A stretch of 49,581 nucleotides of DNA, from NCBI GenBank assembly GCA_019745975.1, contig JAIESQ010000054.1:1-49581 (forward strand). The letters are read 5' to 3'. The notes beneath the pieces were generated by a model, which saw only the letters and a program-made list of their open reading frames with translations, did no database searches and was not told the DNA's origin. The stretch is from Pirellulales bacterium. GTDB lineage: Bacteria > Planctomycetota > Planctomycetia > Pirellulales > JAEUIK01. Shown here piece by piece: positions 1-49,581 of the stretch. Both the position numbers and the translations under genes were made by a program. Within the stretch, counting starts at the first letter, position 1, and each line of letters begins with the position of its first letter.

Positions 1-1
1 C

Positions 2-88
2 GGGGGGCTCAACTGGTTCTGGTACGCCGTGGCGAACGACACCGTCAATCGCGCCAAGGCGGGCGAGACACACACGAACTACTTGTAA
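2..88 (+). CDS. C-terminal end of an unidentified protein (partial at window edge)
   Basis: An open frame enters from the left edge and ends at TAA 86-88, giving 28 residues that finish in THTNYL. The segment is rich in Trp, Asn and Ala (it begins GGLNWFWYAVAND). It is too short for me to assign a family. It is followed by about 30 bases and then the convergent end of the zinc-ribbon gene. The frame is the only one open to the edge on this strand with plausible composition, but a chance frame of this length cannot be excluded. Confidence 0.45.
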   Translation, partial: GGLNWFWYAVANDTVNRAKAGETHTNYL

Positions 89-117
89 GCCGGACGCTCA
101 AGCTGCCGCTCCGTAAG

Positions 118-1470
118 TTAGTTGCCGACTCCGTCGGGGCTAACGGGCTGCAATCGCTCGGTTACGAGCCAACCCAGCCGGCCGAGCAGCCGCGCGTACA
201 GTAGCAGGTAGGCAGCCACAAGCGGCCCTGCGGCCAGGCAGCCCCACCAATAGTACGGCGTTATCGCCAATGCCAACGCGCCGGCAATTGGCGTCATCAG
301 CGCTGCTGTCAGCCCGTAAAATAACAGCCAGGCCCAACTCAATCGCGCGAGGCTGCGCAGGATCGGCCCCGAGAACGGCAACAGCGCCGATCCGCTCTCT
401 AGCGCCGAGAGCAACAGCACTGGCAGCGTCAGGAACGTTGTCACTCCCAGCCCAATTGCGCCCGCGGGCCAGTCCGAAAACCCCAACTTCAGCAGCCACC
501 GCACGCCCCAGCCGAGGGCGACTGCCTGCGCCGAAATTTCGAGCAGGTACACCAGCGGGAAGATCCAATTTCGCCAATCAATATCGGGCGACTCGTCTAG
601 CGTGTCGGCCCCTTCGGCGGTTTCACGGACGATGACCAGCATCAATCCGCTGGCGTACGACAAGCTCCATAACAGCGCAAAGAAAATCAGCAAACCCCAG
701 GCGCCGGTGGCGAGCACGGTTTCGCGCCCTAGGCCGTTGGCGCCAACCATGCCCAGCAGGATGGCCGCGATGCAGCCGACAACGAGCAATCCCAACGAAA
801 TGCCCGCCCAGCGCGCCACCATGCCGCGGCTCCAAGGAAAGCCGAACACGCCGGAGAAAAAAGTCCAGCGCGGCGGCTCGGGAACTTCGATCCGTTCGAC
901 AATCGAACGCGGAGCGACAAAGCTGGTTGGCGCCGGGGGCGGTGCCGTGGCCGAGCCCACGTCGTACACGGTCGCGCGCGATTCGGGCGGCGCGGCGGTG
1001 GCTTTCGTACCAGCTTTCGCGTCACGTGGCTTGGCATCCCGCGACCGAGGTTGATCGGGTCGGGGGACGATCGCGTTGACCGTACCGCAATCAGGGCATT
1101 TCGCCTTCCGTCCGACGTCGCGCCGCGGGAAGTGCATGCGCGTGCCACACAACGAGCACTTTACCAATACGAGATCGGCCGCCTCGTCCCGCGGCGATGC
1201 GTGGCGCTCACCGCTTGAGGAATTGGCTGCCGCCGCGTCGCTCGGCGGCGATCCCGTCGGTTCGGCCGACCAATTGCCCCCCAGCGCGTACTCGCCAGGA
1301 TCTGGCTGCAGCGGCTGCGGCCGAGCTAGCTCGGGCTCGGGCACAGTGGCCGCTGTGCCACAGTCGGGGCAGTGAATCGTCCGTCCGATCCACTCGGCCG
1401 GCGGATGCATGCGCGTGCGGCAGACGCGGCAGACCACGAGCACGTAGCGCTGTTGCCGAGCGGCTTGCAT
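118..1470 (-). CDS. Double zinc-ribbon, multi-pass membrane protein of unknown function
   Basis: 450 residues. Two copies of a CxxC...CPDCGT zinc ribbon lie near the N terminus: CRVCRTRM...CPDCGT at about residues 14-38 and CSLCGTRM...CPDCGT at about residues 105-130. Each resembles the short MJ0042/FmdB-like ribbons found in planctomycete proteins. A Pro/Ala-rich linker follows, then about six hydrophobic segments from about residue 220 to the end. I infer a cytosolic metal-binding head on an integral membrane domain; the role is unknown. The ATG at 1470 has AGGG five bases upstream, which supports the start. It is transcribed alone, convergent with the partial gene at the window edge. The membrane part resembles no transporter family I can name. 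Confidence 0.85.
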   Translation of the reverse strand: MQAARQQRYVLVVCRVCRTRMHPPAEWIGRTIHCPDCGTAATVPEPELARPQPLQPDPGEYALGGNWSAEPTGSPPSDAAAANSSSGERHASPRDEAADLVLVKCSLCGTRMHFPRRDVGRKAKCPDCGTVNAIVPRPDQPRSRDAKPRDAKAGTKATAAPPESRATVYDVGSATAPPPAPTSFVAPRSIVERIEVPEPPRWTFFSGVFGFPWSRGMVARWAGISLGLLVVGCIAAILLGMVGANGLGRETVLATGAWGLLIFFALLWSLSYASGLMLVIVRETAEGADTLDESPDIDWRNWIFPLVYLLEISAQAVALGWGVRWLLKLGFSDWPAGAIGLGVTTFLTLPVLLLSALESGSALLPFSGPILRSLARLSWAWLLFYGLTAALMTPIAGALALAITPYYWWGCLAAGPLVAAYLLLYARLLGRLGWLVTERLQPVSPDGVGN

Positions 1471-1605
1471 CGACCCTGGCCTCTGTCCATAGGAAGATCA
1501 TCTTGAGTGCCGGTCGCGCTCGCGGCCGCACCCGGCTTGGCAGACTGGCGATCGCGGAAGATCAGTCTATCCTACTCCGACCGCTGACCGACTTGCAGCT
1601 ACGCC

Positions 1606-3375
1606 TCACGGGCTGGCACTGGCTGCTTCGGCTTCCTTCAAGTCGACCAGCCCATCACCGTCGGCATCGAGCTTCGCAAACGCCGCGCGGCTTCCGAGGA
1701 ATTCGCGCCGCGACAGGTCTTCATCGCCATTGCGGTCCATCCGCTGAAACCAGTCGGGCCCCTTGCCCGTTAGCTTGGCAGCCGTCGACATCGGGCCGCC
1801 AAATGCGATGGGCACGGCCAGAGTACCGTTGATCGATCCGCCCGCTCCTGGTGCGATCTGGATCTGGTAGCGACGGGGCAATTCGTTGGGGGCGACCTGT
1901 CCATCGCCGTTGGCGTCCCAACTGGCCACAAGCGTGGGCACCGTGCGCAGCTCGCGAATTGATAGTTGCCCGTTGGCATTGGCGTCGACGATCTCCAGCA
2001 ACCGGCTCCCCTGATCGGAGACGCTGGCCGTCACGCGCCGCTGGGTGAGTTTCTGCGTCGACTCGTGATAGCGCAGGTACTCCTCGAGGAAAACCTTGCC
2101 GTCGCGGTCGCCGTCGATCCGCGCGAACTGACCACGCCCGCTGCTAAGATTGCGGACCTCCTGCTCGTCGAGGTAGCCATTCTGATCGGCGTCGAATCGT
2201 TTGAATAACGACTCGTACGACGCGCGCTGCTTGTCCCAGTGCGTCGCGCCCGTGGCCGACACGACGAGCTCGCAGCCTCCCAGGCGAAGGGTCAGTTTGC
2301 CGGCTTTCGCTTCGACCGCGACGTTGGGAGCCGCGGCCAGCGTGCTGGGTGGGTTTGAGCTCGCGGACGCTACCCGCACGCGCTCGTCGGCCGCCACATC
2401 GGCATCGAGATTGACCGACAACTCCACGTCGATCGGCCGCGCCGCCAACCAAGCCGCAAACTCGGCTTCGCTCACCATGCCGCTCGAGTCGGCGTCGGCC
2501 AAGGCAAATTGCTCGGGGGCGATGCGCAACTCCTGAGAAGCAAGTTGACCGTCGCCGCTGGCAGGTTGCTTGGCGTCGGGCGAAACGCTCTGGGGGAGGT
2601 CGTAATTCAAGAACACGGCGCGTGCCAGGCCGTCTGCCGTCGCGCCGGGAATTGGCGCAAGCGCGGGCGATGTTTGTGCCAGCGGGCGCCCTTCCCGCGA
2701 GACAAAGCGATTGGCGAACGGGTTGCCATCAGCGCGCAACTCGAGATCGGTCAACAGCTCATCTTCGTTGAGATCGAATCGGTAGAGTTGGCCCAGCGCC
2801 GCGGCGATCTCGTCACGCGTCAATTGCCCGTTGTTATCACCGTCGAGCCGCACGAGAAGGGCATCGCGCACGTCGGGCGACGATGGCGTGGCTGCGGGAG
2901 AAGCGGCCAGCCCCAGAACCTGGCTGCCGCCTCCCGCGTTGAGCGCGAAACAGCGGTCGCCCAAGTGTTCGACCAGTTCGGTGAAGGTGATGGCCTCGTC
3001 CGGCGGATTGTTGTCGAGATCGAGGAACGAGGTCGCGCCACGCTGGCCGACCATGCGCCCCGCGGCATCCCGACCCTGACCAACCAGTGTCTGCCAGTCG
3101 CCAAGCTGAAACTCATCGTTGTCCAGCACGCCGTCGCCGTTCGTGTCCGAGTGGCTGAAGCGCTCCCAGAGGTAGTCGCCCCACGTCGACTGATAAGGCT
3201 GCCCGTCGAGTTGAATGTGCAAGCGCACGACAAGCGGCTGCCCGGGCGCCAGCACGACAAGATCTTGCACGTCGGCTGCCGGCGGAACGCTTGGTGGCGT
3301 GGCAGGAGAGTCGGCGCAGCGCGCCGCAGCGCCAGACAAAATCGACAGCGCGATCAGCATCCAGGCGGGCTTCAT
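1606..3375 (-). CDS. Secreted multi-EF-hand calcium-binding protein
   Basis: 589 residues with an N-terminal signal peptide (MKPAWMLIALSILSG, cleavage likely after the Ala-rich stretch). About ten EF-hand calcium loops are spread along the chain, for example DTNGDGVLDNDEF, DGDNNGQLTRDEI, DADSSGMVSEAEF, DADQNGYLDEQEV, DGDRDGKVFLEEY, DANGDGQVAPNEL and DADGDGLVDLKEA; a few others are degenerate. The start is placed at ATG 3375 because it overlaps the TGA of the DUF1501 gene as ATGA, with GGGAG eight bases upstream; an in-frame codon nine bases earlier has no such support. It is the last gene of an exported-protein operon with the DUF1501 and DUF1549/DUF1553 genes, so it is likely made with them and may act as their calcium-dependent partner outside the cytoplasm (inference). 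Confidence 0.9.
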   Translation of the reverse strand: MKPAWMLIALSILSGAAARCADSPATPPSVPPAADVQDLVVLAPGQPLVVRLHIQLDGQPYQSTWGDYLWERFSHSDTNGDGVLDNDEFQLGDWQTLVGQGRDAAGRMVGQRGATSFLDLDNNPPDEAITFTELVEHLGDRCFALNAGGGSQVLGLAASPAATPSSPDVRDALLVRLDGDNNGQLTRDEIAAALGQLYRFDLNEDELLTDLELRADGNPFANRFVSREGRPLAQTSPALAPIPGATADGLARAVFLNYDLPQSVSPDAKQPASGDGQLASQELRIAPEQFALADADSSGMVSEAEFAAWLAARPIDVELSVNLDADVAADERVRVASASSNPPSTLAAAPNVAVEAKAGKLTLRLGGCELVVSATGATHWDKQRASYESLFKRFDADQNGYLDEQEVRNLSSGRGQFARIDGDRDGKVFLEEYLRYHESTQKLTQRRVTASVSDQGSRLLEIVDANANGQLSIRELRTVPTLVASWDANGDGQVAPNELPRRYQIQIAPGAGGSINGTLAVPIAFGGPMSTAAKLTGKGPDWFQRMDRNGDEDLSRREFLGSRAAFAKLDADGDGLVDLKEAEAASASP

Positions 3376-4724
3376 AGCAAACACTCCCGCAGTGGCTTGG
3401 CATCGGGATCGGCAAGGCGGATTGGCCGCCCGACGTTCGACGTATTCTGCTGCATGGGATCAAGGCCCAGGGCCAAGAGGATCGTCGCGAGCAGATCGGG
3501 GACGGAGACTGGTCGATCGGCGACCTCCTGGCCGTCGTCGCTGGTGCGCCCGATGACTTGTCCGCCGCGAATACCGCCCCCCGAGAGCACTGTCGACCAG
3601 GCATTGGGAAAGTGATCGCGTCCCTGATTGTTGTTGATCTTGGGAGTGCGGCCAAATTCCCCCATCCAGACGACGAGGGTCGAGTCGAGCAAGCCGCGCG
3701 CTTTGAGATCGGCCAAGAGCGTGGCCCAACCATTATCGAGCACCGGCAGCATCGCCTCGAGTGTTTTGAAATTGTTCTGATGCGTGTCCCAACCGAGGAT
3801 ATTGCCGGCCGCCGCGCTGTTCAACGAAACCTCGATAAAGGGCACGCCCCGCTCGATGAGCCGGCGGGCGAGCATGCAGCCTTGACCAAAGGCGTTGCGG
3901 CCATACGCGTCGCGTAACGCGGCGGGCTCGTCCTCGAGTTCGAAAGCCCGCACCGCCGTCGAACGCATCATGCGATCGGCCTGGTCGTAGGCTGCCACGT
4001 GGCTGAGCGGCGCGGCGCCCGGATGCAGGTGGGTGAAGTCGTGCTCCAAGTCGCGCAGCAGGGCCAACCGCGCATCGGCTTGCGAGCGTTCGATCCCATT
4101 CGCCAACGACAGGTTGGGAACCTTCAACTGGTCTTCGTAGGCCGCGTTGGCCCCGGGTTGGGGCACGATCGGAATGCCTCCGCCGACCATCAACGGGGCA
4201 TACCGGGGGCCCAAGAATCCCGGCCCGAACGCACCGGGGCTGATAAAGGGAACGCTCCCGATCGAAACGCAGTTGGGAAGCTCGGCCGCTTCATCGCCGA
4301 GCGACTTGCCGATCAGCGGCCCCAAGGAAGGATAGGCGACCGGCCCGCTCGGCTGGTAACCCGTGCGCAACAAGTAGGTCGCCCGGGTATGGTCTCCTTC
4401 CTTGGTGCTCATCGAGCGGATCAACGCCAACTGGTCCGATGATTGGGCCAGCCGCGGCAAATGCTGGCAGATCGAGATGCCTGGCGTCGCGGTTTGGATC
4501 GCTTGAAAGGGGCCGCCATGTTCGTGGCCCGGTTTGGGATCGAACGTATCCAACTGGCTGGGACCACCCGCCATCCAAAGCAGAATGCATGCCCGGCGGC
4601 GGTGCCGGTCGGCGCTCGTGGCCGCGGCCAGTTCCGCGAGCCAGCCACTTGCCGAGACTCCCAATCCACCCGCCAGAGAGAGCCGCAGCCATTGGCGGCG
4701 TGAAAAACGCATGTGGCGTGACAC
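3372..4724 (-). CDS. DUF1501 family protein, Tat-type leader
   Basis: 450 residues. The N terminus carries a twin-arginine-like leader (SRRQWLRLSLAGGLGVSASG). The rest matches DUF1501, a planctomycete-expanded family with an alkaline phosphatase/sulfatase-like fold: ILLWMAGGPSQLDTFDPKPG near residue 50, WDTHQNN near 310, and VVWMGEFGRTPKINNNQGRD near 350. The catalytic reaction of DUF1501 proteins is not established. The start is GTG 4724, with GGAGG seven bases upstream. Its stop overlaps the EF-hand gene start by four bases. In these bacteria DUF1501 genes normally follow a DUF1549/DUF1553 gene, as here, which implies a joint exported function. Confidence 0.93.
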   Translation of the reverse strand: MSRHMRFSRRQWLRLSLAGGLGVSASGWLAELAAATSADRHRRRACILLWMAGGPSQLDTFDPKPGHEHGGPFQAIQTATPGISICQHLPRLAQSSDQLALIRSMSTKEGDHTRATYLLRTGYQPSGPVAYPSLGPLIGKSLGDEAAELPNCVSIGSVPFISPGAFGPGFLGPRYAPLMVGGGIPIVPQPGANAAYEDQLKVPNLSLANGIERSQADARLALLRDLEHDFTHLHPGAAPLSHVAAYDQADRMMRSTAVRAFELEDEPAALRDAYGRNAFGQGCMLARRLIERGVPFIEVSLNSAAAGNILGWDTHQNNFKTLEAMLPVLDNGWATLLADLKARGLLDSTLVVWMGEFGRTPKINNNQGRDHFPNAWSTVLSGGGIRGGQVIGRTSDDGQEVADRPVSVPDLLATILLALGLDPMQQNTSNVGRPIRLADPDAKPLRECLL

Positions 4725-4801
4725 GTGCAGCCCTCCCCCGATTGCTTGCTAGTTGATGTCGCCAGGCGAGGCGCTTTCGCGCCGGCGCGGTCGTCGGAAG
4801 T

Positions 4802-6505
4802 TTAATGGTTGAACAGGAACTCGCTTGAATTCAACAGCGCCCAGAGAATATCGCCGAGCGCTTCATCGCGGTCTTGTCGCGCGCCGCCGCTGGCCAGGTA
4901 CGGCTCAAGCCTGGCCAGCTCTTCGTCGCGCGGCGGCCGCGACAGCGTGGCCAGATAGAGCGTTTCGATCCGCGCGCGATCGTCGAAGCCGGGATAGTTC
5001 GCGACCGCCCCCAACGTCCAGCTCCGCGGCACCGCCGTGGCATCGGCCACGACCTGCCCGTTCATCAGCGCCATCGCCTGGATGATCGACGTGTGATAGT
5101 CCAGCGGCCGGTCGCGCTGATTGGCAAACGTCTCCAAGAACGTCGCACGCGGGGAATTGTACGCGAGCACGAATTGCCCCAAATCGCCAGCCGGATCGCG
5201 AAAGCCGATAGCCAAGGCCAGGCTGTCGAACAATTGTTCGGCCGATAGGCCGCGCACCGGCATGGCGGCGAACTGCCGTGGATCGCGCTCTGGGGCGTCA
5301 CGCACCGCGCTCGAAAGCTGGTACGCGCGCGATGAGGTGATCGCGCGGATCAGGTGCTCCCAGCGAAAGTCATGGCTGGAAAATTCCGCAGCCAACACGG
5401 CCAATAGCGCCGGATGGCTCGGTTGGTTGTGCTCGTCGAAGTCGTCCACCGGGTCGACCAACCCGATTCCGAAGAAGTGCGCCCATAACCGATTCGCCAG
5501 TGCCCGGGCAAAGAGCGGATTGCCCCGCGCGGTGATCCATTCGGCCAGCTTGCCGCGGGCCGAGGCTCCGTCGGTCCACTCGGGCGCCGTGCCATCGAGG
5601 AACGCCGCCGACACGGTGCGCTCGGTGTCAGGAACTTTCAATTCATGTTTCTCGGCAACCTCCTTGAGTGGCGAGAATGGCTGGTCGGGTTGCTGCCGCT
5701 CGATACCGCTGAAGAATCCCGCCAGTTGCCAGAACTGGTCCTGCTTCCAATGCGCGAATGGATGATCGTGACATTGCGCGCATTCCAGCCGCACGCCCAA
5801 CAGCGCGCGGGCCGTGCTGGCCGCGAGATTCTCCGGCTTGCCTTCCTTGGCGAAGTAGTAACTGATGGGGCCGGCGTTCTCCTGGCCGAACGGATTGCCG
5901 TTGTTCTGCATCTCCGGAAGCGGAACCGTGAGCAACTCGCGCACCAGCGCATCGTAACCAAGCCCTTCGCGCAGTCGCTTGCGCAACCAGGCCTCAAATA
6001 TCACGGCCACGAAGCGCACTTGCAGGTTGGCGTCGGCCTCGGGCAAGAGCATCGCCCGCCAGGTGCGCGCGAAGTGATTGGCGAACGCCGGCCCGACCAG
6101 CAGGCGATCGACGAGACGCTGCCGACGATCGGCGGACTCGTCTTCGAGGAAGTCACGCGCCTCGGAGACCGACGGGATGCGCCCCGCCAAGTCGAGGTAC
6201 ACACGTCGCAAGAACTCCGCGTCGCTGGCCAGTTCGGCGGGCGTGACACCCCCGGCCTGCCAGCGTGCCGCAAGTTCCTGATCGATGAGGGCCGTCAACG
6301 GCTGGGCCGCCCTCCACGCCGCCGCGCTATCGGGAACAGTCGACATTGCAGTTGATGCAGCGGCAGCCGGTGCGACGCTCCCATCCGTTGACACCGCCGC
6401 GTCGGCAGCAGCCACACGGCGCACTATCAACAAGGCGGCGGATACCACACCAACCCAGCAAATCGTCGCGCCAACGACTCGTGATCTCTGTACCTTAGTA
6501 GACAC
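4802..6505 (-). CDS. DUF1549/DUF1553 (PSCyt2-PSD1) exported protein
   Basis: 567 residues from the chosen start. A hydrophobic leader (about residues 7-27, WVGVVSAALLIVRRVAAADA) is followed by DUF1549 (about 70-290) with the CAQCHDHPF motif, a CxxCH site at residues 242-246, and then DUF1553 (about 330-560; LANRLWAHFFG, SSAFNQ-like region and a terminal NSSEFLFNH). Unlike the longer paralogue at 9250 it lacks the N-terminal PSCyt1 cytochrome-like domain. GTG 6505 is preferred because GGAGGTG lies just upstream and it gives a compact signal peptide. A longer reading from GTG 6580 overlaps the previous stop as GTGA but has no Shine-Dalgarno. It is second in the minus-strand operon of exported proteins. 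Confidence 0.92.
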   Translation of the reverse strand: MSTKVQRSRVVGATICWVGVVSAALLIVRRVAAADAAVSTDGSVAPAAAASTAMSTVPDSAAAWRAAQPLTALIDQELAARWQAGGVTPAELASDAEFLRRVYLDLAGRIPSVSEARDFLEDESADRRQRLVDRLLVGPAFANHFARTWRAMLLPEADANLQVRFVAVIFEAWLRKRLREGLGYDALVRELLTVPLPEMQNNGNPFGQENAGPISYYFAKEGKPENLAASTARALLGVRLECAQCHDHPFAHWKQDQFWQLAGFFSGIERQQPDQPFSPLKEVAEKHELKVPDTERTVSAAFLDGTAPEWTDGASARGKLAEWITARGNPLFARALANRLWAHFFGIGLVDPVDDFDEHNQPSHPALLAVLAAEFSSHDFRWEHLIRAITSSRAYQLSSAVRDAPERDPRQFAAMPVRGLSAEQLFDSLALAIGFRDPAGDLGQFVLAYNSPRATFLETFANQRDRPLDYHTSIIQAMALMNGQVVADATAVPRSWTLGAVANYPGFDDRARIETLYLATLSRPPRDEELARLEPYLASGGARQDRDEALGDILWALLNSSEFLFNH

Positions 6506-6576
6506 CTTGACACCTCCACGGCAATCGTTGCTCGATACTTGCGAGGCACTAGCGACCTTTATTTCGCTCTCTAGTT

Positions 6577-8445
6577 TCACGGCGCGCGGAGCTTTGCCGC
6601 GCCGACTGATTCTCCGCCGGCGATCGACAACAGCGCTGGCAGCAACTCAGCGATTTCTCGCTCAACCACGAAACGCGCCTGGCCGTCGGCGGTTGCCAGC
6701 ACCACGCCCCCCGCATGCAACCCCGCAAGGCGCCGCGATGGGCGGCCGGCGGCGTCGACCGTCACATCCTCGGGCTTTGTCCAGATCGTATCGCCGCGGG
6801 CCTCGATCACGAGCAGCGTGCGATCCCTGCCATCGGCCAGGTCAGCCAGGCGGCGAGTAGCCCCCTCGGAAAAGCAAGTCTGCGGCCCTACCAGGGCGAA
6901 GAGCGACGTGTTCGTGGTCACAGGCTGTGCGTCGGCCGCGAGCGGGCCACCGTACTCGCGCGGCATCTTCTGCGCCAGCGGCAGGTTGTGCTCGCTGTCC
7001 CAGGGCTCGTCCAAATGAAACTCGCGGAACAATTTCTCGTAGCCAAGGTCGGGAAGAATCAGCACGCGCCAGCTCAACAGCGGCGCGCCCGTCGCCGATG
7101 CGCTCGCGCAGGGCGGCAGCGTCTGCTGGCGATCGTGATACTTGATGATGGCCGTCGCTACGGCCGAGATCTGTTGTTTTGACAAGTCACGCCGTTTGAG
7201 CATCGACGGTGAGTTGACGACCCCAACGAGCACGGGGCGGATCTCCACACTCGTCGGCGTTGGCTCAAAGCTCGCGGAGGCCGCCGCGACACTCGGGCTG
7301 AGCACGCCGCCAAGCGTACTGGTGAGAACCTGCAGGGCCATCGCCACTTCGACGTCGCCTTGCACCGTCACCCGCGCCATCGCGCCAGTTTGCGTGAACT
7401 CGGCGCTGGCCAGCAGCTTCTCGGTAATGGCATTCCGCTTGGCCGTGGCCTCGGCAGCGGCTTGAGCCCGTTCATCGACACCAGCGTCCGTCTTGGGCAC
7501 GGGCTTGGGCTTAAACAACTGGCGTCCGAGACTGACAAATCCCTTCAAACCGTTGAGCCGCTTGGTCGCCTGCTGTTCGTCGGCGCAACTCAACAGCAAG
7601 CGACCGCGCACGCCGGCGGGCGCGTCGAGCGCGCAGAGCAGAGACTTCGTGTCCTTGAGCAGCCCCTCGAGCATCGCTGCCGGCAGCTTCAAATCGGGCA
7701 GACTTTGCACGCGCTCCTTGATGGTGCGCGCCGCCCAAGCGGGCTCAAAGGCGATCACCAGCGCACTATCAGCCAATTGATCCCAAGAATCCGCCCAGGG
7801 CAACCTGGCGCCGGCGCCCGGCGCCTGCTCGATGACGCGTTTGATCGTCCAAGGCTCCGCGACGACGCAGGTGCGATCGTCGGCCGGCCAGAAACAGATG
7901 TTCGGCTGGTCGGGGATCGTGAAAAAAACGCGACCGGCGTGCTCGGCCTCGCGCATCTCGTACCGTTGCGACTTCCGCTTGGTATCCCAATCAATCGGTT
8001 GCACCGCGCGAATGATGTTGATATCGAAGACTAGGCTCGTGCCGCTGGCGTCGCGCGGCGGCCGCTCGGTATTCGGCCGCGTCATGACCATCGTCAGTTG
8101 CTCGATTTGTGTGACTGGCACCGGAATGCGATAGTCGGAGCCCTGTTGATTCAAGAGCTGGTCGAGCACTTTGAATTCACCCGGCCCGAAGAACCCCTGT
8201 GGTCGCAGCGCGAGCACCGCCACGGCGTCGTCGGTTACCATATCGAGCGACATCGCGCCATGGGCCGACCGCGACGGCGCTGGCTCCGCCGAAGCAGAAT
8301 CAGACTCAGGGGCTTCGGGCGCCCGAGACTCGGCGACGGGCCCCGATTCCGGCGTGGGCTCGGCATGGCAGAACGGCCCGGCCGTGGCAACCAGGCACCA
8401 CCATGCCAACACGGCTGCACTGAACTTGCGCAAGTAGACTGACAT
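6577..8445 (-). CDS. DUF1559-like exported protein with H-X9-DG motif
   Basis: About 622 residues. A signal peptide (VYLRKFSAAVLAWWCLVATAG, ending CHA) precedes an acidic Ser/Glu/Pro spacer. The C-terminal third carries the planctomycete DUF1559 hallmarks: LLSWRVLILPDLGYEKLFRE, FHLDEPWDSEHN, and a terminal HAGGVVLATADG matching the H-X9-DG signature. The usual DUF1559 N-terminal pilin-like methylation motif is absent and a long alpha/beta region (about 60-400) of unknown type replaces it. It is the first gene of the operon with the DUF1549/DUF1553, DUF1501 and EF-hand genes; a GTG one codon upstream is an alternative start. Its role is unknown; location outside the cytoplasmic membrane is inferred from the leader. 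Confidence 0.85.
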   Translation of the reverse strand: MSVYLRKFSAAVLAWWCLVATAGPFCHAEPTPESGPVAESRAPEAPESDSASAEPAPSRSAHGAMSLDMVTDDAVAVLALRPQGFFGPGEFKVLDQLLNQQGSDYRIPVPVTQIEQLTMVMTRPNTERPPRDASGTSLVFDINIIRAVQPIDWDTKRKSQRYEMREAEHAGRVFFTIPDQPNICFWPADDRTCVVAEPWTIKRVIEQAPGAGARLPWADSWDQLADSALVIAFEPAWAARTIKERVQSLPDLKLPAAMLEGLLKDTKSLLCALDAPAGVRGRLLLSCADEQQATKRLNGLKGFVSLGRQLFKPKPVPKTDAGVDERAQAAAEATAKRNAITEKLLASAEFTQTGAMARVTVQGDVEVAMALQVLTSTLGGVLSPSVAAASASFEPTPTSVEIRPVLVGVVNSPSMLKRRDLSKQQISAVATAIIKYHDRQQTLPPCASASATGAPLLSWRVLILPDLGYEKLFREFHLDEPWDSEHNLPLAQKMPREYGGPLAADAQPVTTNTSLFALVGPQTCFSEGATRRLADLADGRDRTLLVIEARGDTIWTKPEDVTVDAAGRPSRRLAGLHAGGVVLATADGQARFVVEREIAELLPALLSIAGGESVGAAKLRAP

Positions 8446-8568
8446 CACGCGCCCGCTGGTTAAAAATAACGCCGCTCCAGACTAAGACGCCGCTCGACGC
8501 TTATTGTCCCGCTCGATTGCGGGTTGTGCCAGTATTTTCGGCAACAGCTAGTCGCGGCGCAGCAGATG

Positions 8569-9168
8569 TCACTCACGGGCGAGGCGCAAGGGAGCAGGCT
8601 CCCCGTAAAGCTGGGCCACCTCGCGCGGCCAATCCCAGGCGGCCGGCTCGCCGCTGTGCAACTCGACGACGCGCGGAAAGGCCAGCGCCACGGCCTCTGG
8701 CATCGCGAGCACCTGTTGGATGCCGATCAGCACGGGCCCTTGATGAGGATCGGCCGCCAGATCGATGAGTTCGAAGTCGGATACATCCGACGCGAACAGT
8801 CCGGAATAAAGAGCAATTGCCGCCGCCGGTCCGCGCCCGCTGATAGTTAGCCGCGCGTCCCGTCCGATCGTCTCACGCACGGCTGCCACGGCCCGCAGCA
8901 CATCCCAGATCCGCCCTTCGTCCACCGTCGTGCCGACCAGCACGAAGCGGCGCGGCAGATGCGTCTGCGTCCGCTCATCGGCCAACCAGGCATTCGGGCC
9001 CCAGCCGCGCGGGGCGATGGCCGCGACGATCTCACCCGGCTGCGGTAGTGCAACCTTGGGCGCATCATCGGTCGAGGTGTCGACTCGCCCGAAAGCGCTG
9101 GGGAAGTGCTCGGAATACGTTCGCCGCCATTCCTGCCAGGCCACGTCGTCGAGCACATGGAGCTTCAC
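8569..9168 (-). CDS. C-terminal remnant of an alpha/beta-hydrolase-like protein
   Basis: 199 residues from GTG 9168. The middle (GRIWDVLRAVAAVRETIGRD, then ISGRGPAAAIALYSGL) resembles the beta-strand/turn/helix core of the acetyl-xylan-esterase or prolyl-oligopeptidase-like proteins common in planctomycetes, with GRGPAA where a GxSxGG nucleophile elbow would be. The intact proteins are several times longer. Upstream the frame stays open for about 50 bases with no ATG before a TAA, and no other start or N-terminal domain is present. I read this as a truncated remnant, possibly still expressed. It diverges from the large PSCyt gene at 9250, whose arrival may have removed its 5' part. Confidence 0.5.
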   Translation of the reverse strand: MKLHVLDDVAWQEWRRTYSEHFPSAFGRVDTSTDDAPKVALPQPGEIVAAIAPRGWGPNAWLADERTQTHLPRRFVLVGTTVDEGRIWDVLRAVAAVRETIGRDARLTISGRGPAAAIALYSGLFASDVSDFELIDLAADPHQGPVLIGIQQVLAMPEAVALAFPRVVELHSGEPAAWDWPREVAQLYGEPAPLRLARE

Positions 9169-9249
9169 GCGCTGGGCCGCGGGACTTCATCGGCGGCGAT
9201 TAATTTGGCACGTACCGTTGGTTACCGGCACTAACTCCGGGAGCCGTCG

Positions 9250-12200
9250 GTGCTTTACAATGGGGCCAGTCAGATTCAGATACCGAACTCCTTCGCTGCT
9301 GAGTGGATCGCTGTGCCAGCCGTGATCTTAAGAACGATGATTGCCGCCGTCCTGGCGTACTCACTCGCTGAACTGGCGATGCAACCGGCCGCGGCGCAAC
9401 AAGCGGCCAAGCCCTCTGGCGCTGCGTCCGCTGACCTCGATCCCAACCACGCTGAGAAGATGGCCCGCGGGCTCGAAGTCTTCCGCGGCCAGGTGCGCTC
9501 TACGCTCAAAGAGCATTGCGTCAAATGCCACGGCGGCCAACGGATTGAGTCGGAGTTCGACCTCACGGATCGCGACCGCCTGCTAAAGGGGGGCGCGTTG
9601 GGCGCGGCCATCGTGCCAGGCAAATCGGCCGAGAGCTTGCTCTATCGGCTTGTCGCGCATCAAGACGAGCCGCACATGCCGCACGAGGCCGACAAGCTGC
9701 CGGTCGCGGCCATCGAACAGATCGCCGCGTGGATCGATCTGGGTGCACCGTACGACGAGCCGCTGGTGCCTCGCGAAGCGGCCGCCTCGAACTGGACCGA
9801 GCGCGTGCTGCCGGCCGAGGCGCGCAGGCACTGGGCGTTTCAGCCCCTGGCCGCGCCGGAGCCGCCGACCGCGGCGCTCACAACCGAACAAGCGGTCTGG
9901 TGCCGCGGACCGATCGATACGTTTATCGCCGCTGGTCTGTCCAAAGCCGGGCAAGGCCCAAATCCGCCGGCCAACAAACAGCAGTTGATCCGTCGCCTCT
10001 ACTTCGACCTCGTCGGCCTGCCCCCGCCCCCCGAGGAGGTCGCGGCCTTTGTGCGCGACGAGTCGCCCGGCGCTTACGAATCTCTGGTCGATCGACTGTT
10101 GGCCAGCCCTCACTACGGCGAACGCTGGGCCCGGCACTGGCTCGACGTCGCGCGGTTCGGTGAGAGCCACGGCTTTGAGCACGATTACGATCGCCCTAGC
10201 GCCTATCCTTATCGCGATTTCGTGATTCAGGCGCTCAACCGGGATTTGCCGTTCGACACGTTCGTCCGCTGGCAGATCGCCGGCGACGAGCTTGCTCCCA
10301 ACGAAAACCTGGCTCTGATGGCCACCGGCTATCTAGCGGCCGGAGTCCATAGCACGCAGATCACCAAGAACGAGGTCGAAAAGCACCGTTACGATGAGCT
10401 GGACGACATGCTGGCCACGGTCGGCACCTCGATGCTGGGACTGACGATCGGCTGTGCCCGCTGCCACGACCACAAGTTCGACCCGATCCCGCAGCGCGAC
10501 TACTACCGGCTGTTGTCGGCCTTCACCACGACGGTGCGCAGCGAGATCGAGCTGAACGCCGACCCGGCCGCTTACGCGGCCGCCAGGGCGAAGTACGACG
10601 CCGAACATGCGCCGTATATCGCGGCGCGCGAGAAGTGGGAAGCCGAGCAATTGCCGGCGCGCTTGGCCGCTTGGGAAGCCGAACGCCGTGCGGCAGGCGA
10701 AATCGCGCCCGACAAGCTCGCGCTGCCGGCCGCTCCGTGGCGCATCGCTGAACTTGTCGAGACGAAGAGCGCCGGCGGGGCAACATTCAAGCCGCTCGAC
10801 GATGGCTCGGTGCTGGCCGAGGGCAAGAACGCCGCGAGCGACACGTACGAGTTGGTTGTCCGCACGCCGTCGACCGAGATTCGCTACCTGCGCATCGAAG
10901 CGCTCGCCGATCCTTCGCTCGCGAAAGGAGGCCCCGGCCGCGCCGAGAACGGCAACTTTGCTTTGAGCGAAATCGCGGTCACCGCCGAGCCAGCCGATAC
11001 GTCGGCCGCGCCGGCCGACGTGAAGCTAGTCGGCCCACACGCCACTTTCGAACAAGCTGGATTGCCGGCTGCGGCCACGTTGGACGGCGACGCCAAGAGT
11101 GGTTGGGCCATCGATCCGCAGTTCGGTCGCGACCAGGCGATCGCCTATCGGTTCGAAACGCCGCTGGCGCATTCCAGCGGCTGGCTGCTGACAATCAAAT
11201 TATCCTTCGAGGTCAACACCGGGCACGCGATCGGCCGGCCGCGCGTTTCGGTTTCGAACAGCGCCGAGTCGCCCGACCCTGCGGCAAATAGCTTATCGAC
11301 GGCGGTCGCGGCGGCGCTGGTGATTACGGCGGGCGAACGCTCGTCCGATCAAGTCGCGGTGCTAAATAAGTGGTATCGCACCCAGGACGCCGACTGGCAG
11401 TCGCTCGACCGCGCCGAGCGCGAGCACGCCGCCACGGCCCCCAAACCGAACATGTTCAAGTGCCTGATCTCAAGCGAGGGTTTGCCAGCCTTGCGGTTGC
11501 ACACTCAAGGGGGCGACTTTCTCGAAGAAACTTGCTTTCTGCGGCGCGGCGATCCGAACCTCAAAGACGGCGTCGCCTCGCTCGGTTACCTGCAAGTTCT
11601 CAATACCGCCAGCGACGGCGATCAGCACTGGCCTGCGCAACCGCCGGCGGGCGCGCGCACCTCCTTCCGCCGCGCGGCCTTGGCAAACTGGCTGACCGAC
11701 ACCGAGTGCGGGGCCGGCGATTTGTTGGCCCGCGTGATCGTCAACCGGCTCTGGCAGCACCATCTGGGGCGCGGCATCGTGGCCACGCCGAGCGATTTTG
11801 GCACGCGTGGGGCCGCGCCGTCGCATCCCGAACTGCTCGACTGGCTGGCCTCGCGCCTGATCGCCGACGGCTGGCATCTGAAGCCATTGCACAAGCTGAT
11901 CGTCACCAGCGCCACGTATCAGCAAAGTTCGGCCGCCAGCGATTCACAGCTTGCCGCCGATCCCGACAATCGCCTATTTGGCCGGCAAACGCGCCGCCGC
12001 CTCGAAGCCGAGGTGATCCGCGACGCCCTGTTGGCTACAGCCGGCGCGCTCGACGAAGCGATGTTCGGCCCCGGCACACTCGACTCGACGAGCCGCCGCC
12101 GCAGCATCTACTTCACCGTCAAGCGCAGCCAGTTGATGCCGATGATGCAGGTGTTCGACGCCCCCGACGCCTTGCAAGGGCTCGGCGAGCGGCAGAGCAC

Positions 12201-12543
12201 GACGATCGCCCCACAAGCGCTGTACCTCTTGAACAACCCGCAGGCCCGCGATCTGGCGCGCCTCTTTGCCCAGCGGGTCGCCGACGGAACAGAATTGTCC
12301 GTGGCCACGGGCGGGAACGAATCGTCGACGGATCGCGTTGACTGGCCGCCGCTGGTGCGGCGCGCGTATCTGGCGGCGCTGGGTCGCGAACCGGCCGCCG
12401 ACGAGTTGGAATCGGCCACGGCGTTTCTCGACGCCCAGGCCGCGCGCCACCAGGCGGACGGCGACGCCGACGCTCGGCGGTTGGCGCTCGTCGATTTCTG
12501 TCAAGCGCTGCTTTGCTTGAACGAGTTTGTCTACGTGGAGTGA
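9250..12543 (+). CDS. PSCyt1-DUF1549-DUF1553 exported cytochrome-like protein
   Basis: 1097 residues. A hydrophobic leader (about residues 25-45) is followed by PSCyt1 with a heme-c-type CVKCH site at residues 90-94. DUF1549/PSCyt2 spans about 210-440 and includes [16 protein letters not shown] and [12 protein letters not shown] (CARCH at 402-406). A discoidin-like beta-rich insert occupies about 500-690. DUF1553/PSD1 covers about 800-1090 and includes [14 protein letters not shown] and SATYQQSS. This is the full-length form of the family found with DUF1501 genes in planctomycetes; the biochemical role is not settled. GTG 9250 has GGGAG six bases upstream. GTG 9322 or ATG 9337 would put the signal peptide at the very N terminus and are plausible alternatives. 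Its DUF1501 partner lies at 13283, separated by a toxin-antitoxin pair. Confidence 0.93.
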
Positions 12544-12608
12544 GCGATGACTCAACTTGGCATGACGATGAAAACGAATTGAGGCCCGCGCCCTGGCGGA
12601 GTTCGACC

Positions 12609-12821
12609 ATGACCGCAAAAGAACTGCTCGAAGAATTGCGGAAGCTAACCGCCGCGGAGCGACTCCTCGTGATTGACGAGCTCGCGCGGATGACGCGCGA
12701 CGAATGGCCGGCGCCGACTATCTCCTTGCAGGACGATCCCATTCTCCGCGATGCCGGTTGCATCGACGCGGACCCCTATCTATCCGAGCAGATCGATACC
12801 ACGCTTTATGGACATCAGTGA
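12609..12821 (+). CDS. Putative antitoxin of a VapBC-like pair
   Basis: 70 residues starting MTAKELLEELRKLTAAERLL. The N-terminal half is a charged amphipathic helix pair of the kind seen in short antitoxins (LLEELRKLTAAERLLVIDEL); the rest is acidic and likely disordered, fitting a toxin-binding tail. The start is set by CGGAG placed upstream of ATG 12609. The TGA at 12819-12821 overlaps the start of the downstream PIN-domain gene by 14 bases, the usual antitoxin-first, overlapping layout. I recognise no AbrB, RHH or Phd DNA-binding signature, so the assignment rests on size, order and overlap. Confidence 0.65.
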   Translation: MTAKELLEELRKLTAAERLLVIDELARMTRDEWPAPTISLQDDPILRDAGCIDADPYLSEQIDTTLYGHQ

Positions 12822-13257
12822 GTTTCGCACGGTCTTTCTTGATACCTGGGCGTTCGTCGCCATCGGGAACCGCCGCGATGTGCACCATCCGACTGCCATT
12901 ACGATCTATCGGGAGTTGAAGCGCAGACGCATCCAGGGGTTCACCACGGATTTCGTACTCGACGAGACAATCACGATGCTTTTTGCGCGCACTGCGTTTC
13001 ATCAGGCACGGCAGTTTGTGTCGAGCATACTGGAGGCGGCCGCCGGAGGGAGCATTCATATCGAACGCATCGACGCAGCTCGTTTCGCCGCTGCTTGGGA
13101 GTTGCGAAAAACGTACGTCGACAAACCATCGATTTCCTTCACCGACTTGACGTCCATCGTCGTCATCCAAGAGCGCGCGATTCCGTGCGTTGTCTCGGGA
13201 GATCGCCATTTCGATCAACTTGGCATCGCGGTAAGTCGCATTCCCGCCGACGATTGA
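12808..13257 (+). CDS. PIN-domain protein, VapC-like toxin candidate
   Basis: 149 residues starting at ATG 12808. PIN-fold acidic residues can be followed: FLDTWAFVAI (first Asp) near residue 11, DFVLDETITM with Asp/Glu near 55, and SFTDLTSIVVIQ followed by SGDRHF near the C terminus. This is the order of a VapC-type Mg-dependent ribonuclease. The first motif reads DTWA, close to the usual D[TS]S[AV]. It overlaps the putative antitoxin and is followed after 25 bases by the DUF1501 gene. Toxin activity is inferred from fold and context; PIN proteins also serve in RNA maturation. Confidence 0.8.
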   Translation: MDISEFRTVFLDTWAFVAIGNRRDVHHPTAITIYRELKRRRIQGFTTDFVLDETITMLFARTAFHQARQFVSSILEAAAGGSIHIERIDAARFAAAWELRKTYVDKPSISFTDLTSIVVIQERAIPCVVSGDRHFDQLGIAVSRIPADD

Positions 13258-13282
13258 TCGATCCATTTCACGGAGTTCGCAG

Positions 13283-14758
13283 ATGCAACTTTCCAACCTC
13301 TTCGCCCCACCCCATCCGCGGTTCGCATCGCGTCGCGAGTTTCTGCGCCACTGCGGCAATGGCTTCGGCCTCATCGGACTGGCAAGTTTGCTCGAAAGCG
13401 AAGGCCTGGCCGCCACGCCCAACAGCGTCCCTGCCGGCCGCGGCCCCGATCCGCTGGCCCCCCGGCCGCCGCACTTCGCCACCAAGGCCCGCTCGGTCAT
13501 TTGGCTATTCATGAACGGCGGTCCCAGTCAGGTCGACACCTGGGACTACAAACCTGAGCTGGCGCGCCGCGACGGTCAGGAGCTCGAAGGCTTCGACCGT
13601 AACACCGGCTTCTTCACCGAGCAGGTCGGCCCGCTGATGAAGTCTCCTTTCAAGTTCGCGCAGCGCGGCCAGAGCGGGGCCTGGGTCTCCGAGCTCTTTC
13701 CCAACCTCGGCGAACATGTCGACCGCATGGCCTTCATCCACTCGTGTTGGACCGAGTCGAACAATCACTCGCCGGCGCTGTTCATGATCAACACTGGCAT
13801 GGCCCGCATGGGTTTCCCTTGCGTCGGCTCGTGGGTCACCTACGGCCTGGGGAGCGAGAGCCGGGATTTGCCCGCCTTCGTCGTGATGTACGACACGTTG
13901 AACCGCGGGCTGCCGAAGGGGCAAGCGCTCAACTGGGGCGCCGGCTTTTTGCCGAGCGTGTTTCAAGGAACCGCGCTCAAGCCGCAAGGGCTGCCGATCG
14001 AAGATCTCGTCCGCCCAGCCGATCTGACCGACGTCGAGCAGCGTGCCCAGCTCGACCTGGTGCGGTCGCTCAATCGCCGGCGGCTAAGTCCTAGCGCCGC
14101 CGACAGCGAGCTGGCCGCGCGCGTCGAGAGCTTCGAGCTGGCCTATCGCATGCAGATGGCCGCCCCCGAGGCGCTCGACGTCGATCGCGAAACCGCCACC
14201 ACGCACGCACTCTATGGGCTCAATAACCCCAAGAGCGCGCCCTTCGGCCGGCAATGTTTGATCGCCCGGCGACTGGTGGAACGCGGCGTGCGCTGCGTGC
14301 AGATCTACTCCGGCGGCATGGAAAACGAGCGCAGTTGGGACGGTCACCAGAACATCGTCGACAACCACACCGGCTTCGCGGCCGAAACCGAGAAGCCGAT
14401 AGCCGGCCTGCTAGGCGATCTCGCCGCCCGCGGCTTGCTCGACAGCACCTTGGTGATCTGGGGGGGCGAGTTTGGGCGCTTGCCGATCGTGCAAAAAGGA
14501 GGGACGGGCCGCGACCACAATCCGCACGCCTTCACCGTGTGGATGGCCGGTGGCGGCACGCGCGGCGGCGTGCACCACGGCGCCACCGACGAAATCGGCC
14601 ACAAGGCGGTGGAGAACCGCGTGAGCGTGAACGACCTGCACGCCACGATCCTGCACTTGATGGGCCTGGACCACGTACGGCTGACCTACCGCTACAACGG
14701 CCGCGATTTCCGCCTGACCGACGTGGCGGGCAACGTGGTCCGCGAGGTGCTAGGGTGA
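13283..14758 (+). CDS. DUF1501 family protein, Tat-type leader
   Basis: 491 residues. The leader ASRREFLRHCGNGFGLIGLA fits the twin-arginine consensus SRRxFL and predicts export in folded form. The DUF1501 body shows VIWLFMNGGPSQVDTWDYKP near residue 75, SWDGHQNIVDNH near 352, and VIWGGEFGRLPIVQKGGTGRDHNP near 393. The reaction is unknown; the fold belongs to the alkaline phosphatase superfamily. CGGAG seven bases upstream of ATG 13283 supports the start. It pairs functionally with the PSCyt1-DUF1549-DUF1553 gene at 9250, which is the common planctomycete arrangement, although a toxin-antitoxin pair separates them here. Confidence 0.94.
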   Translation: MQLSNLFAPPHPRFASRREFLRHCGNGFGLIGLASLLESEGLAATPNSVPAGRGPDPLAPRPPHFATKARSVIWLFMNGGPSQVDTWDYKPELARRDGQELEGFDRNTGFFTEQVGPLMKSPFKFAQRGQSGAWVSELFPNLGEHVDRMAFIHSCWTESNNHSPALFMINTGMARMGFPCVGSWVTYGLGSESRDLPAFVVMYDTLNRGLPKGQALNWGAGFLPSVFQGTALKPQGLPIEDLVRPADLTDVEQRAQLDLVRSLNRRRLSPSAADSELAARVESFELAYRMQMAAPEALDVDRETATTHALYGLNNPKSAPFGRQCLIARRLVERGVRCVQIYSGGMENERSWDGHQNIVDNHTGFAAETEKPIAGLLGDLAARGLLDSTLVIWGGEFGRLPIVQKGGTGRDHNPHAFTVWMAGGGTRGGVHHGATDEIGHKAVENRVSVNDLHATILHLMGLDHVRLTYRYNGRDFRLTDVAGNVVREVLG

Positions 14759-14790
14759 CGCTCGACTATTCGGCGTGGCTCGAGCGCGCG

Positions 14791-15996
14791 TCAACGCTCC
14801 CCTTCGCCTGGCCGGTAGTCGTACATCCGCCAGGTCTTGGTGTGCTTGGCGCCCCCTTTCTCCAGACCAAGGCGGGCCATCTCGTTCGACTCGAGCACCC
14901 ACGAGAACTCGGCCTCCTCAAGTCCCAGATTGGCTGCCCGTGGCACCAGCGACCGCATCAGCACCAGCCCCACGCCCAGCCGCTGAAACTCAGGCAGCAC
15001 GTTGATGGCGAGCACGCGCACCCGCTTGATGTCGCGCTTGCGGTGGAGCATCCGTAGAAAGCCGAACGGGAACAGCCGCCCGTCGATCCGCTTAATGCGC
15101 GGATTGAAGTCGGGCAAGCAGAGGATCACGCCCGCGGGCTTGCCTTCGACGGTGGCCGCCAGCGCCAGGTCGGGATCGATTAAGAAGCGCAGCGACGCCC
15201 CGATGTGCCGCACCTCGCTGGGTGAAATCGGCACGAACCCCCAGGTGAGCACCATCGAGGCGTTGTACATCTGCAGGAACATCTCGACTTCGCTGCGGAA
15301 GTTCGCGCGGTCCATGCTGCGGATCTGCACGTCGTAGCGCTCGGCCACCTGATCGGCGATCTGCCCGAGCCGCCCGTCGAGCTCCGGCATCTGCGAGACG
15401 TGCCCCGTATAGGCCAGCATGTCTTGCGACTTGCGGAAGCCGAAGTTCTCGATCAGCCGGTCGTAGTACAGTGGAGTATGGCTGAGCATGAACGTCGGCG
15501 GCGTGTCGTGCCCTTCGATCAACACTCCGAACTCATAGGTAAGCGAGGGATTGGCCGGCCCGCGCAGCACGTGGATGTCGCGCTGGGCAAACCAGTCGCG
15601 CACGGCGCCCAACAGCTCGTCGGCGACATCCTGATCGTCGATCGCTTCAAAGAACCCGAAGAACCCCAAGGGATCGCTGGGGAACTCACGATTATGCGCG
15701 TGATTGAGAATGGCCGAGACGCGCCCGACGACCTCGCCACCGCGATAGGCCAAAAACGTCTGCGCTTCGGCGGCCTCGTAAAACGGATGACGGCCGTAGC
15801 CGATCAGGCCCCAGTTTTCACCCCGCAGCGGCGGCACCCAATTGGGATCATTCTCGTAGAGCTTCCACGGAAAGTGAAAGAACTCACGTCGCTGCCGCCA
15901 GGTGCGCACGGGCGTAACGCTGACGGTCGAGCGCCGGCGCGTGCGAGCAGGCTCAATGCTTACGGACATCAGTCGTTCCGTACCTTTCTCGACCAT
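14791..15996 (-). CDS. GNAT-fold acyltransferase-like protein
   Basis: 401 residues. The N-terminal part (REFFHFPWKLYENDPNWVPP) and the region AYRGGEVVGRVSAILNHAHN look like one degenerate GNAT half. The C-terminal half carries a better acetyl-CoA-binding loop (VRVLAINVLPEFQRLGVGLV), followed by SWVLESNEMARLGLEKGGAK. This double-GNAT, roughly 380-400-residue architecture is widespread and uncharacterised; an N- or O-acyltransferase role is inferred only from the fold. ATG 15969 (MSVSIEPAR) is an alternative start. It is convergent with the DUF1501 gene and followed upstream by a gene-poor stretch that must hold its promoter. Confidence 0.85.
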   Translation of the reverse strand: MVEKGTERLMSVSIEPARTRRRSTVSVTPVRTWRQRREFFHFPWKLYENDPNWVPPLRGENWGLIGYGRHPFYEAAEAQTFLAYRGGEVVGRVSAILNHAHNREFPSDPLGFFGFFEAIDDQDVADELLGAVRDWFAQRDIHVLRGPANPSLTYEFGVLIEGHDTPPTFMLSHTPLYYDRLIENFGFRKSQDMLAYTGHVSQMPELDGRLGQIADQVAERYDVQIRSMDRANFRSEVEMFLQMYNASMVLTWGFVPISPSEVRHIGASLRFLIDPDLALAATVEGKPAGVILCLPDFNPRIKRIDGRLFPFGFLRMLHRKRDIKRVRVLAINVLPEFQRLGVGLVLMRSLVPRAANLGLEEAEFSWVLESNEMARLGLEKGGAKHTKTWRMYDYRPGEGER

Positions 15997-16862
15997 GCGC
16001 GGGAGCGTTTGCCAGGCGCGCGGACGGGGCGCCTTCGCCGGCAGGCGTGCCGCTAGCTATCAGGTCTTGTCGGCAATTGGCCACCATCGGTCTGGTGCTT
16101 AATCGTCAGAATCCACGGAATGTCACAAGCATCCTGCGTGCCAAGGGTGCGAAGCCCCAGTTAGATTGCCCAGTTTACCACACCGTGCCGCTCTGGCGAG
16201 GGTGTCGGCCCGACCAGCCTTAAGGTCACCGCGACCATTTCGGAGGCGGCATTATAGGCGTTCGGTCCGGCAGTCGGGCAGGGGACTGCGACAGTCAGTC
16301 CTTTGTCTGCCGAAAGCCAAAACGCGCGGGTTGAAGCAAAGGCGAAACCCTGTCCTCAACGCGATCACATTGGTTTCCCGTCGACGACTTCGCACGATCG
16401 CGTTCTTGTTGCCGCAAGCGCGAGTTCAATCGTACCGTGCGCATCGGCGCACGAACCACTGTTTGTCGTCGCTCGAATCAGCGGGCAGGATCGGCCCACG
16501 CACCAGAGCTCCCCAGCCGCCAGTGCGCTCGTACCAGTGGCCGTCACGAATGACGTTTCCAGCTCACAATCGACGCGCTCGGATCATCCGCAAGGCCGAT
16601 AGTCGATTGTTGTCGGCAAAAACTGGCAAAATTTTTTCGCTGCCAATTTGTGCACTTAGCAGATTGCGTGCCGCGACTGCCTTGCTGCCGTGTGTAACAC
16701 TCCCAAGTCAAAAAATATTCTTTAGATAGCGCGATGATCGCGCACCTGACAAGGGCATGTTACACGAGGCGCACTTGCCGTCGCGGGCTTTGGCGTCGTC
16801 GGCGCTGATGCCATCGCGACCCTTGACGATGCCATTTGCTCCACGTAGCTTCCGGAGCAACC
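15997..16862. other. Gene-poor stretch with an AT-rich block
   Basis: About 860 bases with no convincing gene. Open frames exist on both strands but overlap one another and have mixed codon use. Near 16620-16650 an AT-rich run contains TGGCA/TGCCA arms (16624-16628 and 16641-16645), and a second AT-rich run lies at 16708-16725. The last 150 bases, read on the minus strand, have coding-like third positions (a CASCN motif, see rejected list) and could be a gene relic. The segment must contain the promoter of the GNAT gene, which I cannot place. Confidence 0.5.
16692..16765. repeat. Nested inverted repeats
   Basis: Outer arms GTGTAAC (16692-16698) and GTTACAC (16759-16765) match perfectly across about 60 bases. 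Inside them lies a near-perfect palindrome, GCGCGATGATCGCGC (16729-16743). The structure sits in the gene-poor stretch next to an AT-rich run. It could be an operator, a small RNA fold or a relic; nothing in the sequence decides between these. Confidence 0.4.
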
Positions 16863-17153
16863 ATGAGCACGCCGTTTGCCGGCGGCTCGTTGGTAGACGG
16901 CGAATTTTTCGCGGGGCTCTCACCAACCAACGCACGCCTGTCCACTCGCCAAAAGCTTGCTTGCCAGAATCAGGAAATCGCGTGGCTCGTTTGGCGAGCG
17001 ACGCACGATGGCATGCCTGTCCGATGTCGTGACACCCTTCGTATCGCGACGAACGTCGAATGGTTCGTCGCGGCGGAATGTGTGTTGCCGCACACCGGCG
17101 CGCGACACGCTAGTGATTGGTTTCGATTTGCTTTCGAGTACGGAGACGAGTGA
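16863..17153 (+). CDS. Hypothetical small protein, possibly coupled to the downstream gene
   Basis: 96 residues starting MSTPFAGGSLVDGEFF, of no family I recognise. Support comes from GGAG five bases before ATG 16863 and from its stop, which overlaps the next start as TGATG, the form seen in translationally coupled genes. Against it, third-position GC is only moderate for this genome, and the opposite strand of the first third looks at least as coding-like. It may equally be a non-coding leader. Confidence 0.3.
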   Translation: MSTPFAGGSLVDGEFFAGLSPTNARLSTRQKLACQNQEIAWLVWRATHDGMPVRCRDTLRIATNVEWFVAAECVLPHTGARHASDWFRFAFEYGDE

Positions 17154-18373
17154 TGATCAACGTGTTTGCAATTTGCGTGGCGCTAGCCAGTTCGCTTGAG
17201 CCGGCGCAGCCGGTGAAACTCGATTCAGTCGCCGAGACGGCGCGGCTTGTTTCGGCGCGCAAAGACGCGCGGCTGCGCGCCATGTTGCCAAAGATCGACG
17301 ATCCCGAGATCACAAAGCTCTTGGACGATCCGCGGCTAATGCTCTATACCGAATCGGAAATGCCGCGCGCCTACCAGTTCTGGGATGGCGTGCATCCCGG
17401 CGTGCACAGCGCGTACTACAACATTTCGGCCAACGGCAGTGAGCCGTTCGGCAATGCCAATCGCGAGTTTCCCTGGGGGCATCCGGCCGGCACGCAAAAG
17501 GCCAAGGGAGTCGGCTCGTTCCGCTTCCTCTGGCTGCCGCTCGACGAGAAAGGGCGCACGCTCCCCGTCGTCTGGTACCGCAAGCCCCTGAGTGGCGACG
17601 GCCGTAGCGGCTACGCCTGGACCTTCCCGGCGGGCGCAATCCTTGGCGAAGTGCTGACGCTCGAAAGCCCGACTGGCGACGAATACGTTTTCGAGGTCCG
17701 CATTCGCCGCCGTGAATTGGACGATTGGGCGGTCGACGTTTTCCGCCCGTTTCCGACAGCCACCGACCTGGCGACGCGAATCCGCGAATTGCGCCCCGAT
17801 TGGGCCAACCGTGACAAACTGGCCGAGCTGTGCAGCCATCTGGAAGAATCGCGCAAACTGCCGGTGCACCTGGTCCGCGATCGCCAGCCCGGACGGCGCA
17901 CCTTCAAGCAGGAGATGGGGGTCGACACACTGCCCCCCATCGGCGATGACGCCTTGGTAGTCGAACTCTTGACCACCACGCCGTTCCGTTCGGCGATCAG
18001 CACCGCCTGGCGCGTGGCGGCCGATGACACGCACACCTGCGCGCCAACGACCAAAGCGCGCTTCCACGTCGTGCCGGCCGGCTACAGCGCGGGACATATT
18101 GAAGTCGAGCGCGCCAGTTGCCGCCGCTGCCATAACACGGTGAACCACGCAGTCGACGAGTTCGACGGTGGACGCGATTGGTACGGCCGGGTGCGCGGAT
18201 CCGATGGCATCTTTTCGTTCCATCCCTTCGCGCGGTCGAGCATCAGCGACAACGGCTTCCCGCGCACGGTGACGATCCGCAAGGAGCTGAAACGGACCGG
18301 CGTCGTGGCGCATTACAACGCGAAGAAGCACCCCGACTCGATCTACCGTAAGACGAAGTACTTTGAGCCGTAG
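17153..18373 (+). CDS. Predicted secreted one-heme protein of unknown family
   Basis: 406 residues from ATG 17153. The short N-terminal hydrophobic segment (MINVFAICVALASSLEPAQP) is a likely signal peptide. The chain contains a single CxxCH site, CRRCH at residues 323-327, in the context VERASCRRCHNTVNHAVDEF, consistent with covalent heme c and exposure outside the cytoplasmic membrane. The mid-region has several Trp/Tyr/Gly-rich strands (SGYAWTFPAGAILGEVLTLE). I do not recognise the family. An earlier in-frame start at 17117 would add residues before the signal peptide and is less likely. A clear hairpin terminator follows the stop. Confidence 0.85.
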   Translation: MINVFAICVALASSLEPAQPVKLDSVAETARLVSARKDARLRAMLPKIDDPEITKLLDDPRLMLYTESEMPRAYQFWDGVHPGVHSAYYNISANGSEPFGNANREFPWGHPAGTQKAKGVGSFRFLWLPLDEKGRTLPVVWYRKPLSGDGRSGYAWTFPAGAILGEVLTLESPTGDEYVFEVRIRRRELDDWAVDVFRPFPTATDLATRIRELRPDWANRDKLAELCSHLEESRKLPVHLVRDRQPGRRTFKQEMGVDTLPPIGDDALVVELLTTTPFRSAISTAWRVAADDTHTCAPTTKARFHVVPAGYSAGHIEVERASCRRCHNTVNHAVDEFDGGRDWYGRVRGSDGIFSFHPFARSSISDNGFPRTVTIRKELKRTGVVAHYNAKKHPDSIYRKTKYFEP

Positions 18374-18418
18374 GGCACATCCGCGCCATAGCAAGGCGCG
18401 ACATGTACCGAGCTTTTG

Positions 18419-18458
18419 GCCCGTTGGTCCTGGATGCGTCCGGCGCCAACGGGCTTTT
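18419..18458 (+). terminator. Rho-independent-type terminator
   Basis: The arms GCCCGTTGG (18419-18427) and CCAACGGGC (18446-18454) are perfectly complementary, with an 18-base loop, and are followed directly by TTTT. It lies 45 bases after the stop of the one-heme protein gene, oriented to end that transcript. The opposite strand has no T-run, so it should not stop transcription coming from rpsT. Confidence 0.7.
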
Positions 18459-18546
18459 CGTTGCGCGCCAGCGACGATCGACCGAGCAGCAGAAGATTGC
18501 GCGCCAAGACACGGCGCAGGAGTTCCAAGCGCGGCGCTACTGAGAG

Positions 18547-18840
18547 CTACTTGGCAGCCGCGGCCTTGGGCGCCTTCCCCTCGGCCCCTTTGACGGCCGC
18601 CGAGAGTCGCGACTTCACCCGAGCGGCGGCGTTCTTATGAATCACCCCTTGGGCGGCCGCCTTGTCGAGCCGGGTTTGCACGTCCTTGAGCGCCTCGCTG
18701 GCCGCTGTGCCATTTCCCTCTTTGACGGCCACGCGCACTTTCTTGACAAGCGTTTTCAACGTCGACTTGGTGGCGCGATTGCGGGCGCGGCGTTCCAGGC
18801 TCTGACGATGACGCTTCTTGGCACTCTTGGTATTGGGCAT
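18547..18840 (-). CDS. rpsT: 30S ribosomal protein S20
   Basis: 97 residues starting MPNTKSAKKRHRQSLERRAR, the characteristic basic N terminus of bS20, followed by NRATKSTLKTLVKKVRVAV and the conserved GVIHKNAAARVKSRL near residue 65. bS20 binds 16S rRNA early in small-subunit assembly. The chain is about ten residues longer than the usual 87 because of an Ala/Lys-rich C-terminal tail (GKAPKAAAAK). It is a single gene lying 49 bases downstream of the TPR gene on the same strand. Confidence 0.97.
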   Translation of the reverse strand: MPNTKSAKKRHRQSLERRARNRATKSTLKTLVKKVRVAVKEGNGTAASEALKDVQTRLDKAAAQGVIHKNAAARVKSRLSAAVKGAEGKAPKAAAAK

Positions 18841-18889
18841 GGTGGCGGGACTTCGCGGCTCTTAGGATACTTGGCGGGGCAATTTTGAA

Positions 18890-20266
18890 TCAGCCATCTT
18901 CCCGCATTTTGCGAATCTTGTCTAGCAGGTCGGCCACGTCTTTGTAGGCAAAATCCAGGCCGGCGACCTCGTTCAAGTAGTTATCGGCCTTGGCGAGGTC
19001 TTTCAGCGCCAGCATGGCGATTTTACCTGCCATGTAGAGCGCCTTTTTGCGGCGCTCGACATCCAAGTCGCCAGCCGTGGCTTCGACGGCCGCCTCGTAG
19101 CTGCGCATCGCCAGCGGATACTGCTTGATCTGCACAAAGCAATCGCCCAAGTGCAACAGCACCTCGCCGCGGCGACCTGCGTCCGACTGCGCCGCCTGAA
19201 ACAGCGGAATCGCCTCCTTGTACATGCCGGCGGTCTTGAGCCGCGTGGCCAGTTCGATCTTATAGCCGTAGTGCTGCGGGTTGCGCTCGACGCGGCTGCG
19301 AAACACATCCATCTCAAGCCGGTTAAGGGCGGAGTGCATCTCCTTGTAGAGCGCGACCGCCTCCGGTGTCTTCTTTTCGCGGGCCAGACGCTCGGCGGTG
19401 ACCAACTGCTCGCGCTGGCGGCGCAGTTGCACGTCTTCGAGCCGTTCGCGAACGTTAACGTCCCCCCCGGATGCCTCGAGCGCTTTAGCCAGTACCTTCT
19501 CCGCCTCCTCGAAGCGCTCCTTCGTGACGTGTAAGTCCGCGAGCTTGAGATACAGTCCGGCATCGGCTGGGTTCTTGGCGATCTCCTTTTCGAGCTGTCG
19601 CTCGGGCGTGATCTGAAGGCCCTTGGGGGCTTCGTCCTCCTTGTTCGCGCGCACGTCGCGCGTGCTCTCAGCCTCTTCGTAACCCCCTTTGCTGATCGTC
19701 TTCTCGACGGTCAGGTCAGCGATCGCGCGGTTGGCTTCCTCATCTTTTGGCAGCGCCTTGACGACGCGTGTGAAGCAACGGATGGCGTCGTCGAATTTGC
19801 CCTGCTTGGCCAGCGCTCGGCCCGCGACGCGATTGATCTCAGGGTCGGCCATGTCGGCGTCGAGCGCCGCGCGCAGGTACGCCAGTTGGCATTCGTCGTA
19901 GTGCAGATTCTCGCAGGCGAGAGCCAGGTCCTTGAGCGTGCCGGTGTCCCAGGGATTGAGCTTTAAGACTTCGAGGCCACTCTTGACGATCTCGGGCCAG
20001 TGCTTCTGCATGACCGATTTCTTGATGGCTGCCTTGGGTCCGGCCACCCGCATGCTGGCCAGCTTGGCCCCCTTTTTGTTGTTGTTGTATTTCTTCTGCA
20101 GATTGCCGAGAAAGTTGCTCACGTAGAGCAAGTTACCTGGATCGCCAAGCACGCAGGCGGAAAACATCTCGGTGGCGTAGTCGAAGTTGCCCGTCGCGGA
20201 CATCTTGGCCCCCTGCTGGAATTGGGCCTGCAAGCGGCGGCGCGTACCTTCGTCTATCATGGCCAT
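18890..20266 (-). CDS. Tetratricopeptide-repeat protein
   Basis: 458 residues from ATG 20266 (MAMIDEGTRRRLQAQFQQGA). TPR helices run through most of the chain, for example AMSATGNFDYATEM-type, VAGRALAKQGKFDDAIRCFT, LYLKLADLHVTKERFEEAEK and LHLGDCFVQIKQYPLAMRSY. A Lys-rich segment with coiled-coil character lies around residue 220-330. There is no signal peptide, so it is probably a cytosolic scaffold. A GTG at 20338 would add 24 unconserved-looking residues and lacks a Shine-Dalgarno. It diverges from the cobA-hemD gene across a 170-base promoter region and may be read through into rpsT. Confidence 0.88.
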   Translation of the reverse strand: MAMIDEGTRRRLQAQFQQGAKMSATGNFDYATEMFSACVLGDPGNLLYVSNFLGNLQKKYNNNKKGAKLASMRVAGPKAAIKKSVMQKHWPEIVKSGLEVLKLNPWDTGTLKDLALACENLHYDECQLAYLRAALDADMADPEINRVAGRALAKQGKFDDAIRCFTRVVKALPKDEEANRAIADLTVEKTISKGGYEEAESTRDVRANKEDEAPKGLQITPERQLEKEIAKNPADAGLYLKLADLHVTKERFEEAEKVLAKALEASGGDVNVRERLEDVQLRRQREQLVTAERLAREKKTPEAVALYKEMHSALNRLEMDVFRSRVERNPQHYGYKIELATRLKTAGMYKEAIPLFQAAQSDAGRRGEVLLHLGDCFVQIKQYPLAMRSYEAAVEATAGDLDVERRKKALYMAGKIAMLALKDLAKADNYLNEVAGLDFAYKDVADLLDKIRKMREDG

Positions 20267-20436
20267 CGACGAATCTCGGAGCGTTGACGGAAAGCGTTTC
20301 GCTGACGAATCTTGAGATCGGTTCTGATAAATTTCCACTTTAACACACGGCCCGTCGGCCGCAACGTGGCCTGCTTCGCTGCTGCCACCGGCGATACGGG
20401 GCGATCCGCGTCTCCCATTGAAGCGCTGAAGGCGAA

Positions 20437-21960
20437 ATGTCGACCGCCGTTGGAACGGTATACCTGGTAGGCGCAGGTCCCGGCGACCCCGGCTTGTTGA
20501 CGCTGCGCGGCGCCGAGTGTCTGGCGCGTGCCGACCTGGTGTTGTACGACTACCTCGCCAGCCCGCGCCTGCTTGAACATGCTCCGGCGACGGCCGCGCG
20601 CGTCTGTCTGGGTCATCACGGTCATGGACGAATCATGTCGCCCGAGGAAGTGCAAACCCGCATGATTGACGCTGCTCTGCGCGGCCAGACCGTGGTGCGG
20701 CTCAAATCAGGCGATCCGCTGATCTTTGGCCGCGCTGCCGAAGAGATCGCAGCGCTGCGCGCGGCCGAGGTCCCCTTCGAAATCGTCCCCGGCGTGACCG
20801 CCGCGATGGCTGCCGCCAGTCACGCCGGCGTGCCGCTAACGCAGCGCGACGGCGCGTCGGCCGTGGCGCTAATCACTGGCTACCAGGAACAGGGACCGGC
20901 CACCTCGGAGACGCTCGACTTCAAGGCGCTGGCCGCATTCCCAGGGACGCTTGTCTTCTACATGGGCGTGACGACTGCTGAGCATTGGACGAAAGCGTTG
21001 ATCTCGGCGGGGCGCGCGGCCAACACGCCGGCAGCCATCGTGCGCCGCGCAAGCTGGCCGGACCAGCTCACCATTCGCTGTCGACTCGATCAGGCGGCAA
21101 GTGAAATTCAAGTACGCCGCCTGCGCCCGCCCGTGGTCGTGATCGTCGGCGAAGTCGCGGGGATCGATGTGGGGATCGACTGGTTCGCGCGACGACCACT
21201 GTTTGGTCGTCGCGTGCTGGTCACTCGACCTGAGTCACAAGCTGGCGAGCTAGTGCGCCAGTTCGAAGAATTCGGTGCCCGAGTCGACACGCAGCCTGCC
21301 ATCCAGATTGCGCCGCCGGCGGACTGGGGCCCGGTCGATGCGGCGCTCGACCAGTTGCCGAGGTACGATTGGCTGGTTTTCTCCAGCGCCAACGGCGTGC
21401 GCTACCTGCTCGATCGGCTGCTGTTGACCGCCGACGTGCGGCGGTTGGGCCGCGTGCGATTGGCGGCGATCGGCCCCGGATCGGCGGCTGAACTTGCCCG
21501 CTACGGTTTGAAGGCCGACGTGCAGCCCGACGAGTACCGAGCCGAAGCACTCGCGGCGGCGCTCGTGCCGCAGGCGGCCGGCAAGCGTTTTCTGCTGGCC
21601 CGCGCCAGTCGCGGTCGCGAGTTGCTGGCCGACGAATTGCGCGCGGCCGGCGGGCATGTGGACCAGGTCGTCGTTTATCGAAGCAGCGATGTCGAGCAGG
21701 CGGACCCCGAGATTTCGCAGGCCTTGTCCGCAGGTCAGATCGACTTTACTACCGTCACGTCAAGCGCGATTGCGCGCAGTTTGGTCCGCATGTTCGGCGA
21801 TACGCTACGGCGCACGCAGTTGGTAAGTATCAGCCCGCTCACCAGCGAGGCGCTACGCGCGCTTGGCCATGAGCCAGCCGCCGAGGCCCGGCAATTTACG
21901 ACCGCCGGAGTGCTCGTCGCCACGGTCAAGCTTGCCGCCAATTCCGAGCAGACGGCCTAG
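20437..21960 (+). CDS. cobA-hemD: Fused uroporphyrinogen-III C-methyltransferase / uroporphyrinogen-III synthase
   Basis: 507 residues with two enzymes. Residues about 1-250 are a SUMT/CobA methyltransferase that uses S-adenosylmethionine to methylate uroporphyrinogen III to precorrin-2: VYLVGAGPGDPGLLTLRG at the N terminus, VVRLKSGDPLIFGRAAEE near 87, and EIVPGVTAAMAAASHAGVPL near 110. Residues about 257-507 are HemD, which closes hydroxymethylbilane to uroporphyrinogen III: RRVLVTRPESQAGELVRQFE, WLVFSSANGVRYLLDRL and DFTTVTSSAIARSLVRMFG. Fusion places the enzyme that makes the branch-point intermediate next to the one that diverts it to siroheme or cobalamin. The order is the one seen in other bacteria with this fusion. 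Confidence 0.96.
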   Translation: MSTAVGTVYLVGAGPGDPGLLTLRGAECLARADLVLYDYLASPRLLEHAPATAARVCLGHHGHGRIMSPEEVQTRMIDAALRGQTVVRLKSGDPLIFGRAAEEIAALRAAEVPFEIVPGVTAAMAAASHAGVPLTQRDGASAVALITGYQEQGPATSETLDFKALAAFPGTLVFYMGVTTAEHWTKALISAGRAANTPAAIVRRASWPDQLTIRCRLDQAASEIQVRRLRPPVVVIVGEVAGIDVGIDWFARRPLFGRRVLVTRPESQAGELVRQFEEFGARVDTQPAIQIAPPADWGPVDAALDQLPRYDWLVFSSANGVRYLLDRLLLTADVRRLGRVRLAAIGPGSAAELARYGLKADVQPDEYRAEALAAALVPQAAGKRFLLARASRGRELLADELRAAGGHVDQVVVYRSSDVEQADPEISQALSAGQIDFTTVTSSAIARSLVRMFGDTLRRTQLVSISPLTSEALRALGHEPAAEARQFTTAGVLVATVKLAANSEQTA

Positions 21961-22136
21961 GCAGACTCTGCCGTGTGCGCTCTCGTGGCGCGTCGTGCCA
22001 AGAGAGCCGGCAGCAGAACCCGACTCTTTGGCCCGGCTTACTGCACATCAACGCTGGCGATTGGAATGTTCCAAGCCGCGCAGCGCCGCGGGCCGAACTT
22101 TCCTTCAGGAGGCTTCGCACGTCAGGGAGGATGCGC

Positions 22137-22964
22137 ATGCCAGCGGCGATTCGTGAAGCGGCCGTCGTGCTCTGGGTCGATGTTCCCGCGACGCCGCGCG
22201 ACCAATCAAGTGTCCCATCGTCGGGTTCGTCGAGCGCCGACCACGTCCTCGCGCTGCTCGCTGCAAGGGAACTGCCCGCGACCTGGACCTTCGACGACGT
22301 CGGTGAGAGCCGGCGGCTGTTCGAGCGGCTGGCGCTGGAAGCCAGGCACGAAGTCGCGCTGCGACTCGATTCCCCGGGCACGTCCGCTGTCGCCCGGAGC
22401 GCGCAATCCAAGCAACTCTCCAAGCAGATCGCGCTGGTCTCGCGCGAAGGCTGTGTGGCGAGCACGCTGGTGGTCAGCGAATCGTTGGCGACTGAAATGG
22501 CTGCAGCGGCGCGGCGCGCTGGCGTGCGTTCCATCCGCGTCGAACGCGCCGTGCCACCCCAAGCCGCTACGTTGCGCGCGTGGCTTGGCCGCCTGGTGAT
22601 GCCGCGCCCGGATGACCGGGTCTCGCGGCCTCGGGCGCTCAAGAGCCAGGGGCTGTGGGAAATGCCGATCGACGTTCGCATGATCTGTGCCGGACAGAAT
22701 TCGCGCAATTCGTTGGCCGCCGCCAGTCGTGAGATCGAACGCGCGGCCGCCCAGCGCGGCGTCTGTCATGCAGTGATCGACCTTGAGCACTGCGATCGGC
22801 TTGCCAAGCGCGATTGGCGTCGCTTGGAATCGCTGCTCGATGAGGTTGCCGACCGTCGCTCGTCGACCGGGCTGTGTGTGCTCACGGCGGCGCAGCTTGC
22901 CGACCGGCACGATGCGGCGACGCGCGGCGCGCCCGGCCGTTCGATCCTGCGCCGCGCGGCCTGA
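22137..22964 (+). CDS. Degenerate polysaccharide-deacetylase-like protein
   Basis: 275 residues from ATG 22137, chosen because GGGAGG lies six bases upstream; the frame is open for 160 bases further but without another good site. The pattern VVLWVDVPATPRD, ELPATWTFDDVGESRRLFER, HEVALRLDS and TLVVSESLATEMAAAARRAG follows the strand order of a NodB-like barrel. The metal ligands of active enzymes (D-D and HxxxH) are not all visible, since HEVALRLD replaces the usual HSxTH segment. A catalytic role is therefore doubtful. It has a Ser-rich spacer near the N terminus and no signal peptide. It is downstream of cobA-hemD on the same strand and convergent with the next gene. Confidence 0.65.
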   Translation: MPAAIREAAVVLWVDVPATPRDQSSVPSSGSSSADHVLALLAARELPATWTFDDVGESRRLFERLALEARHEVALRLDSPGTSAVARSAQSKQLSKQIALVSREGCVASTLVVSESLATEMAAAARRAGVRSIRVERAVPPQAATLRAWLGRLVMPRPDDRVSRPRALKSQGLWEMPIDVRMICAGQNSRNSLAAASREIERAAAQRGVCHAVIDLEHCDRLAKRDWRRLESLLDEVADRRSSTGLCVLTAAQLADRHDAATRGAPGRSILRRAA

Positions 22965-22976
22965 CACCGCGCCGCG

Positions 22977-24356
22977 CTATTTGCGTTTGATCGAAAACTC
23001 GATGTTCGCGACGCTCGTTTTATGACCGAGCGCGTCGTTCACCTTGAGGCGTAGCGTGTAGGCGCCGTCGGCCAGTCTTGAAGGCAGGTGAAACTGGTAG
23101 CGGATGAAGAAGTCGCGGCGGCGATTGCGGCAGACCTCTTCAGTCAAACCAAACTCACGGGCGTCGACCGCGGCGCCTTGCCGATCGACGATCTCGTAGT
23201 TGCTCGCCAGTGCCGTGCGAAAGCCATCGCGGACCGAATCGACTTTGAAGCCATCGACCTCCGCGTAGAGCAGCACCTCTTGGCCCGGTGCAAACTGGCT
23301 GCTAGCGAATGGCTTGTAGACGCCGAAGCTCGTCACTTCGGTGCAGAATAGCAGGTTCCTTAACTCGAGCGGACCGGCCTCGCGAAGGCGGGCCGCGGCA
23401 GCTTCCAAAGCTCCGAGTGCCGCCGCCGGGTCGTTCGACGGAGCTGGCGTTGGAATAGGTGCCGCGAAAGCCGGAACTGCCGCCTCAAGCCCAGCAGGTG
23501 CGATGCCGGCCGTGCTGGCCGGGGCAGCGGTGGTTGACGACGGCGCTGAGGCGTTCGGCGGTGCACTCGCAACGACAGCCGCGCTCGCCATCGCCGGCAC
23601 TGGCGGCGCGATGTGCGGCGGGCCTTGCCGCGTGGAACTGATCGGCGCGGCAACGTTCGGGCTTGGCGTGGATGCCGGCGCGACTTGAGTCGATGCCTGG
23701 TAAACCGCCGGTTGCACGCGCCGTGTTTCGGCAATGCTGGCACTGGCCGGCGCCGACGACGAAGTGACTGGCTCCCCGTCGACCGCCGCCGCCGAAGCGG
23801 GTGCTGTCATCATTGGGTGTGCGGCCGTGGCCTGGGCAGTTGCCGCCGTGCCGCGAGCCACGCGCTGGTAAGCCAGCGTCGCCTTGGCGTAGTCGATCAC
23901 CTGCGGCCACAGGGCAGGGTCGCTGCTTTTTAAGTCTTCGAGCAAGCGCTCCTCGGCCGCCTTGTCGACGGCGCCGATCGCGTGCAGTTCGGCCAGCACC
24001 TCGGCCATTTCGGCGGCCGAGCCACTGCGTCGGTCGTCTCCCGCGGCGAGTCGCGCGCTGTTGTGTCGCTCCTTGCTGGACGCAATCTCGTCGCTGGCCG
24101 ACGGCAGCTTGCTTCCTTCGCGCGGCGCGCGTAGTTCATCGTCGCCTTCGCCCGGCGAAGGCGCGCCACCAAGCTCGGCGATCGCGCTGGCACGCTCTTT
24201 GGCGACATCGTTCGACAGGCTCTCCGCGCGCCGACCGGAAGCGCAGCCCAGACAGATCAAGGTCAGCGCAGCCGCAATGGCGGCCTGCACCAGCCAGTGA
24301 CGGATGGCGCTGCCGACGACGCTGTCGCGCTCTGCACGTGGCTTCGACACCGACAT
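22977..24356 (-). CDS. Exported lipoprotein-like protein with Ala/Pro linker and C-terminal beta domain
   Basis: 459 residues. The N terminus has a basic region, then AAIAAALTLICLGCASG, a hydrophobic leader ending in a Cys that may be lipidated, although the lipobox is imperfect. A low-complexity Ala/Ser/Pro/Thr linker spans about residues 180-310. A compact domain follows (about 325-459) with FGVYKPFASSQFAPGQEVLL, FFIRYQFHLPSRLADGAYTL and KVNDALGHKTSVANIEFSIK, resembling an immunoglobulin-like beta sandwich. The function is not recognised. It ends 12 bases from the convergent deacetylase-like gene and follows holA on the same strand. Confidence 0.8.
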   Translation of the reverse strand: MSVSKPRAERDSVVGSAIRHWLVQAAIAAALTLICLGCASGRRAESLSNDVAKERASAIAELGGAPSPGEGDDELRAPREGSKLPSASDEIASSKERHNSARLAAGDDRRSGSAAEMAEVLAELHAIGAVDKAAEERLLEDLKSSDPALWPQVIDYAKATLAYQRVARGTAATAQATAAHPMMTAPASAAAVDGEPVTSSSAPASASIAETRRVQPAVYQASTQVAPASTPSPNVAAPISSTRQGPPHIAPPVPAMASAAVVASAPPNASAPSSTTAAPASTAGIAPAGLEAAVPAFAAPIPTPAPSNDPAAALGALEAAAARLREAGPLELRNLLFCTEVTSFGVYKPFASSQFAPGQEVLLYAEVDGFKVDSVRDGFRTALASNYEIVDRQGAAVDAREFGLTEEVCRNRRRDFFIRYQFHLPSRLADGAYTLRLKVNDALGHKTSVANIEFSIKRK

Positions 24357-24510
24357 AGAAGTGTACTTCGGGCCAGCGGTCAGATCGAAATGTTCCCCCG
24401 GAAATCGGGCGGGGGAGAATAGGCCATTTGCCGCTCGAGAGCAAGGTGAATGCGTTGCTAGCTAGCGAGCGCCGCCGGCAGTCGAGCAATCAGCGAGCAC
24501 AATCATTTCG

Positions 24511-25575
24511 CTAGCGTCCTGTTGCGGCCGCTTTCGCTGGCGCTGCCTGCTTCGACAGTCGCACGATCAACTGTTCGAGCACCAGCCGCGGCGGCGCGGC
24601 GCTAGCCCCTTTCAGCGCCAAATCGGCATCGAGCAAAAGTCGATAAAGCCGCTCGCCGCGCTGTCGTCCGATCTGCCGCAATTGTCCTTCGGCCTTGCCG
24701 AGCAAAAAGGATTTGATGCCCGCCTGCTCGAGCGCGGCGCGCAGGTTCGCCCGCTGACCGCGTCGTTCGGCCTCGTTCACCACCCTGGTGGCGGCCGCGT
24801 ACCGCCGCAAGCTCGAGCTGATTTGCGCCAGCAGGCCAATGGGGTTCTCGCCCCCCAACAGCAACCGATCGAGCTGTCCGATGGCGCTGGCGGCGTCGCC
24901 GGCCGCAGCCGTATCGAGCATCTCCCAAGTCGTCTTGGCGCGCCAACCGCCCACCAGATCGGCCACCAGCTCGCCTGTGATTCGCGCTTCGTCGCCAAGC
25001 GAGGCGGCGAGCTTGGCCAGCTCCTGATCGAGTAGCCCCAGCTCGGGGCCGACCAGTTCCAAGAGCAAGTCGGCCGCCGCTGGTTCGAGCGACTTGCCGT
25101 GCGCCTGCTGCGACCAAACGCCGAGCCACTTTTTCAAGCGCGGCGTGGCCGGCACGGTCGCTTCGACAATCAACCCCACGCGGAGTACGGCCTTGTACAG
25201 TCGCGTGTTGCTCGGCATCGAGCGCACCGCCAGCGCGAGCACGCCGGTGGGGTGCGGCCGCTCCACGAAGTCTTCGAGCGCCGCGCGGTGCTGCGTGACG
25301 AAATCGTCGGCCGTTTCGACGATCACCAGCCGGCGACCGCCGCCGAACAGCGCCACCGTCTGCAGCTCGTCGAAGACGTCGCTGAGTTGGGCCTCGCGGC
25401 CGTCGAACGTGGCCAGCGAGAATTCGGCGTCGCCCCCCGACAGCACCGTCTGCCGCAGCCGCAGGGCCACTTGCCTGGCGAGAAACGGCTCGTCGCCCAC
25501 GATCGCCAGCATCGAACAGGTCGACAAGTCAGGCGTGTCCGAAAGAAAATCGAGTGCGTGCAGCGCGCCAGCCAT
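24511..25575 (-). CDS. holA: DNA polymerase III subunit delta
   Basis: 354 residues, the normal HolA length. The N-terminal part has SMLAIVGDEPFLARQVALRL, the degenerate P-loop region of delta. VFDELQTVALFGGGRRLVIV and LALAVRSMPSNTRLYKAVLR follow, and the C-terminal collar domain contains ITGELVADLVGGWRAKTTWE and ENPIGLLAQISSSLRRYAAA. Delta opens the beta sliding clamp within the clamp loader. A Lys/Ala-rich tail closes the chain. ATG 25575 has no clear Shine-Dalgarno. It diverges from the M48 protease gene across about 170 bases. Confidence 0.94.
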   Translation of the reverse strand: MAGALHALDFLSDTPDLSTCSMLAIVGDEPFLARQVALRLRQTVLSGGDAEFSLATFDGREAQLSDVFDELQTVALFGGGRRLVIVETADDFVTQHRAALEDFVERPHPTGVLALAVRSMPSNTRLYKAVLRVGLIVEATVPATPRLKKWLGVWSQQAHGKSLEPAAADLLLELVGPELGLLDQELAKLAASLGDEARITGELVADLVGGWRAKTTWEMLDTAAAGDAASAIGQLDRLLLGGENPIGLLAQISSSLRRYAAATRVVNEAERRGQRANLRAALEQAGIKSFLLGKAEGQLRQIGRQRGERLYRLLLDADLALKGASAAPPRLVLEQLIVRLSKQAAPAKAAATGR

Positions 25576-25749
25576 GCGAGGTATTGTAAAGAACCGCCCG
25601 CCGCTAGCGAGCCCGCGGCTATCGAATCGAGCTCGCCGTGTCGGGGCCCTCTGCTGCCGGCGCGCCGCACCCTATGATGATGCGTGCGGCATTCGCGACC
25701 GAGCCGCGCTGCGCTTTGTTTCCCTAAATTGGACGACGGACATTCGAGC

Positions 25750-26976
25750 ATGCCAGAGCCATCGGCCAGCGGCGGTCAACCGATCGCATCCACGGCCCAC
25801 ACGGGCGCAACCATCGCCGCCGGCGCGCCCAAGCCTACCGCGCTCGTGCCCGAGCGCACCCCGGCCGAGCTCGAACAGGCACGCCGCTACGCGCGCATCG
25901 AGTTGATGACAACGCTGGCCGACCAGGCGCTCGATCTCGTTTACCTGGGAACCATGGCGCTGGTCGTCGCGGTCCCTTTGTCGCGCTGGCTCGGCGGTTC
26001 GATCGCCAGCGACACGCTGCGGCTTATCGCCCTCTACGCCATCACGCTGCTAGGGCACGAGCTCGTGTCGTTCCCACTGTCGTTTTACGACGGACACATC
26101 GTCGAGCACCGGTTTGGCTTCAGCACGCTGACATTGGTTGGCTGGCTCAAGCGGCACTTGCTGTCGTTCGCTCTGGCGGCCGGGCTCGGGCTGGCAATGT
26201 TCGTCGGCTTGTTCTGGATCATTTGGTTGTGCGGGGCCTGGTGGTGGCTGATTGCCGCCGGAGCCTTCTTCGTCGTCAGCGTGCTGCTAAGTCAACTGGT
26301 CCCCGTGCTCGTGGTGCCGTTGTTCTACAAAGTCGATCGGCTCGAATTGCCGGCGCTCTCCGAACGCCTGGCGCGGCTAACGGCCGGTACGGGGCTATCA
26401 ATCGAAGGGGTCTACCGCCTCAAGCTCAGCGACGAGACGACCAAAGCCAACGCCATGCTCGCGGGGCTCGGCCATACGCGTCGCGTGCTCTTGGGCGACA
26501 CGCTGCTCGACAGCTTTACGCTCGACGAACTGGAAGTAATCTTCGCGCACGAAATCGGCCATCACGTGCATCGTCACATTCCCAAGATGCTGGCGACGGG
26601 CGTTTTGTACAGCGCGGCAGGGTTCTGGTGTTGCGATCGTTTGTTGGCCTGGTGGGTGACGGCCCACTACGGTCGCTTCGACTATGCGACCTTGCCCGTG
26701 GCGGCCTTACCGTTGTTGATGTTCTCGTTGACGGCGTTTTTCCTGCTGCTGGCGCCGCTGCAAAACGCGATCAGCCGACGCTACGAGCGACAATGCGACC
26801 GCTACGCGCTCGCGCGCACCGGCCTGCGCGAGGCCTACCTGTCGGCCTTCCGCAAGCTCGAACGCTTGAACAAGGGCGACCCGGATCCGCACCCCTTGGA
26901 AGTCATCTGGCTGCACAGTCACCCGCCGATCGCCGAGCGCCTGGCAATGGCCCTAGAACCCGCCACGGCCGATTGA
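25750..26976 (+). CDS. M48 family integral-membrane metalloprotease (Ste24-like)
   Basis: 408 residues from ATG 25750. Membrane segments surround a zinc protease domain. The HExxH motif HEIGHH starts at residue 267, and a downstream RYERQCDRYAL near residue 345 supplies the third zinc ligand region. SFYDGHIVEHRFGFST is typical of the CAAX-protease 1/Ste24 branch. These enzymes cleave membrane-proximal peptides; bacterial substrates are mostly unknown, with protein quality control the usual proposal. A GTG at 25684 would add 22 residues and is not needed. The alpha/beta hydrolase gene follows 52 bases later and is probably co-transcribed. Confidence 0.93.
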   Translation: MPEPSASGGQPIASTAHTGATIAAGAPKPTALVPERTPAELEQARRYARIELMTTLADQALDLVYLGTMALVVAVPLSRWLGGSIASDTLRLIALYAITLLGHELVSFPLSFYDGHIVEHRFGFSTLTLVGWLKRHLLSFALAAGLGLAMFVGLFWIIWLCGAWWWLIAAGAFFVVSVLLSQLVPVLVVPLFYKVDRLELPALSERLARLTAGTGLSIEGVYRLKLSDETTKANAMLAGLGHTRRVLLGDTLLDSFTLDELEVIFAHEIGHHVHRHIPKMLATGVLYSAAGFWCCDRLLAWWVTAHYGRFDYATLPVAALPLLMFSLTAFFLLLAPLQNAISRRYERQCDRYALARTGLREAYLSAFRKLERLNKGDPDPHPLEVIWLHSHPPIAERLAMALEPATAD

Positions 26977-27028
26977 ACCCTGCCGGCGGACGCGTCCACA
27001 TCGCGCGAATTCTCCATCGCCCGTTACG

Positions 27029-27766
27029 ATGATTGCCAACGCCCTGATCTTCTATCCCTCGAAGTATCCCGCTGGCGACTGGAAGCCTTGGGGACTCGAG
27101 TTCGAAGACGCCTGGTTCGCCGCTGCGGACGGCACCGCGCTGCACGGTTGGTACGTACCGTGCGAAGACGCCCGTGCGACGATCCTCATCGCGCACGGCA
27201 ATGCCGGCAACCTGAGCGACCGGGTCGATATGCTGCGGACGCTGCATCGCTTGCGCGCGACGGCAATGATCTTCGACTATCGGGGCTACGGCCGCAGCGC
27301 GGGGCGCCCCACCGTGGCAGGAATCCTGGCCGATGGCCGCGCTGCTCGGGCGTGGCTAGCACAACGCGAGAACCTGCTCCCGCGCAAACTCGTGCTCTTG
27401 GGCGAATCGCTGGGCGGCGCCGTGATGATTGATCTGGCAGCTCGAGACGGCGCGCGGGGCGTGATTCTCGAAAACGCGTTCACCTCGTTGGCCGATGTCG
27501 CCGCGTACCATTTCCCGTGGCTGCCTGTAAAGCTGTTATTGCGTGGTCAGCTCGACTCGCTCGCGAAAATCGGCAACTATCGCGGACCACTCTTGCAGCG
27601 CCACGGCGATGCGGACCAGATCGTGCCGTTTGCACTCGCCGAGCAGCTTTTCGCCGCCGCACACGAACCAAAGCGCTTGGTGGTCGAGCCGGGCGGTGAT
27701 CACAACGAACCGCCAACGCGACAGTACCTCTCAGCTCTCGACGAATTCCTCGACAGCCTGCCGTGA
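27029..27766 (+). CDS. Alpha/beta hydrolase (BEM46/ABHD13-like)
   Basis: 245 residues. The family's entry motif LIFYPSKYP is near the N terminus. ILIAHGNAGNLSDRVDML forms the oxyanion region, GESLGG at 125-130 places the nucleophile Ser127, RHGDADQIVPF holds the acid, and EPGGDHNEPP holds the catalytic His. Most relatives have an N-terminal membrane anchor, which is missing here although the frame stays open upstream without a start codon. Probable serine esterase; substrate unknown. It is downstream of the M48 protease and ends 13 bases from the convergent TPR-thioredoxin gene. Confidence 0.9.
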   Translation: MIANALIFYPSKYPAGDWKPWGLEFEDAWFAAADGTALHGWYVPCEDARATILIAHGNAGNLSDRVDMLRTLHRLRATAMIFDYRGYGRSAGRPTVAGILADGRAARAWLAQRENLLPRKLVLLGESLGGAVMIDLAARDGARGVILENAFTSLADVAAYHFPWLPVKLLLRGQLDSLAKIGNYRGPLLQRHGDADQIVPFALAEQLFAAAHEPKRLVVEPGGDHNEPPTRQYLSALDEFLDSLP

Positions 27767-27779
27767 TTCCGGCCGGCTG

Positions 27780-30134
27780 CTAGCGCGTTGGCAACAGGCG
27801 CTTGGCTTCGTCGAGCAGGAACTTCGCATCCATGAACGGCTCGGCGCTGATGTTCTGCCAGCGCACCAGGCCCTGCGCGTCGACCAGCACCGTGGCGTGC
27901 AGCGGCATGTTCTCAAAATCGTCGAATGCCCTATACGCCTTGAAAACTCCCAGCTCAGGGTCGGCCGCCAGCGGGAAACGAACGGATTCGTCGGGCGATA
28001 AGGTGGCCAGCGATGCCTTCAGCGATTCAAGCCCTTCGGTGCTGATGGCCGCCAGGGAAATGCCCGCTGCAGCGAAATCGCTCGTCAGGGGTGCGAACTT
28101 CTGCAATTGCTCGACGCAATGCAGGCAGCCGGCGCCGAGATAAAAGATGAGCACGACCGGCCTGCCGTGGAACTGCTCGAGCGAAACCGATGCACTATCG
28201 GCGCCGACGAGCGTCCAGTTGGGAGCCGGCGCGGGTTCCCAGCGAATCGGACCCAGATTTGCTAGCTCGGGGCGTACTCCCGCGTCGGCTGGCGTTTCGC
28301 GAGGGATTCGCCAGTCGGTCGGCAAACTCAACTGCACGGCGACCGGTTGCAGGCGTCGGAAGACCTCGCGATCAAGATCCGTATCGGCTGCCAGTGTCCG
28401 TAGCGTATTGAACTCCGCCTGAGCCTCGGCCGCTTTGCCTGCGCGCTGCAGAACGTCGATCAATACCGCCAGCGGGTACACTTCGTTCGGCCCCGACGTG
28501 ACCGCCCCCCGCGCCAGTTTCTCGGCCTCGGCATGATCGCCGGCCAGCGACACCGCGCGGGCCAAATGCTCCTTGCGGATCGCGCTCGTCTCCTTGAGCT
28601 TGTCGAACTCCAGCCGCGCCTGGGCCTGATCGCCCGCGGCCAGCGCCGCATAGCCCCGCAGCTCGTCGAGCGCCTGCTCGATGCTCTGGAGCGATTTCCC
28701 TTTTTCGACCAGCACGTCGGCCACCGCCTTGGCAGCCTCTTGATCGGGCTTCTTCTCGTCGCGGGCTTTCTGCTCCGCGGCTTCAGCGGCCGCGAGGCGA
28801 GCCGTGCGCTTCTGCCGTAATAATTCCTCGATGGCCAACACCTGCTTCTGCCCAGCCTCCACGTTGCCCAGGCCGAACGCGGCCACTCCCAAGAGCCGCG
28901 TGCGCTTAAGCTGCTCCTCGGCGCTGTCGCCGACCACCGGGAAATACGGCGAGTCGCTATACGCGACGATCTCCTGCCAGCACTCGAATTGAACGAGCAC
29001 GTCGATCAGCCGCTCGTACCCGTAGTCGCTGCTGAACTTTCCTTTATCAGGGGGAGTCGCCGACAAGCGCGGCATCTCGATCATGTTCTTCGCCAGCTCG
29101 ATCGCCTCGCCGACGCGGCCTAGGAACGCCAAATTGCGAATCAACCACTCGCTGTTATGGGCGTAGTTATGAATCTGGTCGGGCAGTACGCGGTCGCGCA
29201 TCATCTGCGCGTGATCGACGCGGGCCGAGGCCTCTTGTTGCCAGGCCGCGTCGGCGTAGCGATGCAGCTTCGAGTAGGTATGGCCCGGCATGTGCCACAT
29301 GTGAGCCACGCTCGGTGCCGATTGCCCGCATAGCGAAGCCGATAGCAGGGCCCGTTCGGGCTTCTCGTCGTCCCACAAGTGAATGCGATAGTGGTGCGCC
29401 GGATGCATGGGCTGCGCCGCGAACACCTGATCCAGCAGGGCGTCGACCGCCTGATGGCTGGAGATGGGGATGCGCAACTTTTCGTCGGTCATCCAACTGC
29501 CGTTCGACCAGATTTCTAGCGCCAGAAAAGCCTTGGCTTCGACGTCCTTGGGATCGTCCTGCACCAGCGCCTCCAGATCGCGCACGTACTTGCGGCGCCG
29601 CGGGATCGAATCTTCACCAGTGCGGGCAGCAGCTAGCGCGGCGATCCACAAGCGCTCACGCGGCGTGACCTGAGCGATTTTTTGCACCGCGACATCGATG
29701 AACTTCTTGGCCCGTTTTTCGTTCTTGACGTTGGCCATGGCCAGGCCCCAGTAGGCCATGGCGCAATCGGGATCGAGCGCGGCGACCTGGCGAAACGATC
29801 GCTCGGCTTCGTAGTACCAGAAGCCGTGCAACTGTCCGACGCCTTGATCAAAGAACTGCTGCGCCAGCGGGCTCTTTGTCGAGACCGAAAAGTGCACGTC
29901 GCCCGTGCCGCCGATGAGGTAGGCCTTTTGCCTGGGGCCCTCGTCGAATGCTCCGCCGTGTTGTGAATGGCCCGGTTGTGGAGGCGCTGGCGACGCCGCC
30001 GCTTCGTCCACCGGAGCGGATTGCGCACTGGCATCAGCCGTCGATGACTCGGCGCCACCCTCCATGGCGGCCAGTCGCGTAGCGGCGAGAGCACAAAGAA
30101 CAGTACAACAGCAGATGACCGATTTGTGCGGCAT
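27780..30134 (-). CDS. Exported TPR protein with C-terminal thioredoxin-like domain
   Basis: 784 residues from ATG 30134, which begins a Cys-rich signal peptide (MPHKSVICCCTVLCALAAT); the open frame extends about 100 residues further but that part is unlike protein. Helical repeats cover about residues 60-600 (FWYYEAERSFRQVAALDPD, AMAYWGLAMANVKNEKRAKK, HMWHMPGHTYSKLHRYADAA). The C-terminal 150 residues are an AhpC/TSA-type redoxin fold: VVLIFYLGAGCLHCVEQLQK with the CxxC pair at 670 and 673, then AAISTEGLESLKASL and ATVLVDAQGLVRW. The CLHC pair suggests a periplasmic disulfide reductase rather than a peroxidase. The HMPGHTYSKL motif recurs in exported planctomycete and acidobacterial TPR proteins of unknown role. 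Confidence 0.88.
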   Translation of the reverse strand: MPHKSVICCCTVLCALAATRLAAMEGGAESSTADASAQSAPVDEAAASPAPPQPGHSQHGGAFDEGPRQKAYLIGGTGDVHFSVSTKSPLAQQFFDQGVGQLHGFWYYEAERSFRQVAALDPDCAMAYWGLAMANVKNEKRAKKFIDVAVQKIAQVTPRERLWIAALAAARTGEDSIPRRRKYVRDLEALVQDDPKDVEAKAFLALEIWSNGSWMTDEKLRIPISSHQAVDALLDQVFAAQPMHPAHHYRIHLWDDEKPERALLSASLCGQSAPSVAHMWHMPGHTYSKLHRYADAAWQQEASARVDHAQMMRDRVLPDQIHNYAHNSEWLIRNLAFLGRVGEAIELAKNMIEMPRLSATPPDKGKFSSDYGYERLIDVLVQFECWQEIVAYSDSPYFPVVGDSAEEQLKRTRLLGVAAFGLGNVEAGQKQVLAIEELLRQKRTARLAAAEAAEQKARDEKKPDQEAAKAVADVLVEKGKSLQSIEQALDELRGYAALAAGDQAQARLEFDKLKETSAIRKEHLARAVSLAGDHAEAEKLARGAVTSGPNEVYPLAVLIDVLQRAGKAAEAQAEFNTLRTLAADTDLDREVFRRLQPVAVQLSLPTDWRIPRETPADAGVRPELANLGPIRWEPAPAPNWTLVGADSASVSLEQFHGRPVVLIFYLGAGCLHCVEQLQKFAPLTSDFAAAGISLAAISTEGLESLKASLATLSPDESVRFPLAADPELGVFKAYRAFDDFENMPLHATVLVDAQGLVRWQNISAEPFMDAKFLLDEAKRLLPTR

Positions 30135-30369
30135 AGCAATTCTCGGAGCGGCGCCCGGTCGGCAGAATCCTTCGACGATACTACCCGGCCATGCTCGTCG
30201 CAACGCGCTCAGGGTTAGGGTTTCCACAGCTTCGAGACGTGATTTTGCTCTCCAGGTGCTGTCCGGACCACGCGCCAAATCGATGCGTGGCCGTGCGTCC
30301 GACGCGGGCATGCTACGATCGAGAACTCCGTGGGCGCCGAGCTGGCCGGTGCTATGCTGCCAGAATCCA

Positions 30370-31437
30370 ATGGAACATGATTCGGGAGCAACACTCCGCT
30401 TTGCAGCGCACCATAGCGCGGAGACGGCGTGCATCGTGACGGCACTCGCCCAGCGGCTGAACCTGCACCCTCATGTCTTCTGGACGTTGTGCCTGATTCT
30501 CTTGGCACTTGCCGTTGGTAGCGCCTTGCGCCTGGCTGGCGCGCTTTGGACGCCGCGGGAAGATGCCAAGATCAAAGGGCAACTGGCCAGCCTACGAACC
30601 TGGTGGGTGCTGACCATCCTGATGTCGGCCGTTGTGCTGGGGGGACGCTATTGCGTCGTCGGGCTGTTCGTCGTGGTCAGCCTGCAGGCGCTGCGCGAGT
30701 TTCACGGCCTGGTCAGCACGCGCATCGCCGCTGGCCTTTGGCCGTGGGCAATTGTCGCGGTCCCCATCCACTATGCGATTGTCGCCAGCGGCGCGCTGGG
30801 CCCCTTCTGGACCTTCATACCGGTCTGGGTGCTGGGGGTTCTGCTTGTGCGTTTGGTCGTCGGCGCCCAGACGCGGCAATTCCTGGAAACCACAGGCACG
30901 GTCTTTCTTGGCCTCATGCTGTTGGTGTTTCTTCTCTCGCATGCAGCGCTCGTGACCACACTGCCGCTGGTACCCGAGACCCGCGCGGCCGGTCCGCTGG
31001 GCCTGTTCGTGTACCTGGTGCTGCTGACTGAGTGCAACGACATCGCTCAGGCGTTGTGGGGGCGGCGCTGGGGCCGGCATCCGATCATGACCACCGTCTC
31101 GCCTCATAAGACCTGGGAGGGTTTCTTGCTGGGCGCCGCCACGACTGTGTGCCTATCACTGCTGCTTGGCAGTTACTTGACGCCGCTAGCCGACGCGCCC
31201 TTGCACGTTGGCCAGCGCCAATTGCAAGTCCCCTATTTGCCGGCCGCGATCTCCGGAGTTCTTATCGCGATCGGCGGATTCTTCGGCGATGTCACCATAT
31301 CAGCGATCAAGCGCGAAGTTGGCGTGAAGGACAGCGGTTCGCTGCTCCCCGGGCAGGGCGGAATCCTCGATCGGATCGACAGCTTGACGTACACCGGACC
31401 GCTCTTCTTCTATTTTGTGTACATCTTCTGTGGTTGA
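30370..31437 (+). CDS. cdsA: Phosphatidate cytidylyltransferase (CDP-diglyceride synthase)
   Basis: 355 residues with about eight membrane segments. It activates phosphatidic acid with CTP to CDP-diacylglycerol. SPHKTWEGFLLGAATTV and the C-terminal signature SAIKREVGVKDSGSLLPGQG followed by GILDRIDS identify the family. The usual His of the PGHGG segment is Gln here. ATG 30370 lacks a Shine-Dalgarno, and GTG 30436, just before the first membrane segment, is an alternative. The next gene, 15 bases downstream, encodes a CDP-alcohol phosphatidyltransferase, the step that consumes CDP-diacylglycerol. Confidence 0.93.
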   Translation: MEHDSGATLRFAAHHSAETACIVTALAQRLNLHPHVFWTLCLILLALAVGSALRLAGALWTPREDAKIKGQLASLRTWWVLTILMSAVVLGGRYCVVGLFVVVSLQALREFHGLVSTRIAAGLWPWAIVAVPIHYAIVASGALGPFWTFIPVWVLGVLLVRLVVGAQTRQFLETTGTVFLGLMLLVFLLSHAALVTTLPLVPETRAAGPLGLFVYLVLLTECNDIAQALWGRRWGRHPIMTTVSPHKTWEGFLLGAATTVCLSLLLGSYLTPLADAPLHVGQRQLQVPYLPAAISGVLIAIGGFFGDVTISAIKREVGVKDSGSLLPGQGGILDRIDSLTYTGPLFFYFVYIFCG

Positions 31438-31452
31438 GAGCGGAGCGGGCAC

Positions 31453-32133
31453 ATGAACCAGCGCGAGCCGATTTCGCCGCCAGGCGCTGGCAATCCGCAA
31501 CTTGGGTCTCGGCCGCAAGTGTCGCGATTGAATCTGCCCAACCTGCTTTCAGGCACTCGTTTCTTGGGTTCATTCGTACTGGTGGCGGTCGCTTGGTTCG
31601 ACTACACCATGCTCGTGATCCCTTTGTTTCTGGTCTTGCTGATCAGTGATTGGGTAGACGGCAAGCTCGCGATTCTTTGGAAGCAGCAAACGGCATTTGG
31701 TGCGCGGCTCGACAGCCTGGCCGATGCGACCTTCTACCTGGCCACGCTGCTGGCGCTTGTTCGACTGAAATCGGAGCTGATTGTGGCCGAGGTGGTCTGG
31801 ATCGTCCCCGCCGCAGTTGCCTACCTATTGAGCTGCCTCGTCGGCTGGATCAAATTCCGGCGAATTCCGGCCTACCATACCCGCGCTGCGAAAACTGGTT
31901 GGCTGCTCGTGGGGCTGGTGGTGTTGGCGGTCTTCGCGCGGGACTGGCATTGGCCGATCCGCGTCTTGGCAATCTGGGTGTTGCTGGTCAATGTCGAGGC
32001 CATCCTGATTTCGCTGGTGCTGCCAAAGTCACTGGTGGACGTCGCTTCTCTCTATCACGCGTGGGTGGCGCGGCGCCTAGTGCTCGAGCAAGGCATCGCC
32101 ACGGAGGGTTCGGCTGAACGCCAGCAGGCCTAG
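31453..32133 (+). CDS. CDP-alcohol phosphatidyltransferase
   Basis: 226 residues with about six membrane segments. It has the N-terminal LNLPNLLSGTRF and the metal/CDP site D66-x2-D69-G70-x2-A73 ... G83-x3-D87-x3-D91. The Arg that normally follows Ala in DGxxAR is Ile74. The enzyme should transfer a phosphatidyl group from CDP-diacylglycerol to an alcohol (glycerol-3-phosphate, serine or inositol phosphate); which one cannot be told. The gene starts 15 bases after cdsA, forming a two-step phospholipid operon. A Gly/Pro-rich, basic 25-residue N-terminal extension precedes the catalytic region. Confidence 0.9.
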   Translation: MNQREPISPPGAGNPQLGSRPQVSRLNLPNLLSGTRFLGSFVLVAVAWFDYTMLVIPLFLVLLISDWVDGKLAILWKQQTAFGARLDSLADATFYLATLLALVRLKSELIVAEVVWIVPAAVAYLLSCLVGWIKFRRIPAYHTRAAKTGWLLVGLVVLAVFARDWHWPIRVLAIWVLLVNVEAILISLVLPKSLVDVASLYHAWVARRLVLEQGIATEGSAERQQA

Positions 32134-32220
32134 AATAGAGTCGGCGCGACAAGCTGCCAGCTCGCCAGGCGAGTGAGCCACAAGATGATCACGTCACGAT
32201 GACCCACGCAGTTTTTCGCA

Positions 32221-33072
32221 ATGTTGACCTTATTGCACATCTCCGACTTGCACTTCGGCCCGCCCTATGTGCCAGAAGTCGGTGAGGCCGTGCTCCGCGC
32301 TGCGCCGCGTTTGCAGCCCGACGCCATCGTCGTCAGCGGCGACCTGACGCAGCGCGCCAAGGCCGTGCAGTTCGAAGAGGCCCGCGAGTTTCTCCAGCGT
32401 CTGCCCGAAGTTCCGCGCGTCGTCGTCCCTGGCAATCACGACGTGCCGCTGTATCGCATCGCCGAGCGACTGCTGACGCCGCATGCGATGTATCGCAAGT
32501 ACATTCAGGAAGAGCTCTCGAGCGTCTGCCGATTGAACGGCGCGCTCATCGTGGCGCTCGACTCAACGGCGCCGCGACGCGCGATTTCCAATGGCCGCAT
32601 CGGCAAGGCCGAATTGGCGTTCTGCGAGGCGGCCTTTCGCGCCACGGACGACGACGTCGTCAAGATTGTCGTCACTCACCATCACTTTGTCCCCGCGCCC
32701 GATTACGTGCACGATCAAACCATGCCCAAGTCGCGGCGGGCGATCAACCACTTTGTCGACCTGGGCGTGGAATTGATCCTTGGTGGTCATCTCCATCGTG
32801 GCTATATCGGCAATTCGCTTGACGTCTACCCGGGCGTTCACCGCGACCGCGGCATCATCGTCGCCCAGTGCGGCACCACGACGTCGCGGCGAGGACGGGG
32901 CCGCGAGCGCGCCAAGAACTCGTTCAACCTGATCAAGATCAGCGACGAGATGCTACGCATCACGCACTACATGTACTTTCACGCCTTGGATGACTTCGCC
33001 CCAGTCAGCCGACACATCTTTCCACGGCCGGGCCGGTCGTTTGTCGAGGGCACGCTGCACCATGCCGATTGA
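32221..33072 (+). CDS. Calcineurin-like metallophosphoesterase
   Basis: 283 residues with all five metal-binding blocks in order: HISDLHF (D9, H11), VVSGDLTQ near 40, VPGNHDVP near 70, VTHHHFV near 150 and GGHLHRG near 190. This pattern is typical of class III cyclic-nucleotide or phosphodiester phosphohydrolases of the CpdA/Icc type. The substrate is not predictable; nucleotide diesters and lipid intermediates (relevant to the neighbouring cdsA operon) are options. There is no signal peptide, so it is cytosolic. It starts 87 bases after the phosphatidyltransferase gene and ends convergent with kdpC. Confidence 0.93.
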   Translation: MLTLLHISDLHFGPPYVPEVGEAVLRAAPRLQPDAIVVSGDLTQRAKAVQFEEAREFLQRLPEVPRVVVPGNHDVPLYRIAERLLTPHAMYRKYIQEELSSVCRLNGALIVALDSTAPRRAISNGRIGKAELAFCEAAFRATDDDVVKIVVTHHHFVPAPDYVHDQTMPKSRRAINHFVDLGVELILGGHLHRGYIGNSLDVYPGVHRDRGIIVAQCGTTTSRRGRGRERAKNSFNLIKISDEMLRITHYMYFHALDDFAPVSRHIFPRPGRSFVEGTLHHAD

Positions 33073-33117
33073 GCGGTTGGCGCGGCCCGGCACTCCAAAG
33101 CTGCGCCGCCGTCTGGC

Positions 33118-34077
33118 TCAGTTCGCCCCAGCGGTAGTGCCTTGCATCGCGTCACGCACGGCGATGTTGAGCTCGAGCACGTTAACCAGCGGAACTCCGG
33201 CCACTCCTCCGAGCGGGGCATGCGCGTGCTCGTCGATGAGTTTCTCGATCGTTTGCCTCACCGTGGCCGGATCGCGCTGGCGAGCTTCCGCCCAGGCCGC
33301 GGAGACCCGTTCTAATTGGTACTTGGCGCCCTTGACTGTGATATCCGGATCGAGACCACAGCCAGACGCCATCACCAGATCGGACGGCACCTTCTCGACG
33401 TCGGCATCGGCGTGAGCGTTCCACCACGCTTCGAAGAACGCGCTCTGTAAATCCTCGCCATTGGTCTCGGGCCAGGTCGTCGATTGGCCGTTGGCATAGC
33501 TCGCAAAGAACAAACCCGCCAGATCGGCCGCGGTCGCCTCGGCACCCTCTTCGGCACCAGCGCGCCATTTCGCGACGTCATCGGGATGCTCACTCGCCCA
33601 CTTCGTGACGAATTCGTCGTTCGCGCTATCGGCAGCGACCCACCACGCCGACAGATCGGGTGTGACTTCGTGCCATTGTGCGAGTACTTTCGGGTTGGCT
33701 CTCAGTTGTTCCCGCACCCAACTGGCGACATCGGGACCAACCGGCTCGCCGCTGCGGTACTTCAGCACCAAACCAAGCTGCTTCAAGACGCGCTTGCGGA
33801 GATTGGGGTTGTTCGCTCCCCAGTTCGAGCCGCCAGTCGCCGCCGCGTTGTACGAAACGGCCGATGGGCGGGGCTGAAAGTACCTGGCGTCGCGAAACGG
33901 CTGCGCGATCAAACGCGAACCGACGACATTGCCCTGGGCGTCCTTCAGCAGGCTTCCTTCGGCCTTCTCCGCGAACAGAACCCGGCCGACCCCAAGCAAC
34001 ATTGCGGGATAAGCAACAGCGCCAATTGCAATCGTCAGCACCAATAACCAGAGATTAGCACGAACATGCGCATTCAT
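33118..34077 (-). CDS. kdpC: Potassium-transporting ATPase subunit C with a large insertion
   Basis: 319 residues, against about 190 in Escherichia coli. The N-terminal membrane helix (LWLLVLTIAIGAVAYPAMLL) and the conserved blocks GSRLIAQPF, YFQPRPSAVSYN, TGGSNWGANNPNL and, near the C terminus, MASGCGLDPDITVKGAKYQL and VPLVNVLELNIAV are all present. Between NPNL and the GLD block lies about 115 extra residues rich in Trp, Ala, Asp and Glu (for example LAQWHEVTPDLSAWWVAADS). KdpC stabilises the KdpFABC complex and contacts KdpB; the insertion is placed to face the periplasm (inferred). GGAG lies nine bases upstream of the ATG, and the gene begins 25 bases after kdpB. Confidence 0.95.
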   Translation of the reverse strand: MNAHVRANLWLLVLTIAIGAVAYPAMLLGVGRVLFAEKAEGSLLKDAQGNVVGSRLIAQPFRDARYFQPRPSAVSYNAAATGGSNWGANNPNLRKRVLKQLGLVLKYRSGEPVGPDVASWVREQLRANPKVLAQWHEVTPDLSAWWVAADSANDEFVTKWASEHPDDVAKWRAGAEEGAEATAADLAGLFFASYANGQSTTWPETNGEDLQSAFFEAWWNAHADADVEKVPSDLVMASGCGLDPDITVKGAKYQLERVSAAWAEARQRDPATVRQTIEKLIDEHAHAPLGGVAGVPLVNVLELNIAVRDAMQGTTAGAN

Positions 34078-34102
34078 GGATAAGGCTCCTGCCCAGTCGG
34101 AC

Positions 34103-36367
<2,265 letters not shown>

Positions 36368-36404
36368 TTCCGCTGTCGTGGAATAGGGATCGTGGGGCCT
36401 GCCG

Positions 36405-38219
36405 TTAGCGACCGAACGGGAGCGGGCCAAGGTGCTCGGCCACGGGACCGAGCACTGCCGCCGGCAGAAACAACAGTGCGCCAACCAGCACGACCGTGCC
36501 GAACAACACGCACCCAAACGTGACGTTGTCGGTCCGCAAGGTTCCGGCCGTCAGCGTCGTCCGCTTCTTCATCGCCAGGCTGCCGGCGAAGGCCAGCGGC
36601 GCAATGATCGGCACGAAGCGACAGACGACCATCACCAGGCCGCAGGCGATATCCCAGTGAACCGCGTACGGCGCGGGCGCCGCGTTGTCGTTGAATCCGT
36701 AGGTGTCCGCCAGGCCTTCAAAACCTGACCCGTTGTTGGCCGAAGCCGACGAAAACTCGTAGAGAATCTCCGAAAAGCCGTGCGGACCGGGGTTGTTCAG
36801 CGATTTCGCGCCCCAGTCGAGCGCCGCGAACAGACCGGTCGGCCCCAGGATCATCAGGGGATGAACTAGCAACGCGAGCATCGCCAGCTTCATCTCGCGC
36901 GCTTCAACCTTCTTGCACAGGTACTCGGGCGTGCGACCGACCATCAGGCCCGCCAGGAACACCGCGACGATCAGGTAGATCAGCAGATTGATCAGCCCGA
37001 CGCCGACACCGCCGAAGATGCAGTTGAGCCACATGCCGGCTAGCGGCGCCAATCCAGCCAACGGATTCAAGCTATCGTGCATCGCGTTGACCGAACCGTT
37101 CGACGTGCAGGTTGTCGACGCGGCCCAAGTCGGGCCGGCTGACGTGCCGAATCGCAACTCCTTGCCTTCGTGGTTGCCCAACGCCTGATCGACCGGCAAA
37201 CCGGCCACCGCTGGCAGCGGCACGTCGCGCCGGCCACCCGCGGCCGCGGGATCGTCGATCGTGAACTCGCGCTCGGCATGGGCGACCAGCCCCGGGTTGC
37301 CCTGCGTAGAGTCGAAGTACACCGCCCAACCGAGGAACGCGGCATAGAAGACCAGCATCACGCCAAAGATCACAGCGGCGTGCCGGAGATTGCCGAGCAT
37401 CCGTCCGAACATGACGACCACCGCCATCGGCAAGAGCATGATCGAGATGTTCTCCAGCACATTGCTCCAGTCGCTCGGGTTTTCGAACGGGTGCGTGCTG
37501 TTAGGGCCAAAGAACCCGCCGCCGTTGGTCCCCAGTTGTTTGATCGCCACGATCGCCGCCACGGGACCGCGCGCGATAGTTTGTGGCAATGCGGTGCCGG
37601 CCTCGTCGCTCCCCATCGCGCCGGGATCGAGCGTCGTGACCGCGAAGTTCCCGTCCAGCGTCATCGGCATGCCGCAGGCCATCAGCAGGATCGCCAATAC
37701 GACGGCGATTGGCAGCAAGACATAGGTCGTGGCCCGCCACAGGTCGACGTAGAAATTGCCCATGTGGGCGTCGCCGCGCAATCCGCGCGTAATCGCCCCA
37801 AGCGCCGCCAGACCGATGGCAGGCGTATGAAACTGCTTCCAGCAAATCACAAACAACTGGCTGAAGTACGAGAGGTGTACTTCCCCCGAGTAGTGCTGCA
37901 AATTGGTGTTACTCAAGAACGAGCACAATGTGTTGAAGACTGTCGTCGGCGAGAGCATTCCCTTGTGGTCGGGGTTCAGCGGCAGATACGGCTGTAAAGT
38001 CAGGATCGCGAAGCCGACGACGAACGCGACTACGTTCCAGATCAACATCGCCACGGCATACTGTTTCCAGTTCTGTGGCCCCGTGTCGATCCGTTGCTCG
38101 ATCCATGAAAGCCAGCCGGGGAGATGGGCGCGACCATCCATCGTGCGGGCGACATAGAAGCCCAACGGGATCGCCAGCGCGATCATCGTGCCGACAAGGA
38201 AAATTGGCAGCGTCCACAC
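36405..38219 (-). CDS. kdpA: Potassium-transporting ATPase subunit A
   Basis: 604 residues, ten or more membrane segments. It is the channel-like potassium-binding subunit. The four pore-loop filters are visible: [13 protein letters not shown] near residue 105, [20 protein letters not shown] near 230, [14 protein letters not shown] near 375 and [14 protein letters not shown] near 490. A short extracytoplasmic insert with acidic and Arg residues precedes the third filter ([19 protein letters not shown]). The start is GTG 38219, 21 bases after the kdpF stop. Confidence 0.97.
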
Positions 38220-38240
38220 GGAACGGGCAGGCCTTTCGCA

Positions 38241-38321
38241 CTAAAACCATTCGGGGCGCAGGAGCGCCGCCGTCAGATAGACAAGCAGCAGCACCGTGAC
38301 CACGGTCGTGAGCAGAATCAT
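38241..38321 (-). CDS. kdpF: KdpF, single-helix stabilising subunit of the Kdp pump
   Basis: 26 residues: one transmembrane helix beginning MILLTTVVTVLLLVYLT and ending in the family hallmark LLRPEWF. It begins at ATG 38321 with GAGAGG upstream, inside the kdp operon directly before kdpA. KdpF stabilises the KdpABC complex in the membrane. The closing motif, size and position make the identification firm despite the length. Confidence 0.92.
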   Translation of the reverse strand: MILLTTVVTVLLLVYLTAALLRPEWF

Positions 38322-38331
38322 CACAGCCCTC

Positions 38332-38427
38332 TCAGACTTGGTTACAAGCCGCCACGAAGGCGAACATCAGGCCCAAGGCCGCCAGCCCCAGGATCAAAAC
38401 CGTCGGTATCCAAACAGCCAGATTCAT
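38332..38427 (-). CDS. 31-residue membrane peptide leading the kdp operon
   Basis: ATG 38427 to TGA 38332. The peptide begins MNLAVWIPTVLILGLAALGL and ends VAACNQV, so it is essentially one hydrophobic helix with an N-terminal Trp and a polar C-terminal cap. AAGG lies eight bases upstream of the ATG. Its stop codon lies within the purine run that serves as the kdpF ribosome-binding site, so the two genes look translationally linked. It lies between the sigma-54 promoter and kdpF. I recognise no named family. A partner or regulator of the Kdp complex is the simplest inference. Confidence 0.7.
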   Translation of the reverse strand: MNLAVWIPTVLILGLAALGLMFAFVAACNQV

Positions 38428-38491
38428 GGCAGGACCTTTGATCAATGTCGCCCCCTGCGTGAGTCGCCCAGACAACGACGAAACCCTCTAG

Positions 38492-38507
38492 AGCAAGCGT
38501 CATGCCA
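38492..38507 (-). promoter_or_regulatory. Sigma-54 (-24/-12) promoter of the kdp operon
   Basis: On the minus strand the sequence is TGGCATGACGCTTGCT, against the consensus TGGCACGnnnnTTGCW. The invariant GG (-24) and GC (-12) are present with the required ten-base gap, and only one specified base differs (T for C). Transcription should start near 38482, about 55 bases before the small membrane-peptide ATG. The divergent gene encodes a sigma-54 activator, which makes a chance match less likely. Confidence 0.75.
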
Positions 38508-38626
38508 GCGGTCGCGCATGGCGACGAACTCCACACGAGGGATGGCTTAAGAGAAAAAGCCCTCGCAGATATCAGCTCGTGGAGTTTGCAATTTACCGGG
38601 CCGTCCTTGCAGAATGCAATGATTGC

Positions 38627-38655
38627 CGTGCTGCGCGGCACGCGACGCCAGCACG
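38627..38655. promoter_or_regulatory. Candidate enhancer-binding (UAS) inverted repeat
   Basis: CGTGCTG (38627-38633) and CAGCACG (38649-38655) are perfect inverted arms whose centres are 22 base pairs apart, two helical turns, as expected for a dimeric activator. The repeat lies about 120-150 bases upstream of the kdp sigma-54 promoter and about 100-125 bases upstream of the candidate promoter of the regulator operon. That is the normal enhancer distance for both. A smaller GTGC/GCAC pair overlaps it. Binding is inferred. Confidence 0.45.
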
Positions 38656-38751
38656 ACATCGCGGAAATACACCTCGTGGCAGCAGCCCATTTGCGTCGCG
38701 CCCGCCAAGTCGAGCAAATCCCTCGTGTACCGCCGCAACGACCTTGCGAGT

Positions 38752-38767
38752 TGGCCTGCCTTTCGCA
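38752..38767 (+). promoter_or_regulatory. Weaker candidate sigma-54 promoter of the regulator operon
   Basis: TGGCCTGCCTTTCGCA keeps GG and GC at the correct ten-base gap and matches nine of twelve specified positions. It lies about 80 bases before the response-regulator ATG, so transcription would start near 38777. If used, the activator would control its own operon. The match is weaker than the divergent one and may be chance in GC-rich DNA. Confidence 0.4.
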
Positions 38768-38848
38768 TACAGAACTTTGGGGGGCCAAGCTGGCGATCTC
38801 GGTCGCTGTGCGAATCCGCACCCCGCACCGCCGCAACGACCAATCCAT

Positions 38849-40180
38849 ATGAACGTCCTCTTAATCGACGACGACGACGGCCTGCGCCGCACAACGCGGC
38901 TGGCGCTCGAGGCCATGCAGCATCAGGTCTCCGAGGCACGCGGCAGTTCGCAGGCGCTGGAGCTGGCCGGACATCGCAAGTTTCAGATCGCCCTTTTGGA
39001 CCTGCGTCTCGCCGCAGAATCGGGCCTCGAATTGCTGCCGCAACTGTTGGCCCTGGCGCCCGGCTTACAAGTGGTGGTCATAACAGCCTACGCGACGATC
39101 GAAACCGCCGTCGAGGCGATGCGGCGGGGAGCAGTCGACTACCTGCCCAAGCCATTCACGCCGAGCCAGTTGCGCCTGGTGTTCGATCGCATCGCGCGTG
39201 TGCGCCGTCTCGAATCGACGGTCTCCGAGCTCGAAGAGCGCGTTCGCGCCGCGGTTCCCGAGGTCGATCTGCAAACTCAGGAGCCGGCGATGCAGCAGAC
39301 GCTGGAGGTGGCCTTCAAGGCGGCCCCTAGCGAGGCTGCCGTCCTTTTGCGTGGCGAGAGCGGGACCGGCAAGGGCGTGCTCGCGCATGCTATCCATGCT
39401 CGCAGCCGTCGCGCCGATGCCCCCTTTGTGACGGTCGCTTGCCCGGCACTTTCCGCGGAACTCTTGGAGAGCGAGCTCTTCGGCCACGTCACAGGCGCCT
39501 TTACGGGAGCGGTGCGCGACACCCTCGGTAAGGTTGCGGCAGCCGAAGGGGGCACGCTGTTCCTCGACGAGATCGGTGACCTGCCACTGGGCTTGCAGCC
39601 GAAGCTGCTGCGGCTCTTGCAGGAGAAGCGCTACGAGCGCGTGGGCGAGATCCGCACCCGCGCCACCGATGTCCGCGTCGTGGCCGCCACGAATCGCAAG
39701 CTGGAAGCCGAGATTCAAGCGGGTCGCTTTCGTGAAGACCTCTTCTACCGCCTGAACGTGATCGAGATCACGATGCCGCCGCTGCGCGACCGGCCGCGCG
39801 ACATCCTGCCGCTAGCGGAGAACCTCGCCGCCTTCTTCGCCCGCCAAAGCGGTAAACTTGTCAGCGGTTTCACGCCCGAGGCAAACAGCGCACTGGAGCG
39901 GCACTCGTGGCCGGGCAATCTGCGCGAACTGCGCAACGCCGTCGAACGCGCGGTGATCCTCGGTTCGCAAACGATCCTCGGCCTGGCCGACCTGCCCGCT
40001 TCGATTGGGCATTCGCTAGCCACCGGGGTCGAGGTTGGCTGCCGCGTAAGCCTCGAGCAATTGGAGCAAGAGCACATCCGCCGCATCCTCGGCGCTACGG
40101 CCACAATGGAGGAAGCGGCGCAGGTGCTCGGCATCGATCCCAGCACGCTGTGGAGAAAGCGTAAGCGCTTCGGCCTATGA
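38849..40180 (+). CDS. Sigma-54-dependent response regulator (NtrC family)
   Basis: 443 residues from ATG 38849. The receiver domain (1-120) has the acidic cluster DDDD at 7-10, phosphoacceptor D51, the Thr in VITAYAT and Lys in YLPKPFTP. The AAA+ domain (about 145-370) has Walker A GESGTGKG at 169-176, the sigma-54 contact GAFTGA at 216-221, Walker [11 protein letters not shown] and the arginine-finger region [10 protein letters not shown] Fis-type helix-turn-helix ([20 protein letters not shown]) closes the chain. It starts the regulator operon that is divergent from kdp, in the place normally held by kdpE. The long frame upstream of the ATG is not used. Confidence 0.95.
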
Positions 40181-40241
40181 TGGTCGCGAGCTGAACCTGG
40201 AATGACCACTCGGCCAGCGCCCGGCGCGGCCACGGTGCCCC

Positions 40242-42152
40242 ATGATCGCGCTTCGACACCGCATTGCTCTGACGCTGCTACCGCTGCTCCTGCTGGTGGC
40301 AATCTTCGGAGGTTTCGGCATTGCACTTCTCTCCCGCGTCGGCGGGCGCATCGATCAGATCCTCCGCGAGAACTATGCCAGTGTCATCTATATGGAGCGC
40401 TTGAGAGAAAACCTCGAACGCATGGATTCCGCGTTCCAGTTCGCGCTGGCAGGGCGTGAGCCGGAGGCCCGAAAGCAGTTCGACGACAACTGGCGGCTGT
40501 TTCTCGAGCACTACGACGCAGAGCGACGGAACATCACCTTGCCCGGCGAGGGGGAACTCGTCGCTCGACTCAATCGACTCGGAGAAGGTTACCACCATCA
40601 AGGTATGCAGTTCTTCGGCAGCACCGACGCTGAGTTTCGCCGTAACGCCTACTTCGACCAGGGAGGCTTGCTGGCCACGTTCAACGAGATGAAGGACGCG
40701 GCCGATCAGATAGCGCGGATGAATCACGACAACATGACGCAGGCCAATCGCGAGGCGCGCCAAACCGCCCGCTCGTCGCTCGTGTGGTTTGGTGTTGGCG
40801 CCGTCCTGGTGACACTCCTGGGCGTCTTCCTGGCTCGTCACACGATCAACACGATTCTGCGCCCCATTACCAGCGTGACCGAATCGGTCGCGGCGATCGG
40901 TGCCGGCGACCTGGATCAGTTGGTGCCCGTCGTCTCGAACGACGAGCTCGGTCAACTGGCTGGCGCCGTCAACACCATGGCGCGGCAGCTTCGCGACTAT
41001 CGTCAGTCGCAGAAAGCGCGGTTGCTGCGGATTCAACAGGCCGCTCAGGCGACGCTCAATTCCTTTCCCGATCCGGTGCTGGTCGTCGATCGTGATTGCC
41101 AGATCGAAATGGCCAACCCGGCGGCGCGGCGCGTGCTCGGGCTGCCGATCGCCGACCGTCCTGGCGCCGCTCCCATCGTCTGGCGGCCTCCCGCGGTGCT
41201 CGAACATCCGCTAACCGAGGCCCTCCAGGCTCAGCAGGCTTTTTTGCCGGACGGGTTCGACCAGGCGGTGTCGTTGCGCTGCGGCACCGGCGAACGCGTT
41301 TACCTGCCGCGAATTCTTCCCATTAGCGAGCCCTACGGCGGCACCCTTGGAGCGGCCATCTTGCTGGCGGATGTCACGCGGTTCCAGTTGCTCGATCAGA
41401 TCAAGAGCGATCTGGTGGCGACGGTCAGCCACGAGCTCAAGACGCCCCTTGGCAGCATCAGCATGGCGATTCACTTGTTGTTGGAAGAGGCCGTCGGACC
41501 ACTGAACGCCAAGCAGCTCGAACTGCTGATCGAGGCGCGAACCGGTTCCGAGCGCTTGCTGGCCATGATCAATAACCTGCTCGATCTCGCCAGGTTGGAA
41601 AAGGGAGCGAGTCACCTGGTCGTCCGGCCCGAAAGTACCGCCGCGCTGCTGCAAGCCGCCGCCGAGCTAGTCCAGCAACGCGCCGCGGATCAGGGGGTCG
41701 AAATCGTGACGAGCGCCGCGGCCGACCTGCCGCCGATCGCGGTCGACAGTCACGTGATCGGCCATGCTTTCCGGAACCTGCTGGACAACGCCCTCACCTA
41801 TACGGAACAGGGCGGGCGCATCGTGTTGTCCGCCGCGCTAGGTGGCGATCAAATCCAGGTCACGGTCAGCGACACGGGAGTCGGCATCCCGCCCGAGCAC
41901 CTGCCACACGTTTTCGATCGCTTCTTCCGCATCCCGGGGCAAAGCCGGGGGATCGGCACCGGACTGGGATTGGCCATCGTGCGGGAGATCGTCATCGCCC
42001 ATGGCGGCGGCATCGAGTGCGCGAGCAAGCCTGGAGTCGGCACGACTTTTCGCATGACGTTGCCGGTTTGGCACGAGCCGCCGCGCGAGCTGCGCGCGGC
42101 AGACGACCATGCCGCACCAACTTCAGACAGGGCCGCAGCGTCGCCTTCCTAA
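40242..42152 (+). CDS. Membrane histidine kinase with HAMP and PAS domains
   Basis: 636 residues. TM1 (about 8-30), an extracytoplasmic helical sensor (about 32-180, with RLRENLERMDSAFQFALAGR), TM2 (about 182-204), a HAMP domain (ILRPITSVTESVAAIGAGDL), and a PAS-like domain (SFPDPVLVVDRDCQIEMANP, about 265-370). HisKA has SHELKTPLG with phosphoacceptor His397, and HATPase_c has NLLDNALTYTE, DTGVGIPPEH and GIGTGLGLAIV. It starts 61 bases after the response regulator gene, so the two form a two-component pair. It should supply the kinase activity that the truncated KdpD next door lacks. Confidence 0.95.
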   Translation: MIALRHRIALTLLPLLLLVAIFGGFGIALLSRVGGRIDQILRENYASVIYMERLRENLERMDSAFQFALAGREPEARKQFDDNWRLFLEHYDAERRNITLPGEGELVARLNRLGEGYHHQGMQFFGSTDAEFRRNAYFDQGGLLATFNEMKDAADQIARMNHDNMTQANREARQTARSSLVWFGVGAVLVTLLGVFLARHTINTILRPITSVTESVAAIGAGDLDQLVPVVSNDELGQLAGAVNTMARQLRDYRQSQKARLLRIQQAAQATLNSFPDPVLVVDRDCQIEMANPAARRVLGLPIADRPGAAPIVWRPPAVLEHPLTEALQAQQAFLPDGFDQAVSLRCGTGERVYLPRILPISEPYGGTLGAAILLADVTRFQLLDQIKSDLVATVSHELKTPLGSISMAIHLLLEEAVGPLNAKQLELLIEARTGSERLLAMINNLLDLARLEKGASHLVVRPESTAALLQAAAELVQQRAADQGVEIVTSAAADLPPIAVDSHVIGHAFRNLLDNALTYTEQGGRIVLSAALGGDQIQVTVSDTGVGIPPEHLPHVFDRFFRIPGQSRGIGTGLGLAIVREIVIAHGGGIECASKPGVGTTFRMTLPVWHEPPRELRAADDHAAPTSDRAAASPS

Positions 42153-42246
42153 CAAGGGTCCGTGCGAGATGCGCAATACACAAGCCACCCATTGCCGGTC
42201 ATGCGACAAGGCTGCGACGAAGCCGCGACGTAGCGAGGGTTGACCC

Positions 42247-43386
42247 GTGGCCAGCGACGGTCTGCAGCGAACGCCCGAGCAATTCGTCGAATTGATTCGC
42301 CGCCAGCAACGCGGGCGACTCAAGATCTATCTCGGCTTCGCGGCCGGCGTGGGCAAGACCTACGAGATGCTGCTCGAAGGGCAGCGGCTCAAGCGACAAG
42401 GCATCGACGTCGTCGTCGGCATGGTCGAAACGCATGGTCGCGCCGAAACCGCAGCGCAAATCGGCGATCTCGAGCTCATGCCCCGGCGCAAGATCCAATA
42501 TCACGGGGTTGAGCTCGAAGAACTGGACGTCGATGCCCTCCTCCAGCGGCATCCGACCGTCGTGCTCATCGATGAGCTCGCCCACACCAATGCACCGGGC
42601 AGCCGCAACAGCAAGCGCTATCAGGATGTCGAAGAGTTGCTGCGCGCCGGCATCCATGTGATCGCCACGCTCAACATTCAGCACCTGGAGAGCCTGCACG
42701 ATATTGTCGAACAGGCCACGGGCGTGCGTGTCAAGGAACGGATTCCCGACTACGTCGTGGGCATGGCCGACCAGCTCATCAATGTCGACGTATCGGCCGA
42801 GGATCTGCGCGAACGCCTGCAGGCCGGAAAGATCTATCCCGCCGACCGCATTCAAACGGCGCTCGACAACTTCTTTCAGCTCACGCATCTCAATCAACTG
42901 CGCGAGCTGGCCATGAAGGAGATCGCGCATCGGCTTGGGCAACACACCCTCACGCAAACCGGTCCAACCGAGTCCAATCAATCGGAGCGGATCGCGGTGG
43001 CACTCAGCTCGCGCAGCCCGAATTCGGCGATGCTCTTGCGCAAGGCGTCGCGACTGGCCGACCGCTTCGACGCGCCGTGGTACGCGGTCTATGTGCAGAC
43101 TCCCCAGGAGACGATTCACCGCACCGACGCCGCGACTCAGCGCCAAGTGAGCAATGCACTCGCCTTGGCGCGTCAACTGGGGGGGACGCCGCTGGAATTC
43201 AAGGGGACCGATGTCCCCAGCACGATCGCGGCCTTCGTCAAGGAATACGGCATTTCGCACCTGGTGCTGGGGCGCACGCAGCGACCGTGGTACCAGCGCT
43301 GGTTCGGTCGCTCGACGCTCAATCAGTTGCTCCGCAAAATTCCCAATGTCGACGTGGTCGTGGTCGAAAGCTCGGGCGAGGCGTGA
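42247..43386 (+). CDS. kdpD: Stand-alone KdpD sensor part (ATP-binding and universal-stress domains, no kinase)
   Basis: 379 residues covering only the N-terminal cytosolic half of KdpD. Walker A GFAAGVGKT is at 30-38, VVLIDELAHTNAPGSRN near 105, and HVIATLNIQHLESLHDIVEQ near 135. A universal stress protein (Usp) domain follows (about 248-376; LALARQLGGTPLEFKGTD, HLVLGRTQRPWYQRWFG). No membrane helices, HisKA or ATPase domain follow; the stop is intact and the next 300 bases hold no kinase. In the Usp domain SRS (255-257) is followed after exactly 20 residues by WYAVY (278-282), resembling the reported SxS-X20-FTAxY c-di-AMP-binding motif of Staphylococcus aureus KdpD. It follows the histidine kinase gene by 94 bases. 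Confidence 0.93.
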   Translation: MASDGLQRTPEQFVELIRRQQRGRLKIYLGFAAGVGKTYEMLLEGQRLKRQGIDVVVGMVETHGRAETAAQIGDLELMPRRKIQYHGVELEELDVDALLQRHPTVVLIDELAHTNAPGSRNSKRYQDVEELLRAGIHVIATLNIQHLESLHDIVEQATGVRVKERIPDYVVGMADQLINVDVSAEDLRERLQAGKIYPADRIQTALDNFFQLTHLNQLRELAMKEIAHRLGQHTLTQTGPTESNQSERIAVALSSRSPNSAMLLRKASRLADRFDAPWYAVYVQTPQETIHRTDAATQRQVSNALALARQLGGTPLEFKGTDVPSTIAAFVKEYGISHLVLGRTQRPWYQRWFGRSTLNQLLRKIPNVDVVVVESSGEA

Positions 43387-43696
43387 TCGGCCGGCAGCGG
43401 CAGTTGAAAGCGCCCTAATCTGACGATAAATGCGATTTTTCTGGGCCCTGGCGCCACCTCAAAGCGCTTTACCGGCTGCAGGGTTGCGTTAAACTGGAGG
43501 TCTGGTCTGGCCCGATGATTGGGCCCGTTGTCTTGTCGCCGCAAGGACCGCGCGAGTTAACCGCCGAGGGCACCGTGCCGGTGCTGGCCGCGGGGTCCCC
43601 CGAACGCGGCCGCCCCGAGACACGCGGCCCCGGCGCCGCCTGGCGCCGGTCCGCCCTGCGTCGACGATCTGGGGCTCAGTCAATCGAGAAACCTCC
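43387..43696 (+). other. Intergenic leader before the ligase gene
   Basis: About 310 bases with no credible gene. It contains a short GGCCC/GGGCC inverted pair (43509-43513 and 43521-43525) and several GC-rich stretches. No -24/-12 element, riboswitch or T-run terminator was recognised, so neither the end of the regulator transcript nor the ligase promoter can be placed. Confidence 0.5.
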
Positions 43697-45181
43697 GTGG
43701 ATCGCTACGACCTCCTCGTTAACGAAAAGCACGACCTGCTCGGGCGGCTGAAAAGCCTGATCGAAGAGGTCGACCCGAACCCCGCGCTGCTGGCGCTGGC
43801 GGTCGGGCTCTTGCTGGCAGTCTTGGGGCTCGCGCTCTTCGGGCGGCGGCGCGAGCTGCTGTTTCTGTTGATTAGCTCCGCGATGCTCTCGGGAGCGGTC
43901 TGGCCCGGGGTTGACACCGCCAGCACGCTCTTTCGCTGGTTGATCCTCTCGCTCTTGGCCGTCAACGCCTTGCGGCTCCACACGTATTTCGGACTGCCCA
44001 TGCTGCTGTTCTTGATGTACGTGTTCCTGGGGTTCGGGCTGATCGCCTTTTCGAGCATGTTCTTCTGGTCGCTGCAGACGGGCGGGCTGTATTTGATGAC
44101 GTCGCTAGCGGCCGTGGCGCTGGCCGACGAAATGAAAGACACGGCCGGCATCCGGCGCGTGCTGGTCTTCTTCATCGTCGGCAGCTTGCTGTGGTTCGCG
44201 ATGGGCGCTACCTCGATGCGGCAGTTGGTGGCGGCCAAGGAAGTGCAGGAGATCGGCCGCGTCTCCGGGGCGAACGTTTCGGTCGTCGTCTTCGTCACCG
44301 TCGGCGGTTTGTTGCTGCCGATGGCCTTGTGGGCCGCGCTGAGCGATCAGTTGCGAATGGCCTGGCGCGTCGTGGCCGGCACGATGGCGCTCGGCATCGT
44401 GTTGATGCTGTTTGCCAGCGGCGAGCGAAGCGGCACGTTCGCCGGCCTGATGGGGATGGTGCCCGTCTTGATGCGGAAGCGCGTGGCGCCGCTGTTGTTT
44501 GTCGGCGGCGCGGTGGCCGTGCTGGCGCTGGCCGCCATGCAACTTTCGACCGTCAATCAAAAGCAATTCAAGTATCGCCTTGAGAGGTTTACCAGCGCCG
44601 ACCTGACCGGCCGCACCGAAATCTGGAGCGACGCCGTTTACGAGTGCATGCAAAAACCGTGGATGGGGCACGGCTTGGGTTCCGATCGCGAATTCACCGT
44701 CAAGTACATGCGCCCCACTCACAATGCCTATTTGTCGGCCTGGTACACGCACGGCATCTTCGGTGTCCTGCTCTACCTGGCGGCGTTCGCCGCCGCGGGT
44801 TGGCAAACGCTGATCATGACGATCAACGGGCGCACGCAGGAAATTCGCGAGCTCGCGCGCGCGCTCATGGGCGTGCTGATCGTCGAGTTCGCCGTCGGCA
44901 TGGTCGAGACGTTCAGTTCGCCCAGTAGCTTCGCTACCATCACGCTGGTCATCGTGCTGGTGATGATCGGTCGCTTGCATGCCATCGCCAAAGAGCAACC
45001 AGCGACGTCCTCTCCCGGCTACTACTGGGCCTGGGTTCCGCAGGTCGTTCAACAGCCGGCGATGCAGCCGGTCGCCGCGCCCGTCGAACCGCGTCGCGAT
45101 CTGCCCCTCGTGGCGCGGCGCCGCGTGATTGGCGCCAGCAGTTCCGCCGCGCTGCGGGCCGCACCGCTCGAAAGGTCCTGA
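43697..45181 (+). CDS. O-antigen ligase-like (Wzy_C) multi-pass membrane protein
   Basis: 494 residues with about eleven membrane segments. The ligase/polymerase domain has GERSGTFAGLMGMVPVLMRK near residue 235, a periplasmic loop TGRTEIWSDAVYECMQKPWM followed by GHGLGSDREF, and PTHNAYLSAWYTHGIFG, the conserved H-N-x-Y segment. Proteins of this type join or polymerise undecaprenyl-linked glycans at the outer face of the membrane. A Pro/Ala-rich C-terminal tail is unusual. No glycosyltransferase genes lie nearby, so the substrate is open. The start is GTG 43697. The beta-propeller gene follows five bases later. Confidence 0.88.
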   Translation: MDRYDLLVNEKHDLLGRLKSLIEEVDPNPALLALAVGLLLAVLGLALFGRRRELLFLLISSAMLSGAVWPGVDTASTLFRWLILSLLAVNALRLHTYFGLPMLLFLMYVFLGFGLIAFSSMFFWSLQTGGLYLMTSLAAVALADEMKDTAGIRRVLVFFIVGSLLWFAMGATSMRQLVAAKEVQEIGRVSGANVSVVVFVTVGGLLLPMALWAALSDQLRMAWRVVAGTMALGIVLMLFASGERSGTFAGLMGMVPVLMRKRVAPLLFVGGAVAVLALAAMQLSTVNQKQFKYRLERFTSADLTGRTEIWSDAVYECMQKPWMGHGLGSDREFTVKYMRPTHNAYLSAWYTHGIFGVLLYLAAFAAAGWQTLIMTINGRTQEIRELARALMGVLIVEFAVGMVETFSSPSSFATITLVIVLVMIGRLHAIAKEQPATSSPGYYWAWVPQVVQQPAMQPVAAPVEPRRDLPLVARRRVIGASSSAALRAAPLERS

Positions 45182-45185
45182 TCGC

Positions 45186-46562
45186 GTGCCCAGACGACTG
45201 ATCGCGCTCGCCGTGCTGGGCTTCGCCGGGCTCGCGCTGGCGGGCCTGGCTGCGGTCGTGTGGCTGCGCGGGGACGCCGTCAGCGAAATTGCAGCGAGCA
45301 AATCGCGCGCGGCGCAGTGGCCCGCTCCCGCTCCGGCCGAAACCGACTGGCCCTGGTGGCGCGGAGTTCACGCCAACAACATCGTCGGCCCCGGTTCTCC
45401 GCCCACGATCTGGAGCGCCAGCGAAAATGTCATCTGGCGGGTTGCCGTGCCGGGGCGCGGACATGCTTCGCCGACCGTCTGGGGCGATCGCATCTTCATT
45501 GCCACGGCCGACGACTCCCAGCAAACGCAGTCGCTTCTGTGCTTCGACCGCGAAACCGGCCAGCAGCGCTGGGAGAAACTCATTCGCCGCGGCGGCTTTC
45601 AGGAAAGTCACCAGAAGAACTCGCATGCCTCGCCGACGCCTGCTTGCGACGGCCGTCACGTCTATACCGTGTTCGCGGCCGCCGGCTCGATTTGGGTGAC
45701 GGCCACCGATTTCGACGGCCGTCAGCTCTGGCAGACCGAAGCGGGCCCCTTCATCGGCAAGTTCGGCTACGGCTCCGCGCCGGCGATCCACGAATCGCTG
45801 GTCATCGTCGCTGGCGACAACCGTGGCTCGAAGCTCGGCAGGTTTCTCGAGACCAGCTTTCTGGCAGCGCTCGATCGCGCGACCGGCCAAATCGTCTGGC
45901 GGATCAAGCGACCCAACGAAAACAGTTGCGGCACGCCGATCGTGGCCACGGTCGCCGGCAAGCCCCAGTTGTTGCTGTCCGGCAATCGCCAGGTGTGCGG
46001 CTACAACCCGCTCGACGGCAGTTTGCTGTGGCGCTGCGGCTGGACCGTCGACCGCAGTGCCGGCACGGTCGCCTTTGGCCCACGGCTCGTCTACGCCAGC
46101 GGCACCACGCGCTCCAAGGAGCTCGTCGCGATTGCCGCCGACGGCCACGGCGACATCAGCAGCACCGGCGTCGTCTGGCGCACCACGAAAGGCGCCGCCG
46201 ATGTGCCCACCCCGCTGCTGTACGACGATTTGCTCTATGTGATCGACGACCTCGGCGTGGCCACCTGTTACGACGCCCTCTCGGGAAAAACCGTTTGGGC
46301 GAAACGGCTGGGCGGAAACTTTTCGAGCTCGCCAATGTTGGCCGGCGGCCACATCTACGTCGCCAACGAAGACGGCGTGACCTTTGTCTTCAAGCCAGGG
46401 CGCGCCTATGAGGCCGTGGCTCAAAACGATCTGGGAGAAGCCATGTTCGCCACGCCGGCGTTTTGCGGTGATCGCGTCTATGCCCGCACGTTGCATCATT
46501 TGTGGTGTCTCGGGACAGCCGCGCCGCAAGCAGCCGCGTTGCCGACTAACCTAAGCCAGTAG
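45186..46562 (+). CDS. Exported PQQ-like beta-propeller protein
   Basis: 458 residues from GTG 45186, which starts a signal anchor (MPRRLIALAVLGFAGLALAG). The propeller blades show repeated W-R/AxDG-GxxxW patterns: IWSASENVIWRVAVPGRGHA, CFDRETGQQRWEKLIRRGGF, ALDRATGQIVWRIKR, GYNPLDGSLLWRCGW and CYDALSGKTVWAKRLGGNFS. The fold is the PQQ/BamB-type eight-bladed propeller. Whether it binds PQQ or acts as a scaffold cannot be told, and no redox partner is next to it. It begins five bases after the ligase gene and is probably co-expressed with it. Confidence 0.92.
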   Translation: MPRRLIALAVLGFAGLALAGLAAVVWLRGDAVSEIAASKSRAAQWPAPAPAETDWPWWRGVHANNIVGPGSPPTIWSASENVIWRVAVPGRGHASPTVWGDRIFIATADDSQQTQSLLCFDRETGQQRWEKLIRRGGFQESHQKNSHASPTPACDGRHVYTVFAAAGSIWVTATDFDGRQLWQTEAGPFIGKFGYGSAPAIHESLVIVAGDNRGSKLGRFLETSFLAALDRATGQIVWRIKRPNENSCGTPIVATVAGKPQLLLSGNRQVCGYNPLDGSLLWRCGWTVDRSAGTVAFGPRLVYASGTTRSKELVAIAADGHGDISSTGVVWRTTKGAADVPTPLLYDDLLYVIDDLGVATCYDALSGKTVWAKRLGGNFSSSPMLAGGHIYVANEDGVTFVFKPGRAYEAVAQNDLGEAMFATPAFCGDRVYARTLHHLWCLGTAAPQAAALPTNLSQ

Positions 46563-46620
46563 CGGCCACGGCACGCGCCGCCCACTTGCGCTCGTTATGC
46601 CGGGGCACGCAAAATCAGCG

Positions 46621-47973
46621 ATGAGCACAGCTCCCATCACACCCGATTCAGGCGCAGTTCCGCCTCGCTCTACGCGCCGCCGCTTTCTGCTCGGCGCCGG
46701 CGCGGTGGGCGTGGCGGCGGCGATCGGCGGAGCTGGCTATTGGACCTTTCGCCGCCGGGTCAAGATCGGCGTCGTCGGCTGCGGCGTCCGCGGTCACTAT
46801 TTGGCCAGCATCTTGCGCCGCACGCGCATGCTCCCCTACTACGGCCAAATCGTGGCGGTCGCCGACGTCAACTTGCCGCAGGCCGAAGACCTGGTCGCCC
46901 GCCATCGCGCCAGCGAATGGCCAAAGCCAGAGATTTATCAGGACTATCACCGGCTGCTTGCGCGCGACGATGTCGAAGCGGTCATCGTCTCCACGCCCGA
47001 TCACTGGCACGCCGCCGTCACATTGGCCGCCATCGACGCCGGCAAGGCGGTTTACACCGAAAAGCCGCTCACGCATCAAATCGGCGAAGGGCAGCGCGTC
47101 GTCGCCGCCGTCGAGCGCAGCGGCGCGGTGCTGCAATGCGGCCTGCAACAACGCAGCGATTATGGTTTTCGCACCGCCGCCGAACTGGCCCGCAACGGTC
47201 GGCTGGGGCCCCTCAAGCGTCTGACCGTCACCTGCATCGAGCAGGGTCTGGAGGGCGGACCCTTCCCCGCGCAGAGCGCACCAGCGGGGCTCGATTGGGA
47301 CATGTGGCTCGGTCCCGCGCCACTCGTCGACTATTGCCCCGAGCGTCATCAGCACTGGCACGATTGGCGCGAGTACGGCGGCGGCGAGATCACCAACTGG
47401 GGCGTGCACCACGTCGATATCGCGCAGTGGGCGATCGGCGCCGAAAACTCGGGGCCGCTTGAGATCGCCGGCCAGGCCGAGATGCCCACCATCGCCCGCG
47501 GCTACAACGAGCCGCGCACGTTCTCAGTCGAGCTGCGCTACCCAGGCGAGGTCACGCTCACGATCAAGTCGGTTCCCCGCATCAAAGGGCAAGATAACAC
47601 GGGATTGGAGATCGAAGGCGCGCGTGGCACGATCTCGGTCACGCGCAGCAAATACTCCGGCGCCGCCTTCGACGAGCTGGCCACCAACCCTTTGCCCCCC
47701 GAAGCCGTGCGGATGCACGCCGCGAGCACACCGCACAAGGGAAACATCGCCTTTGCGCACCTCTACCACTTTCTCAAGATGGTCCGCGCCGGCGCGACGC
47801 CGATCTCCGATGTCGTTAGCGCCCATCGCTCGGCGACCGCCTGCAACGTCGCGAACCTGGCGCTCGAGCTCGGGCGGACCCTGAAGTGGGACCCCGCGCG
47901 CGAGGATTTCATCGACGATCCCGAGGCCAGCGCGCTGCGCGACCGCCCACGCCGCGCGCCCTATGTGATCTGA
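46621..47973 (+). CDS. Tat-exported Gfo/Idh/MocA family oxidoreductase
   Basis: 450 residues from ATG 46621. The leader STRRRFLLGAGAVGVAAAIG is a twin-arginine signal; export with cofactor already bound is typical of planctomycete members. The NAD(P)-binding fold shows VKIGVVGCGVRGHYLASIL, the active-site block AVYTEKPLTHQIGEGQ (EKP motif), then the C-terminal substrate domain with WHDWREYGGGEITNWGVHHV and DIAQWAIG. The family oxidises sugar or cyclitol hydroxyls. The substrate is unknown. ATG 46597 is an equally open alternative adding eight residues. It lies 58 bases after the propeller gene. Confidence 0.95.
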   Translation: MSTAPITPDSGAVPPRSTRRRFLLGAGAVGVAAAIGGAGYWTFRRRVKIGVVGCGVRGHYLASILRRTRMLPYYGQIVAVADVNLPQAEDLVARHRASEWPKPEIYQDYHRLLARDDVEAVIVSTPDHWHAAVTLAAIDAGKAVYTEKPLTHQIGEGQRVVAAVERSGAVLQCGLQQRSDYGFRTAAELARNGRLGPLKRLTVTCIEQGLEGGPFPAQSAPAGLDWDMWLGPAPLVDYCPERHQHWHDWREYGGGEITNWGVHHVDIAQWAIGAENSGPLEIAGQAEMPTIARGYNEPRTFSVELRYPGEVTLTIKSVPRIKGQDNTGLEIEGARGTISVTRSKYSGAAFDELATNPLPPEAVRMHAASTPHKGNIAFAHLYHFLKMVRAGATPISDVVSAHRSATACNVANLALELGRTLKWDPAREDFIDDPEASALRDRPRRAPYVI

Positions 47974-48517
47974 CGGCGCGGCCACGCCGAAGGGGACGGG
48001 AGTCGTTTCCGGGCATCGACCTTACTTATGGCGGCGATGTTGGTCGGAAACGACTCCCGTCCCCCTGGGCTTTGCGCGGTGCGCGGCTTGGCGACAAACT
48101 ACCTCGCCCGACAACGCGGGACCGTCCCCCTCAGTGGCTCGTGCGGCATCGCGATGGCCAACACCCGTTGGCCGAGATCGTTGACCTGTCCCCCTCGCAT
48201 TCTTGACTTTGCAGTTCTCCTCTCGGGCAACTGGCTGATGCGACATGCCAGCGGCAAGTGGTTTACCCTGCACCTCTTTCGCAACAATCCCCACGGTCCC
48301 GCGAACCCCGAGCACTTCTTGGCTGTCCTGACCAAAGTGCTGGCGCTGGCCGAAACGACGATTCGTTAGGCAGCCAGCGGGTTCAAGATCGGGGTCACTC
48401 GAGCGAAATACCTGATAAGCGACAGACGGCGACGCGGTTAATAGGCGACTTGGTGTCCCCTGGAAACGCTCGGCTGGCTAATTATCAGGCACTCGAAACA
48501 GCAGAGGACGCTCAACA
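47974..48517 (+). other. Repeat-rich intergenic stretch
   Basis: 540 bases. The first 90 hold a long inverted repeat (separate entry). GGGACCGTCCCCC-like and GACCTGTCCCCC-like fragments recur near 48117 and 48186. An open frame runs from 48028 to 48369, and its last 60 codons, beginning FAVLLSGNWLMRHASGKWFT, have coding-like third positions. It has no recognisable start or homology and begins inside the repeat, so I treat it as a possible relic. A good ribosome-binding site (AGAGGA) for the next gene lies just before 48518. Confidence 0.5.
47992..48064. repeat. Long perfect inverted repeat
   Basis: Arms at 47992-48011 (starting GGGGACGGGAGTCG) and 48045-48064 (ending CGACTCCCGTCCCC) are perfectly complementary over 20 bases, with a 33-base loop. 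It starts 18 bases after the oxidoreductase stop. The absence of a T-run argues against a simple terminator. The arm is of the dispersed GGGGACGGGAGTCGTTTCC type that I recall from other planctomycetes, so a REP-like mobile palindrome is likely. Confidence 0.75.
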
Positions 48518-49330
48518 ATGCCATTGGCGATGACCGACCTGGGCCTGGGGATCGTGACGGCGTGCTTCGCCGTCTGCCTGGCACTGATCGTGAATGCGAT
48601 CTTCCCGCGCCGCGCGCTTTCGCGCGCAGTCCATACGCACGGGCGCATCGCTTCGATGGTCTTCGCCGCCGTGGAGTTTCTCGCCCTCTGGTTGTGGCTC
48701 AGTCTCGCCCTGCCTGTGCTCTATGCGATTCTCGCGCGGGCCGACAGCTATCACGGGTTCTTTGATTACGCCTGGCTGATCGCGGCCGCCATCGCCGCAT
48801 CGATTGCCGCGTTGGGATTGCGCCGCTACCAGCGTGGCACCGCGACGCCCGGCTACCGCCGCTTCCACGGCTGGGTGCCGCTTTGCTTGCTGGCCCTCTT
48901 CTGCACGATCCGCACGTACGATTTCCTGCTGGGAATTGACGGGCGAACCGCCGCCGCGGCCGCGCAGAATATCGTCGCGCACTTCGCGCTGGAGGAACCG
49001 GTTCGCCTGGTGGAGCTGACCCCCGCCGAGGCCGCCAGCGACGTGGTGTTGGGCACGAAGACCTTTTGGATCATGGGGGCCAACGAGCCGCGCGGCCGCC
49101 TGACCGTGAAGCCGTATTATGGCTTCTGGTGGACCTATGCCGGCGTGGTCAGCCTGCGCCCCTCGTACGATGAGCTGACGTTGGCCAAGGCGGTGTTGGG
49201 CGCCCCCTGGGAGCGCAATCGCGCGATCGAGCTGCTGCGAGGCGTGGTCACAAACTACCCGAACACCGCTGCCGCCAGCGAAGCGCGCGAGTTGCTGCAA
49301 TCGTTGACGCCGCTGGCCAACGAATCGTAG
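48518..49330 (+). CDS. Membrane protein with C-terminal extracytoplasmic domain
   Basis: 270 residues. Four hydrophobic helices lie in the first 140 residues (LGLGIVTACFAVCLALIVNA, SMVFAAVEFLALWLWLSLAL, YAWLIAAAIAASIAALGL and GWVPLCLLALFCTIRTYDFL). A soluble C-terminal part follows (GRTAAAAAQNIVAHFALEEP, FWIMGANEPRGRLTVKPYYG). The tail ELLRGVVTNYPNTAAASEAR resembles a single TPR-like hairpin. No family recognised. AGAGGA upstream of the ATG supports the start. It lies alone between two repeat-rich stretches. Confidence 0.82.
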   Translation: MPLAMTDLGLGIVTACFAVCLALIVNAIFPRRALSRAVHTHGRIASMVFAAVEFLALWLWLSLALPVLYAILARADSYHGFFDYAWLIAAAIAASIAALGLRRYQRGTATPGYRRFHGWVPLCLLALFCTIRTYDFLLGIDGRTAAAAAQNIVAHFALEEPVRLVELTPAEAASDVVLGTKTFWIMGANEPRGRLTVKPYYGFWWTYAGVVSLRPSYDELTLAKAVLGAPWERNRAIELLRGVVTNYPNTAAASEARELLQSLTPLANES

Positions 49331-49581
49331 CCCTACGGCCGGGGACTATCCCGTTTTCGGTGTCATCCGGGTGTGCCACTGCTTGGTAGTCGGCCGTTAG
49401 TGCGTTGCGTCGGCACAGGCAATCCGCCGACGAACAAGCAGTGTCGGCTTGGTACACTCTTCGGCGCGCGACATCGCCCGGGGACTGTCCTGTTTTTCAC
49501 TCCGCTCGGGTGCCACTTCCCTGAAAGAGATGCTCCTGTCAAGGGCTTGGCGGCGCGCAGACTCTTCCTTGGCCCTTCGGC
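49331..49581 (+). repeat. Terminal repeat cluster with REP-like direct copies
   Basis: Two related units, 49339-49380 and 49477-49518, share CCGGGGACTRTCCYGTTTT followed after about ten bases by CGGGTG(TG)CCACT. Between them lies an inverted pair, CACTGCTTG (49377-49385) and CAAGCAGTG (49435-49443). No gene is visible to the window edge. The units resemble the dispersed GGGGACTGTCC elements common in planctomycete genomes. Confidence 0.6.

Follow-up and report, generated by a model that had tools for sequence, protein, structure and literature searches.

Described kdp control systems

Split forms of KdpD, and a two-component regulator acting on kdp genes, have been described in several bacteria. 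According to PMC3333781 (Rajeev et al. 2011), the Desulfovibrio vulgaris regulator DVU3334 targets its own kdp operon, in which KdpD is split into two ORFs, and two further species have kept the DVU3334 site; by elimination, as it lies outside the seven regulators of other families, DVU3334 would be sigma-54-dependent. For Deinococcus radiodurans, PMC5716572 reports that kdp induction requires the response regulator. According to PMC11018627, c-di-AMP stimulates the short KdpD of D. geothermalis, which phosphorylates KdpB.

Gene content and layout of the locus

The sequence analysed, called the window, is a stretch of 49,581 nucleotides from a Pirellulales bacterium (contig JAIESQ010000054.1). 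Genes for a regulator, a kinase and a short KdpD (KdpD-N) lie on the plus strand, divergent from kdpFABC on the minus strand:

33118..34077, minus: kdpC, 319 aa, long form in which an insertion splits two KdpC stretches (PF02669, E 2.1e-51, two stretches)
34103..36367, minus: kdpB, P-type ATPase carrying DKTGT and TGES motifs, the target serine in TGES aligning with E. coli S162 (TIGR01497, 978 bits); the start at 36367 was the analyst's choice, the ORF being open to 36517
36405..38219, minus: kdpA (PF03814, E 4.1e-202)
38241..38321, minus: kdpF, 26 aa (PF09604, E 1.1e-7)
38332..38427, minus: unnamed conserved hydrophobic peptide, 31 aa, before kdpF (look-alikes in L031, L032, L037, L113, L115 and L153; no Pfam family above cut-off)
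38849..40180, plus: NtrC-type response regulator, 443 aa (Pfam, motifs)
40242..42152, plus: membrane histidine kinase, 636 aa, with two likely TM segments flanking a four-helix sensor, then HAMP, PAS, HisKA (H397) and HATPase (Pfam, structure model, motifs)
42247..43386, plus: short KdpD, 379 aa, with a predicted atypical serine-kinase domain and a Usp domain, without the TM/GAF/kinase half (Pfam, NCBIfam, residue alignment)

The base composition of the kdp genes (GC 0.618–0.656 vs 0.642 for the window) gave no signal of foreign origin. The regulator has all parts of an NtrC-type (sigma-54) response regulator, namely receiver, sigma-54 AAA+ domain (GAFTGA present) and Fis-type HTH, and a search of the genome for rpoN returned one match.

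In the kinase, Pfam placed HAMP at residues 202–252, PAS at 272–381, HisKA at 388–455 and HATPase_c at 504–609. In the AF2 model (mean pLDDT 87.7), residues 1–210 form a four-helix bundle and two long helices; the long helices would start and end in the membrane. The sensor was superposed on LytS-N 5xsj (Z 17.9, rmsd 1.5, 118 aligned), MCP2201 9kup (Z 17.0, rmsd 1.4, 124 aligned) and the KinB sensor 4llc (Z 13.7, rmsd 2.2, 124 aligned), the last being one of many four-helix bundles matched, and Foldseek with the sensor returned no match at E 0.001 or better; in structure searches with the full-length model the matches were filled by the kinase core. Membership of the KinB/AlgB group was not assigned, and the sensor was given no family name, as it fits many four-helix bundles about equally well and had no Foldseek match at that threshold. 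Relatives of the kinase also occur on plasmids: a Parabacteroides match adjoins a sigma-54 regulator and nitrite-reductase genes, with no kdp within the 13.4 kb seen.

Residues and descent of the short KdpD

Pfam assigned PF02702 to residues 21–229 (E 4.5e-93) and Usp to 247–373 of the short KdpD, with nothing beyond Usp. The best NCBIfam match was NF038185 (372.5 bits, below the curated cut-off of 550 bits); the protein is related to this KdpD_non_kinase model and is no member of it. NF038185 is titled 'KdpD-like non-kinase potassium sensor' in that collection. The first-pass annotation had described a KdpD that ends after these two domains, a separate HAMP-PAS kinase with a different input half just upstream, and an NtrC-type partner regulator; all of this was confirmed, the outer coordinates of the kinase and KdpD ORFs exactly. 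A full-length kdpD elsewhere in the genome, which it had named as counter-evidence, was not found: a whole-genome search with PF02702 returned the window protein as the single match (genome rated 99.94% complete), so that a full-length KdpD with KdpE of the E. coli type was not assigned.

By alignment, the protein retains K37, T38, D109, E110 and R190 (E. coli numbering). Walker A (G-X5-GKT), the Walker B Asp-Glu and the adenine-holding pair (W39/R190 in E. coli) are accordingly present, with Tyr at position 39, as in 82 of 87 full-length KdpDs. Among 16 sigma-54 loci, E110 was Asp in one and position 39 was Thr, Cys or His in three. The target serine of TGES is present in the window KdpB, and E161 and S162 were retained in all 11 sigma-54 loci having KdpB, the window counted. 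Four of the five positions of the c-di-AMP-binding KdpD Usp motif ((A/G/C)-X-S-X-S-X2-N plus Y/F; PMC8214093) were found in the window Usp domain in either of two alignments, the failing position differing between them and being ambiguous over one indel. A diadenylate cyclase is encoded in the genome.

A sigma-54 regulator was found in none of 108 loci with full-length KdpD vs 33 of 72 loci (70 distinct) with kinase-less KdpD, the latter including L077 (447 aa), which the tree places with the full-length KdpDs and which extends to the end of its contig, probably as the remnant of a full-length protein. This association spans several phyla; Bacteroidota were left out of the survey. Rows L001–L030 (short flanks) and L112 (copy of L032) were removed before counting; L162 and L185 (copies of L039 and L040) were kept in these and the residue counts and left out of the adjacency and 600-base promoter tables below.

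In the KdpD tree, which is midpoint-rooted and does not give the order of the two KdpD forms in time, the kinase-less group of the window KdpD and the full-length KdpDs, 32 in number, lie on opposite sides of a 100/99 branch. This branch makes it unlikely that the kinase half was lost recently and goes against the proposal of the first-pass annotation that the half was lost and replaced. The regulator, kinase and short KdpD genes recur together in related genomes (e.g. L031–L035, L037, L113 and L115), so the short KdpD is no frameshift product; the tree and this recurrence together disfavour a full-length KdpD that was truncated or frameshifted in recent times. The sigma-54-linked KdpDs did not form a single clade (6 changes). 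The three genes are co-inherited, with distance correlations of 0.835–0.887 for four pairs over 15 loci (0/2000 permutations each), of which shared descent accounts for a part.

Predicted promoter and regulator sites

Three elements were predicted upstream of the kdp genes:

38492..38507, minus: candidate -24/-12 (sigma-54) promoter TGGCATGACGCTTGCT, directed toward kdp (matrix score 17.1)
38586..38598, minus: site 2 predicted for the regulator (enhancer), with 91 bp between it and the -24 box (dyad search)
38607..38619, minus: site 1 predicted for the regulator (enhancer), TTGCATTCTGCAA, at a spacing of 21 bp to site 2 (dyad search)

With a matrix made by hand from the consensus, the candidate promoter outscored every other -24/-12 match on either strand of the window (17.1 vs 14.2 for the next), and when the 730-base upstream region was shuffled 1000 times, one shuffle reached its score. 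Predicted regulator sites and a predicted -24/-12 promoter, as expected for NtrC-type control, would both lie upstream of kdp. A predicted composite of two dyads and a -24/-12 box was found in eight loci, with the dyads 21 bp apart (23 in L113) and then 90–92 bp to the box, and it precedes kdp in six related loci. When the dyad motif was derived from the seven loci other than the window, the window composite scored 32.4 vs 14.9 for the next independent place (49.6 kb, both strands), the composite having first been noticed by eye and the dyad and spacing ranges then taken from all eight loci, the window among them. Two of the three top single dyads of the window fall in this composite; its second dyad scores low (6.5) when read on the kdp strand. 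In loci outside the sample, the composite scored 45.8 before kdp in L154 and 38.2 before kdp in L153, from the genome of L033, where the regulator, kinase and KdpD genes lie away from kdp and the composite nonetheless precedes kdp.

Only near relatives of the window have the composite. It was not found in 70 full-length-KdpD loci (maximum 9.1, median 0.45), in the more distant sigma-54 loci L119, L120 and L121 (8.1 or less) or around kdpA in the genomes of L093 and L039 (L151, 9.4; L152, 0), and in L043 it was below the matches listed. The chosen promoter scored low in L032 (7.3), L034 (5.0) and L037 (6.3); L032 has a stronger -24/-12 match (14.4) at another place, and in L114 a dyad pair lies 213 bp from a -24/-12-like site. 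The promoter score alone is not decisive, because the full-length-KdpD loci L049 and L109 reached 13.5 and 13.4 in their 730-base regions. Within 600 bases before kdpA, a limit that misses distant promoters, a score of at least 12 was obtained in 6 of 25 sigma-54 loci vs 0 of 92 full-length loci (Mann–Whitney p 0.0007); 15 of the 25 scored under 9, and the score by itself was set aside as weak evidence.

Proposed mechanism and alternatives

Two separate controls of kdp, which encodes an emergency potassium pump, are considered likely, a sigma-54 two-component pair acting on transcription and a short KdpD acting on pump activity; probably, the former switches the pump genes on and the latter switches the finished pump off. 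The proposal draws on computed gene content, co-inheritance, the composite of sites and promoter, the catalytic and target residues, RpoN and the diadenylate cyclase. The four-helix-bundle HAMP-PAS kinase would phosphorylate the NtrC-type regulator, which would bind the two predicted dyads about 100 bp upstream of the -24/-12 promoter and drive sigma-54-dependent transcription of the kdpFABC operon. The short KdpD, as a putative atypical serine kinase, may phosphorylate the TGES serine of KdpB and so shut the pump when potassium is ample. Its signal would probably arrive through the Usp domain, with c-di-AMP as the leading candidate.

The gene order bears on the target of KdpD-N. Of 31 loci, 21 have its gene beside the kinase gene, including all 7 without kdpA in the stretch fetched, and the genes overlap or nearly overlap in L034 (-11 bp), L035 (-8 bp) and L032 (2 bp; script-called starts). 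Such adjacency, along with the conserved catalytic residues, could mean that KdpD-N acts on both KdpB and the kinase, coupling shut-off of pump and transcription. This reading overlaps the main explanation and is rather unlikely as a separate one: the sequence requires no second contact, and simple co-regulation also explains the adjacency. A wider and equally speculative scenario builds on it, in which a lineage of several phyla had a KdpD that was never a histidine kinase. Serine-kinase KdpD and sigma-54 pair would be an older, independent kdp cassette and full-length KdpD/KdpE a later fusion; KdpD-N would hit KdpB and the kinase, one Usp-borne signal closing pump and promoter, and in a sister branch an EIIA-type PTS domain, joined to KdpD-N by fusion, would provide another input.

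The first-pass annotation, partly right as a whole, had taken KdpD-N for a cytosolic modulator of the kinase. Solely in that role, KdpD-N would set the kinase/phosphatase balance of its neighbour and pass Usp-borne signals to the regulator, as the adjacency and near-overlaps would suggest. In 10 of the 31 loci, however, kdpD lies 4.3–4.6 kb from the kinase gene and on the kdpA strand (after kdpC in the four displayed, L043, L164, L165 and L167); a pure modulator has no need of the conserved serine-kinase residues and KdpB target, and the kinase, with its own sensor, HAMP and PAS, looks complete. This role is thus improbable. Phosphorylation and arrest of the pump appear more likely than modulation of the kinase, because the catalytic residues known from an atypical serine kinase that acts on KdpB elsewhere (PMC11018627) are present in KdpD-N, and the target serine in KdpB. 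That the pair is a mere neighbour of kdp, itself otherwise regulated or constitutive, is very improbable: the sensor is a generic bundle without known ligand, the trio lacks kdpA in 7 of 31 stretches and the L035 genome has the composite in front of another membrane gene and none in its kdpA region (L150), but predicted sites precede even unlinked kdp genes (L153) and the association with kinase-less KdpD holds across phyla.

For the lineage of the window, kdp control by a sigma-54 two-component system with defined predicted sites is proposed. The two KdpD activities would be naturally set apart in this locus, which could help to find out what signal the serine-kinase half responds to.

Comparison with known systems

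E. coli KdpDE shares with the window the pump and the KdpD-N domain, and differs in having a single full-length KdpD and, after it, the regulator KdpE, which lacks a sigma-54 domain. In the split systems of D. radiodurans (PMC5716572) and of cyanobacteria, KdpD-N is likewise apart from sensor kinase and response regulator. Stretches around the short KdpDs of D. radiodurans, Allomeiothermus and Synechococcus held no sigma-54 regulator, and KdpD-N follows the pump genes there, unlike in the window.

The short KdpD of Silberberg et al. 2024 (PMC11018627, main text) resembles that of the window in consisting of KdpD and Usp domains alone and in keeping the catalytic residues. The commonest split pair in that text has a TM/GAF/DHpCA kinase, whereas in the window a sigma-54 regulator accompanies a four-helix HAMP-PAS kinase, and the split systems named there carry kdpD-N after the pump genes, whereas the window carries it in the regulator operon. 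A word search of the same main text returned neither 'sigma' nor 'Planctomycet'.

D. vulgaris DVU3334–DVU3339 (PMC3333781) has like the window a regulator, a separate kinase ORF and a KdpD-N/UspA ORF with kdp genes, a likeness drawn from gene content and target operon, not from site letters. The D. vulgaris genes form one operon; in the window, the regulator-kinase-KdpD operon is divergent from kdpFABC. Both control halves are already in print for other bacteria (PMC11018627, PMC3333781), and the window is a well-supported new example, not a system of a new kind, with a mechanism that is predicted throughout.

Gene layout and genome content

The first-pass annotation had described a KdpD that ends after its KdpD and Usp domains, a separate HAMP-PAS kinase just upstream and an NtrC-type regulator, all of which were borne out. 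The features of the locus are:

38849-40180, + strand, NtrC-type regulator
40242-42152, + strand, HAMP-PAS histidine kinase
42247-43386, + strand, short KdpD (KdpD-N), only KdpD and Usp domains
38332-38427, - strand, conserved 31-aa hydrophobic peptide around GLMFAFVxAC, before kdpF
38241-38321, - strand, kdpF, heading the kdpF, kdpA, kdpB, kdpC set
33118-34077, - strand, KdpC, 319 aa, two conserved stretches split by a large insertion

The kdp set on the - strand points away from the + strand regulator-kinase-KdpD genes. The whole genome was searched for a second, full-length kdpD (with the TM/GAF/kinase half) and none was found, the window gene being the sole PF02702 match; the genome has one RpoN, one diadenylate cyclase and two PTS EIIA-type matches. 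In the predicted structure of kinase residues 1-210 (mean pLDDT 87.7), a four-helix bundle accompanies two long helices. The nearest solved folds include KinB, HK9, LytS-N and chemoreceptor ligand domains, for the most part at 7-15% identity, and in Pfam this sensor matched 4HB_MCP only under its cut-off.

The 31-aa peptide matched no Pfam family above its cut-off and is possibly an additional small Kdp subunit. Look-alikes were seen in the compared loci L031, L032, L037, L113, L115 and L153 (kdp in L153 is unlinked from the regulator), and inspection by eye of L032 and L113 revealed a small extra ORF seemingly between the sigma-54 promoter and the peptide/kdpF. KdpC is also long in L111 (350 aa) and L113 (343 aa), and mostly 186-215 aa in full-length-KdpD loci.

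Regulator type and KdpD form

KdpD relatives were taken as the best 80 of 586 confirmed loci in the species collection; among these, 7 Planctomycetota had 62-69% identity to the window KdpD, 4 of other phyla 54-56% and the remainder 41-46%. The first round comprised 120 loci, 87 with full-length KdpD (62 from the best-80-of-586 list, 24 planctomycete) and 33 without the kinase domain. Regulator ORFs were detected by phmmer with the window domains, and the term non-sigma-54 regulator was used for any ORF of the stretch that has a receiver but lacks a sigma-54 domain, irrespective of DNA-binding family. In this round full-length KdpD was accompanied by a non-sigma-54 regulator in 85/87 loci and by a sigma-54 regulator in 0/87, and KdpD without the kinase domain by a sigma-54 regulator in 16/33. 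In Verrucomicrobiota (phylum of the L039 genome; 10/22 full-length open frames sampled) sigma-54 regulators were present in 0/10 full-length versus 5/10 kinase-less loci, in Thermodesulfobacteriota (phylum of the L040 genome; 11/13 sampled) in 0/11 versus 12/29, and overall in 0/108 versus 33/72 (L162 and L185 among the 72 are repeats). Single cases occurred in Hydrogenedentota (L043) and Bdellovibrionota (L093). The 39 kinase-less loci without a sigma-54 regulator include short contigs and a KdpD class some 640-690 residues long, as well as loci from Deinococcota, cyanobacteria and Acidobacteriota, where other regulators are present. Among six same-family genomes, G005 and G006 (loci L124 and L125) have full-length KdpD with a non-sigma-54 regulator, and four have no KdpD match.

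In L111 (1364-13707) a single kdpABC has two KdpDs at its flanks, one full-length, with a non-sigma-54 receiver ORF, and one short, with a 459-aa partial kinase; the stretch contains no sigma-54 regulator.

A maximum likelihood tree of 65 N-terminal KdpD regions, from all 33 kinase-less and 32 of the 87 full-length KdpDs of the first round, had two sides. One (27 rows, 100/99) held the 16 sigma-54-linked KdpDs, Deinococcota and cyanobacterial short forms and other kinase-less KdpDs; the other (38 rows, 100/99) held all 32 full-length KdpDs and six kinase-less, namely L077, which the end of its contig has probably cut short, and five KdpDs 644-668 residues long. Since the root is a midpoint, the tree does not tell which form is older, and because the sigma-54 label requires six changes, the sigma-54-linked KdpDs are not one clade. 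Distances for KdpD and regulator, KdpD and kinase sensor, KdpD and kinase core, and regulator and sensor were correlated at 0.835-0.887 (15 loci; 0/2000 permutations as high), owing in part to shared descent.

Predicted promoter and regulator sites

With a hand-made matrix of the -24/-12 consensus, the highest-scoring site on either strand of the window was 38507-38492, directed to kdp (17.1, runner-up 14.2; matched by 1/1000 shuffles of the upstream region). A pair of predicted dyads, GTGCAATTTGCAA, precedes the -24 box in eight loci, spaced 21 bp (L113: 23), the second beginning 90-92 bp ahead of the box. This composite of dyads and promoter was first recognised visually, and it then served to set the search ranges; of the eight promoters, those of L032 (7.3), L034 (5.0) and L037 (6.3) are weak alone. 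With the dyad motif built without the window, the window site scored 32.4 versus 14.9 for the best independent site elsewhere in the 49.6 kb. The composite also precedes kdp in two regions outside the motif set, L153 (38.2; genome of L033, whose regulator-kinase-KdpD genes sit apart from kdp) and L154 (45.8; genome of L036), and in 70 full-length-KdpD loci reached at most 9.1 (median 0.45). Its absence from L119, L120, L121 and from L150, L151 and L152 (the surroundings of kdpA in the L035, L093 and L039 genomes, respectively), and the different spacing of the dyad pair from the promoter-like site in L114, mark the predicted composite as a trait of the window's own branch.

Downstream of the composite lies kdp in 7/8 loci. 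In L035 (4055-4936, - strand) it is another membrane gene, and kdpA of that genome (L150) is without the composite; the L035 regulator may have another target, or the genome bin may be mixed.

Role of the short KdpD

The first-pass annotation had suggested that KdpD-N may modulate the neighbouring kinase. Gene order gives contact between them some weight, kdpD and the kinase gene being adjacent in 21/31 loci; they are apart in 10/31, and a different role was preferred. PMC11018627 shows that KdpB S162 is phosphorylated by the KdpD domain, which acts as an atypical serine kinase, that short KdpD/Usp forms occur, and that c-di-AMP stimulates one of these, from D. geothermalis. The window KdpD retains the residues tested there except W39, which is Tyr in it and in 82/87 full-length KdpDs, and the window KdpB retains E161 and S162. 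Because of this precedent and the residues kept in both proteins, KdpD-N is read as a putative post-translational brake on the pump. Among the 16 sigma-54 loci, E110 is Asp in one and position 39 is Thr, Cys or His in three. The c-di-AMP motif, as given in PMC8214093 (earlier version in PMC4686210), is fitted at 4/5 positions, the failing position differing between two alignments.

In all five sister KdpDs tested, each about 550-566 aa long, the KdpD and Usp domains are joined by a C-terminal PTS_EIIA_2 domain:

L043, 8938-10593
L119, 9083-10783
L167, 9287-10969
L040, 1335-3011
L038, 890-2548

In several bacteria full-length KdpD is bound in trans by EIIA-Ntr (PtsN) (PMC9239096), so the extra domain here seems to be this partner, naturally fused to KdpD.

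Comparison with known systems

A literature search for kdp linked to sigma-54 or NtrC, mostly outside subscription papers, gave only PMC3333781 as relevant. It reports that DVU3334 of D. vulgaris targets its own kdp operon and that KdpD there is in two pieces, with one ORF for KdpD/UspA and another for the kinase; D. vulgaris and the window share a short KdpD/Usp chain apart from the kinase chain. In the present analysis DVU3334 is taken to be sigma-54-dependent by elimination, as it is not one of the seven regulators that belong to other families. A split KdpD is also described in D. radiodurans (PMC5716572). Given these precedents, the window locus is a well-supported further example of an already known arrangement, and what is new is the predicted regulator sites and promoter before kdp.
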